A DNA stretch of 49,234 nt, taken from Chlorobiota bacterium. GTDB taxonomy: Bacteria; Bacteroidota; Bacteroidia; Bacteroidales; JAADGE01. This document shows, piece by piece, positions 1-49,234 of the stretch. The stretch spans positions 1-49,234 of the forward strand of contig JAADDR010000188.1 of assembly GCA_013153865.1 (NCBI GenBank), read 5' to 3'. The position numbers and the translations under genes were made by a program. How positions within the stretch are numbered: the stretch's first letter is position 1; every line of letters starts with the position of its first letter. The notes beneath the pieces were generated by a model. The model was not told the origin of the DNA. It saw nothing but the letters and a program-made list of their open reading frames with translations, and did no database searches.

Positions 1-2013
1 ACGATAACGGGCATCAACGGATTCGCACAAAAAATAAACCTGTTGCCGAATCCCGTAAACACCGAAACAGAAAGAACAATAGCTCCTTACGTAAGCTACG
101 ACGGTAAAAGCATAGTCTTTATACGGCAAACAAAAAAATACCGCCGCATGTTCGAATCAAAAAAACAACCCGACGGCAAATGGTCCGAACCCGTACCCGT
201 AAAATCAGTCAATACATTCGACTCTCTCGGATGGTTTATTGATGCACCGACATATAATTACAATGCAACCGTAATATATTTCAGCATGATAGAAGACAAA
301 AAAGATGCAAACTTTAATATATACTACACCGAAAAAATTAACGAAATTTGGTCCGAACCGGTAAAAATAAACCTGCCTGTCAACGAATATACCGACAAAA
401 CCGACCCTTTCATAAGTTTCGACGGCAAACAACTGTATTTTGCCGGACGCACAGACGATAAAGAACTTGACGATTACGAATGCTACAACATATATGTTTC
501 ACAAAAAACAGACACAGGATGGTCGGAACCCAAAGCTCTGCCCGAACCGGTAAATTCCGGATGCGACAGAGCCCCAAGAATGGCTGCCGACGGTAAAACA
601 TTATATTTTATGTCGGTAAGAGGTGATAAAAAAACGGGAATAGACCTGTACTACGCAAAAAAAATCACAAAAAACGCTTGGCTTACACCCGTACCCGTAG
701 ACACACTTAACAATAACAGAGACGAAGCATACCCCAGCATCCCCCTTTCGGGGAAATATTTATACTACCAACAAAAATCAAAAAAGAAAAACGCTAAAGA
801 CGAAAAAGCCGTAAAATACCTGCTGCCGGCAGAACTGCAACCGGAAAAAACCGTGAGATTTTACGGATACGTTACCGACTTAAACTCCGGCAAACCCGTT
901 AAAGCAACAATAAACATCATAAACCCGAATACATCCGAAATACTTTCACAAGTAAAAGCAAACGAAAAAACAGGAAAATACAGTCTTTTCCTGCAAAAAG
1001 GAAAAAAATACAGAATAGAAGTTTTCGCAAAAAAATACTCACACTTCTTCTTCTACTTTAATGCCGGAAAACTTAAAAAATTCGAAGAAATTCAAAAAAA
1101 CATAACACTGTACCCCAAAGTTAATCTCATACTCAATGTTTACGACACGGAAATATACGAACCCGTACCGGCAACCGTTTCCGTTTACGACAAAGAAACA
1201 AACAAAAAAGAAGACGTATCCCTCAAAAAACTCGGCACCGGGCGATTCAACCTTACGCTGTCAATAGGAAAAAACTATGAAATACGCGCCGAACACAAAC
1301 ACTTCATAAGCAATAAATTCAATTTAGACCTTACGGGAACCGTACAATTCAACGAATTTGAAAGAGATCTGGAACTTCAAGTCAAAAAAATAGATTACGA
1401 AATTAACCTGTCCGACAAAGAAACCGGAGAAGGTGTCGAAGCACTCGTAGAAATTACAAACCTGTCCACAAACGAAAAAATAATAAGAAAAGTAAAAACC
1501 GGAAAAAACGGAAAACTGAAAATAAAACTGCGAGACGGAACCCAATACGAAATAAGCGTCAAACCTAAAGGATACGCATTCTACAACACAACTGTCGATT
1601 TAGTCGACGAAAACGCAGATTATACACTAACGGCAGAACTCAAACCGCTAAAAAAAGATACTAAAATAGAACTCAACGACATCAATTTCGAAACAAACTC
1701 GGCAGACTTAAACGAAAGTTCCTTCGAAGAACTCGACCGACTCGTCGAACTCCTGAAAACAAACTCAAACATGATAATAGAACTTGCCGCACATACCGAC
1801 GATGTAGGATCCGAAGCATACAACCTGAAACTCTCCTACAGAAGAGCCGAATCCGTTAAAGAATATCTGCTCGAAAAAGGAATACCCGAAGAACAAATCA
1901 TTGCAAAAGGATACGGCGAAAGCAAACCGGCTTTTCTGCCCGCAAATACCGAAGAAAACAGAGCAAAAAACAGACGCGTGGAATTAAAAGTTATTGAAAT
2001 AAAATCAATATAA
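1..2013 (+). CDS. OmpA-family outer membrane protein with PD40 (WD40-like) repeats, three carboxypeptidase-regulatory-like repeats and C-terminal OmpA domain; 5' partial
   Basis: Frame 1 is open from base 1 (TITGINGFAQKINLLPN...), so the TTG at 43 is probably not the true start. PD40-like motifs (DGKTLYFMSVRG, DGKQLYFAGR). C-terminal OmpA motif (INFETNSADLNESSFEELDRL...AHTDDVGSEAYNLKLSYRRAESVKEYL). Confidence 0.88.
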   Translation, partial: TITGINGFAQKINLLPNPVNTETERTIAPYVSYDGKSIVFIRQTKKYRRMFESKKQPDGKWSEPVPVKSVNTFDSLGWFIDAPTYNYNATVIYFSMIEDKKDANFNIYYTEKINEIWSEPVKINLPVNEYTDKTDPFISFDGKQLYFAGRTDDKELDDYECYNIYVSQKTDTGWSEPKALPEPVNSGCDRAPRMAADGKTLYFMSVRGDKKTGIDLYYAKKITKNAWLTPVPVDTLNNNRDEAYPSIPLSGKYLYYQQKSKKKNAKDEKAVKYLLPAELQPEKTVRFYGYVTDLNSGKPVKATINIINPNTSEILSQVKANEKTGKYSLFLQKGKKYRIEVFAKKYSHFFFYFNAGKLKKFEEIQKNITLYPKVNLILNVYDTEIYEPVPATVSVYDKETNKKEDVSLKKLGTGRFNLTLSIGKNYEIRAEHKHFISNKFNLDLTGTVQFNEFERDLELQVKKIDYEINLSDKETGEGVEALVEITNLSTNEKIIRKVKTGKNGKLKIKLRDGTQYEISVKPKGYAFYNTTVDLVDENADYTLTAELKPLKKDTKIELNDINFETNSADLNESSFEELDRLVELLKTNSNMIIELAAHTDDVGSEAYNLKLSYRRAESVKEYLLEKGIPEEQIIAKGYGESKPAFLPANTEENRAKNRRVELKVIEIKSI

Positions 2014-2033
2014 AAAAGAAAACATTTGCGATT

Positions 2034-4241
2034 ATGACAAAAAAAATCATACCTAATATTATAATAATACTTTTAATACCGGTCATATTATCCGCATCAT
2101 CAAAACTTAAATACGAAGACGTTTACAAAGTAGTATTAAGCGGAGATAAAGAAAACGCATACACTATGCTGCTGGCATACCAAAAACAAGACCCGGACTT
2201 TGCAAACGTTTACTTCCAACTCGGACTTATTGCCGAAGATTGGGCTTTCGAATTTAACCCGTATACAGAATTTTATTACACCAAATTATTTATCTACAAC
2301 ACAAAATTATACTTTAACCTTGCAAAACTGTACCTGAAAGACGAAAAAAACAAAAACAGATCATATTACAAAAATGCTCCTGTAATACCAAAAGGAAAAA
2401 AACTGCAAATAGAAGACATAAACCAATACATAGACTCACAAGTAGAAAAAATTAAAGACTACGAAAAACACGTTATCAAAATAATAAACCTGTATAACAA
2501 AAGCAGCGACTCCTATAACGAATGCGTAAGCACATTCATGAAAATAAACTCAGACTACGCAAAAATTAAAAACATATACCTCAGCGACGACAAACAACTC
2601 GAAAAAGACATGACAAAACTGAAATCCGACTTTGACTCAACCCTCATATATTTCAAAAAATACAAAACCGCTCTCGCAGAATACCCGCTTAACAGATACA
2701 ACCAGAATTACCGCCTCAAAGACATCATAACATACCGCTTGGACGGACTTACATACTCCGGATTCTTAAACGACGACATCCTCCTGTGGAATTACGGAAA
2801 ATGGGTTGAAAACGTTCGAAACATCAAAGAAACCGTAATAAAAAACAACAGAGAAGAAATATTTAAACAAGACAAACAAATAAAACAAAAAATAAAAGCA
2901 CTCGAATACGGCGAATATTTCGACGATTACGCACACTTTAAACTGGACAACAAATTCATCTATAAAATAGAAAAATTCGACAATAACTCACTGCTCATAA
3001 AACTTTTCAAACTGAACGAAGCAAAAATAAATTTCCTCGAACTCTTCAAAAAATCAATCAATAACCCGGCAACTATTACATGCTGCCCGATAATCAAAAG
3101 AGCCGCATACTGCATAAACCTCAACAAACAAAAAAAATACGCCGACAGCATAAACAACATATTCATAAATGCAATAAAACCGGAAGAAATAAAAAAATAC
3201 AAAACATTCTACATATCCGAATACGACGGACTCAAAGGACTCAAAGAATATTCCTTCAGACAAAGCCTGTTTTTCGACGCAAAACAAAAAGATGCCATGC
3301 TGAACCTCAAAAAACACTTATACTTTACGGCTTTTAAAATTAATACCGACTCTCTGTCCTACAATAACACCCCGTTCCAAACACAAGTTACATCACCCGA
3401 AACAAACAACAACGAACCCGGCAAATACTATATAACAGACTTCAAAAACACAAAAGAAGGAACAATCTGGATAAGCGGATACACAATATCCGAAAACAAC
3501 AAAATGCAAGGATACACCGCATTCTCCGAAGATAACAAAAACATCAAATTCCTGTCACTAAACGAAAAAAACGACACCGCAAATACATGCAACCTCATAA
3601 TAGCTCCGTATAAAAAAGGATGCTATGCCGTTAAAACAACCAAAGGAACACAAATAAACAATACTCTCGTTAAATACGACAACAACGGTAAAATAATATT
3701 ATCACTAAATCTGCCATATCACAAAATACCGAGAATAATTAAATACGACGACATAAACAACAACATAATAATAATTTTCGGAGGATATAAAATGAACAAA
3801 ATATCGGACGATAACAAACAAATAATATACCATCTAAACCCCGACGACCAACTCCGAACATACGAAATCAAAATTAACGCAAAAATACAATTCTTTGATA
3901 TCGTAAAACGAAATAAAAAACTATATTTGTTCGGTAATTTCATTAACTTCGAAGACCTTTCCGGAAATACCGTTTACTCTAAAGCGGGAACATCGGAAAA
4001 TAAAACAAACATACTCGTTACAATAATTAACAACGGGATGATAGAAAAACAAATTCCGTTTTTCGACACACAACCGGTATTCGGAGTTAAAGCACTGAAA
4101 ATAAACAGTAACACAATTAACATATTAGGATACAAAACAGAACTTAAAGAACAAAATTTCGAAAACCTGAAAACAAAAGAATTATATTACCGGCTTATAA
4201 ACCCCGAAGGAGAAAAAATAAACTCCGCTTGGCACGATTAA
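2034..4241 (+). CDS. Secreted/envelope protein of unknown function, signal peptide, TPR-like N-terminal part
   Basis: ORF of 735 aa with hydrophobic N-terminus (MTKKIIPNIIIILLIPVILSASS); 20 bp after the previous CDS on the same strand. Confidence 0.75.
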   Translation: MTKKIIPNIIIILLIPVILSASSKLKYEDVYKVVLSGDKENAYTMLLAYQKQDPDFANVYFQLGLIAEDWAFEFNPYTEFYYTKLFIYNTKLYFNLAKLYLKDEKNKNRSYYKNAPVIPKGKKLQIEDINQYIDSQVEKIKDYEKHVIKIINLYNKSSDSYNECVSTFMKINSDYAKIKNIYLSDDKQLEKDMTKLKSDFDSTLIYFKKYKTALAEYPLNRYNQNYRLKDIITYRLDGLTYSGFLNDDILLWNYGKWVENVRNIKETVIKNNREEIFKQDKQIKQKIKALEYGEYFDDYAHFKLDNKFIYKIEKFDNNSLLIKLFKLNEAKINFLELFKKSINNPATITCCPIIKRAAYCINLNKQKKYADSINNIFINAIKPEEIKKYKTFYISEYDGLKGLKEYSFRQSLFFDAKQKDAMLNLKKHLYFTAFKINTDSLSYNNTPFQTQVTSPETNNNEPGKYYITDFKNTKEGTIWISGYTISENNKMQGYTAFSEDNKNIKFLSLNEKNDTANTCNLIIAPYKKGCYAVKTTKGTQINNTLVKYDNNGKIILSLNLPYHKIPRIIKYDDINNNIIIIFGGYKMNKISDDNKQIIYHLNPDDQLRTYEIKINAKIQFFDIVKRNKKLYLFGNFINFEDLSGNTVYSKAGTSENKTNILVTIINNGMIEKQIPFFDTQPVFGVKALKINSNTINILGYKTELKEQNFENLKTKELYYRLINPEGEKINSAWHD

Positions 4242-4294
4242 TGTTTTCAATAAATATTAAAAAATTCTAAGTCTTGAACCCTAATTCCGACAAA

Positions 4295-7200
4295 ATGAAC
4301 TTAAAAAAACAACTCATAATAACCCTGATATTCCTGCTGTTTTCAAACACATTATTTTCACAAATCGAAAGCAAAGGAATACCGTACATTAAAAACTACA
4401 CCAGAACAGATTACGACGGAAACAATGCAACATACTCGGTAATTCAAGACAAAAGAGGAATCATGTATTTCGCAAACCAAACATACATCCTCGAATTTGA
4501 CGGAAAAAACTGGCGAAAAATATTCATCCCCGGAGACCCCAATATATACTCGCTCGCAAAAAACAACGAAGGAACAATATTCGTAGGAGCATCCGTAGGA
4601 GAACTCGGATACCTCTATATCGACGACACGGGAAGCATGAAATACAAATCTCTTAAAAATAAAATCCCGGAAGACAAACAACAATTCACACTCGCACGAG
4701 AAGTCATTAAAGGCCCGGACAACGAAATGATATTCATAACACCGCTTACACTTTACATATACCAAAACGACACAATAAAAACAATAGACGTAGAAAAACC
4801 CGAAAACCGTTTCGTAAACCCGTTCGAAGTAAACGGAAAAATATACATCCAAGAAAAAGGACTCGGAATAATGGAATATAAAAACGGTAAACTCTCACTG
4901 CTCAAAAAAACAGAATTCTTCTCAAATAAATGGGTCGTGGGAATGTTCGGAATCCCGGAATCAGACAAAATAAACATTGCAACATGGCAAGACAGCGTTT
5001 ACAACTACAATAAAGGAAAAATAAAAAGCATAAACGAAAACTCCTTACTGAAAAGCCTTTATAAAACCGCAAAATACAACTCAAAATACTATGTAGGAGG
5101 ACTATACGGAAAAGGACTCATTATTTGCGATAAAAATCTCAGAGTAATAAAACATATTACAACAAACAACGGGCTGCAAAACAACACGGTATTCTCCGTT
5201 TACGTAGATGCCGACAAAAACATTTGGATAGGAACAAACGACGGAATATCAGTAATATACGCCAACCTGCCATACACCGTATTCTCATCTTTCGCAAACC
5301 TTACCGAAGCCGTTTACACATCAATAAAATTTAAAAACAACCTATACGTCGGAAGTTCCGTCGGAATATTTTACAAAAACTTCAACAAAAAAAACAGCAT
5401 CGACGGAGGCAAATTCAAACAAATACAAATCCCCCAAGGATCAGTACAAATCTGGAAAATCGATACAATAAACAACACTCTGCTCGCAGCATCATCAATG
5501 GGACTCTATCTCGTAAACAACGACAAAGCAGAACTCGTCGGACCGGACGTAAGCGTAAAAAGCTTCATAAACATCAACGGCAAAAAAAATACAATCCTCG
5601 CAACCGGCGGAAACGGACTCTCTCTGTTCAAATACGAAAACAACACATGGAAATACGAACATACCGTTAAAAACTTCAAAGGAAACTTCAGACATATCGA
5701 AGAAGACTCCGACGGCTCATTCTGGATATCAGACAGAAGCAAAGGAATATTCAGACTTAAACTCACTCCGGAACTCGACTCGGTAATTACTGAACAAGAA
5801 TTTACCGAAAAAGACGGACTGCCCTCAACATTCGGAAACTACGTATATAAAATAAACAACAGAATCGTATTCACTACAGACAAAGGAGTTTACATTTTCG
5901 ACAAAAAAACACAAAAATTCATCAAAGACCCGGAATTTCACGAAATATTCAAACGAGACATTAAAATAACAAACCTTTACCAAGCCCGAAACGGAAACAT
6001 ATGGTTTAAAGAAGAAATAAAAGACCCCAAAATAAGAACAAAAAAATACTGGGAACTCGGAGAAATAATAACAAAAAACGGTAAAACCGAAATAATAAAA
6101 AAACCATTCTACAAAGTAAAAAACAGAATTAACAGCATAAACCAAATATCCGACAACGAACTTATAGTCGGAACAGAAAGCGGCTTTGTCCTGTACAACC
6201 TTAACTCATCAAAAAAATTCGAAAAACCGTTTCTCGCATTAATCAGAAAAATAGAAATAATAAAAAACGACTCGCTTATATTCGGCGGAGCATTCAAAAA
6301 CGACTCCGGACAAATGGTATTACAACAAAACCCCGACAAAATCCCGCAAATACCGTTCGAATTTAACGACCTCAGATTCTCATTCGCATCAGTCTTCTAC
6401 GAAGAACCCGAAAAAACAAAATACAAATTTATACTCAGGCACAACGACACACAATGGTCCGACTGGAAATCAAAAACCGACAAAGAATACTCAAACCTCG
6501 ACCCCGGAACATACACATTTATAGTAAAAGCAAAAAACCTCTACAACGTCGAAAGCAAAACAGCAGAATTCACTTTCGAAATACTGCCGCCGTGGTATAG
6601 AACATTCGGAGCATACCTCGGATACTTCATACTTTTCATACTTTTCATATACGGCATAATACAATTAAGTATAGCACGACTCAAAAAACAAAGAGAAAAC
6701 CTCAAAAGAATAGTAGAAGAAAGAACAAAAGAAATACAAATACAAAAAGAAGAAATAGAAGCAAAAAACGAAACACTCTCTGCCCAAAACGAAGAAATAA
6801 GCCAAAAAAACGCATCAATTACGGCAAGCATAAATTACGCAAAAAGAATACAAGAAGCAATGCTCCCGCTTAAAGAAAAAATAAGCAAAGGACTGCCCGA
6901 AAACTTTATACTCTTTAAACCCAGAGATATAGTAAGCGGAGACTTCTATTGGTATGCCGAAAAAGACGGAAAAATTATATACACGGCAGTCGATTGCACC
7001 GGACACGGTGTCCCGGGAGCTCTAATGAGTATGATAGGAAGCGAAATACTTACTACAATAGTAAACACAAACGGTATAACAAAAGCAGACGTAATACTCA
7101 AAAAAATGAACGACTACGTAGTAAAAGCACTAAAACAAGAAAAAGAAGGTCTCTCGCAAGACGGTATGGACATGGCTCTGTGCGTTATCGACAAAGAAAA

Positions 7201-7564
7201 CAAAACAGTAGAATTTGCAGGCGCAAAAAACCCGCTTATCTACATAACCGACGGCGAACTGAAAACCGTTAAAGCAAGCCGAAACGGAATAGGAGGATAC
7301 CAAACCGAAGAAAAAGACTTTAAATCCGAAATAATACACTACAAATCCCCGACATGGTTCTATATGTTCTCCGACGGATACCAAGACCAATTCGGAGGTC
7401 CCCAAAACCGTAAATTTATGATTAAACAACTCAAAAAACTATTACTCGACATACACTACAAACCAATGGAAGAACAACACAGAATCCTGAACGAAGTAAT
7501 AGAAAAATGGATGGAAAACACTCCCCAAACAGACGATATACTGCTTATAGGATTCAAACTCTGA
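4295..7564 (+). CDS. Two-component-regulator-propeller / Y_Y_Y domain sensor with TM helix, coiled coil and C-terminal SpoIIE (PP2C-like) phosphatase domain
   Basis: Propeller motifs (NIWIGTNDGISVI), Y_Y_Y-like region (YKFILRHNDTQWSDWKS...LDPGTYTFIVKAKN), TM (AYLGYFILFILFIYGII), SpoIIE motifs (GDFYWY...DCTGHGVPGALMSMIG...DDILLIGFKL). ATG at 4295 preferred over the track's TTG at 4274. Confidence 0.9.
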   Translation: MNLKKQLIITLIFLLFSNTLFSQIESKGIPYIKNYTRTDYDGNNATYSVIQDKRGIMYFANQTYILEFDGKNWRKIFIPGDPNIYSLAKNNEGTIFVGASVGELGYLYIDDTGSMKYKSLKNKIPEDKQQFTLAREVIKGPDNEMIFITPLTLYIYQNDTIKTIDVEKPENRFVNPFEVNGKIYIQEKGLGIMEYKNGKLSLLKKTEFFSNKWVVGMFGIPESDKINIATWQDSVYNYNKGKIKSINENSLLKSLYKTAKYNSKYYVGGLYGKGLIICDKNLRVIKHITTNNGLQNNTVFSVYVDADKNIWIGTNDGISVIYANLPYTVFSSFANLTEAVYTSIKFKNNLYVGSSVGIFYKNFNKKNSIDGGKFKQIQIPQGSVQIWKIDTINNTLLAASSMGLYLVNNDKAELVGPDVSVKSFININGKKNTILATGGNGLSLFKYENNTWKYEHTVKNFKGNFRHIEEDSDGSFWISDRSKGIFRLKLTPELDSVITEQEFTEKDGLPSTFGNYVYKINNRIVFTTDKGVYIFDKKTQKFIKDPEFHEIFKRDIKITNLYQARNGNIWFKEEIKDPKIRTKKYWELGEIITKNGKTEIIKKPFYKVKNRINSINQISDNELIVGTESGFVLYNLNSSKKFEKPFLALIRKIEIIKNDSLIFGGAFKNDSGQMVLQQNPDKIPQIPFEFNDLRFSFASVFYEEPEKTKYKFILRHNDTQWSDWKSKTDKEYSNLDPGTYTFIVKAKNLYNVESKTAEFTFEILPPWYRTFGAYLGYFILFILFIYGIIQLSIARLKKQRENLKRIVEERTKEIQIQKEEIEAKNETLSAQNEEISQKNASITASINYAKRIQEAMLPLKEKISKGLPENFILFKPRDIVSGDFYWYAEKDGKIIYTAVDCTGHGVPGALMSMIGSEILTTIVNTNGITKADVILKKMNDYVVKALKQEKEGLSQDGMDMALCVIDKENKTVEFAGAKNPLIYITDGELKTVKASRNGIGGYQTEEKDFKSEIIHYKSPTWFYMFSDGYQDQFGGPQNRKFMIKQLKKLLLDIHYKPMEEQHRILNEVIEKWMENTPQTDDILLIGFKL

Positions 7565-7645
7565 CACAATTATCAAAAACTAAAAACAATAAAAACATAC
7601 TTTTAATGTTATATACCCCGTATAAACAATCACAAAACTAAACAT

Positions 7646-8656
7646 ATGAAAATAAAACTCAAAAAAACGCTCGTAAACATAATACTCATCACCGTTACGG
7701 CAACAATAACATCCAATGCTCAAAAAGCAACCCTCAAAGGACAAGTAATAAACAACACAAAATACACAAAAATAGAACTCCAAGACCTGTCATACAAAAC
7801 ATTAGAAACACAAAAACTCGACAAAAAAGGAAAATTCAAATTCAATACCGAATTTGATAAATTCAACTTCTACATTCTGGTTCTCGACAAACAAAACTTT
7901 ACCGTATTCTTTCCCGAACCCGGAGAACAAGCCGAAATAATAATAAACGCCGATAACATACGAAACCCCGAAATCAAAAACTCCGAACAAACAAAAATAT
8001 ACTACGAATACAGTAAAAAATTCTCCGAAATAAAAAACAACAAAGACAAAATCGAATTTATAAAAAAAATGATTGACGACAACCCCTCGTCTCCGGTTTG
8101 CATATTCTTTATCGACAACCTCAACCCGAAAACAGATTACGAATACTTCAAAAAACTCGCCGACGGACTCAAAAAATACAAATACAACCCTATCGTCAAC
8201 GAATTCATTACAAAAACCGAAAACATTAAAAAATTAGAACCCGGAAAAGAAGCTCCCGACATAGCACTACCCGACCCCGACGGCAATATCATAAAACTCT
8301 CGTCACTCAGAGGAAAATATGTCCTCATAGACTTCTGGGCTTCATGGTGCAGACCATGCAGAGCAGAAAACCCCAACAACGTAAAACTGTACCAAAAATA
8401 CCGCGACAAAGGATTCGAAATATACGGAGTATCTCTCGACAAAGACAAAAACTCTTGGATAAAAGCAATAGAAAACGACAAACTCACATGGACACAAGTA
8501 AGCGACCTCAAATTCTGGCAATCCGAAGGAGCAAAAATATACAACGTAAAAGCAATACCGCACACCGTACTGCTCGACAAAGAAGGTAAAATAATAGCAA
8601 CCGGACTGAGAGGTCACAACCTGTCTCAAAAACTAAAAGAAATATTCGGATACTAA
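7646..8656 (+). CDS. TlpA-like thioredoxin-family protein with N-terminal DUF4369-like domain
   Basis: WASWCRPCRAENPN active site; LSSLRGKYVLIDFWASW; N-terminal signal peptide and DUF4369-like region. Confidence 0.88.
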   Translation: MKIKLKKTLVNIILITVTATITSNAQKATLKGQVINNTKYTKIELQDLSYKTLETQKLDKKGKFKFNTEFDKFNFYILVLDKQNFTVFFPEPGEQAEIIINADNIRNPEIKNSEQTKIYYEYSKKFSEIKNNKDKIEFIKKMIDDNPSSPVCIFFIDNLNPKTDYEYFKKLADGLKKYKYNPIVNEFITKTENIKKLEPGKEAPDIALPDPDGNIIKLSSLRGKYVLIDFWASWCRPCRAENPNNVKLYQKYRDKGFEIYGVSLDKDKNSWIKAIENDKLTWTQVSDLKFWQSEGAKIYNVKAIPHTVLLDKEGKIIATGLRGHNLSQKLKEIFGY

Positions 8657-8663
8657 AACAAAA

Positions 8664-8990
8664 ATGACACAACTGCCGAAAAACCCTACACTTAAAGACA
8701 TGCAAGAACACATCAAAAAACTTGCAATAAAACGAGGATGGAACAAAAACAACCACCTGGAAATATTTCTGCTGCTTACCGAAGAAATAGGAGAACTTGC
8801 AAAAGCCGTCAGAAACAAAACAAACCTATATACCGAAAACAACAAAAAATACCATAAAGAAGAACTCGAACTCGAATTTGCCGATGTCATGAACTACATT
8901 TTCGACCTGGCAAACTACTTCGACATAAACCTCGAAGAAGCTTTCAGAAAAAAAGACAAAATAAATGCCGAACGAAACTGGAAAAACTGA
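8664..8990 (+). CDS. MazG-like nucleotide pyrophosphohydrolase
   Basis: LLTEEIGELAKAVR and ELEFADVMNYIFDLANYF match the EExxE...ExxD MazG pattern. Confidence 0.8.
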   Translation: MTQLPKNPTLKDMQEHIKKLAIKRGWNKNNHLEIFLLLTEEIGELAKAVRNKTNLYTENNKKYHKEELELEFADVMNYIFDLANYFDINLEEAFRKKDKINAERNWKN

Positions 8991-9026
8991 AATACCGAAT
9001 TTACAAACACTAAAAACAACAAAACC

Positions 9027-9743
9027 GTGAAAAACAAAATTATAATTACGATAATACTGACAACATCAACGCTGCTCACACAAGCACAAAAAATTAACGA
9101 CATACAACTCCTTAAATCAGAACTCGACACAATCTCACAACAAAAACTGACCGTAAACTCCGTTGCCGTTAACCAAAACGGAAACTGGATAATTCTTTAC
9201 GGAGACATAGGATACTCATTCACGCAAATGCCGCAAAAACTGTCCGAAAAATTAGAAACACTGAACAAAAAACAAATACCCCTTAAAGACATAGACTTCA
9301 TCGGAAAATCCGGATGGCTGCTGTTAGCCGCCGAAAACGCATTCTACTCAGACTCCCTGCCCGAAAAATTCCTAAACGCACTCAAACAAGTCAACAAACA
9401 AGGACAAACAATAACATGCGCCGACACATACAAAAACAAAACCCTGCTGCTGTTCGGAAAAAACAAATACTACAAACAAAACATACCCGAAACACTCAAA
9501 AAAAAGATTATAAACCTGCAATACAGAAATCAATATATCAAAAATGCGGCACTTACAAAAAACGACGGATGGGCACTGCTATACGCAACAAAAGGATTTA
9601 CATACAAAAACATCCCGGTTGCAACCGCAGAAAAAATGAAAGAACTCGTGCAAAACGGCTCCTCTCTCGACAAAATCTTCTTCCTCCCGGACAACAAATG
9701 GATTATAATTTACGACAAATATAAATACGCAAGCAATCTATGA
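9027..9743 (+). CDS. Secreted protein of unknown function made of ~4.5 tandem 42-43 aa repeats
   Basis: Signal peptide MKNKIIITIILTTSTLLTQAQ followed by repeats of the form (k)(n/d)gWxLLYgxxxYxyxxiPexLxxKlxxLnxxxxxIxxva; overlaps the next ORF by 4 bp. Confidence 0.75.
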   Translation: MKNKIIITIILTTSTLLTQAQKINDIQLLKSELDTISQQKLTVNSVAVNQNGNWIILYGDIGYSFTQMPQKLSEKLETLNKKQIPLKDIDFIGKSGWLLLAAENAFYSDSLPEKFLNALKQVNKQGQTITCADTYKNKTLLLFGKNKYYKQNIPETLKKKIINLQYRNQYIKNAALTKNDGWALLYATKGFTYKNIPVATAEKMKELVQNGSSLDKIFFLPDNKWIIIYDKYKYASNL

Positions 9744-10537
9744 CAATACAAAAAACCCTTATAATACTTACCGCAATAATAACGGCAAACTCTGTTAACG
9801 CCCAAAATACCGTATCCGCAAAACTATATTTCCCCCGGGAAATATCGGAAAAAGAACCCCTCGAAATAAAACTCGAAATACACAAACCCGAAAAACTCAC
9901 ATCATACGCAACATTCAAACAAAAAATACCCGAAGGATTCAACATCTCACCGGAAAACACCGCTGACGCAAAAATTACATTCGAAAACAACATTCTTACA
10001 CTTTCGTGGATAAGACTCCCCGACCGAAACACCGTAAACGCAAAATACAAAATAATAAACAACCGCGCAAAACCGGGAACATACAACCTCGGAGGCAACT
10101 TCTCATATATTACGAATAACAAAAAAGGCGAAATAAATATCAAAAACAAAACATTTACCCTAATACCCCGAAAAACAAACACACCGGAAAACAATAACAT
10201 AAAATGCATCAGAAAAAAAATACCGCAAAACAACAAAACACTTACAATAAAAATAAACATCAACGGATTAGAAAATATACCATGCATAATTACGGAAGAA
10301 ATCCCGCCGGGATACAAAATTAAAACCCACAACGAAGAACAAACAGCAACAAAAATCAACAACCGTATAATACAATTCTACTGCAACAAAACAAACAAAA
10401 ACCAACAAAACAAAATAATAACATACACTCTAATCCCCGAAAACAAAAACCTTAACACAACACCACTGATATACGGAAAACTATCCTTTATCAAAAAAAA
10501 CAAAATAATAAACATCCCCGTAACAGACAGTAAATAA
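9740..10537 (+). CDS. Secreted protein with two DUF11-like/beta-sandwich domains
   Basis: Signal peptide (LIILTAIITANSVNAQ). Two segments with similar layout (LEIKLEIHKPEK...QKIPEGFNI... / LTIKININGLEN...EEIPPGYKI...). Confidence 0.65.
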   Translation: MTIQKTLIILTAIITANSVNAQNTVSAKLYFPREISEKEPLEIKLEIHKPEKLTSYATFKQKIPEGFNISPENTADAKITFENNILTLSWIRLPDRNTVNAKYKIINNRAKPGTYNLGGNFSYITNNKKGEINIKNKTFTLIPRKTNTPENNNIKCIRKKIPQNNKTLTIKININGLENIPCIITEEIPPGYKIKTHNEEQTATKINNRIIQFYCNKTNKNQQNKIITYTLIPENKNLNTTPLIYGKLSFIKKNKIINIPVTDSK

Positions 10538-10599
10538 ACACAACAAAAAATAAATGCAAACTTTTTTCACAATTCTTGCACAGAGTTAAAATTTTATTC

Positions 10600-10624
10600 T
10601 ATTTTTGCAAAGTGAATACTCACT
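10600..10624 (+). promoter_or_regulatory. Predicted Bacteroidetes-type promoter (-7 TATTTTTG at 10600-10607) with overlapping palindromic operator AGTGAATACTCACT (10611-10624)
   Basis: TAnnTTTG consensus match, upstream TTG at 10576-10578, perfect 5+4+5 inverted repeat immediately downstream, upstream of the TetR gene. Confidence 0.6.
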
Positions 10625-10646
10625 AACATAACATTTGCAAAACAAA

Positions 10647-11231
10647 ATGAACCTTACCGCACGACAATTAGACATAATAGGAACGGCCGGTAAACTGCTG
10701 ACATCTTTCGGACTAAGCGGGCTGACAGTTAAAAACATAGCAAAAGAAATGCACTTTGCCGAAAGCACGCTGTACAGACACTTCCAAAGCAAAGAAGAAA
10801 TAATAGTCTCAATGCTGCAATATCTTGCCGACAGCATCGACTCAAGACTAAAACAAATAAAATACACGGAAAACCCCGAAAAAAGCCTGAAAATTCTATT
10901 CAAAAACCAACTTAACTTTTTCGCGGAAAACCCGCACTTCGTAGCATCAGTATTCTCAGACGGATTAATGGAAGAAACAGAAAACATTAACAACGCAATA
11001 TCAAAACTCATAAAAATAAAAACAAAATATTTAAGCCGGATAATAACGGAAGGACAACAAAAAAAAATATTTACCGATAAAATACCTGCTGAACTGCTGG
11101 TAAACATAATTATGGGATCTTTCAAACTCCAAATGCTGAAATGGAGAATGGACAATTTCGGCTTCGACATAAAAAAAGAAGGAAACGAAATGGTCAGATA
11201 CTTCCTCATACTTATCCGAAACAACAAATAA
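10647..11231 (+). CDS. TetR/AcrR family transcriptional regulator
   Basis: N-terminal HTH: IIGTAGKLLTSFGLSGLTVKNIAKEMHFAESTLYRHFQSKEEIIVSML; followed by efflux operon. Confidence 0.92.
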   Translation: MNLTARQLDIIGTAGKLLTSFGLSGLTVKNIAKEMHFAESTLYRHFQSKEEIIVSMLQYLADSIDSRLKQIKYTENPEKSLKILFKNQLNFFAENPHFVASVFSDGLMEETENINNAISKLIKIKTKYLSRIITEGQQKKIFTDKIPAELLVNIIMGSFKLQMLKWRMDNFGFDIKKEGNEMVRYFLILIRNNK

Positions 11232-11251
11232 AAAACAAAAAAATATATATC

Positions 11252-12613
11252 ATGAACAAAATAAAATCAACTAAATTCAAAAAAATGTTAGTTAACACTC
11301 ACAAATTAAAATTCCTTACGGCATTAATCATAACCATGATTATATCCGTACAAAACTATGCACAAACATGGACTCTGCAACAATGCATAGACACGGCACA
11401 AACAAATAACAAAAACCTGCAAATAAGCAAAAACGAAATGCTGATAAGCTCCGAAAAAGAAAAAGAAGTAAAAGCAAACCTGCTGCCAAAAATAAAACTC
11501 GCGGCAGACTACAAATACTTCATAGACCTGCCATACCAACTAATGCCCGCATCGGCATTCGGAGGACCCGAAGGCATATACAATGCCGTGCAATTCGGAA
11601 CACCGCACAACATAAACGTAGGACTGCAAGCAGCATTACCCCTCTATAACCCGGAACTCTACGGAGGAATGAAAACGGCAAAAACAGCCGTAAAACTAAA
11701 CCAACTTAAATACAAAAAAACACAAGAAACAGTTTTTTTCGATATATCAAACTTATATTACAACGCACAAATACTGAAACACCAAATAACATTTATCGAC
11801 AGCAACCTCACAAACACAGAAAAACTGCTCAAAACAGTAGAACTGCTGTATAACCAAAAATTAGCAAAAAAAACAGACGTCGAAAAAATAAAACTGCAAA
11901 AAGCAACCCTTAACACACAACGCGAAACAGCAATGAATAACCTTACACAAATAATAAACCTGCTCAAACTTAACATGGGAATACCCGCAGAAACAAAATT
12001 AGACGTAGAAACAGAAATAAAATACAAAAACAACATCACATACGAACAAAAACAAAACATTGACATCCAAATCGCAGGAACACGAAAAGAACTCCTCGAA
12101 ACCGAACTCAAAACAATCAAAAACAGCAGACTGCCGTCAGTATCGGCATACGCAAACTACTCGCAAACAGGATTCGGATACGACGGAGAACCCGAAAGCT
12201 TCCTCGATTTCTACACAATGTCATTCGTAGGACTGCAAATAACCGCACCAATATTCAACGGAACAGTAACTAAAAGAAAAATAAGCCGAAAAAAAATAGA
12301 AATCGACAACAGCAAACTCCAAACGGAACTGCTCTCCGACCAAAACAATATACAAATCGAAAACGCCGTAAAACAACGAAACATAGCATCAAAAAACATT
12401 GCGGATACCGAAAACCAAATAAACCTTGCACAATCAATATACAACCAAACAATTCTGCAACAAAAACAAGGTGTCGCAAGCCTTACCGACGTATTAATGG
12501 CAGACGGAAAACTCAAAGAAGCCCAACAAGACAATATTGCAGCAATTATTAATTACCTTAAAGCAGACTTAGAACTGAAAAAATTAACGGGAAACATAAA
12601 TTTATCAAAGTAA
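11252..12613 (+). CDS. TolC-family outer membrane efflux protein
   Basis: WTLQQCIDTAQTNNKNLQISKNE; long coiled-coil repeats; upstream of MFP and RND genes. ATG at 11252 preferred; the track start at 11141 lies inside the TetR gene. Confidence 0.92.
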   Translation: MNKIKSTKFKKMLVNTHKLKFLTALIITMIISVQNYAQTWTLQQCIDTAQTNNKNLQISKNEMLISSEKEKEVKANLLPKIKLAADYKYFIDLPYQLMPASAFGGPEGIYNAVQFGTPHNINVGLQAALPLYNPELYGGMKTAKTAVKLNQLKYKKTQETVFFDISNLYYNAQILKHQITFIDSNLTNTEKLLKTVELLYNQKLAKKTDVEKIKLQKATLNTQRETAMNNLTQIINLLKLNMGIPAETKLDVETEIKYKNNITYEQKQNIDIQIAGTRKELLETELKTIKNSRLPSVSAYANYSQTGFGYDGEPESFLDFYTMSFVGLQITAPIFNGTVTKRKISRKKIEIDNSKLQTELLSDQNNIQIENAVKQRNIASKNIADTENQINLAQSIYNQTILQQKQGVASLTDVLMADGKLKEAQQDNIAAIINYLKADLELKKLTGNINLSK

Positions 12614-12635
12614 ACAAATAATAAAACTAAATAAA

Positions 12636-13706
12636 ATGAATACAAAGAAAACGATATTATGGATTGTTACTCTGGCAGTAATATTAGCTGTTATGATTAT
12701 TCAACTGAAAAAAAACAGACAAGAAACACTTAACAAAGTCTATCACTACGACAAAAACGCTCCCGTCAGCATACATGCCGACACGCTGAAACTCAAATCA
12801 CTTAACGACAAAACAACATTTTCCGGAATATTTAATCCGAACAAAGAAACAAAAATAAGTGCCGATATCCCCGGAAAAGTAGAAGAAGTATTCGTAAAAG
12901 AAGGAGACTACGTAAAAAAAGGTACTCCGCTGCTGCAACAAGACAAATCTTCCCTGATGCTCGAACTGAAACAAGCCGAAGTCGCACTAAAAGAAATACA
13001 AGACGACGTAAACAGATACTCGGTATTGGCGGAAGCAGACGCAGTACAAGGCGTAAAACTCGAAAAAGCTCAACTCGGATTACAAGCAGCAAAAATTAAA
13101 CGCGAAATACTGCTCGACAAAATAAACAAAACAACCGTCAGAGCTCCCTTCTCGGGAATTATAACAACAAAATTTACCGAAAAAGGAGAATACGCAGCAC
13201 CGGGCAGACCGCTGTTTCAACTCGTTGACATAAACACGCTCAAATTTACCGTAAACGTATCCGAAAACGACCTCGTTTTATTCAAAAACAACAAAACATA
13301 TCCCGTTAAAGCAACAGTATATCCGCAAGACACACTATACGGAAAAGTAATATCAATAGGAAGCGAATCAAACAAAATGAGTCACGATTTCCCCGTACTG
13401 ATGAGCGTAAAAAACACTCCCGACCTGAAAGTAAAAGCCGGAATGTTCGGTAAAGCTCACATAAAAAGAGACAACGAAAACAACGAAAAATACATAATAA
13501 TAGAAGCATCATCACTCATAGGAAGCAATATTCACCCGCAAGTATATATAGTAAAAGACAATAAAGCTTGGTTACAAGACATAGTAATATCAAGCCGATT
13601 CAAAAACAATGTCGTCGTATCTAAAGGACTCAAAGAAGGAGACATAATAGTAACAACCGGCTTCATAAATTTATTTAACGGAGCTAATGTATCAATTAAG
13701 AAATAA
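12636..13706 (+). CDS. RND efflux periplasmic adaptor (membrane fusion) subunit
   Basis: GKVEEVFVKEGDYVKKGTPLLQQD lipoyl-like motif; TTVRAPFSGIITTKFTEKGEYAAPGRPLFQLVD; operon context. Confidence 0.93.
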   Translation: MNTKKTILWIVTLAVILAVMIIQLKKNRQETLNKVYHYDKNAPVSIHADTLKLKSLNDKTTFSGIFNPNKETKISADIPGKVEEVFVKEGDYVKKGTPLLQQDKSSLMLELKQAEVALKEIQDDVNRYSVLAEADAVQGVKLEKAQLGLQAAKIKREILLDKINKTTVRAPFSGIITTKFTEKGEYAAPGRPLFQLVDINTLKFTVNVSENDLVLFKNNKTYPVKATVYPQDTLYGKVISIGSESNKMSHDFPVLMSVKNTPDLKVKAGMFGKAHIKRDNENNEKYIIIEASSLIGSNIHPQVYIVKDNKAWLQDIVISSRFKNNVVVSKGLKEGDIIVTTGFINLFNGANVSIKK

Positions 13707-13711
13707 GAACT

Positions 13712-16700
13712 ATGAATATAACAGAAATATCAATTAAACGACCCTCACTGATTATCGTATTATTCGGAGTACTAATACTGCTCGGAGTAATCGGATTCAG
13801 CAACCTGAGCTACGAATTACTGCCGGACTTCAGCCAACCGGTTGTAGTAATAAAAACAATGTACCCGGGTGCAGAACCGCACGAAGTGGAAAATACGGTA
13901 TCAAGAAAAATAGAAGACGCATTATCCAATCTCGAAGGCATAGACTACATGGAAACATACTCTCTGCCCAACGCATCGGTTATTATCGTAAACCTGAAAT
14001 ACGGAACAGACTTGGATAATACAATGCAAAACGCACAAAGATATATAGACAACATAAAAAACGACTTGCCGGACGACATACTCAGCCCACAAATGAGTAA
14101 AGTATCACCTAACGACCTGCCGATTATGTCCATAAGCGCAACTTCAAACCTCCCGGCAACCGTCTTTTATCAAAAAATGAAAGACGATTTCCTCCCGCAA
14201 ATACAACAACTAAACGGAGTTGCCGAAATAACAATGCTCGGAGGCGAAGAAAGAGAAATTCTCGTTAAAGTCGACCAAAAAAAACTGAAACTATACAAAA
14301 TATCGCTGCTGCAAGTCGTAGAAGCAATCAAACAATCAGACATAGACATACCCTCCGGAGAAGTACAAACAAACAAAGAATACCACTCCGTAAGATTTAT
14401 CGGTAAATTTAAAAAAATAGACCAAATAATGAACGTGCAGGTAGCAATGCCGGCACCCGGAAACCCTATTTACCTCAAAGACGTAGCATCCGTTACCGAC
14501 GGGGTAAAAGAAATAACATCGGTAAGCCGCTACAACGGAGTAAACGGAATCGGTATTCTGCTCAAAAAACAAGGCGACGCCAACGCAGTTAACGTATCCC
14601 GGTTAGTCAGAAAAAAACTCAAAGAAATAGAAAAAGAATACGCTAAAGACGGTGTAAAATTTAAAATAGCCGACGACTCCACAACAAATACCGTTGCAGC
14701 CGTAAATTCCGTGGTTGACGACCTGATTATGGCAGTTATACTCGTATCGGTAGTAATGCTGCTGTTCCTCAGAAGCTACAGAAACTCTTTAATCGTTCTC
14801 GTGGCAATACCTACATCTCTTGTTACGGCATTCGCAATGATGTGGATGCTCGGATACACGCTTAACCTGATGACACTGCTCGCAATGTCGCTGATAATAG
14901 GTATTCTGGTTGACGACTCCATCGTTATACTCGAAAACATACAACGACACCTCGACATGGGAAAAGACAAACGAACGGCAGCATACGACGGACGTATGGA
15001 AATAGGTTTCTCCGCACTCTCCATTACCCTTGTCGACGTAGTGGTATTTGCTCCGATACTGTTCCTGCAAGTATTCGTTGCCGGAATGCTAAAACAATTC
15101 TCGGTTGTGGTAATTACATCTACTCTTACAAGTCTGCTCGTAGGATTTACACTCACACCCTGGCTGGCTTCAAGAATAGGAAAAAAAGAAGAACTGAAAC
15201 CCACAAATCCGCTGAACAGATTCTTACTCTGGTTCGAAAAACAACTTAACGCATTTATTGAATGGTACGGAAACCAACTTAAATGGGTACTCGAACACAA
15301 ACTCATCTTCGGAGGAATAGTTATCGTAATCATAATCCTAACGGCAGTTATAATGAAACAAGACATCATAGGCAAAGAAATGATGTCAACAGGCGACCAG
15401 GGAAAATTCAGTCTTAACTTGGAATTCGATAAAACAACAACAGTTCAACAAAACAATATCGTAAGTCAGGAAATAGAAAACTTCATACTGCAACAACCCG
15501 AAGTCTCAACACTGTTCAGCAACATAGCCGGACCGAGTACAAGTATCGGAAGTTTGGGTATCGGTTCTCCTTACATATCCGAATTTACAATACAACTAAA
15601 ACCTTTCGAAGACAGAAAAGTTACTACCATAGCATACATGAAAAGTCTTAAAAAAGAATTGCAAAAACGATTCCCCGGAATAAACTTTTCAATGTCCGTA
15701 CTCGGACTAATACCGAGATCTGCTCCTATTAAAATAACCCTGAGCGGAAGCGACCTCGATTTAGTTATGAAAACTTCCGAAAAATTACAAGACGCAATCG
15801 AGAAAATACCCGGAGCCGATAACGTTCAACTTTCGGTAGAAGAAGGTAACCCCGAATACAAAGTTATTCCCGACAAAGACAAAATGCAACGACTCGGACT
15901 TACAAGCGCATACGTCGGGCTTAACTTAAGAACGGCTTTTAAAGGCAACGACGACGCCGTTTTGGTTGAAGAAGGTACCGAATACCCCATAGAAGTACGT
16001 TTAGACAACTTCGACAGAAGAAATTACGACGACGTAAGAAACATTATCATAATTAACCCGGCTCATGCCCCGGTTAAAGTATCTCAATTTGCCGAAGTCG
16101 TTCAAGACAATTCGCCCTCAATGCTCGAAAGAATAAACAGACAACCCGCAGTTACTCTCACATCCGAAGCATTCGGACGACCCTCTGGAAGTTTGGCGGA
16201 CGATGTAATTAAATACCTCGAAGAAAACCCTTTACCAAAAGGCATTAAATTAATGTGGGAATCGGACGTTAAAACTCAAAACGAAAGCTTCGGGGCATTA
16301 GGCTCGGTAATGCTCATATCATTCATATTAATTTATCTGATAATGGTCGCTCTTTACGACAATTACATATATCCTTTCGTGGCATTATTCGGTATCCCCT
16401 CGGCAGTAATCGGCGCATTCCTTGCTCTTAACTTATCTCTTAACGATATAACTTTATTTGCTCTGCTCGGAATGATTATGCTGATGGGACTGGTTACAAA
16501 AAATGCAATCCTGATAGTCGACTTTACCAACCAGCTTAAAGCAAAAGGTCATACATACAAAGAAGCTCTTATACTGGCAGGAAAAGAACGTATGAGACCT
16601 ATTCTTATGACAACGCTCGCAATGGTTATAGGTATGTTGCCTATCGCTTTGGCTAAAGGTACGGCAAGCGAATGGAAAAACGGTTTGGCATGGGTTATAA

Positions 16701-16807
16701 TAGGAGGATTACTGTCTTCGTTAATGCTTACCGTTTACCTTGTTCCGGTTGTATATTATTTGGTAGATTCAATTAAAGAAAAAATAAACAATCGAAAAAA
16801 TAAATAA
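13712..16807 (+). CDS. RND efflux transporter permease (AcrB/HAE1-like)
   Basis: 1031 aa; NITEISIKRPSLIIVLFGVLILLG; GILVDDSIVILENI; GMIMLMGLVTKNAILIVDF; RMRPILMTTLAMVIGMLPIAL. Confidence 0.96.
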   Translation: MNITEISIKRPSLIIVLFGVLILLGVIGFSNLSYELLPDFSQPVVVIKTMYPGAEPHEVENTVSRKIEDALSNLEGIDYMETYSLPNASVIIVNLKYGTDLDNTMQNAQRYIDNIKNDLPDDILSPQMSKVSPNDLPIMSISATSNLPATVFYQKMKDDFLPQIQQLNGVAEITMLGGEEREILVKVDQKKLKLYKISLLQVVEAIKQSDIDIPSGEVQTNKEYHSVRFIGKFKKIDQIMNVQVAMPAPGNPIYLKDVASVTDGVKEITSVSRYNGVNGIGILLKKQGDANAVNVSRLVRKKLKEIEKEYAKDGVKFKIADDSTTNTVAAVNSVVDDLIMAVILVSVVMLLFLRSYRNSLIVLVAIPTSLVTAFAMMWMLGYTLNLMTLLAMSLIIGILVDDSIVILENIQRHLDMGKDKRTAAYDGRMEIGFSALSITLVDVVVFAPILFLQVFVAGMLKQFSVVVITSTLTSLLVGFTLTPWLASRIGKKEELKPTNPLNRFLLWFEKQLNAFIEWYGNQLKWVLEHKLIFGGIVIVIIILTAVIMKQDIIGKEMMSTGDQGKFSLNLEFDKTTTVQQNNIVSQEIENFILQQPEVSTLFSNIAGPSTSIGSLGIGSPYISEFTIQLKPFEDRKVTTIAYMKSLKKELQKRFPGINFSMSVLGLIPRSAPIKITLSGSDLDLVMKTSEKLQDAIEKIPGADNVQLSVEEGNPEYKVIPDKDKMQRLGLTSAYVGLNLRTAFKGNDDAVLVEEGTEYPIEVRLDNFDRRNYDDVRNIIIINPAHAPVKVSQFAEVVQDNSPSMLERINRQPAVTLTSEAFGRPSGSLADDVIKYLEENPLPKGIKLMWESDVKTQNESFGALGSVMLISFILIYLIMVALYDNYIYPFVALFGIPSAVIGAFLALNLSLNDITLFALLGMIMLMGLVTKNAILIVDFTNQLKAKGHTYKEALILAGKERMRPILMTTLAMVIGMLPIALAKGTASEWKNGLAWVIIGGLLSSLMLTVYLVPVVYYLVDSIKEKINNRKNK

Positions 16808-16833
16808 TCAAGTTAACCTTTAATAACATTTTT

Positions 16834-16859
16834 AAGTCCCGGCTTTCATACCGGGACTT
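16834..16859. terminator. Hairpin terminator between convergent genes
   Basis: AAGTCCCGG - CTTTCATA - CCGGGACTT, perfect 9-bp stem followed by T-rich TCTTATTTTT. Confidence 0.85.
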
Positions 16860-16941
16860 TCTTATTTTTATGCCAAAAAACAGGATACTTCAAAAAACAT
16901 TATCACTCTTATTCTTAAAACTTTAAATTTCCCGGAATACC

Positions 16942-17874
16942 CTAATAAGAATAATCTTTCGCTTTGCCCGATAACTTATAAAATGCATACATTATAAAAA
17001 TTAATACAAACACCGATATAAACAAAAACGGCAAAGACGAAGACTCAACGCCGAATTTATCGGCTTTATCGTAAACCTCGGTGCCGCCGGCAAAATAATA
17101 CAAACTTACCGCAAGAGCATTATTTACAAAATGAGCCGTAACGGGCATAAGTATATTACCCGACCAAACAAACAAATATCCGAACAATGCACCCAACAAA
17201 AAACGAGGCAAAAATCCGTAAAACTGAAAATGAACGGCACTGAATAAAACCGCCGTAATCAATACTGCGGCATGCACGCTCTTAGTCCAATCTCTCAACA
17301 ACTGCAACAAAATACCTCTGAAAAAAAGCTCCTCTCCTATTGCCGGCAATAAAGCTATAAGCAACAAATTAACAATATAACCGCCGAAAGTATTGACATT
17401 CAAAAATGCTTCGGTCATTTTTTCCGCCGACGACTCCATGGCTTTTATTTTTAACTCCAAAGACGACATACTCTCGGGCAAAGTCAGTTTTGCATTTATA
17501 AATCCCGACAAATTTATAAACGGTACGGAAAAAACAACCGCCGATGCGGCAAGCAAAAATAAAATAAAGCCGGAATCAAACCTTACTTTTAAATATTTCA
17601 ATACATTTTCCGAAAAAAGATAAGCGGCAACTATCGGCGGAATAACAAATATGCCGAAATGCTGAATAAACTGCATATACTTTATAAAAGGCATATTATC
17701 CGGATTATTGATATTTAAAGCATTACCGAAATCAGACAAATCAATACCGAATAAAGGAACGGAAATAATTATTCCTATAATCGAAAAAATCGAAATACTT
17801 GCAACAACCGTAAATAAAAAAAATATAATTTTAATACCCGGATGCGAATCTTTAAAAAAAGGCGTTCTCATCAA
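16942..17874 (-). CDS. CPBP family intramembrane glutamic endopeptidase
   Basis: GEELFFRGILLQLL (EExxxR), FSAVHFQ, HFVNNALA; multiple TM segments. Confidence 0.9.
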   Translation of the reverse strand: MMRTPFFKDSHPGIKIIFFLFTVVASISIFSIIGIIISVPLFGIDLSDFGNALNINNPDNMPFIKYMQFIQHFGIFVIPPIVAAYLFSENVLKYLKVRFDSGFILFLLAASAVVFSVPFINLSGFINAKLTLPESMSSLELKIKAMESSAEKMTEAFLNVNTFGGYIVNLLLIALLPAIGEELFFRGILLQLLRDWTKSVHAAVLITAVLFSAVHFQFYGFLPRFLLGALFGYLFVWSGNILMPVTAHFVNNALAVSLYYFAGGTEVYDKADKFGVESSSLPFLFISVFVLIFIMYAFYKLSGKAKDYSY

Positions 17875-18935
17875 CTCTGTTTTATTTCCTGTGTAAAAAT
17901 AGTTTGCGTAGGAAAAGCAAATTCTAATCCCGACTCGTTAAAACGACTTAAAATCGACATATTCATTTCGTGCATTGCAGACCAAATATCCTCACCTTTT
18001 TTAATATAATAAATATAGCGTATATTTAACGAAAAATCACCGAAACTTTCAAATATCGCTACACAATTATCATCCGTATAAGAACTTTTGCCGTTAACAT
18101 CTTTTAAAATACCGACAGCTTTTAATATATCATCCGGACTTGTATCATAAGTTAACCCCAACAGCAAAGAAACCTTTCGACTCGGCTCCGAACTGATGTT
18201 CTCAATATAAGTTTCGGTAAAATTCTTATTCGGAATAGTAACGGTTCGCCCGGCTAAAGTTTTAAGTTTTGTCGTTCTTAAACCCATATCAAATACCGTC
18301 CCGTCATAACCGTCAATAAGAATCCTGTCGCCTATCTTAAACGGTTTATCAACAAAAACGGTAACTCCTCCGAACAAATTAGCAACGGAATCTTTGGCTG
18401 CCATGGCAAATGCCAAACCTCCCAAGCCCAAACCGGCAAGCAAAGCTCCGACATCGTAACCCGCATTATTAAGCGCTACTACAATTGCCAAAATCCAAAT
18501 TACCGCCTTCAAACTCTTACGTATAACCGGCAACAATTGATCATCCAAATTGCCCTTGGTCCTTTTTACCAACGGCGTTAAATAATCAACAATCAAAGAA
18601 TCCGTCAAACGAACTGCCAGCCACGAAACATCAAAAATAAAAGCAACATAAAATGCTTTATCCGTAAAACCCGAAACCTCTTCGGATAAATTCAAATAAC
18701 TCACGGCAAACCTTATACCCGCCAATACCAATGCCAAAATTACGGGTTCCTCAATCTGGTCAATAATAATATCATCAAGTTTAGACTTGGTCTTTGCGGT
18801 AAACTTTTTAACTATATTACCCGATATCCAATACAACACTTTGGCAAAAATAAATGTCCCGACAATTATCAACAAAGCAATACTCCAGTCTGCAACCGTA
18901 TTTCCGTAAAATGTCTTTTCAAAAAAATCTCCCAT
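17871..18935 (-). CDS. MscS-family mechanosensitive ion channel
   Basis: LLAGLGLGGLAFAMAAKDSVANLFGGVTVFVDKPFKIGDRILIDGYDGTVFDMGLRTTKLKTLAGRTVTIPNKNF. Confidence 0.95.
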   Translation of the reverse strand: MGDFFEKTFYGNTVADWSIALLIIVGTFIFAKVLYWISGNIVKKFTAKTKSKLDDIIIDQIEEPVILALVLAGIRFAVSYLNLSEEVSGFTDKAFYVAFIFDVSWLAVRLTDSLIVDYLTPLVKRTKGNLDDQLLPVIRKSLKAVIWILAIVVALNNAGYDVGALLAGLGLGGLAFAMAAKDSVANLFGGVTVFVDKPFKIGDRILIDGYDGTVFDMGLRTTKLKTLAGRTVTIPNKNFTETYIENISSEPSRKVSLLLGLTYDTSPDDILKAVGILKDVNGKSSYTDDNCVAIFESFGDFSLNIRYIYYIKKGEDIWSAMHEMNMSILSRFNESGLEFAFPTQTIFTQEIKQS

Positions 18936-19045
18936 AACTTTTAACTTTATTTTTTTTGCAAATCTATAATCTATTAAACAAAATTTATAAAAAAAACCGA
19001 AAAACTTATTACTTTTATCCTTTGAAATCTAAAAATAACTTAAAA

Positions 19046-19801
19046 ATGAAAAAAATAATATTCTTACTCCTAATCTTTTCACTTTTATCTCAATATACTT
19101 ACGCACAAAGACGCAAATCAACGGTAAAATGGTTCAGCATAGCCGCAAAAGCAGGATACGGAAACTCCGTACTCCTCAACATAGACAATATAGAAGACGG
19201 AAACGTCGAATTTGATTACCTGACGCCGAGTTTGTCGCTCGGAGGTCGTTTTACGTTCACATACGGAAACAACCTCGGTTTCGGTCTCGACATACTGCAC
19301 TCATCTTTCGGACAAAATTACACAATAGACAACAACGGAGATATTTACGAAAAAAATTTAGACCTCACCTCTCTCGATATCCTTCCTTTTTTCAGATATT
19401 CAAGCGATAAAGGAACATATCTGGAACTCGGGCTGAAATTCTCAAACATAAAATCAATCGACGTTACAAATTCCGTAGACAGAAACTTTACTCAAAATTC
19501 AGATAACATTGATGATTATTATGCCTCAAATTTCACAAGTATGGTACTGGGATTCGGAATAGCCGTTTACAAAAACGAACGACTCGACATAAACCTCGGC
19601 ACTCGCTTCTCATACTCGTTCACGGACATTACGCCCGAATACTCTTTCAACGTAGTTGACGACGGATATTACTCACCGTCAAAAGAAGTCTTGAGCGAAA
19701 CAAACCCGGTATCAATACAAGGAATTTTGGAAATAAACTATTTTTTTGCATTTTGGGGCGATGCCACATGCGGCAAAGGCCGACTCATGTTGTTTAAATA
19801 A
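19046..19801 (+). CDS. Outer membrane beta-barrel protein
   Basis: Signal peptide MKKIIFLLLIFSLLSQYTYAQ; alternating strands (GGRFTFTYGNNLGFGLDILHS, GTYLELGLKF). ATG at 19046 preferred over 18956. Confidence 0.75.
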   Translation: MKKIIFLLLIFSLLSQYTYAQRRKSTVKWFSIAAKAGYGNSVLLNIDNIEDGNVEFDYLTPSLSLGGRFTFTYGNNLGFGLDILHSSFGQNYTIDNNGDIYEKNLDLTSLDILPFFRYSSDKGTYLELGLKFSNIKSIDVTNSVDRNFTQNSDNIDDYYASNFTSMVLGFGIAVYKNERLDINLGTRFSYSFTDITPEYSFNVVDDGYYSPSKEVLSETNPVSIQGILEINYFFAFWGDATCGKGRLMLFK

Positions 19802-19810
19802 AAAAATCCG

Positions 19811-20782
19811 ATGCCTGAAATAAACGAAATAAGGGCTTTTATTAAGCCCGAAATGGAAAAATTCGAATCATTTTTCAAAAATGCCGTTAAAAGTAATGTC
19901 CCGCTGTTAGACATTATAATGAACTACATCATCAGAAGAAAAGGAAAGCAAATGAGACCAATGTTTGTTTTCCTTTCGGCAAAACTTGCCGGAGGAGTTA
20001 CCGAAAGCACTTACACGGCAGCAGCTCTTATAGAACTGTTGCATACCGCAACACTTATACACGACGATGTTGTTGACAATTCAGACAAACGAAGAGGTTT
20101 CCTTTCCGTAAATGCTCTCTGGAGATCTAAAATTGCCGTATTGGCAGGCGACTACCTGCTTTCAAAAGGATTATTACTTGCCGTTCAAAACAAAGAATTC
20201 AAACTTCTCGAAATAGTTTCCGAAGCCGTTAAAGAAATGGCGGAAGGAGAATTAATGCAAATAGAAAAATCCCGAAAATTAGACATAAACGAAAAAACAT
20301 ACTTTGACATAATATACAAAAAAACCGCAACACTTATAGCTTCATGTACGGCGGCAGGTGCGGCTTCGGCCGGAATAAACGGCGAAAACCTCGAAAAATT
20401 CAAACAATTCGGCAAATATGCAGGAATTACTTTTCAAATAAAAGACGACCTTTTTGATTATCAAAAAACAAACCTTACGGGAAAACCTTCCGGCAACGAC
20501 ATACAAGAAAAAAAAATGACTCTGCCCTTGATTCACGCCCTCGAAAATGCCGAAAAAAACGAAAAAAAACATATTCTTAAACTTATAGGTAAACACGACA
20601 GAAAAAAACACATTCCCGAAATAATTAACTTTGTTAAAAAGAAAGACGGACTAAAATATACCGAACAAAAAATGATTGAATATAAAAACAATGCACTCAA
20701 TAATTTAAGCAATTTCCCCGACAGCGAAGCAAAAAAATATCTCTCGGATTTAGTCGAATACATTACTTCCAGAAAAAAATAA
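19811..20782 (+). CDS. Polyprenyl synthetase (trans-isoprenyl diphosphate synthase)
   Basis: LLHTATLIHDDVVDNSDKRRG (DDxxD) and FQIKDDLFDYQ second Asp-rich motif; GKQMRP. Confidence 0.95.
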   Translation: MPEINEIRAFIKPEMEKFESFFKNAVKSNVPLLDIIMNYIIRRKGKQMRPMFVFLSAKLAGGVTESTYTAAALIELLHTATLIHDDVVDNSDKRRGFLSVNALWRSKIAVLAGDYLLSKGLLLAVQNKEFKLLEIVSEAVKEMAEGELMQIEKSRKLDINEKTYFDIIYKKTATLIASCTAAGAASAGINGENLEKFKQFGKYAGITFQIKDDLFDYQKTNLTGKPSGNDIQEKKMTLPLIHALENAEKNEKKHILKLIGKHDRKKHIPEIINFVKKKDGLKYTEQKMIEYKNNALNNLSNFPDSEAKKYLSDLVEYITSRKK

Positions 20783-20924
20783 ATCCGGACTTGTTAACCT
20801 TTCGTTACCCCTCAACACTTGCAAAAACGACTTTAATTATTATACATTTAAGGCAAGTTTTTTATTTTTTGATTAATGAGCTTTATCCTTTGACAAAAGC
20901 CGTTAAACTTTATAAAATTTGCAC

Positions 20925-20965
20925 TAATTTTGTAAATTATATTTAGGTATGCACCTTTTTGCATA
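20925..20965 (+). promoter_or_regulatory. Predicted -7 box TAATTTTG (20925-20932) and palindrome TATGCA-CCTTTT-TGCATA (20948-20965) upstream of the large T9SS cargo gene
   Basis: TAnnTTTG match and perfect 6-bp inverted repeat in the predicted 5' leader. Confidence 0.4.
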
Positions 20966-20995
20966 AAATATAAGTCTAAAAAAAAATCATTAATT

Positions 20996-23900
20996 ATGAA
21001 AAAAATTAACAAACCCGCATTTATCATAAAATATTTGGTATATATATCCGCAACTTTGCTGCTTTTTTCAGGCACAAGCATATTTGCTCAAAAAAAAGCA
21101 GTATATTCCAAAAATTCAATTAGAATCTTAAAAACAGGACCGACAAATACTAAAGCGGAAAGCAATAAAAACAAAACAAAATATTCATCCGCAATAACGG
21201 TAAAATCCGCAAAAGCAACATCAATATGGTCGGATGACTTCGAAACCGATAAAGGTTGGACTTTAACCGGAGAATGGGAAAGAGGAACTCCTGCAGGATT
21301 AGGAGGAGAGCACGGCAACCCTGACCCGACAAATGCTTATGACGGCAATAATATATTAGGACTTGATTTAAGCGGTCAAGGTGCTTATCCCGGAGATTAC
21401 GAACCTAATTTATCAGACAGGCAAGAAACGGCAACATCACCGGCAATAGATTGTTCGAACTATTATGATATAACATTGGACTTTCAGCGTTGGCTTGACG
21501 TGGAAAGAAACAGTTATGACCATGCATATTTAGATGTTTATGACGGAAGTGCATGGCAAAATGTGTGGGCAAACGGCAATTCAACAATTCAGGAAAATTC
21601 ATGGAACTCACAAACAATTGACGTTTCTGCTTATGCTGACGGTAACTCTGATTTCAGAATAAGATTCTCGGTAGGAGCATCAGACGGCAGTTGGCAATAT
21701 TGCGGATGGAACATAGATGCAATCTCTTTAACGGGGAACTTTTCCGGTGCAAATACCATAACCGCAGGAAGCGGCAGTGAACCTGCAACAATATCCTCAA
21801 TTACCGATGCACAAGCAGAAGCCGTTCTGAATTTTGATTTTACCGTTACCGATGACGGCTCTAATCCTGCCTTTGATGCTTCAAACACTCAATTTAATCA
21901 AATAAGTATTTTTCAAGGAACCGGAAACGATGTAACAGACTGGACTCAAGCAATAGACGGAGCCGAACTTTCCGACGGAACCAATACCGTTCTCGGCACA
22001 ATTAACAGCGACAATATTACTTTCGCATCCTTACCGGATGCCGCAGACGGAGATTTCGGATTTATAACCGATGACGGAAGCAAAACTTATTCTCTAAAAA
22101 TATGGTTAAAATCTTCTCTCGGCGGAACTCTTCCGGAAAACATAGACGGAATGAACTTCGTATTTGAAGTAACAACTTCCTCTTTTCTTCTCGAAACATC
22201 AAGCAGCAGTTTTGCAGCCGGAGAATCCGAAGAATCGGGAAGCTCTAATAACGAAGTTACGGTTGACGTAACACAATTACTCTTTACCGGACAACCTTCC
22301 GCAACGGCAACTTCGGGAACGGCTCTCGACCAACAACCCGTAGTATCGGCAACCGACGAAAACGGAAATACGGATACGGATTATTCCGGAACGGTTACCT
22401 TATCTAATACAGGAACATTAAGCATGACAAATAATTCCGTAACGGCATCCGCCGGAGTAGCCGATTTTTCGGGAAGCGGATTTCAATTTACAACCGGCGG
22501 AGAATACGTTATGCTCACTGCAAGTGACGGTACTTACAATTCCGTTTATCCTTCAAGAGAAATCGCCGTTGATATTATAGGATGTGAAATATATTCGGAA
22601 AATTTTGACTCTTTCGGAACAACATCCGATTTAGACGGATCAGACGGTTGGGCATATACGGAAAATACAAGTTCTGTTAACGATTGGGGAATAGCTGCAA
22701 GAAGCGGAAACGGAAATTGCTTAACAATATACAACGGAACTACGGCAAATCAATACAATACGGGAGATGATGCAGATATAATCGCTTATTGCACAACCCC
22801 TGTTGATGCAACCGGATATAAAAATGTTTCAATAGATATTGATTGGGAAGCATACGGAGAATCTTCCGGAAGTACCATATATGATTACGGGCAAATTATG
22901 TGGTCAACCGACGGTACCAATTGGTCAATTGCAAATGCAAATTTCTTTAAAGACGAATTGTCGTGGACCTCCGGAACTTATGACCTTTCTGTTGTTGACG
23001 GACAAACTTTTTACATCGGATTCAGGTGGGTTAACGACGGTTCTGCAGGTACAAACCCTCCTTTTGCAATTGATAACATCTCAATAAAAGGCATTCCGGA
23101 CTTCAAATATAACTTCTCATACAGAAACGATATCTTTAAACAAATTACCGGAACGGTAATAAGCGTTGATTCTAATGACGGAGCAAATATCAGCTTACCT
23201 TCGGGTTTTGATTTCCAATATGACGGAACAGCAATAAGCAGCGTAAGAGTTAATCTGAACGGATGGGTCGAAATGGGAACATCTCATACTGCAAATGCCG
23301 AAACAAACAGTTTAATAAGTACAAGCGAAGTTCCGTTTTTAGCTCCTTTTTGGGACGACCTTGATTCAGACGACCAAACTCGTATAATATACGCCGTTTC
23401 AGGAGACGCTCCCACACGCGTATTTACAATAGAATGGCTTGACGTACTTTGGGGAGGAGAAAGAGAAAATTTTCAAGTAAAACTTTATGAAACTTCGGAT
23501 ATTATCGAATTCTGGTACGGAGCAATGCATACAAACTCATCCGGAAGCGCATCAATAGGAATAAACAATGCGGGGCTGTGCATGAATAAACTTATAAGTA
23601 TCACGCCGGCAGCAACTCCCATAGCTTCTTATAATGCCGAAAATTCCGGTATTAACTCGACAACAAACCTCAGCGAAGGATTAGTTTATATCTTTAATCC
23701 TTTAAACATGCAGTCCTACTATTCGTGGCAAAATGCAACAATAGTAGTAGGACAAGTTGATTTCACGACAACAAGTACTGCCGTTGACCAATCAACAGCA
23801 TCCGGAGCAAACAGTTCCTCGGTAAGCTCTAAAGGAGTCTTAGCAGTAGGTTCGTATTACAGAAACCGTATTTTATTGTGGAATACGCTGCCTGAAACAA

Positions 23901-26900
23901 ACGGTGTTGCTGCAGATGTTGTTGTAGGACAATCGAGTTTTACAACAAGCGGATCGGGAACGTCAAGTACCGAATTGAACGGACCTTACAATGTTTGCTT
24001 CAGCCCCGACGGAGAAAAACTTCTTATAGCCGATGCAAAAAATAACAGAGTTCTGATTTGGAACTCAATTCCGACATCTAACGGAGCCGCTGCCGATGTT
24101 GTTGTCGGACAAACCGACTTCACAAGCAGTTCTTCGGGAACGGCGGCAAACAAATTAAATTCACCTACCGGAATAATAGTTTTACCCGACGGCAGACTTT
24201 TAGTTACGGATAACGGAAACAACAGAGTTCTGATATTTAATTCCATACCGGAAGAAAACGGTGCAAGTGCCGATGTTGTTATAGGACAACCGGATTTTAC
24301 AAGCAACTCATCGGGTTCAGATGCCGACGAACTGGACAGCCCGTGGGATTGCGCTTATACTCCCGAAGGCAAATTGATAATCTCCGATAACGGTGCTCCT
24401 TCTTCAGGAAATCACAGATTATTAGTGTTTAATGATGTGCCGACATATAACGGAGCCGCTGCCGATGTTGTTATAGGAAATACTGTTTTTGCCGCAAAAG
24501 AAGCGGGAACAACAAAAGATGAATTTGACCAACCCAGTGTAACATGTTCCGTAGAAGGAAAACTTGCCGTTGCAGATTTCGGAAACAGCCGTGTTATGCT
24601 GTATAATCGTGTGCCGGCATACAACGGAGCTCCTGCTGATTATGTACTCGGGCAACCTTATTTCGAAACAAAACCGGAATTTAATGACGGTTATGATAAC
24701 AGCGGCAGTGCGGATGCCAGAAATATGTATTTTCCCTACAGTATTTGTTTCGACTTAAACGGCAGACTTTATGCAAACGGCACTAATCCTCAAGGAAACG
24801 GGATGCACAGAGTAATGGTTTACGGAGAAACTCCTTCGGAAACAGCAGACTTAGAAGTTATGATTGAACCCGACCAAACAACTGTTTGTGTTTATAACGA
24901 TGTCGAATACAGCGTTATAGTCGTAAACCACGGACCCGATGATGCTTACAGCGTTACCGTAAATGCTCAATTACCTTTAGGTTTTGATGCCTCTGATTAT
25001 TCCGCTCAAGACGGTTCCACTTACAACCAAAAATCCGGTTATTGGAATATCCCTTATATTGCAAACGGAGATACGGCTCGCCTTACTTTCTCGGGAACCG
25101 TTCAACCGGATTTATCCGGAGACGGCGACGTAATTGCATATGCAAATACAGTAGCTTCAAGCCAAAAAGACAGTGATTACAGCAATAATGCCGATAATGC
25201 AACAGTTGCCGTAAGAGATTACTATGCTCCGACAATATCCGAAATAGACGACCAATATATCCCGAGAGACTCTCATACTATTCCGGTAATTGATTTTACC
25301 GTTGACGACGGAGACGGTCTGAGCGACATAACATCTTATACGGCAACATCTTCAAATACTGTGCTTATTCCGGTTGATTATACAAATAATATAATATTCG
25401 GCGGAACAGAACCGGATAAAACTCTTGACATAGTACCCGCCGCAGGAGAATACGGATATTCCGACATGTCGGTAATAGTTACGGACTCGCACGGCTGCTA
25501 TAACGAAGAACCTTTTAAAGTAATTGTCGGAAACTTCTGGGAAGGAGACGATGCAAGCTCTCCTACGGATTGGACGGTTACGGAAAATTGGTCATCAGCG
25601 GTTCCAACTTCAACACTCGAAGCCATCATACCGACTTCTCCCGTAGGAGGATTCTTTCCCGTTATAGATGTTTCGGGTGCAGAATGCGAAGACCTGCTTA
25701 TAGAACCCAGAGCATCGGTAACAATATCCGACACCTACGGATTACATGTTTACGGTGATTTTTACATCCAATCGGATGCAAACGGAACAGGTTCTTTTAC
25801 CGACTTAAATACGGCAGGATTTAATCAAGTTACAATCGACGGAGATATATTCGTTGACAGATACATTACACCGGATGCATGGCATTATGTTTCCAGCCCG
25901 CTGACCGGAGCAACAAATAAAGTCCTTACGGAAAATGTTTGCAGTAATTATAACGGAAATGTTCTGGATTATAACGAAGCATTCTCGACAGATTATGATA
26001 ATGACGGTGACATTGACTGGTTTGACGGTTGGGAATGGCCGTGGTATAACACCGTAAATAACGACGAACTGGAAGTAACAAACGGATATGCATATTATAC
26101 ATTTGCGGGAGTATGTACCGACAATGTGCAATTTACCGGCTCGGGAGTAACTTTAAATACAGGTAATTATTCTTACACCGTTACAAATAACGACGATTCG
26201 GATGATCACCGAGGCTGGAATTTGGTAGGAAACCCCTATCCTTCGGGGTTAAATGCCGACAACTTCCTTTCTTCAAATTCAAGTGTCATTGACGAAACGG
26301 TATATTTATGGGATGAACCGGGAAGTACAGGATTCGACCTCGAAGGATCCGATTACGCATCTTATAATCCGACATTGGGAGGAGCCGTCGGAACAGGTTC
26401 CGGCACGGTAATTCCGGATAAATATTTAAGTTGCGGTCAAGCATTCTTTGTTCACAGAACAAATACCGATATTCTCGGAACAAACATAAACTTTACAAAC
26501 GATATGCGCGAAACGGAAAACAGCTCTTTCTTTAAAAAAGCGGCTGTCGAAGTTCCCAAAATAAAACTCAGCTTAAGAAGCACTCAGGGCTTTTACAACG
26601 AAACGGTTATCGGAATGGTTGCAGATGCAACGTTAGGAAGAGATTCAAAATATGACGGCTTAAAAATAGAAGGAAACAGAGATTTTGCTTTTTATTCAAA
26701 AATAGGAACACGTAATTTCGTATTTCAAGGCATTCCTTTTGTAACCGGCAAAAGTTCCGTTTCGGTTCCCCTCGGATTCCATGCCGGGCTGACGGGTACT
26801 TATATACTTAATGCCGGATTAATAGAATATTTCCCCGATTCCGTAGGTTTGTATCTTGAAGATACTTATACAGGTAATTTTACGGATTTGAAAAAAGAAA

Positions 26901-27520
26901 GAACCGATACGTTTGAAATAACCGAACCCGGAAGATATGACGACAGATTTATTTTACATTTCAACCTGAATCATGCGCCGTATGCCGATTACATAGAAGA
27001 CAAATTTGTATATGCAAACGAAAGTTTTAAAATAGTAATACCCGCAGAAACTTTTAAAGACGAAGATGCAGGAAGTTCTTTATCGTTTGCGGCAAGCTTA
27101 TCCGACGGTTCTTCATTGCCTTCGTGGATAAGATTTAATAACGAAACACTGACTTTTTACGGTGCCCCCTCACAAGAAAATACAGGCACATACGGTATAA
27201 AAATAACGGCAACGGATAATGCGGGAGCCTCGGCAAGCAGCGATTTCTTACTGTCGGTATTGGAAACAAGTTCGGTTTCCGAAATAAACAACGATTTCGG
27301 AATTTATCCTAATCCTACAAACGGTATACTATTTATAAAATCTAAAGAAAATATTGTTTTTGATTATACGGTTACCGATCTTACCGGAAAAATCATGATA
27401 CATAAAAAAGCCGTTTCAAACACCGAACAGGTTAACTTATCCGAATTTTCAAACGGTATTTACTTCGTAAATATAATTTCGGATAACAATGTTTTAACTT
27501 TTAAAGTTATAAGAAGATAA
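20996..27520 (+). CDS. Large multidomain secreted protein: MAM/lectin-like regions, NHL-like propeller repeats, DUF11 domain, putative Ig domain, type IX secretion C-terminal sorting domain
   Basis: 2174 aa. Repeats ...NGAAADVVVGQTDFTS...; DUF11-like (ADLEVMIEPDQTTVCVYNDVEYSVIVVNHGPDDAYSVTVNAQLP). C-terminus FGIYPNPTNGILFIKS...YTVTDLTGKIM...LSEFSNGIYFVNI. Confidence 0.92.
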   Translation: MKKINKPAFIIKYLVYISATLLLFSGTSIFAQKKAVYSKNSIRILKTGPTNTKAESNKNKTKYSSAITVKSAKATSIWSDDFETDKGWTLTGEWERGTPAGLGGEHGNPDPTNAYDGNNILGLDLSGQGAYPGDYEPNLSDRQETATSPAIDCSNYYDITLDFQRWLDVERNSYDHAYLDVYDGSAWQNVWANGNSTIQENSWNSQTIDVSAYADGNSDFRIRFSVGASDGSWQYCGWNIDAISLTGNFSGANTITAGSGSEPATISSITDAQAEAVLNFDFTVTDDGSNPAFDASNTQFNQISIFQGTGNDVTDWTQAIDGAELSDGTNTVLGTINSDNITFASLPDAADGDFGFITDDGSKTYSLKIWLKSSLGGTLPENIDGMNFVFEVTTSSFLLETSSSSFAAGESEESGSSNNEVTVDVTQLLFTGQPSATATSGTALDQQPVVSATDENGNTDTDYSGTVTLSNTGTLSMTNNSVTASAGVADFSGSGFQFTTGGEYVMLTASDGTYNSVYPSREIAVDIIGCEIYSENFDSFGTTSDLDGSDGWAYTENTSSVNDWGIAARSGNGNCLTIYNGTTANQYNTGDDADIIAYCTTPVDATGYKNVSIDIDWEAYGESSGSTIYDYGQIMWSTDGTNWSIANANFFKDELSWTSGTYDLSVVDGQTFYIGFRWVNDGSAGTNPPFAIDNISIKGIPDFKYNFSYRNDIFKQITGTVISVDSNDGANISLPSGFDFQYDGTAISSVRVNLNGWVEMGTSHTANAETNSLISTSEVPFLAPFWDDLDSDDQTRIIYAVSGDAPTRVFTIEWLDVLWGGERENFQVKLYETSDIIEFWYGAMHTNSSGSASIGINNAGLCMNKLISITPAATPIASYNAENSGINSTTNLSEGLVYIFNPLNMQSYYSWQNATIVVGQVDFTTTSTAVDQSTASGANSSSVSSKGVLAVGSYYRNRILLWNTLPETNGVAADVVVGQSSFTTSGSGTSSTELNGPYNVCFSPDGEKLLIADAKNNRVLIWNSIPTSNGAAADVVVGQTDFTSSSSGTAANKLNSPTGIIVLPDGRLLVTDNGNNRVLIFNSIPEENGASADVVIGQPDFTSNSSGSDADELDSPWDCAYTPEGKLIISDNGAPSSGNHRLLVFNDVPTYNGAAADVVIGNTVFAAKEAGTTKDEFDQPSVTCSVEGKLAVADFGNSRVMLYNRVPAYNGAPADYVLGQPYFETKPEFNDGYDNSGSADARNMYFPYSICFDLNGRLYANGTNPQGNGMHRVMVYGETPSETADLEVMIEPDQTTVCVYNDVEYSVIVVNHGPDDAYSVTVNAQLPLGFDASDYSAQDGSTYNQKSGYWNIPYIANGDTARLTFSGTVQPDLSGDGDVIAYANTVASSQKDSDYSNNADNATVAVRDYYAPTISEIDDQYIPRDSHTIPVIDFTVDDGDGLSDITSYTATSSNTVLIPVDYTNNIIFGGTEPDKTLDIVPAAGEYGYSDMSVIVTDSHGCYNEEPFKVIVGNFWEGDDASSPTDWTVTENWSSAVPTSTLEAIIPTSPVGGFFPVIDVSGAECEDLLIEPRASVTISDTYGLHVYGDFYIQSDANGTGSFTDLNTAGFNQVTIDGDIFVDRYITPDAWHYVSSPLTGATNKVLTENVCSNYNGNVLDYNEAFSTDYDNDGDIDWFDGWEWPWYNTVNNDELEVTNGYAYYTFAGVCTDNVQFTGSGVTLNTGNYSYTVTNNDDSDDHRGWNLVGNPYPSGLNADNFLSSNSSVIDETVYLWDEPGSTGFDLEGSDYASYNPTLGGAVGTGSGTVIPDKYLSCGQAFFVHRTNTDILGTNINFTNDMRETENSSFFKKAAVEVPKIKLSLRSTQGFYNETVIGMVADATLGRDSKYDGLKIEGNRDFAFYSKIGTRNFVFQGIPFVTGKSSVSVPLGFHAGLTGTYILNAGLIEYFPDSVGLYLEDTYTGNFTDLKKERTDTFEITEPGRYDDRFILHFNLNHAPYADYIEDKFVYANESFKIVIPAETFKDEDAGSSLSFAASLSDGSSLPSWIRFNNETLTFYGAPSQENTGTYGIKITATDNAGASASSDFLLSVLETSSVSEINNDFGIYPNPTNGILFIKSKENIVFDYTVTDLTGKIMIHKKAVSNTEQVNLSEFSNGIYFVNIISDNNVLTFKVIRR

Positions 27521-27540
27521 TAAATACTGCGAGAATAGAG

Positions 27541-27570
27541 AAGAGTGACTTAAAACGGTCACTCTTTTTC
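27541..27570. terminator. Hairpin terminator, overlaps the 3' end of the convergent SiaC-like gene
   Basis: AAGAGTGAC - TTAAAACG - GTCACTCTT, perfect 9-bp stem followed by TTTCTTTTTT. Confidence 0.85.
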
Positions 27571-27936
27571 TTTTTTAACGACTTCGAAAGGAATATTAAA
27601 GATTTCCGATAAATCGTTTCCGGTTATTTCATTATCAATATCATCTTCGTTAACCACCCATTTTACCGTAATATCTTTTCCGGATTTATATTGATTATTC
27701 AAAAATATTAAAATTCTGATAAGTTTTTTTAACGAATCACTGTTAAATATACCGTAATGAAAACGGCAAACCAACCTGTCGTTAAAATCGGAAAACTGAC
27801 GCTCTAATTCCTGCAAAGCCGTATCATACAAGTCGTTAACAAAGAATCCGTTAGAATCCCCGATTATTTCAAATATTCCGTCTTTAACGGAGATTTTGAC
27901 AAAAGGAGTATTTTTTGTTTTATCGATAATAAACAT
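27559..27936 (-). CDS. SiaC/DUF1987-family regulatory phosphoprotein
   Basis: IDKTKNTPFVKISVKDGIFEIIGDSN...CRFHYGIFNSDSLKKLIRIL...VKWVVNEDDIDNEITGNDLSEIFNIPFEVV follows the DUF1987 pattern. Confidence 0.75.
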   Translation of the reverse strand: MFIIDKTKNTPFVKISVKDGIFEIIGDSNGFFVNDLYDTALQELERQFSDFNDRLVCRFHYGIFNSDSLKKLIRILIFLNNQYKSGKDITVKWVVNEDDIDNEITGNDLSEIFNIPFEVVKKEKE

Positions 27937-27970
27937 AATGCAAGTGCCGTATAAAAATTTGTGAGTTATA

Positions 27971-27978
27971 CAAAGATA
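27971..27978 (-). promoter_or_regulatory. Predicted -7 box for the SiaC-like gene (TATCTTTG on minus strand)
   Basis: CAAAGATA on + equals TATCTTTG on -, about 35 nt upstream of the start codon; no clear -33 box. Confidence 0.35.
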
Positions 27979-27993
27979 TAAAAAAAAATCGGA

Positions 27994-30900
27994 TTAGAAA
28001 AAAGCTCTTAAGCTCATACCTCCGGTATGAACAACTTTTTCGTCTCCGGGTTTTCGTCCGGAATAATTTAATTCGAGCTGTAAATAATCCGTCAGTTTAA
28101 CATAACGGGAAACAGTCCATAAAAAATTCTTGCCGGGCTGTAAACCTCCCAAAAATTCATAAGCCGTAAATGTATTGCTGTTACCCGAATATTCTATGTT
28201 TACAAAGTCAAATTTTACCGAAAAACGTCCTTTTTTCGTACTTGAAAATTTATATTCCGCACCTGCCGACCACGACGACATTTCTTCCTCTCCCGAAATA
28301 TTTTTATTCGATTTAACTGTGAAATTTCCCGAAACAGTATTAAAATTATCCGGTTTATAACTTAAAACACTTGTATTTTCCGAATAATCGGAAATATAAT
28401 TATTATCCGGAAAAAATTCCGACAAATATGTTTTTTCTCCGGTTTTAAAACTGTTTTTAATCATAAAATACGAAGTTTTTTTATTTATTTCGATAACATG
28501 AAACATGTTTCCTCGTATATCGGTGCCGTTTATAAGCAAATTGCGGCTTTCCGTTTTAATAAAAGTATAACTTAACCGCAAACTTAAAACGGGAATTTTA
28601 TATGATAATCTGTTTTTCAGATTTTTATTTAATCCGGTCAGCAGCGAATCCGGAACCGAATAATTAAAATAACCTGCTTTTTCGTTTATTTTTCTGTTAA
28701 TCTTAAAGAAAAAATTATTTGATAATCCGGAGAAAACTTTTTTTGTTTTACCGTTGTTTTTTTTAAAAAACCTGCCCGGTTGCATATTTAACGAGATGTA
28801 GGCATTTTGATTATATACGGTTTCGTAATTTACGGAAGGTAAAGCCACTCTCACAAAATCCGCTTCGTCGCTGAAATTTGCTTTTACAAATTCGTTTAAT
28901 TCTTTAATTCCGTTATTGTTAAAATCTTTCCATGCAAAGATTCCCTGCCCGTTTTGTACCTCAATATAAGTAAACTCTTTTGCAGGTTCGTTTCCTCCGG
29001 TATGTTCGGCAAAAACAGAGCCGTAAAGAGCTTTATTAAATATTGCAAAAGCATATTCAAAACGTGCAGACAAAGTATTATCCGGAAGGTTATCGAGATA
29101 AACATTTTTACCCGAAAGTTTTCGATAATTAAACCGCATTTTTATTTTTTGATTTTTAAAATTTGTAAAAACACCGCTCAACTTAAAATTATGAGCCGTC
29201 GCAGAATACGAAAGCTCGTTTGCATACGGCAAAAAATCTTCTCTGTTTGTATAACTTACGGAAAATTTGTTTTTAATATCTTCTGCGGTTTTTATATATA
29301 TTTTAAATTCGTTAAACCTGAAAGATGCCGGGTTCATCTCCTCGTTTGAAATATTTTTAAAAACGTTCTTTTCGCCCGAATCGGAAAAACCGTATTTTAA
29401 TTTTCCGGCACCCGCTTCTATAATCGCGTTATATCTTATAAACTCCGATCGTAAAGCGGTATCTTCGGCTGTAAGTCTGTCGGCGTTTAGGTTAAACAAA
29501 ATATTCTTTTTTTTGATATTTATCGAAACAGTATTTTTGTTCCCTTTATAAAATTCTGTTTCGCTCAAAAATTCAGAGTTAAAAGAAAATCTGCCTGTTC
29601 GTTTGTTAAAGTAACTTATTCCGGCTGAAATAAAATGTTCGTCGTAAACATTTTTAAAAAAAGGTAAATTCCAATCTCTGGCAAACTCCGGACTTTTATA
29701 CGGCTCAAAAGCCTCAAAGTGTTTTCCCGTAAATCCGTAATCGCCCGCAAGCTTTAAAAAAGTTTCGGAAGTATCGCGTTTAAGTAAGTTTCCCGACAAA
29801 CCGACTCTTAATGCTCCCGAGATATTATCCGCATCATTTTTTGAAGAAAATAAATTTTTGTCATAATCACTCATTGCTGTTTCAAAATACCAATCGGCGG
29901 ATTTTTTTATTTTACCTCTGCCTCCCGCTGTCAGCATCTGCTTCTTTTTAGGAGTTACAAGCAACCTGACAGGTTCGTATGATCCTTGTAAAATGCCGTT
30001 TTCGGGCGCTTTCCATTCAAAAACTTTACCGTTTACTTCGCTTTGTAAACGCACGTAGTTGCCTTTGCCTTCTCCGACAAAAGAAAACTGCAGACGATAT
30101 TTTGCCGTTAAACTGTCGGCTGAATAAAAGTAAATATCTTCGTAAATTACACCGTTTACAACAGTATCTTTTTTCCCGTAAAGCACCTCGTCTCCGGTAA
30201 AATCATCAACATAAACTATATCCGGTATAAATGCATTTTCCGTATCATCACCAGCATTTTCAAGTATAAGTTTTTGTTCGTCGCTTAAATCCTGCATTAT
30301 GGTCTGATTTTTTGCATCGATTTCAGAAATAAAATTCGCAAACCAAAAAGATTTTTCCGACTTAAATGATATTCCGCCGCCGTAATTAAACCTCGTATAA
30401 TTCATCTCCGAATATTCAAACTCGGCAATTATTCGACTGTCTTTGGTAATAATATGTTTTGACGTAAAAGTCAGTTCTCCGGTATTATAATTTATCACAT
30501 AATCATTTTCATTACCTCTTTTTAACAGAATACCGTCAAGATAAATACGTTCGCTGCCCGACAATACAATTATATACAATTCTCCGTTTTTACCTTTCAG
30601 TCTGTAAGGTCCCGAATCTCCTTCCCTTCCGTTAAAAGTCTCTCTGTTAAAAATACCTTTGGAAATCGATGCATTTACATGCGTTTTTGCTTTAAACTTT
30701 CCGGTGCTGAAATTTGTTTTAAAAGCCGCACCCTGAACTTTCTTTTTATAATTCAAAAAATATCCGGTTTCCGATTTAGAAACAAAATCTCCGACCGTAA
30801 GAAGACTTTTCGGAAAAAGCAACCGAATATAAACATTATCAAACTCTCTTAAATTTTGCGATGTACCGTCGGCTTGCACCGGAAGATTACTGTCGCTTAT

Positions 30901-31431
30901 ATTTGCTTGTATCTCGACATCAGGGCTTATCTTCCCGGATAATTGCAAGTTAAAATCAGAATTTAACGAAGCGTCTTGATTATTTCCGAAAGTAATCCCT
31001 CGCGATATGCTTCCCGACTTTTTCAAACCCGCGAACCTTGAATCTGAAGAATTTTCTTTTGCTTCTTTATCGACAATATAACGTCTTTTTATATTTTCAT
31101 TATTACTGTTATATGATTTATGAAAATACGATTTCGAAAAATTATACGGAAAAACTCTGTATGAAAATTCGCAGTTATTATTTTTTATTTTCTCAAAAAT
31201 ATCTTTTTTAAATACAACAATTGCTTTTGCATAATTAATTTCATAATCCGCTTTCGAAATCCGCACACCGTTTACGCTAATCTCCAAACTTTCCGGCACA
31301 ATCGATAAAGTATCGACAATAACGGTATCATTTACCGCCGAAATATCTTTACGAATAAAATTTGACAAATCCTGCCCGTAAATCGCAGAACTCAATATAA
31401 CAGACAATATGGATATTAAAGTTTTTTTCAA
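27994..31431 (-). CDS. Large outer-membrane/surface protein of unknown function, probable beta-barrel
   Basis: 1145 aa; signal peptide [73 protein letters not shown]; aromatic/charged alternating strands to a C-terminal MSLRAFF. Start appears to be TTG. Confidence 0.75.
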   Translation of the reverse strand: [1145 protein letters not shown]

Positions 31432-31505
31432 GAAATCAATTTAGAAATACAGGCAATATGCAAAAAACGAAAAAAATTATAAAATAATTACTAATATTGC
31501 GACAA

Positions 31506-32660
31506 ATGTCCGAAAAAAAGAAAATATTAATTTTTATAGACTGGTTTTTACCCGGATACAAAGCCGGCGGACCGGTAAGAAGTATTGCAAACATTACGGA
31601 ACATCTGTCGGAAGATTTTATTTTTAAGATTATAACAACCGATACTGATTATTCGGAAAATATTCCGTATTCAAGCGTAAAAAGTAACGAATGGAATACT
31701 TTATCCGAGAATGTATCCGTATATTATTTATCAAAAGACAAATTAAAAATTAAAACAATAAAAAAATTAATAAAAGATACGTCTTTTGATATTGCATACA
31801 TTAACGGTATTTACTCATTTTATTTCTCGATATTACCTCTGCTCATTTTAAGAAAATCCGAAAAAAAAATAATTGTTGCCTCGCGAGGAATGCTTTCCGA
31901 ACAGGCCTTTTCGTCAAAAAATATAAAAAAAACGATATTTCTTAAATTTGCCGGTATATTTAATCTGTATAAAAACGTAATATTCCAAGCCACGGAAAAA
32001 ACAGAAGCAGAAAATATAAAAGAAACGATAAAACAATACAAAAAAATAATTACCGTTTCTAATCTGCCTCAAAAAACCGGTTATTTAAAAAATAAACGGC
32101 GAAATAAAAAACAGGGTTCATTAAAACTCGTAAGCATTGCCAGAATATCTCCGGAAAAAAATACCCTGTACGCAATACAAATATTACGGCAACTGAAATA
32201 TGACGGTAAAATCGAGTTTGATTTATACGGTTCCGTTTATAACGAAAATTATTGGCACAAATGCAAAGAAATCATTAAAACACTTCCCGAAAATATTTCC
32301 GTTAATTACAAAAACAGTATAGAGAATTATAAAGTACACGAAACATTTTCGAAATATCATTTTTCTTTTATGCCGAGTAAAGGAGAGAATTTCGGACACT
32401 CTATTTTAGAAAGCTTTTCTGCCGGTTGCCCCGTAATTACAAGCAAAAACACTCCTTGGCAAAACCTCGAAGAAAAAGGAATCGGTTGGGACATAAACCT
32501 GAGCAACAAAGAAGAGTTTGTGAAAATTATTGAAAAATGTGCCGATATGTCCGAAAAAGAATACAATTCCATGTCTGAAAATACTTTTAATTTCGCAAAA
32601 AAATTTTCCGAAAAATCACAAGCAATAACAGATACAAAAAAAATGTTTGACGATGCATAA
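31506..32660 (+). CDS. Glycosyltransferase family 4 (GT-B)
   Basis: FLPGYKAGGPVRSIANITEHL; SLKLVSIARISPEKNTLYAIQIL; FMPSKGENFGHSILESFSAGCPVITSKNTPW. Confidence 0.92.
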   Translation: MSEKKKILIFIDWFLPGYKAGGPVRSIANITEHLSEDFIFKIITTDTDYSENIPYSSVKSNEWNTLSENVSVYYLSKDKLKIKTIKKLIKDTSFDIAYINGIYSFYFSILPLLILRKSEKKIIVASRGMLSEQAFSSKNIKKTIFLKFAGIFNLYKNVIFQATEKTEAENIKETIKQYKKIITVSNLPQKTGYLKNKRRNKKQGSLKLVSIARISPEKNTLYAIQILRQLKYDGKIEFDLYGSVYNENYWHKCKEIIKTLPENISVNYKNSIENYKVHETFSKYHFSFMPSKGENFGHSILESFSAGCPVITSKNTPWQNLEEKGIGWDINLSNKEEFVKIIEKCADMSEKEYNSMSENTFNFAKKFSEKSQAITDTKKMFDDA

Positions 32661-33207
32661 AACCGACCTCTCAAAATTCGACAACTCTTGGTATAACCCG
32701 AAAGGAAATATCGTTAAAAGAACTTTATGGTATTTCGTAAATGTTTTATTTTTTCTTAATCCGTGGAACCCGTTAAGCTCGCTTAAAATTTTTTTATTAA
32801 GACTTTTCGGTGCAAAAATAGGTAAAGGCGTTATCATAAAACCTTCCGTAAACATAAAATATCCCTGGCGTCTTTCCGTAGGAAACAATGTTTGGATAGG
32901 CGAAAAAGTTTGGATAGATAACCTTGCCGATGTAAAAATTGCCGACAATGTAAGCATATCACAAGGAGCAATGCTGCTTTGCGGAAATCATAACTACAAA
33001 AAAACATCTTTCGATTTAATTATCGGAGAAATAAAACTTGAAGAAGGAGTTTGGATAGGAGCAAAAAGTATTGTCGCACCCGGAGTTACCTGTAAATCAC
33101 ACTCCGTTCTCGCCGTTAATTCCGTTGCCGTTAAAGATTTGGAAGAATATACAATTTATCAAGGAAATCCCGCCGTAAAAGTAAGAAGCAGAATAATTGA
33201 AGAATAA
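32647..33207 (+). CDS. WcaF-like putative colanic acid biosynthesis acetyltransferase (left-handed beta-helix)
   Basis: RLFGAKIGKGVIIKPSVNIKYPWRLSVGNNVWIGEKVWIDNLADVKIADNVSISQGAMLLCGNHNY; 14-bp overlap with upstream GT gene. Confidence 0.9.
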   Translation: MTMHKTDLSKFDNSWYNPKGNIVKRTLWYFVNVLFFLNPWNPLSSLKIFLLRLFGAKIGKGVIIKPSVNIKYPWRLSVGNNVWIGEKVWIDNLADVKIADNVSISQGAMLLCGNHNYKKTSFDLIIGEIKLEEGVWIGAKSIVAPGVTCKSHSVLAVNSVAVKDLEEYTIYQGNPAVKVRSRIIEE

Positions 33208-33268
33208 CAAAAAAACATCCTTCTTATAACACCTTTATTTTAAACAAAATACGGATACACTTTCATTT

Positions 33269-33380
33269 TAACCCGATTATTCTGAAAGTCGAGTTTCGAA
33301 ATTATCGGGTTAAATCGAAACTTCACTTTAATAATAACCCGATAATTATACAAGAATAATTTGCAAATAACCCGATAATT
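33269..33380 (+). repeat. Array of four TAACCCGATAATT elements (A 33269-33281, B inverted 33300-33312, C 33335-33347, D 33368-33380)
   Basis: Read directly: taacccgattatt, aattatcgggtta (reverse complement), taacccgataatt, taacccgataatt; centre-to-centre spacing 31, 35, 33 bp. Confidence 0.9.
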
Positions 33381-33391
33381 CAGTAAATTTG
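33361..33391 (+). promoter_or_regulatory. Predicted Bacteroidetes-type promoter of the DUF4143 ATPase gene (-33 TTG 33361-33363, -7 TAAATTTG 33384-33391) with repeat D in the spacer
   Basis: TAnnTTTG consensus match with 20-nt spacing to TTG; ATG at 33407. Confidence 0.65.
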
Positions 33392-33406
33392 TAAAAATTT
33401 AAACCT

Positions 33407-34672
33407 ATGGATTCCGATTATATCATAAAACGGAAAATATACGACAAAATAAAAAAACACCTCGACAAAAAAGAAATTACCATAATAAGCGGTATTCGTC
33501 AATGCGGAAAATCGACAATATTGCACAAACTCAGAACAAACCTCATAAAAGAAGGAGAAAAAACAATATTCTTAAATTTCGACTTCGACAAAGACAAAGA
33601 ATTTCTGAAAACACAAGAATCACTTGTAAACAAACTGAAATTTGAATTCGGAAGCAACAAAGGATATGTTTTCATAGACGAAATTCAAAGACGAGAAAAT
33701 GCCGGATTATATCTGAAAGGAATTTACGATCTGAGATTACCTTACAAATTCATCGTATCGGGTTCGGGAAGCGTAGAATTAAAAGAAAAAATTCAAGAAT
33801 CTCTACTCGGAAGAAAACGAGTTTTCGAAATGACACCGGTAAACTTTTCCGAATTTGTAAACTACAAAACAAATTATAAATATTCGGAAAAAATAAACGA
33901 ATACTTCGAATTCGAAAAAGAAAAAACAGAACAATTCCTGAAAGAATATCTGAATTACGGAGGTTTTCCGAGAATTGTAACCGAACGGGAAACAGATGAA
34001 AAAATCGAACTTATAAACGAAATTTACAACAGTTACATAGAAAAAGATTTAATTAATCTTTTAAACATAGGCAAACCCGAACTTTTTAAAGATATCTTCA
34101 AGATGCTGTCATACCTGTCGGGTAAGTTATTAAACCTCACAAACATCTCAAACGATACCGACACATCCGTGCAAACTCTGAAAAAATACCTGTATTTTGC
34201 CGAAAAAACATACTCGCTTACCAAAATAAGACCGTATTTTAACAACATAAGCAAAGAAATTCGCAAAGCACCCGTAATTTATTTTACGGATACCGGAATG
34301 ATGAACTACATAAGCGGTAAATACGGAAATTTAAGCACACCTGCCGACTTCGGTTTTGTTTTTCAAAACTTTATTTTCAATATTCTGAAAGATACAATAC
34401 CTAAAAACCACGAAATAAAATACTGGCGAACAACAGACAAAGCGGAAGTCGATTTTATCATCGACAAAACATCCGGAGTAACGCCGATTGAAGTAAAATA
34501 CAAAAAACTGAAAAAAACAAACATAAGTCGTTCGCTCAGAAGTTTTATAAACAAATACGAACCTCAAAATGCATATATCGTAAACCTGTCGTTAAAATCA
34601 AAAATAAAAATAAACAAAACAACGATTCACTTCATACCTTACACAAAATTATTTTCGATAAAATCACTATAA
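33407..34672 (+). CDS. AAA-family ATPase with C-terminal DUF4143 domain
   Basis: Walker A-like ISGIRQCGKSTILHKL; Walker B-like GYVFIDEIQ; YKFIVSGSGSVELKEKIQESLLGRKRVFEMTPVNFSEF; C-terminal nuclease-like KYWRTTDKAEVDFIIDKTSGVTPIEVKY. Confidence 0.93.
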   Translation: MDSDYIIKRKIYDKIKKHLDKKEITIISGIRQCGKSTILHKLRTNLIKEGEKTIFLNFDFDKDKEFLKTQESLVNKLKFEFGSNKGYVFIDEIQRRENAGLYLKGIYDLRLPYKFIVSGSGSVELKEKIQESLLGRKRVFEMTPVNFSEFVNYKTNYKYSEKINEYFEFEKEKTEQFLKEYLNYGGFPRIVTERETDEKIELINEIYNSYIEKDLINLLNIGKPELFKDIFKMLSYLSGKLLNLTNISNDTDTSVQTLKKYLYFAEKTYSLTKIRPYFNNISKEIRKAPVIYFTDTGMMNYISGKYGNLSTPADFGFVFQNFIFNILKDTIPKNHEIKYWRTTDKAEVDFIIDKTSGVTPIEVKYKKLKKTNISRSLRSFINKYEPQNAYIVNLSLKSKIKINKTTIHFIPYTKLFSIKSL

Positions 34673-35419
34673 ATGAAATTCTCAATAATAACGGCAACAT
34701 ACAACAACCGAAACACAATCGCCGATGCAATAAATTCCGTTGCTTCGCAAACATACAAAAACATCGAACACATCATAATCGACGGAGCATCAACGGACGG
34801 CACACTGTCGATAATAAAAAACACGCCCGGAAAAATCTCGAAAATTATAAGCGAACCCGACAAAGGCATATACGATGCTCTGAATAAAGGCATAAAAAAC
34901 GCAACCGGAGATATTATCGTTTTTCTGCATGCCGACGACATATTTGCCGAGACCAAAATTATCGAAAAAGCCGCAAAACTTTTCGAAAAAAAGCAAACGG
35001 ACAGCATATACGGCGATTTACGTTACGTTGCAAAAGAAAATACCGACAAAACCCTAAGATATTGGAAATCCGGAGAATACTCATTCTCGAAACTGAAAAA
35101 AGGATGGATGCCGCCGCACCCGACATTTTTTATCAAAAAAGAAATATACGACAAATACGGGATTTTCGATACCGAATTTAAAATTGCCGCCGATTACGAC
35201 ATAATACTCCGATTTCTCGGAAAACATAAAATCTCAACGGCATATCTGCCGGAAGTTATAACAAAAATGCGCATAGGAGGAGAAAGCAATAAAAATATCA
35301 AAAATATAATATTAAAAATGAAAGAAGACATAAAAGCTCTGAAAAAAAACAATATAGGAGGTTTTCACACACTCGTAATGAAAAACATCACAAAAATACC
35401 GCAATTGTTTCGGAAGTAA
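34673..35419 (+). CDS. Glycosyltransferase family 2 (WcaA-like)
   Basis: MKFSIITATYNNRNTIADAINSVASQTYKNIEHIIIDGASTDGTLSII; HADDIFAETKII; WMPPHPTFFIKKEIYDKYGIFDTEFKIAADYD. Start codon abuts the upstream stop (TAA|ATG). Confidence 0.95.
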   Translation: MKFSIITATYNNRNTIADAINSVASQTYKNIEHIIIDGASTDGTLSIIKNTPGKISKIISEPDKGIYDALNKGIKNATGDIIVFLHADDIFAETKIIEKAAKLFEKKQTDSIYGDLRYVAKENTDKTLRYWKSGEYSFSKLKKGWMPPHPTFFIKKEIYDKYGIFDTEFKIAADYDIILRFLGKHKISTAYLPEVITKMRIGGESNKNIKNIILKMKEDIKALKKNNIGGFHTLVMKNITKIPQLFRK

Positions 35420-35434
35420 ATTTTCTTAACTTTG
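35405..35434 (+). promoter_or_regulatory. Predicted dnaG promoter (-33 TTG 35405-35407, -7 TAACTTTG 35427-35434)
   Basis: Consensus match with 19-nt spacing; the -33 box lies inside the end of the GT2 ORF. Confidence 0.6.
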
Positions 35435-35453
35435 CTTTCCGCAAATAAAAAAA

Positions 35454-37388
35454 ATGATACCGCGAGAAACCGTAGATAAAATATTCGAAGCCGCAGACAT
35501 TTACGATGTCGTAAAAGACTACGTAAACCTGAAACGCGCAGGCGTAAACTACAAAGGAAACTGTCCTTTTCACGACGAAAAAACACCTTCGTTCGTAGTA
35601 TCGCCGGCAAAAGGCATATACAAATGCTTCGGCTGCGGTGCCGCCGGAAACTCCGTAAAATTCGTTATGGAACACGAAAAAGTATCTTTCCCGGAAGCAC
35701 TGAGAATACTCGCAAAAAAATATAATATCGAAATAAAAGAAGAAAAACTTACGGAAGAAAAAATACAGGAAAAAGAAACTCGCGACAGTCTTTTTATAGT
35801 TACCGAATTTGCAAAAAATTTCTTCAAAAAACAATTATTCGAAACAACCGAAGGTAAAAACACAGCACTAAGCTACTTCAAAGAACGAGGGTTTAACGAA
35901 CAAACAATAAAAAAATTCGAACTCGGTTGGAGCCCTTCAAAAAAAGACGCTTTTACCCAAACAGCTCTCAAAGCCGGATACAAACTTAAATTCCTGACCG
36001 AAACAGGACTTACCGTGGCAAAAAACGACGGATATAAATTCGACAGATTTGCCGAACGAATAATATTCCCGATAAGAACACTCTCCGGAAAAGTTACCGC
36101 ATTCGGAGGAAGAACACTTAAAGCCGACAAAAAAATCGCAAAATATCTCAACTCTCCCGAATCGGAAATATACAACAAATCTAAAATACTTTACGGAATA
36201 TATCTTGCAAAAAACGCAATCGTAAAACACGACAAATGCTTTATGACGGAAGGATATACCGACGTTATATCAATGCACCAATCCGGCATCGAAAATGTAG
36301 TTGCATCTTCCGGAACATCCTTAACGGTAGAGCAAATAAAACTCGTAAGACGTTTCACGAAAAACCTGAGCATAATATACGACGGCGACCCCGCAGGCAT
36401 TAAAGCATCTTTAAGAGGAATAGATTTGGCACTTGCCGAAGAAATGAACGTAAAAATAATTGCCCTGCCGCAAGGCGAAGATCCGGACAGTTTCGCAAAA
36501 AACAAAACCCGCGAAGAACTTACGGAATATTTCGACAAACACGAAAAAGACTTCATAGAATTTAAAATTAACCTCTTTGCCGGCGAGGCAAAAAATGACC
36601 CCGTAAAACGAGCAAATCTAATACGCGACATAGTAAAATCCGTATCCGTTATTCCGGACAAAATCCTCAGAGGAGAATACATAAAATCCGTATCAAAACA
36701 ACTCGGAGTAAACGAAGAAACACTGTATTCGGAAGTAACAAAACTGCTTCGCAAAAAATTCGACGACAACAGGAACAAAAATTACGGAAAATTCGGGCGA
36801 GAACCCGTAAAACCACGACTGCCAAACGAAACAACAGGCATATATTTCGAAGTAATCGAAAAAGACATACTCAATTTTTTGCTCAACTACGGAAACCAAA
36901 TAATAGAAATAGACGAAACCGAAGAAAAAATAACAGTCGCCGAATTTATAATATCCGAAATAAAAAACGACGACTTAGAATTTCATAACCTCGTTTACAA
37001 AGAAATTTTCAGAGACTACGAACGATATTTCTCCGAAAACAACGAATCGGTACAAGAATATTTCCTGAAACACGAAAACGAAAAAATAAGCGAAATTGCC
37101 GCCGAAATACTCGGTCCCAAACAAGAACTCAGCAAAATTTGGAACACATACGGATCTTCCGACGACAATATCGAAAAACGACTTAACAAAATCGTTCCCG
37201 AAATTATCGACACATTTAAGCTCAAAATAGTTCAACTGAAAACCGAAGAAATAAAAAAACAAATAGCCGAACTGCCTAAAAACGAAAATTACGACGATAA
37301 CCTTAACGAACTGCTCGAAAAACTCAAACTTTTCGACGACCTGAAAATAAAACTTACCGATATTTTGGAAAAAACAGCACTCCTCTGA
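35454..37388 (+). CDS. dnaG: DNA primase
   Basis: MIPRETVDKIFEAADIYDVVKDYVNLKRAGVNYKGNCPFHDEKTPSFVVSPAKGIYKCFGCGAAGNSVKFVMEHEKVSFPEALRILAKKY zinc finger; TOPRIM MTEGYTDVISMHQSGIENVVASSGTSLTVEQIKLVRRF...YDGDPAG. Confidence 0.98.
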   Translation: MIPRETVDKIFEAADIYDVVKDYVNLKRAGVNYKGNCPFHDEKTPSFVVSPAKGIYKCFGCGAAGNSVKFVMEHEKVSFPEALRILAKKYNIEIKEEKLTEEKIQEKETRDSLFIVTEFAKNFFKKQLFETTEGKNTALSYFKERGFNEQTIKKFELGWSPSKKDAFTQTALKAGYKLKFLTETGLTVAKNDGYKFDRFAERIIFPIRTLSGKVTAFGGRTLKADKKIAKYLNSPESEIYNKSKILYGIYLAKNAIVKHDKCFMTEGYTDVISMHQSGIENVVASSGTSLTVEQIKLVRRFTKNLSIIYDGDPAGIKASLRGIDLALAEEMNVKIIALPQGEDPDSFAKNKTREELTEYFDKHEKDFIEFKINLFAGEAKNDPVKRANLIRDIVKSVSVIPDKILRGEYIKSVSKQLGVNEETLYSEVTKLLRKKFDDNRNKNYGKFGREPVKPRLPNETTGIYFEVIEKDILNFLLNYGNQIIEIDETEEKITVAEFIISEIKNDDLEFHNLVYKEIFRDYERYFSENNESVQEYFLKHENEKISEIAAEILGPKQELSKIWNTYGSSDDNIEKRLNKIVPEIIDTFKLKIVQLKTEEIKKQIAELPKNENYDDNLNELLEKLKLFDDLKIKLTDILEKTALL

Positions 37389-37397
37389 GCATTTAAT

Positions 37398-37427
37398 TTG
37401 TCCGTTTTTAAATTATGCTTAATTTTG
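37398..37427 (+). promoter_or_regulatory. Predicted metK promoter (-33 TTG 37398-37400, -7 TAATTTTG 37420-37427)
   Basis: Consensus match with 19-nt spacing, immediately upstream of the putative riboswitch. Confidence 0.65.
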
Positions 37428-37430
37428 CAT

Positions 37431-37480
37431 CCGGCGGAAAGATTTGATTGCTTGCAACCGCAGAAAAAAATGCTAAAACA
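37431..37480 (+). ncRNA. SAM-II-like riboswitch upstream of metK
   Basis: CCGGCGGAAAGATTTGATTGCTTGCAACCGCAGAAAAAAATGCTAAAACA contains the SAM-II-type blocks GATTTGA...GCTTGCAACCGC...TGCTAAA, with a GCGG/CCGC P1 stem; sits directly before metK. Confidence 0.75.
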
Positions 37481-37542
37481 TTAACTTCTGTAAACATTTT
37501 TCCTCCTTCTTTCTTATTGTAAAATTTTAAAACAAACCGAAA

Positions 37543-38823
37543 ATGGCATATTTTTTCACCTCGGAATCAGTATCCGAAGGACACCCCGACAAAGTAGCAG
37601 ACCAAATATCCGATGCTCTTTTAGACGAATTTTTAAAACAAGACCCCGACTCGAAAGTTGCCTGCGAAACTCTCGTAACAACGGGACTTACCGTATTAAG
37701 CGGAGAAGTTAAAACAAAAGCATGGGTTGACACCCAGGAAACGGCAAGAAGAGTAATAAGGGAAATAGGATATACCAAAGGAGAATATAAATTCGAAGCC
37801 GAATCGTGCGGAGTAATATCGGCAATACACGAACAATCGCCCGACATAAACAGAGGTGTCGAAAAATCCGAAGAAGAAGAACAAGGCGCAGGCGACCAAG
37901 GTATGATGTTCGGATATGCCGTAAACGAAACCGAAAACTACATGCCGTTGCCTCTCGACTTATCGCACAAATTATTAATCGAACTTTCCGACATCAGAAA
38001 AAAAGGTAAATTCATGACATACTTGCGACCCGACTCAAAATCGCAGGTAACCGTAGAATACGATAAAAACAACAAACCCGTAAGAATCGATACAATCGTT
38101 ATCTCAACACAACACGACGAATTTGTGCAAGCCGACGGTATTTCGCAAGAAACAGCCGACAAGCAAATGCTCGATAAAATATATGCCGACGTAAGAGATA
38201 TTTTAATACCTAACGTTAAAGCAAAATTACCCGAAAACATACGAAATCTTTTTAAAGGAGACTTTAAACTGCTGGTAAATCCTACCGGAAAATTCGTAAT
38301 AGGCGGACCGCACGGCGACACCGGTCTTACCGGAAGAAAAATAATTGTCGATACATACGGAGGCAAAGGAGCTCACGGAGGAGGTGCTTTCAGCGGAAAA
38401 GACAGCTCTAAAGTTGACCGCTCCGCAGCTTATGCCACTCGCCATATAGCAAAAAACCTTGTTGCAGCGGGCGTTGCCGACGAAGTTTCGGTGCAGGTGG
38501 CTTACGCAATAGGAGTTGCAAAACCCGTAGGTCTTTACGTAAACACATACGGAACGGCAAAAATAAATATGAACGATGATATGATAGCTGAAAAAATAAA
38601 AGATATTTTTGATATGCGACCCGCCGCAATAGTTAAACGATTCGGGCTTAAAAATCCCATTTTTCGCGAAACGGCATCATACGGACACATGGGAAGAGAA
38701 CCTTTTACAAAAGAAGTTACTTTTTCGAAAAACGGCGATTCTTACACAAAAGAAGTCGAATTTTTTACTTGGGAAAAACTCGACTATGTCGATAAAATAA
38801 AACAAAAATTTAACATCCGATAA
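37543..38823 (+). CDS. metK: S-adenosylmethionine synthetase (methionine adenosyltransferase)
   Basis: [70 protein letters not shown]. Confidence 0.98.
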
Positions 38824-38864
38824 TTTTCTCTATTTTTGAAAACCGAACAATAACACGAATTTAT

Positions 38865-39983
38865 ATGCCGAAAACTGCTTTTATAACCGGAATTACCGGA
38901 CAAGACGGCGCATATCTTGCCGAATTTTTACTGAAAAAAGGATATATAGTTCACGGACTTAAACGAAGAAGTTCTCTGTTTAACACCGACCGTATAGACC
39001 ACCTGTACCTCGACCCTCATGTAGAAAATCGCAATTTTATACTGCATTACGGCGATTTAACCGATTCTACTAACCTTATTCGCATAATTCAGGAAATTAA
39101 ACCCGACGAAATATACAACCTTGCGGCAATGAGCCACGTAAAAGTAAGTTTCGAAACTCCGGAATACACCGCAAACGCCGACGGAATAGGAACCTTGCGA
39201 ATATTGGAAGCCGTAAAACTGCTCGGACTTACCGAAAAAACAAAAATATATCAAGCATCTACAAGCGAACTTTTCGGATTGGTTCAAGAAATTCCGCAAA
39301 AAGAAACAACTCCTTTTTACCCTCGCAGCCCTTACGGAGTTGCCAAATTATATGCATATTGGATTACGGTAAATTACAGAGAAGCATACGGAATGTTTGC
39401 TTGCAACGGTATTTTATTTAATCACGAATCGCCCGTAAGAGGCGAAACGTTCGTAACAAGAAAAATAACGCGCGCAACCGCAAAAATTGCACTCGGACTG
39501 CAAGACATTATGTATATCGGTAATTTATCGGCAAAAAGAGATTGGGGGCATGCCAAAGACTACGTAAAAGCAATGTGGCTTATGATGCAACGGGAAAAAC
39601 CGGAAGACTTTGTAATAGCAACCGGAAAAACAACATCGGTAAAAGATCTTATTAAAACTTCGTTTGCGGAAATAGGTGCCGAACTGGAATTTAAAGGCGA
39701 AGGCATAAACGAAAAAGGAATTATAAAATCATCGTCGGGTATTTATTCGGAAAATTTGCCCGCAGGCAAAACAGTGGTAAAAGTAGATCCGGCATATTTC
39801 AGACCCGCAGAAGTGGATTTGCTTATCGGCGACCCGTCAAAAGCAAAAGAAAAACTCGGGTGGGAACCCGAATATACTTTCGAAGAACTTATTAAAGAAA
39901 TGGTACAACACGATTTAAAACTAATGAAAAAAGATAAATTCTTAAAAGATGCGGGATATACGATAAAAAATTATTTCGAATAA
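38865..39983 (+). CDS. gmd: GDP-mannose 4,6-dehydratase
   Basis: [105 protein letters not shown]. Confidence 0.97.
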
Positions 39984-40032
39984 TTATCGTAAGACACACT
40001 CTTTGTCGCAAATCAAAGACTCTCGGAAAATA

Positions 40033-40070
40033 AAAAGATGTCCGGCAATTTTAATTACCGGACATCTTTT
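40033..40070. terminator. Bidirectional hairpin terminator between convergent gmd and SPOR-like gene
   Basis: AAAAGATGTCCGG - CAATTTTAATTA - CCGGACATCTTTT, perfect 13-bp stem. Confidence 0.9.
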
Positions 40071-40091
40071 ATCAATCACTTTATATACAGC

Positions 40092-40682
40092 TTAATGCAA
40101 ACGATATATACGTTTTGCTTCTTCGGCTTCGGGCATATAATTAAAAGGTCCTACAGTCATTACCCTCATCATCAAATTTTCTTTCAAAAATACGTCAAAA
40201 TCATGATATGTGCCTGAAGCAATAGCTCCCGGCTTTCTTATTAACTGATACGAATTGGAGCGCGGTCTGCGGTTAACATGCAATACAAACCAAAAAACCG
40301 TTTGGTTTTCGTCGTAAGTAGAATCCAATTCATGGGGTTTGTCTTGTATTTTGTAAAACAGAATTGCTTTTTTGGCTTCTTCGTATTCGTTAAACGGACC
40401 TATAGCCATTTTCTGACCGTTTCCGAGATATTTCCACAATTCGCGGTCATAATCTTTTTGGCTTCCGTGCTGAATACGGTTACCTTTTAATTGTAAATTA
40501 TAGCTTACATATCCGGTTTCACTGTCTTCTTTTTCTCTAACACTTACGTAAAACCAGTAAACAAGACGATTCTCGTCCATATTATCGCTGTAATTTACTT
40601 GTGCGCGAGCCGTATTCGGAGAATAAAAAGTTCCGGCAAACATAAGTGTTAATAAAACTGATAATTTAAAGATGTTTTTCAT
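40092..40682 (-). CDS. Exported protein with two tandem SPOR-like repeats
   Basis: Signal peptide (LSVLLTLMFAGTFYSPNTARAQ). Two segments, VYWFYVSVREKE...AIGPFNEYEEAKKAILFY and VFWFVLHVNRRP...TVGPFNYMPEAEEAKRIY. Confidence 0.7.
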   Translation of the reverse strand: MKNIFKLSVLLTLMFAGTFYSPNTARAQVNYSDNMDENRLVYWFYVSVREKEDSETGYVSYNLQLKGNRIQHGSQKDYDRELWKYLGNGQKMAIGPFNEYEEAKKAILFYKIQDKPHELDSTYDENQTVFWFVLHVNRRPRSNSYQLIRKPGAIASGTYHDFDVFLKENLMMRVMTVGPFNYMPEAEEAKRIYRLH

Positions 40683-40733
40683 TGTATTTTAATTTAAGTT
40701 TACGTTTGATTTAAGGTTCGGTTATTTCATAAA

Positions 40734-41270
40734 CTACAAACAATATGCCGAAGATAGATATCTTGTTGCACATGACAACCTTTCACTTCCTTTTCCTTTG
40801 ATAATAAAATATTTAAATCCGTAATTTTCAAGTTCCGACTTATATTTTTCAAATAAAATCATACGCTCTTCGCCGCCGTTTTCTCTTACATTATCGGGTA
40901 TCCAAGGCAAATCGGGGCTGCACAACAAATAACAGTCGATTTTTATATTTTCGATTGCTTCAAGCAAATAATCCGGAACTTTTTTAAATACAATTTCAAA
41001 CCAAAGTTTTGTTATTATCAGCCCGGTATCAAAAAAAACATAGTTCTCGGTTTTTCCGTAATAATTTCCCGATAATGTTTTTATTTGTCTTTCGGCAATA
41101 TATTCCACGTCGGCATAAGTATATTTACGGTTCAAATTTTCGACATAAATTCTGGCATACTCCGGAAAAAACAATGCTCCGTAGAAACCGGCAAGTTCTT
41201 TTGTCAATGTTGATTTTCCGCTTGATTCCGGACCCGTAATTACAACTTTTTTTATTTTATTTGCAGGCAT
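40734..41270 (-). CDS. AAA/NadR-like ATPase (ribosylnicotinamide kinase-like domain)
   Basis: KKVVITGPESSGKSTLTKELAGFYGALFFPEYARIYVE; YVFFDTGLIITKLWFEIVF; YLLCSPDLPWIPDNVREN. Confidence 0.85.
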   Translation of the reverse strand: MPANKIKKVVITGPESSGKSTLTKELAGFYGALFFPEYARIYVENLNRKYTYADVEYIAERQIKTLSGNYYGKTENYVFFDTGLIITKLWFEIVFKKVPDYLLEAIENIKIDCYLLCSPDLPWIPDNVRENGGEERMILFEKYKSELENYGFKYFIIKGKGSERLSCATRYLSSAYCL

Positions 41271-41283
41271 TTTAAGTTTCGTA

Positions 41284-41775
41284 TTATCGAGCTTTGATTA
41301 TATCCGTAATTTTAGCTTCGAATATTAAAGTCGAATACGGCGGAATAATACCCGTTCTGTCGCCTCCGTAAGCTAAATCGGAAGGTATTATTATCAAAAC
41401 CGGAACATTTTTTTTCATCATGCCGACGGCTTCTTCCCAGCCGGGTATTACATCGTCTTTTAAATAAGCATAACGTGCGGGTTTATATATGCTTTTTTCG
41501 TCAAAAACAACGGAAGTATCAGCCAGCAAATAACCTTTGTAAGCAATTAAAACGGTATCGCCTTCCGCCGGAAAATCGTAATCCGGGTAACCCGAAGTGG
41601 AAAATCCGGACTCTACCAGATATAAACCGTCGGCGGTAGGTTCCTGAGTAATATTATGCTCTTTAAGATATTCGGACAATAAAGCGGCTTCGGCATCTTT
41701 TTCGTTTTTATCGCACGAATAAACGCCTGACAGCAGTATTGCCGTAAATAAGAAATATTTTACATATTTTTTCAT
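41284..41775 (-). CDS. FKBP-type peptidyl-prolyl isomerase lipoprotein
   Basis: Lipobox-like LLSGVYSCDK; FDEKS...VIPGWEEAVGMMKKNVPVLIIIPSDLAYGGDRTGIIPPYSTLIFEAKITDI. Confidence 0.93.
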   Translation of the reverse strand: MKKYVKYFLFTAILLSGVYSCDKNEKDAEAALLSEYLKEHNITQEPTADGLYLVESGFSTSGYPDYDFPAEGDTVLIAYKGYLLADTSVVFDEKSIYKPARYAYLKDDVIPGWEEAVGMMKKNVPVLIIIPSDLAYGGDRTGIIPPYSTLIFEAKITDIIKAR

Positions 41776-41781
41776 ATTCGA

Positions 41782-41812
41782 TAAAAAAAAAACGATTCCG
41801 GTAAAGAATCGC
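41782..41812 (-). terminator. Rho-independent terminator on minus strand, downstream of SUMF1 gene
   Basis: Minus strand CGATTC-TTTACCG-GAATCG followed by TTTTTTTTTTAT. Confidence 0.8.
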
Positions 41813-41832
41813 TTTTAAATATTTTGCGGTTT

Positions 41833-42714
41833 TTATTTGTTCTTTGCTAATCTGAAACCGAAATTATAATTTGTTTTACCGGCTTTAGGTCCGTCGCGAC
41901 TCGTAACTTTGGCAAGCTCCGCTCTGTAATGCCACGAACCGCCTCTTATTACTCTGTAAGGCATTGGAGTTGCACAAAAGGGGTTATCTTCCGGCGAAAC
42001 CGAATAATAATTTGTTTTGTAATAATCGCTGCACCATTCCCAAACGTTTCCGCTCATATCGTAAATTCCGAGTTCGTTAGGTTTTTTTGTTTTAACGTTT
42101 TTAGGTCCGGAAAGTTTAGATGTTTCGTCATACCACGCAACTGCATTTATGTCATTACTTCCGCTGTATTTAAATTTTTGGCTTTTATTTCCTCCTCTTG
42201 CCGCAAATTCCCATTCGGCTTCGGTAGGTAAGCGATAACCGTTTTTGCTTCGGTCTAAATCCCAACCTCCGTCGGCATTTTTTACGTAACATTTTTCCAA
42301 ACCGTTTTGTTTGCTTAGCCAATTGCAATATTCTATTGCATCATACCAGTTTACGTGTTGCATAGGCAAATTCGGTTCCCATCCCCACCAGCTTTTTCCG
42401 GATGATACATAAAACATTTGAGTATATTTATGAGAATCCATCCACTCTTTGTCCGGAGGTTCGGGCATTTTTTTACCGGTAGCCGAAGCAAACTTTTTAT
42501 ATTCGCCTACGGTTACTTCGTGTTCTCCGATATAGAAAGAATTTACCGTAACTTTATGTGCGGGTTTTTCTTCGGGTACTCCCGTGTTGGAGCCCATGGT
42601 AAATGTTCCGCCCTCAACCAATATCATCTTAGGTGCCTGCGCAAATATTCCGACATTGCTAAATAGTACAATTGATAAAATAAGACCGGATATTCGAAGA
42701 ATATGCTTTTTCAT
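41833..42714 (-). CDS. SUMF1/formylglycine-generating-enzyme-family protein, secreted
   Basis: MILVEGGTFTMGSNTGVPEEKPAHKVTVNSFYIGEHEVTVGEYKKF; YRLPTEAEWEFAARGG; GIYDMSGNVWEWCSDYY; RVIRGGSWHY. Confidence 0.95.
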   Translation of the reverse strand: MKKHILRISGLILSIVLFSNVGIFAQAPKMILVEGGTFTMGSNTGVPEEKPAHKVTVNSFYIGEHEVTVGEYKKFASATGKKMPEPPDKEWMDSHKYTQMFYVSSGKSWWGWEPNLPMQHVNWYDAIEYCNWLSKQNGLEKCYVKNADGGWDLDRSKNGYRLPTEAEWEFAARGGNKSQKFKYSGSNDINAVAWYDETSKLSGPKNVKTKKPNELGIYDMSGNVWEWCSDYYKTNYYSVSPEDNPFCATPMPYRVIRGGSWHYRAELAKVTSRDGPKAGKTNYNFGFRLAKNK

Positions 42715-43093
42715 GTGTTTAACTTTTTATTATCTGTTCCGTAGTATAATGCCGTAAATTTAAAGCAAAATTTATGATTATACAAATTAAAACAACGGCA
42801 CGTTTTCAATATGTAAATTTATAAATGAATTATGTTTTGACAAAATTTATTTATTTTATATCGTATTTATTTTTCTGAAACTTATATTTTTTCGTTTTTT
42901 TCATTTTTTTTAAACATTTTTTCACATTATTTATAATCAGGTTTTTATAAAATAAATTGTTCTGTTAAAGGTAAATAATTTTTTATATGTTGTAATATTA
43001 ACATTACAGAATGTATGGTAATACAAAGTTTACAAAGTATATGCCGGCACAAAATATGCAATTGTATTTTCGTCCGAAATAATTTCAATTTAA

Positions 43094-43498
43094 ATGACAA
43101 AAAAGGGAAAAAAGATATTATTGGCGGAAGCATTTGAACCGAGTCGTAAAATAATGACTCAGATTTTGGAAATGCTCGGATGGAACTACGCCGCCGCCGA
43201 TAACGGTTTTGACGTTATTTTAGCTCTTAAATCGGAACCTTTCGATTTGCTGCTGCTGGATTTGGAATTATCTCAGCTCGACGGATTTGAAACAATTGAA
43301 CATATACGCCGGAATTTAGACTTTCCGGTAAACACAATACCCGTATTGGCAATGATAAACAGCGATTTTGCTTCGGAATTTAACAAAACATATAAAAACG
43401 AAGGTTTTGACGACATAATAATAAAGCCCTTTTCAATAGACGAGTTAGATTCTAAAATTAAAGAAATTCTTTATCGCAAAAATCCTCTGTTCGCCTGA
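43094..43498 (+). CDS. Stand-alone response regulator receiver domain protein
   Basis: KKILLAEAFEPSRKIMTQILEMLGWNYAAADNGFDVILALKSEPFDLLLLDLELSQLDGFETIEHIRR...IIIKPFSIDELDSKI. Confidence 0.9.
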   Translation: MTKKGKKILLAEAFEPSRKIMTQILEMLGWNYAAADNGFDVILALKSEPFDLLLLDLELSQLDGFETIEHIRRNLDFPVNTIPVLAMINSDFASEFNKTYKNEGFDDIIIKPFSIDELDSKIKEILYRKNPLFA

Positions 43499-43546
43499 AA
43501 CCGATACTGAAATTGTTTTATTCGGTTAAATATTCAGATATTCGAA

Positions 43547-44059
43547 TTACTTATTTAAAATATTAAGAATATCTTTTTCCAATGATTCTCTCGGGCTCTC
43601 GACAATACGCCCCGTTTCCTCTCCGTTGCGATAAAAAATAAATACCGGAATACGCGTAAAACTTATACCGTCAAGACTTTTGTTTCTCGAAGACTTTTTT
43701 GTATCAACAGCCGTTAAACTTATAATATTTTCGGGTATATGCGCAGCATCGACAATTCTAAAAAATCTCGGTAACTCTCTCCTGCTGTCGCCGCACCATG
43801 TTCCGAAAATAATTTTTATGTTAATATCTTTATACAAATCAGAATTGCCAAGCAAATCAATAACCTCTTTATCCGGATTATAAGAAGAATAATTCTTTTC
43901 AAACCATGTCTTAAACTCGTCTTTCAAAAAACTTTTACGGTTTACATCTCCTATTAATATTTTTTCATGCTTTTTTTCGTCCGTAACAATCTTATTTTTA
44001 GTAAAAACACATGAACTTAAAATTAAAGCAAAAAGAAATAAAACATAAAATCTTTTCAT
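43547..44059 (-). CDS. Thioredoxin-family lipoprotein
   Basis: Lipobox-like LILSSCVF; IKIIFGTWCGDSRRELPRFFRIVDAAHIPENIISLTAVD; ISFTRIPVFIFYRNGEETGRIVESP. Confidence 0.85.
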   Translation of the reverse strand: MKRFYVLFLFALILSSCVFTKNKIVTDEKKHEKILIGDVNRKSFLKDEFKTWFEKNYSSYNPDKEVIDLLGNSDLYKDINIKIIFGTWCGDSRRELPRFFRIVDAAHIPENIISLTAVDTKKSSRNKSLDGISFTRIPVFIFYRNGEETGRIVESPRESLEKDILNILNK

Positions 44060-44068
44060 AATATTTAT

Positions 44069-44113
44069 TATTTTTGTTATATTGTCTGTTGCAAATCAAA
44101 CATTACAAATTTA
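44069..44113. promoter_or_regulatory. Predicted divergent -7 boxes: TATTTTTG (+, 44069-44076) and TAAATTTG (-, 44106-44113)
   Basis: Two TAnnTTTG matches in the thioredoxin/elbB divergent intergenic region; -33 boxes not clearly assigned. Confidence 0.35.
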
Positions 44114-44161
44114 CATATTAAAAAACGGAAATTAAATAAAATAACATTAAAAAAAACGATT

Positions 44162-44821
44162 ATGAGCAAATCTCCAAAAACAGCAATTATTCTTGCCGGC
44201 AGCGGCGTGTTCGACGGTGCCGAAATTCACGAAGCAACCATGACAATGTATGCGGTAGTAAAAAACGGCGGGAGCTATCAAATTTTTGCTCCCGACATAG
44301 AGCAACATCACGTAATAAACCATATTACCGGCGAAGAAACAAACGAAAAAAGAAATGTTATGGTTGAAGCGGCACGTATTGCCCGAGGTAACATAAAACC
44401 GCTTTCGGAACTTAATATGGAAGATTTTGATGCTTTAATGATGCCGGGAGGATTCGGCGTGGCAAAAAATCTGTCCGATTTTGCCTTTAAAGGACCCGAT
44501 TGTAACGTGCTGCCCGATGTAGAAAGGGTTATAAAAGATGCGGTTGCTCAAGGTAAGCCCATAGGAGCTTTATGCATATCGCCGGCAATAGTGGCAAAAG
44601 TGCTGAAAGGCGTAAGCGTAACGATAGGACAAGACAAAGATACGGCACAAGCAATAGAAAAAATGGGATCTAAACACGAAATTACAAACCACGGAGAAGT
44701 TGTTATCGACAAAACTTTTAAAACGGCAACAACTCCCTGCTATATGCTCGACGCTACAATTGCCGACATAGCCGAAGGAGCGTTAAACGTAACGGCAGCA
44801 GTTTTTGAAATGATAAAATAA
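44162..44821 (+). CDS. elbB: ElbB-type glyoxalase (DJ-1/PfpI superfamily)
   Basis: ILAGSGVFDGAEIHEATMTMYAVVKNGGSYQIFAPDIEQHHVINHITGEE; ALMMPGGFGVAKNLSDFAFKG; GKPIGALCISPAIVAKVL. Confidence 0.93.
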   Translation: MSKSPKTAIILAGSGVFDGAEIHEATMTMYAVVKNGGSYQIFAPDIEQHHVINHITGEETNEKRNVMVEAARIARGNIKPLSELNMEDFDALMMPGGFGVAKNLSDFAFKGPDCNVLPDVERVIKDAVAQGKPIGALCISPAIVAKVLKGVSVTIGQDKDTAQAIEKMGSKHEITNHGEVVIDKTFKTATTPCYMLDATIADIAEGALNVTAAVFEMIK

Positions 44822-44832
44822 ACGAAAAAAAC

Positions 44833-44890
44833 TAAGCTTGTCCGGAAAACACAATTTTAAATCTCGAAAACAAATTCCCGGGCAAGCTTA
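44833..44890. terminator. Long-loop hairpin between elbB and antiporter gene (terminator or attenuator)
   Basis: TAAGCTTGTCCGG (44833-44845) pairs with CCGGGCAAGCTTA (44878-44890) with one T-G wobble and a 32-nt loop; no strong T-run. Confidence 0.5.
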
Positions 44891-44922
44891 ATTTATTTGC
44901 AAAACCTCAAGAAAGACAAAAC

Positions 44923-46392
44923 ATGCCCGAAAACAAAAAATCTCCTACCCTTTTACAATCATTAATTCCGATTATTTTTTTAATTATATTACTGTCATTA
45001 AACGTAATTATTTGGGGCGACGAAACTTTAGACGGTTCAAATCAAACGGCATTATTGCTTGCCGCGGCTTCGGCTTCGATTATAGCTTTTAAACTCGGTA
45101 TCGGCTGGGTAAAACTGCGAAAACGCATAGTTAAAACAATAGGTAAAGCCATGCCCGCCATATTAATTTTGCTTTTAATAGGTTCTTTATCCGGAACATG
45201 GCTTTTAAGCGGAGTTATACCGGCATTTATTTACTACGGACTTGAGGTATTGCACCCTTCAATATTTTTATTTGCAACCGTTGTTATTGCCGGGCTTATA
45301 TCTTTGGCAACCGGCAGTTCGTGGTCAACCGTTGCAACGGTAGGAGTTGCACTGCTTGGTATAGGTCATGCCGTAGGCATTAACGATGCCGTAACTGCGG
45401 GAGCAATTATTTCCGGCGCTTATTTCGGCGATAAAATGTCTCCGCTGTCGGATACTACAAATCTTGCTCCGGCAATGGCAGGAACCGATTTATATACTCA
45501 CATCCGATATATGATGATTACCACCGTGCCGTCGATGTCCGTTACTTTAATAATATTTTTGATTATAGGATTTACATATGATTTTAAAGCCGATGCATCC
45601 GATGTTGCGGAAGTTCAAAAAGCAATAGCCGATACTTTTAACATAACACCTTGGTTGTTTCTTGTTCCGGCATTTTTGATATTCATAATAATAAAAAAGG
45701 TAAAACCATTACCTTCCATGTTACTCGGAACACTTGCAGGCGGCTTGTTTGCAATAATTTTTCAGCCCGATATAATAAAACACATTTCGGGAATAAGCGA
45801 TAACTATGCCGAAGCATCTTACATAAGCGTAATGAAAGCAATGTACGGAGAAATAAAGATAACAACGGAAAATCAACGCATAAACGATTTATTCGGAACA
45901 GGCGGAATGGCAGGCATGCTCAATACCGTTTGGCTTATTTTATCGGCAATGGTATTCGGAGGTGTTATGGAATCCGGAGGCATGCTCAAAAAAATAACTT
46001 TATCGATAATGAAACTCGTAAAATCGGATGCTTCTCTTATTGCCTCAACGGCTGCTTCGTGCATATTTTTTAACGCAACGGCATCCGACCAATATATTTC
46101 CATAGTAGTTCCGGGAAGAATGTATAACAAAGCGTTTAAAGAAAAAGGACTTAAACCGGAGGTATTAAGCAGAACCCTTGAAGATGCGGGAACGGTTACT
46201 TCGGTTTTAATTCCGTGGAACACCGGAGGCGCAACTCAAGCGCGCGTGCTGGGCGTTGCCACCGTTGATTATTTGCCGTATGCTTTTTTTAACCTCATAA
46301 GCCCTTTAATGACTGTTCTTACGGCTTTCTTAAATTATAAAATAAGAAGATTCTCAGACGACAAAAAGAAAAACATTACCGAAAACAAATAA
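44923..46392 (+). CDS. Na+/H+ antiporter NhaC family
   Basis: 489 aa, multiple TM segments; SLATGSSWSTVATVGVALLGIGHAVGINDAVTAGAIISGAYFGDKMSPLSDTTNLAPAMAGTDLYTHIRYM. Confidence 0.94.
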   Translation: MPENKKSPTLLQSLIPIIFLIILLSLNVIIWGDETLDGSNQTALLLAAASASIIAFKLGIGWVKLRKRIVKTIGKAMPAILILLLIGSLSGTWLLSGVIPAFIYYGLEVLHPSIFLFATVVIAGLISLATGSSWSTVATVGVALLGIGHAVGINDAVTAGAIISGAYFGDKMSPLSDTTNLAPAMAGTDLYTHIRYMMITTVPSMSVTLIIFLIIGFTYDFKADASDVAEVQKAIADTFNITPWLFLVPAFLIFIIIKKVKPLPSMLLGTLAGGLFAIIFQPDIIKHISGISDNYAEASYISVMKAMYGEIKITTENQRINDLFGTGGMAGMLNTVWLILSAMVFGGVMESGGMLKKITLSIMKLVKSDASLIASTAASCIFFNATASDQYISIVVPGRMYNKAFKEKGLKPEVLSRTLEDAGTVTSVLIPWNTGGATQARVLGVATVDYLPYAFFNLISPLMTVLTAFLNYKIRRFSDDKKKNITENK

Positions 46393-46455
46393 TACCGGAT
46401 ACCGGACGGTAAATTTCTAAATATCGTAATATCTTTTCCGGTAAACAAATATTAT

Positions 46456-46528
46456 TATTTTTGCAATCTGTTCGGTTGCCGGTTTTAATTTTAACAAAAA
46501 AACACATACCGAAAGCCGAAAACAGATT
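46456..46528 (+). promoter_or_regulatory. Predicted -7 box TATTTTTG (46456-46463) followed by an imperfect long hairpin leader (46465-46528)
   Basis: AATCTGTT/AACAGATT outer stem plus CGG/CCG and CGGT/ACCG inner stems. Confidence 0.4.
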
Positions 46529-46556
46529 TAATTTTAAATTTAAAACATAAACAAAC

Positions 46557-47699
46557 ATGAAAAAGCTGATTTTAATTTTAATACCGGTTTTAGCATTATT
46601 TGCTTGTAAAAATTCCGAAAAAGAAGGTTTTACCGTTTCCGGAACCGTAAAAAATGCCGGGGGCAAACAATTGATTTTAAATAAATTTTTACCGAACAAA
46701 ACAGAACCCTTGGATACCGTAACATTAGGAGAAGACGGCAAATACAGTTTTACTGAAACTACCGCTGCTCCTGAGTTGTTCGGTTTGCAACTCGAAGGAC
46801 AAAACGGGCAAATTATATTTATTGCAGATTCTTTAAGCAAAATAACAATAAATGCAGACACATTAAATTTCAGAACAAATTATACGGTAAGCGGCTCTAA
46901 AGACTCGGAATTATTACAACAACTTTACAATCAACTCGATAAAGCTTTCGACAAATTAGATTCGCTTAACAAAATTTATATTACGCAAAAAGGAAAAGTT
47001 GACACCGATTCTCTTGTTGCAAGTATTACCGCCGCATCGCAAAATATAATAAACGAACATAAAAAATACTCCGAAAAATTTATAAACGAACACAGCGATT
47101 CTCCGGCAGCCATTATTGCCTTATACCAACAGTTCGGAAGAGGAATGAATGTTTTTGACATTAATGCCGACCGCGAATTATTTACAAAAACCGATGAAGC
47201 GCTTTATAAATTATATCCTAAATCGAGTTTTGTAAAAGGACTTCACGAATATATAGCCGGAAATCCGCCCATGCCTACCATAGGAAGTATTGCTCCGGAT
47301 ATAGATTTGCCTTCGCCCGACGGCAAAAACATAAAATTATCTTCTTTAAGAGGAAACTACGTTTTGCTTGATTTTTGGGCTGCATGGTGTCGTCCTTGTC
47401 GTGCGGAAAATCCGAATGTGGTAAAAAATTATCATAAATATAAAAAATCCGGATTTACGGTATATCAAGTATCTTTAGATCGTAATAAAGAAGATTGGGT
47501 AAAAGCCATAGAAGCCGACGGGTTAGGAGAATGGAATCACGTAAGCGATTTAAAATACTGGGACTCTGCACCTGCCGCACTTTACGGAGTAAGAGGTATT
47601 CCGGCTAACTTTTTAATTAATCCGGAAGGAAAAATAATAGCCGTAAATTTAAGAGGTCCGCTTCTCGGGCAAAAATTAAGCGAAATTTACGGATACTGA
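46557..47699 (+). CDS. TlpA-like thioredoxin lipoprotein with DUF4369-like domain
   Basis: Lipobox ALFACKNSEK; LSSLRGNYVLLDFWAAWCRPCRAENPNVVKNYHKY. Confidence 0.92.
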   Translation: MKKLILILIPVLALFACKNSEKEGFTVSGTVKNAGGKQLILNKFLPNKTEPLDTVTLGEDGKYSFTETTAAPELFGLQLEGQNGQIIFIADSLSKITINADTLNFRTNYTVSGSKDSELLQQLYNQLDKAFDKLDSLNKIYITQKGKVDTDSLVASITAASQNIINEHKKYSEKFINEHSDSPAAIIALYQQFGRGMNVFDINADRELFTKTDEALYKLYPKSSFVKGLHEYIAGNPPMPTIGSIAPDIDLPSPDGKNIKLSSLRGNYVLLDFWAAWCRPCRAENPNVVKNYHKYKKSGFTVYQVSLDRNKEDWVKAIEADGLGEWNHVSDLKYWDSAPAALYGVRGIPANFLINPEGKIIAVNLRGPLLGQKLSEIYGY

Positions 47700-47711
47700 A
47701 ATACCGGACGC

Positions 47712-47752
47712 AAAAAAGAAGAAGTTGTTGAAAAAGCAGCTTCTTTTTTTTT
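47712..47752 (+). terminator. Rho-independent terminator after TlpA-like gene
   Basis: AAGAAGTTGTT...AAGCAGCTTCTT stem (G-T wobbles) followed by TTTTTTTTG. Confidence 0.75.
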
Positions 47753-47782
47753 GTAATTTCGAAATAATTAACTTTGCCGACA

Positions 47783-48586
47783 GTGAACGGGAAATTTACA
47801 TATTTTTTATCCGATATTCATCTCGGGCTGCCGGACAGGAAAAAAAGTTTGCAACGCGAACTTAAACTGGTAAAATTTCTTGACGAAATAAAAAACAGTG
47901 CCGAAAGTATTTATTTTGCGGGCGATATATTCGATTTTTGGTGGGAATACAAATCGGTGGTTCCGCGCGGATATGTTCGTTTTCTCGGCAAAATTGCCGA
48001 ATTGTCGGATTCAGGCGTAAAAATATTCTTTTTTACGGGTAATCACGACATATGGATGAAAGATTATCTGAAAGAAGAACTCGGAACGGAAATTCTGCAT
48101 AAAGAATTAAAAACCGAAATAAAGGGCAAAAAGTTTTATATTGCTCACGGCGACGGTTTAGGACCGGGAGACAAAAAATATAAATTCTTAAAAAAGATAT
48201 TCACAAATCGTTTTTTGCAAAAATGTTTTTCGCTTCTGCATCCCGATACGGCTTTCGGTATTGCAAAAAAGTGGTCGCACAGCCGGCGCAAAAAAGAAAC
48301 ATCTTACGACTTTAAAGGCAAAGACAAAGAACTGCTTTTTTTGCATTCAGAAGATATTCTGAAAAAAGAACATTTCGATTATTTAATTTACGGGCACAGG
48401 CATTTTCCGGTTATGCTAAGTGCCGGTAAATCGTCAGTGCACATAAACCTCGGCGATTGGCTGGTAAATTTTACTTACGGAATATTCGACGGTAAAGATT
48501 TTCGTTTAAAAACTTATAAAAACAATAAACAGGAAGATTTTATCGTTGATTTAAATCATACAATCCGCATCAATTTATTTAACTGA
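47783..48586 (+). CDS. lpxH: UDP-2,3-diacylglucosamine diphosphatase
   Basis: YFLSDIHLGLPDRKKSLQRE; YFAGDIFDFWWEY; FFTGNHDIWM; HGDGLGPGDKKYKFLKKIFTNRFLQKCFSLLHPD; YGHRHFPV. Probable GTG start at 47783 (track uses TTG at 47774). Confidence 0.92.
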   Translation: MNGKFTYFLSDIHLGLPDRKKSLQRELKLVKFLDEIKNSAESIYFAGDIFDFWWEYKSVVPRGYVRFLGKIAELSDSGVKIFFFTGNHDIWMKDYLKEELGTEILHKELKTEIKGKKFYIAHGDGLGPGDKKYKFLKKIFTNRFLQKCFSLLHPDTAFGIAKKWSHSRRKKETSYDFKGKDKELLFLHSEDILKKEHFDYLIYGHRHFPVMLSAGKSSVHINLGDWLVNFTYGIFDGKDFRLKTYKNNKQEDFIVDLNHTIRINLFN

Positions 48587-48591
48587 TTTTT

Positions 48592-49234
48592 TTATTTGTA
48601 ATAATCGAATTGCCACAAAGACATGTTAAGAACCGATTCTATTTCATCTTCCAAATCGTCGTCGAGTGCCGGAAAGAAATCCAAGCCTGTAACCGCTTCG
48701 ACAGAATCTACCGATACGGCATAATTTTTAAATGTATCGCTTATATATTCGTTGGGCATTAAAAATCCTATTGCTTTTTCGTTGTCTAAATCCAGTATTA
48801 CTTTGTAAAACATTTCGGGCACACTTACTTTATGCGGTCCTATGGTCGGTAATCCGTCTTTTAATACCGGACCCGTTACCACTATTACACCGTTGTATAT
48901 TATTGCCCAATGTCTTACTTCCATTTCGAGATACATCCATTTGCCTTCGTTAAATTCGTGCAGTTGCGGAGATATGTTGCTCATATAGAAACTTTCGGAT
49001 TCTGCTTTTTCCGACCATCTGAAGTCCGCAGCCGGAGCCATATGACCTCTTGCATAAGTATCTTCGGTAGGTTCGTAGTCGCTTAAGTCGGCGCTTCCCG
49101 TAGGAACGAGAGGGTCAGGTCTGAAATCGTCTGTTCTGTCGTATTCGGTTGCTTCGGCTTCTTCTTTGGTAAGTTCATATGCCACCCAATCGGCTTGCTC
49201 GTGTTGTTCGTTGTAAGACAGTGTATATGCGTAA
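48592..49234 (-). CDS. DNA/RNA non-specific endonuclease (NUC1 family); 5' end beyond the right window edge
   Basis: YARGHMAPAADFRWSEKAESESFYMSNISPQ (DRGH-like catalytic block). Frame stays open to the window edge (YAYTLSYNEQHEQADWVAYELT), so the GTG at 49185 is not the true start. Confidence 0.9.
   Translation of the reverse strand, partial: YAYTLSYNEQHEQADWVAYELTKEEAEATEYDRTDDFRPDPLVPTGSADLSDYEPTEDTYARGHMAPAADFRWSEKAESESFYMSNISPQLHEFNEGKWMYLEMEVRHWAIIYNGVIVVTGPVLKDGLPTIGPHKVSVPEMFYKVILDLDNEKAIGFLMPNEYISDTFKNYAVSVDSVEAVTGLDFFPALDDDLEDEIESVLNMSLWQFDYYK

What the first reader, a model, noticed from the sequence alone, without database searches (positions are those of the whole stretch)
33269..33391. 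Four-copy TAACCCGATAATT operator-like array with about 3-helical-turn phasing, one copy inside the promoter of a DUF4143 AAA ATPase
The sequence shows four 13-bp elements: 33269-33281 (one mismatch), 33300-33312 inverted, 33335-33347 and 33368-33380. Their centres are 31, 35 and 33 bp apart, close to three DNA turns. Copy D sits between TTG (33361) and TAAATTTG (33384), a spacing that fits the Bacteroidetes primary-sigma promoter. Inference: a DNA-binding protein, perhaps the DUF4143 ATPase itself or a cognate regulator, binds this face-aligned array and represses the promoter. I know of no described operator for this family.
Basis: partly seen in the sequence, partly recalled or inferred. Interest (0 to 1): 0.78.

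Follow-up and report, generated by a model that had tools for sequence, protein, structure and literature searches.

The report
Self-read promoter array of DUF4143 ATPases
A very common but poorly understood bacterial ATPase family, listed as a candidate phage-defence system, carries evenly spaced DNA sites in its own promoter, and one amino acid of its DNA-binding helix predicts one DNA letter of those sites in a sister branch, so the protein very probably controls its own gene.

Summary
In detail: four TAACCCGATAATT copies (three exact, one with one mismatch) lie at the stated places, the last between TTG and TAAATTTG of a Bacteroidota-type promoter. The array is unique in its genome. The motif travels with 40-75% identical DUF4143 ATPases through Bacteroidota, Nitrospirae, Deltaproteobacteria, Chloroflexi and CPR. 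Outside Bacteroidota it sits inside the spacer of sigma-70-like promoters. More distant DUF4143 genes carry other sequences with the same ~3-turn period: 32 bp in 38 of 80 independent genes, against 3 of 186 other promoters. In the short-form branch, one recognition-helix residue predicts operator base 2: K/H gives G, N/V/I gives T, Q/E/D gives C. This held in 42 of 42 hand-called genes and 31 of 35 confidently called hold-out genes (permutation mean 13, maximum 25 in 20,000). So the ATPase's own winged helix reads its own promoter. The code does not show in the window's own long-form branch, where self-binding rests on homology and co-transfer. The family is PADLOC candidate defence PDC-S01. 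Repression is inferred from site position, not tested.

The parts
33208..34672 (+). Inserted unit: promoter array plus ATPase gene, placed between an acyltransferase gene and a glycosyltransferase gene
   Evidence: The same-genus genome G103 (L350) and G061 (L351) have the acyltransferase and glycosyltransferase genes adjacent with no ATPase between them
33269..33281 (+). Operator copy A, TAACCCGATTATT (one mismatch)
33300..33312 (-). Operator copy B, exact, inverted
33335..33347 (+). Operator copy C, exact
33368..33380 (+). Operator copy D, exact, inside the promoter spacer; starts 16 bp before TAnnTTTG, the same offset as in L050, L053, L079, L086 and L121
33361..33363 (+). TTG, -33 element of the inferred Bacteroidota primary-sigma promoter
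   Evidence: sequence; consensus from general knowledge
33384..33391 (+). TAAATTTG, -7 element (TAnnTTTG) of the inferred promoter
   Evidence: start site inferred at about 33396-33398, not measured
33407..34672 (+). DUF4143 ATPase (AAA_14 + winged helix + PD-(D/E)XK-like), 421 aa
   Evidence: Pfam PF13173 and PF13635; PADLOC PDC-S01 E 7.8e-80; AlphaFold2 model pLDDT 92.8
34076..34291 (+). Winged helix-turn-helix, residues 224-295, the likely DNA reader
   Evidence: secondary structure of the model: helices 224-236, 244-250, 255-267 and wing strands
34169..34207 (+). Recognition helix, residues 255-267; Q256 aligns with the code residue 227 of the short-form branch
34445..34498 (+). PD-(D/E)XK-like motif E347-x-D349...E362-V-K364
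   Evidence: E347, E362 and K364 invariant and D349 at least 90% in 67 homologues

Best explanation
The array is the operator of an autoregulated gene. The DUF4143 ATPase binds the repeated sites in its own promoter through its winged helix, one subunit per site or half-site, with subunits about three helical turns (31-33 bp) apart on one face of the DNA. The site lying between the two promoter elements is then covered, so RNA polymerase is kept out while enough ATPase is present. Array and gene form one portable unit that is passed between genomes. INFERRED: binding by the window's own ATPase, repression rather than activation, and any effect of ATP or of an invader on the binding.
For: (1) The motif lies at fixed offsets upstream of 40-75% identical ATPases in many phyla. 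(2) Direct repeats at 33 bp in 18 of 67 close homologues, 32/33 bp in 13 and 6 of 43 distant ones, and 32 bp in 38 and 33 bp in 6 of 80 independent genes, against 3 and 1 of 186 control promoters of other genes. (3) The operator fits two promoter types: in 33 of 43 non-Bacteroidota genes with a good sigma-70-like promoter it lies between -35 and -10; in Bacteroidota it starts 16 bp before TAnnTTTG in six genes. (4) Short-form branch: residue 227, second residue of the recognition helix, fully determines operator base x2 in 42 genes: mutual information 1.56 bits, z 15.2 against 7.4 for the next of 267 columns. Hold-outs with an automatic operator caller blind to the protein: 19/20 and 12/15, pooled 31/35, permutation mean 13.3, maximum 25 of 20,000. 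On a tree built without the winged-helix columns x2 changed at least 17 times, and all 6 independent pairs on supported branches agree, p 0.031. K/H-G, N-T (A on the other strand) and E/D-C also agree with usual side-chain/base contacts (general knowledge). (5) The array is found nowhere else in the genome. (6) Array and gene entered together: empty site in the same genus.
Against: The code does not appear in the window's own long-form branch: no enrichment of the winged helix in coupling (p 0.94), and Q256 does not rank high when sites are taken by promoter register. There the core CCCGA hardly varies. A region-wise Mantel test was weak. Several close homologues show only one recognisable site or none. 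No expression or binding data; the sign of regulation is inferred from geometry only.
Confidence: 0.82

Rival explanations
1. A separate transcription factor, not the ATPase, binds the array.
For: Binding by the ATPase was not measured, and the window's own branch shows no residue/base coupling.
Against: A residue in the ATPase's own recognition helix predicts the operator base in the sister branch, in hold-outs too. The ATPase with its array sits as a lone insert here, and the closest homologues L050 and L079 lack the window's neighbouring genes. A separate regulator would have to travel with the gene into many phyla.
Confidence: 0.08
2. The array is an iteron-like replication origin or loading site, and promoter control is secondary: an ORC/Cdc6-like AAA+ protein with a winged helix binds repeats next to its own gene, as plasmid Rep proteins do.
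For: Best structure matches include Cdc6/Orc1 on origin DNA, RFC and RuvB; phased direct repeats upstream of the gene.
Against: Structure matches are weak over the whole chain (TM about 0.3-0.4) and reflect the AAA+ core. The sites sit exactly inside promoter spacers of two types. The unit is a chromosomal insert of about 1.5 kb with no other replication gene.
Confidence: 0.05
3. The array is the cleavage or targeting site of the PD-(D/E)XK domain (a homing-like selfish gene that marks its own copy), not an operator.
For: Conserved E347/D349/E362/K364; the gene moves between genomes and paralogues are many.
Against: The empty site of a relative carries no copy of the motif, so the motif is not the insertion target; placement tracks the promoter, not the insert ends.
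Confidence: 0.04
4. RNA-level control: the repeats act as a hairpin or attenuator in the transcript.
For: Copies B and C are perfect inverted repeats 22 nt apart.
Against: The array ends at 33380, upstream of the inferred start site; orientation and number of copies vary between homologues while the ~33-bp period is kept.
Confidence: 0.01

Closest known systems
PADLOC PDC-S01 (single-gene phage-defence candidate; ATPase fused to a PD-(D/E)XK domain), Pfam AAA_14 + DUF4143
   Same: The window ATPase and the short-form proteins match PDC-S01 profiles. PMC12988326 calls it the fourth most common defence across prokaryotes and describes an ATPase fused to PD-(D/E)XK.
   Different: Only one paper of the held library mentions DUF4143, and the papers found on PDC-S01, of which two were searched for it, say nothing of promoter arrays or self-regulation. 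Anti-phage activity is not validated experimentally for most such candidates.
DnaA autoregulation and plasmid Rep/iteron autoregulation (general knowledge)
   Same: An AAA+ or winged-helix DNA-binding protein whose phased sites lie in its own promoter; inverted and direct copies both occur.
   Different: No replication role is shown; the period is three turns; the protein carries a nuclease-like domain; the only array in the genome is its own promoter.
Autoregulation in toxin-antitoxin and restriction-modification systems (antitoxins, C proteins; discussed in PMC12255303)
   Same: Selfish or defence genes that repress or tune their own promoter.
   Different: There the regulator is a separate small protein or the antitoxin; here the putative effector (ATPase plus nuclease-like domain) reads the operator itself.

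Membership tests
AAA_14-DUF4143 ATPases | Both Pfam domains above their cut-offs | tested here: met
   PF13173 106.3 bits (cut-off 27) and PF13635 120.6 bits (cut-off 28.1)
AAA_14-DUF4143 ATPases | Walker motifs and PD-(D/E)XK-like residues kept | tested here: met
   G29, G34, K35, D91, E92, E347, E362, K364 invariant and D349 at least 90% in 67 homologues
PDC-S01 (PADLOC) | Match to the PADLOC profiles | tested here: met
   best E 7.8e-80
PDC-S01 (PADLOC) | Anti-phage activity | not testable with these tools
   needs phage challenge; pending for most candidates in the literature
Autoregulator reading its own promoter | Sites in its own promoter, conserved with the gene | tested here: met
Autoregulator reading its own promoter | Recognition-helix residues that predict operator bases | tested here: inconclusive
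   met in the short-form branch; not seen in the window's long-form branch
Autoregulator reading its own promoter | Binding and repression | not testable with these tools
   needs gel-shift, footprint and reporter assays
Plasmid Rep/iteron origin | Rep initiator domain and plasmid setting | tested here: not met
   only AAA_14, DUF4143 and a sub-cut-off nSTAND3 match; chromosomal insert between two conserved genes

The most novel reading that the evidence does not exclude
DUF4143/PDC-S01 proteins are self-silencing defence or selfish units: the ATPase is parked as a phased assembly on its own promoter array, and a signal from an invader or from nucleotide state releases it, raising its expression and freeing the nuclease-like domain at once.
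Probability: 0.2. Interest if true: 0.88.

Novelty: new variant of a known kind. Interest (0 to 1): 0.74.

Why it matters
PDC-S01/DUF4143 is reported as one of the commonest candidate defence families in bacteria and archaea (PMC12988326), yet almost nothing is known of what its members bind or how they are controlled. The promoter arrays give each paralogue a predicted DNA target, and the amino-acid/base code predicts that target from protein sequence. That turns an open question into a simple test (K227N against G-to-T operators), gives a ready way to find the start and control of these genes in unannotated genomes, and suggests how many paralogues can live in one cell without cross-talk: each reads its own sequence.

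Tried and rejected
Coupling between operator and protein columns in the long-form branch: no enrichment of the winged helix and again none when the site was taken by promoter register. Region-wise Mantel test over 81 genes with repeats: weak. First automatic half-site caller gave only 16 usable genes; it already ranked residue 227 first for base x2, so the later hand calls were made after that hint, though without seeing which gene carries which residue; the hold-out used a fixed automatic caller. That caller agrees with the hand calls in 36 of 42 genes and fails on some operators (for example L370, L364). Strict pattern scan of 398 genomes for two long-form copies: no match, pattern too strict, the own genome included. 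A literature search for COG1373/AAA_14 returned unrelated text matches. Solved structures by sequence: none with the single sequence, only generic ATPases with the profile.

Full report
OBSERVATION. The four copies are present as described: three exact TAACCCGATAATT and one with a single mismatch, centres 31, 35 and 33 bp apart. Copy D lies between TTG (33361-33363) and TAAATTTG (33384-33391). A cluster of three exact 13-mers within 125 bp was never seen in 40 dinucleotide-model windows. In the 2.5-Mb genome the exact 12-mer occurs four times, three of them here; there is no second cluster.

THE GENE. 33407-34672 encodes 421 aa with AAA_14 and DUF4143. AlphaFold2 gives a confident model (pLDDT 92.8): an AAA+ core, a helical stretch, a winged helix-turn-helix (helices 224-236, 244-250, 255-267 plus wing) and a C-terminal PD-(D/E)XK-like domain. 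Walker residues and E347/E362/K364 are invariant, and D349 nearly so, in 67 homologues. Structure matches are to ORC/Cdc6, RFC, RuvB and STAND proteins, mainly over the AAA+ core. PADLOC lists the family as candidate defence PDC-S01, the fourth most common in prokaryotes according to PMC12988326. In the held paper library only one paper mentions DUF4143.

THE ARRAY TRAVELS WITH THE GENE. Of 80 related loci in named genomes, those 40-75% identical carry the same motif at set offsets in Bacteroidota, Deltaproteobacteria, Nitrospirae, Anaerolineales and CPR. L079 has eight copies at an exact 33-bp step. The closest homologues sit among other genes, and two relatives have the window's neighbouring acyltransferase and glycosyltransferase genes side by side with no ATPase. 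So promoter array and gene entered this locus as one unit, 33208-34672.

PLACE IN THE PROMOTER. In 33 of 43 non-Bacteroidota long-form genes with a good sigma-70-like promoter the site lies between the -35 and -10 elements, as in TTGACTTtcaaaATTATCGGGCTATAAT. There the -10 element ends about 6 nt before the start codon, so those mRNAs should be leaderless. In Bacteroidota the site starts 16 bp before TAnnTTTG in the window gene, L050, L053, L079, L086 and L121. One operator has thus been fitted to two promoter types, which points to control of initiation, most simply repression by occlusion. The direction is inferred.

A FAMILY-WIDE PERIOD. With a fixed measure (11-mers, at least 10 identical, within -150 to +5), 33-bp repeats occur in 18 of 67 close homologues, and 32/33-bp repeats in 13 and 6 of 43 distant ones. 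In 80 further genes, chosen from the hit list without looking at their promoters, 38 have 32 bp, 6 have 33 bp and 11 have 64 bp. Control promoters of 186 other genes in the same loci give 3 and 1; shuffles give about 0.2. The repeated sequence differs from gene to gene; the spacing does not.

WHO READS THE ARRAY. Short-form proteins (about 371-395 aa) have palindromic sites x1-x2-G-ATTnnAAT-C-x2'-x1'. I hand-called half-sites for 42 genes. Of 267 variable protein columns, residue 227 is by far the best predictor of x2: it fixes x2 completely (1.56 bits, z 15.2; next 7.4). K or H goes with G, N/V/I with T, Q/E/D (and single G and L cases) with C. AlphaFold2 of the branch puts residue 227 at the second position of the recognition helix 226-238. 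A caution: an earlier automatic run on 16 genes had already hinted at this column. I therefore tested it on new genes with a fixed automatic operator caller that never sees the protein: 19 of 20 and 12 of 15 confident cases were predicted correctly, 31 of 35 together, where permutation gives 13.3 on average and at most 25 in 20,000. Without any filter 36 of 46 are right. On a tree built without the winged-helix columns x2 changed at least 17 times; all six independent pairs on supported branches agree (p 0.031). The simplest reading is that the ATPase itself reads its promoter.

LIMITS. The code was not found in the window's own long-form branch, where the core CCCGA is nearly fixed. The window protein has Q256 at the equivalent place and a C at the matching base, which agrees with Q-C but is no test. 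For this gene, self-binding rests on homology, on co-transfer of array and gene, and on the lack of any other shared gene. Repression, ATP dependence and any link to defence are untested.

NOVELTY. Self-regulation by phased sites is a known kind of circuit (DnaA, Rep proteins, antitoxins). A family-wide three-turn array read by the putative effector ATPase itself, with a one-residue/one-base code, was not found described in the papers held here; subscription papers could not be searched.

Noticed in passing
33208-34672: The ATPase cassette sits between acyltransferase and glycosyltransferase genes that are adjacent in relatives; the glycosyltransferase ATG (34673) follows the ATPase stop directly, so its expression may now depend on the self-regulated promoter.
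   Followed up: partly
G000 contigs C189 (5211-5531) and C91 (4114-4383), outside the window: Two truncated short-form DUF4143 fragments (open frames 160 and 91 aa) in the same genome, probably decayed copies.
   Followed up: no
L081, L091, L092, L094, L119 upstream regions: The -10 box ends about 6 nt before the start codon, so leaderless mRNAs are expected for the non-Bacteroidota homologues.
   Followed up: partly
L355 and L326: Alanine at residue 227; L355 has TAGATTATAATCTA with A at x2, which may add an Ala-A entry to the code; L326 is unclear.
   Followed up: no
L051 upstream region: At least six nearly identical 33-bp units in a row, which looks like recent expansion of the array.
   Followed up: no
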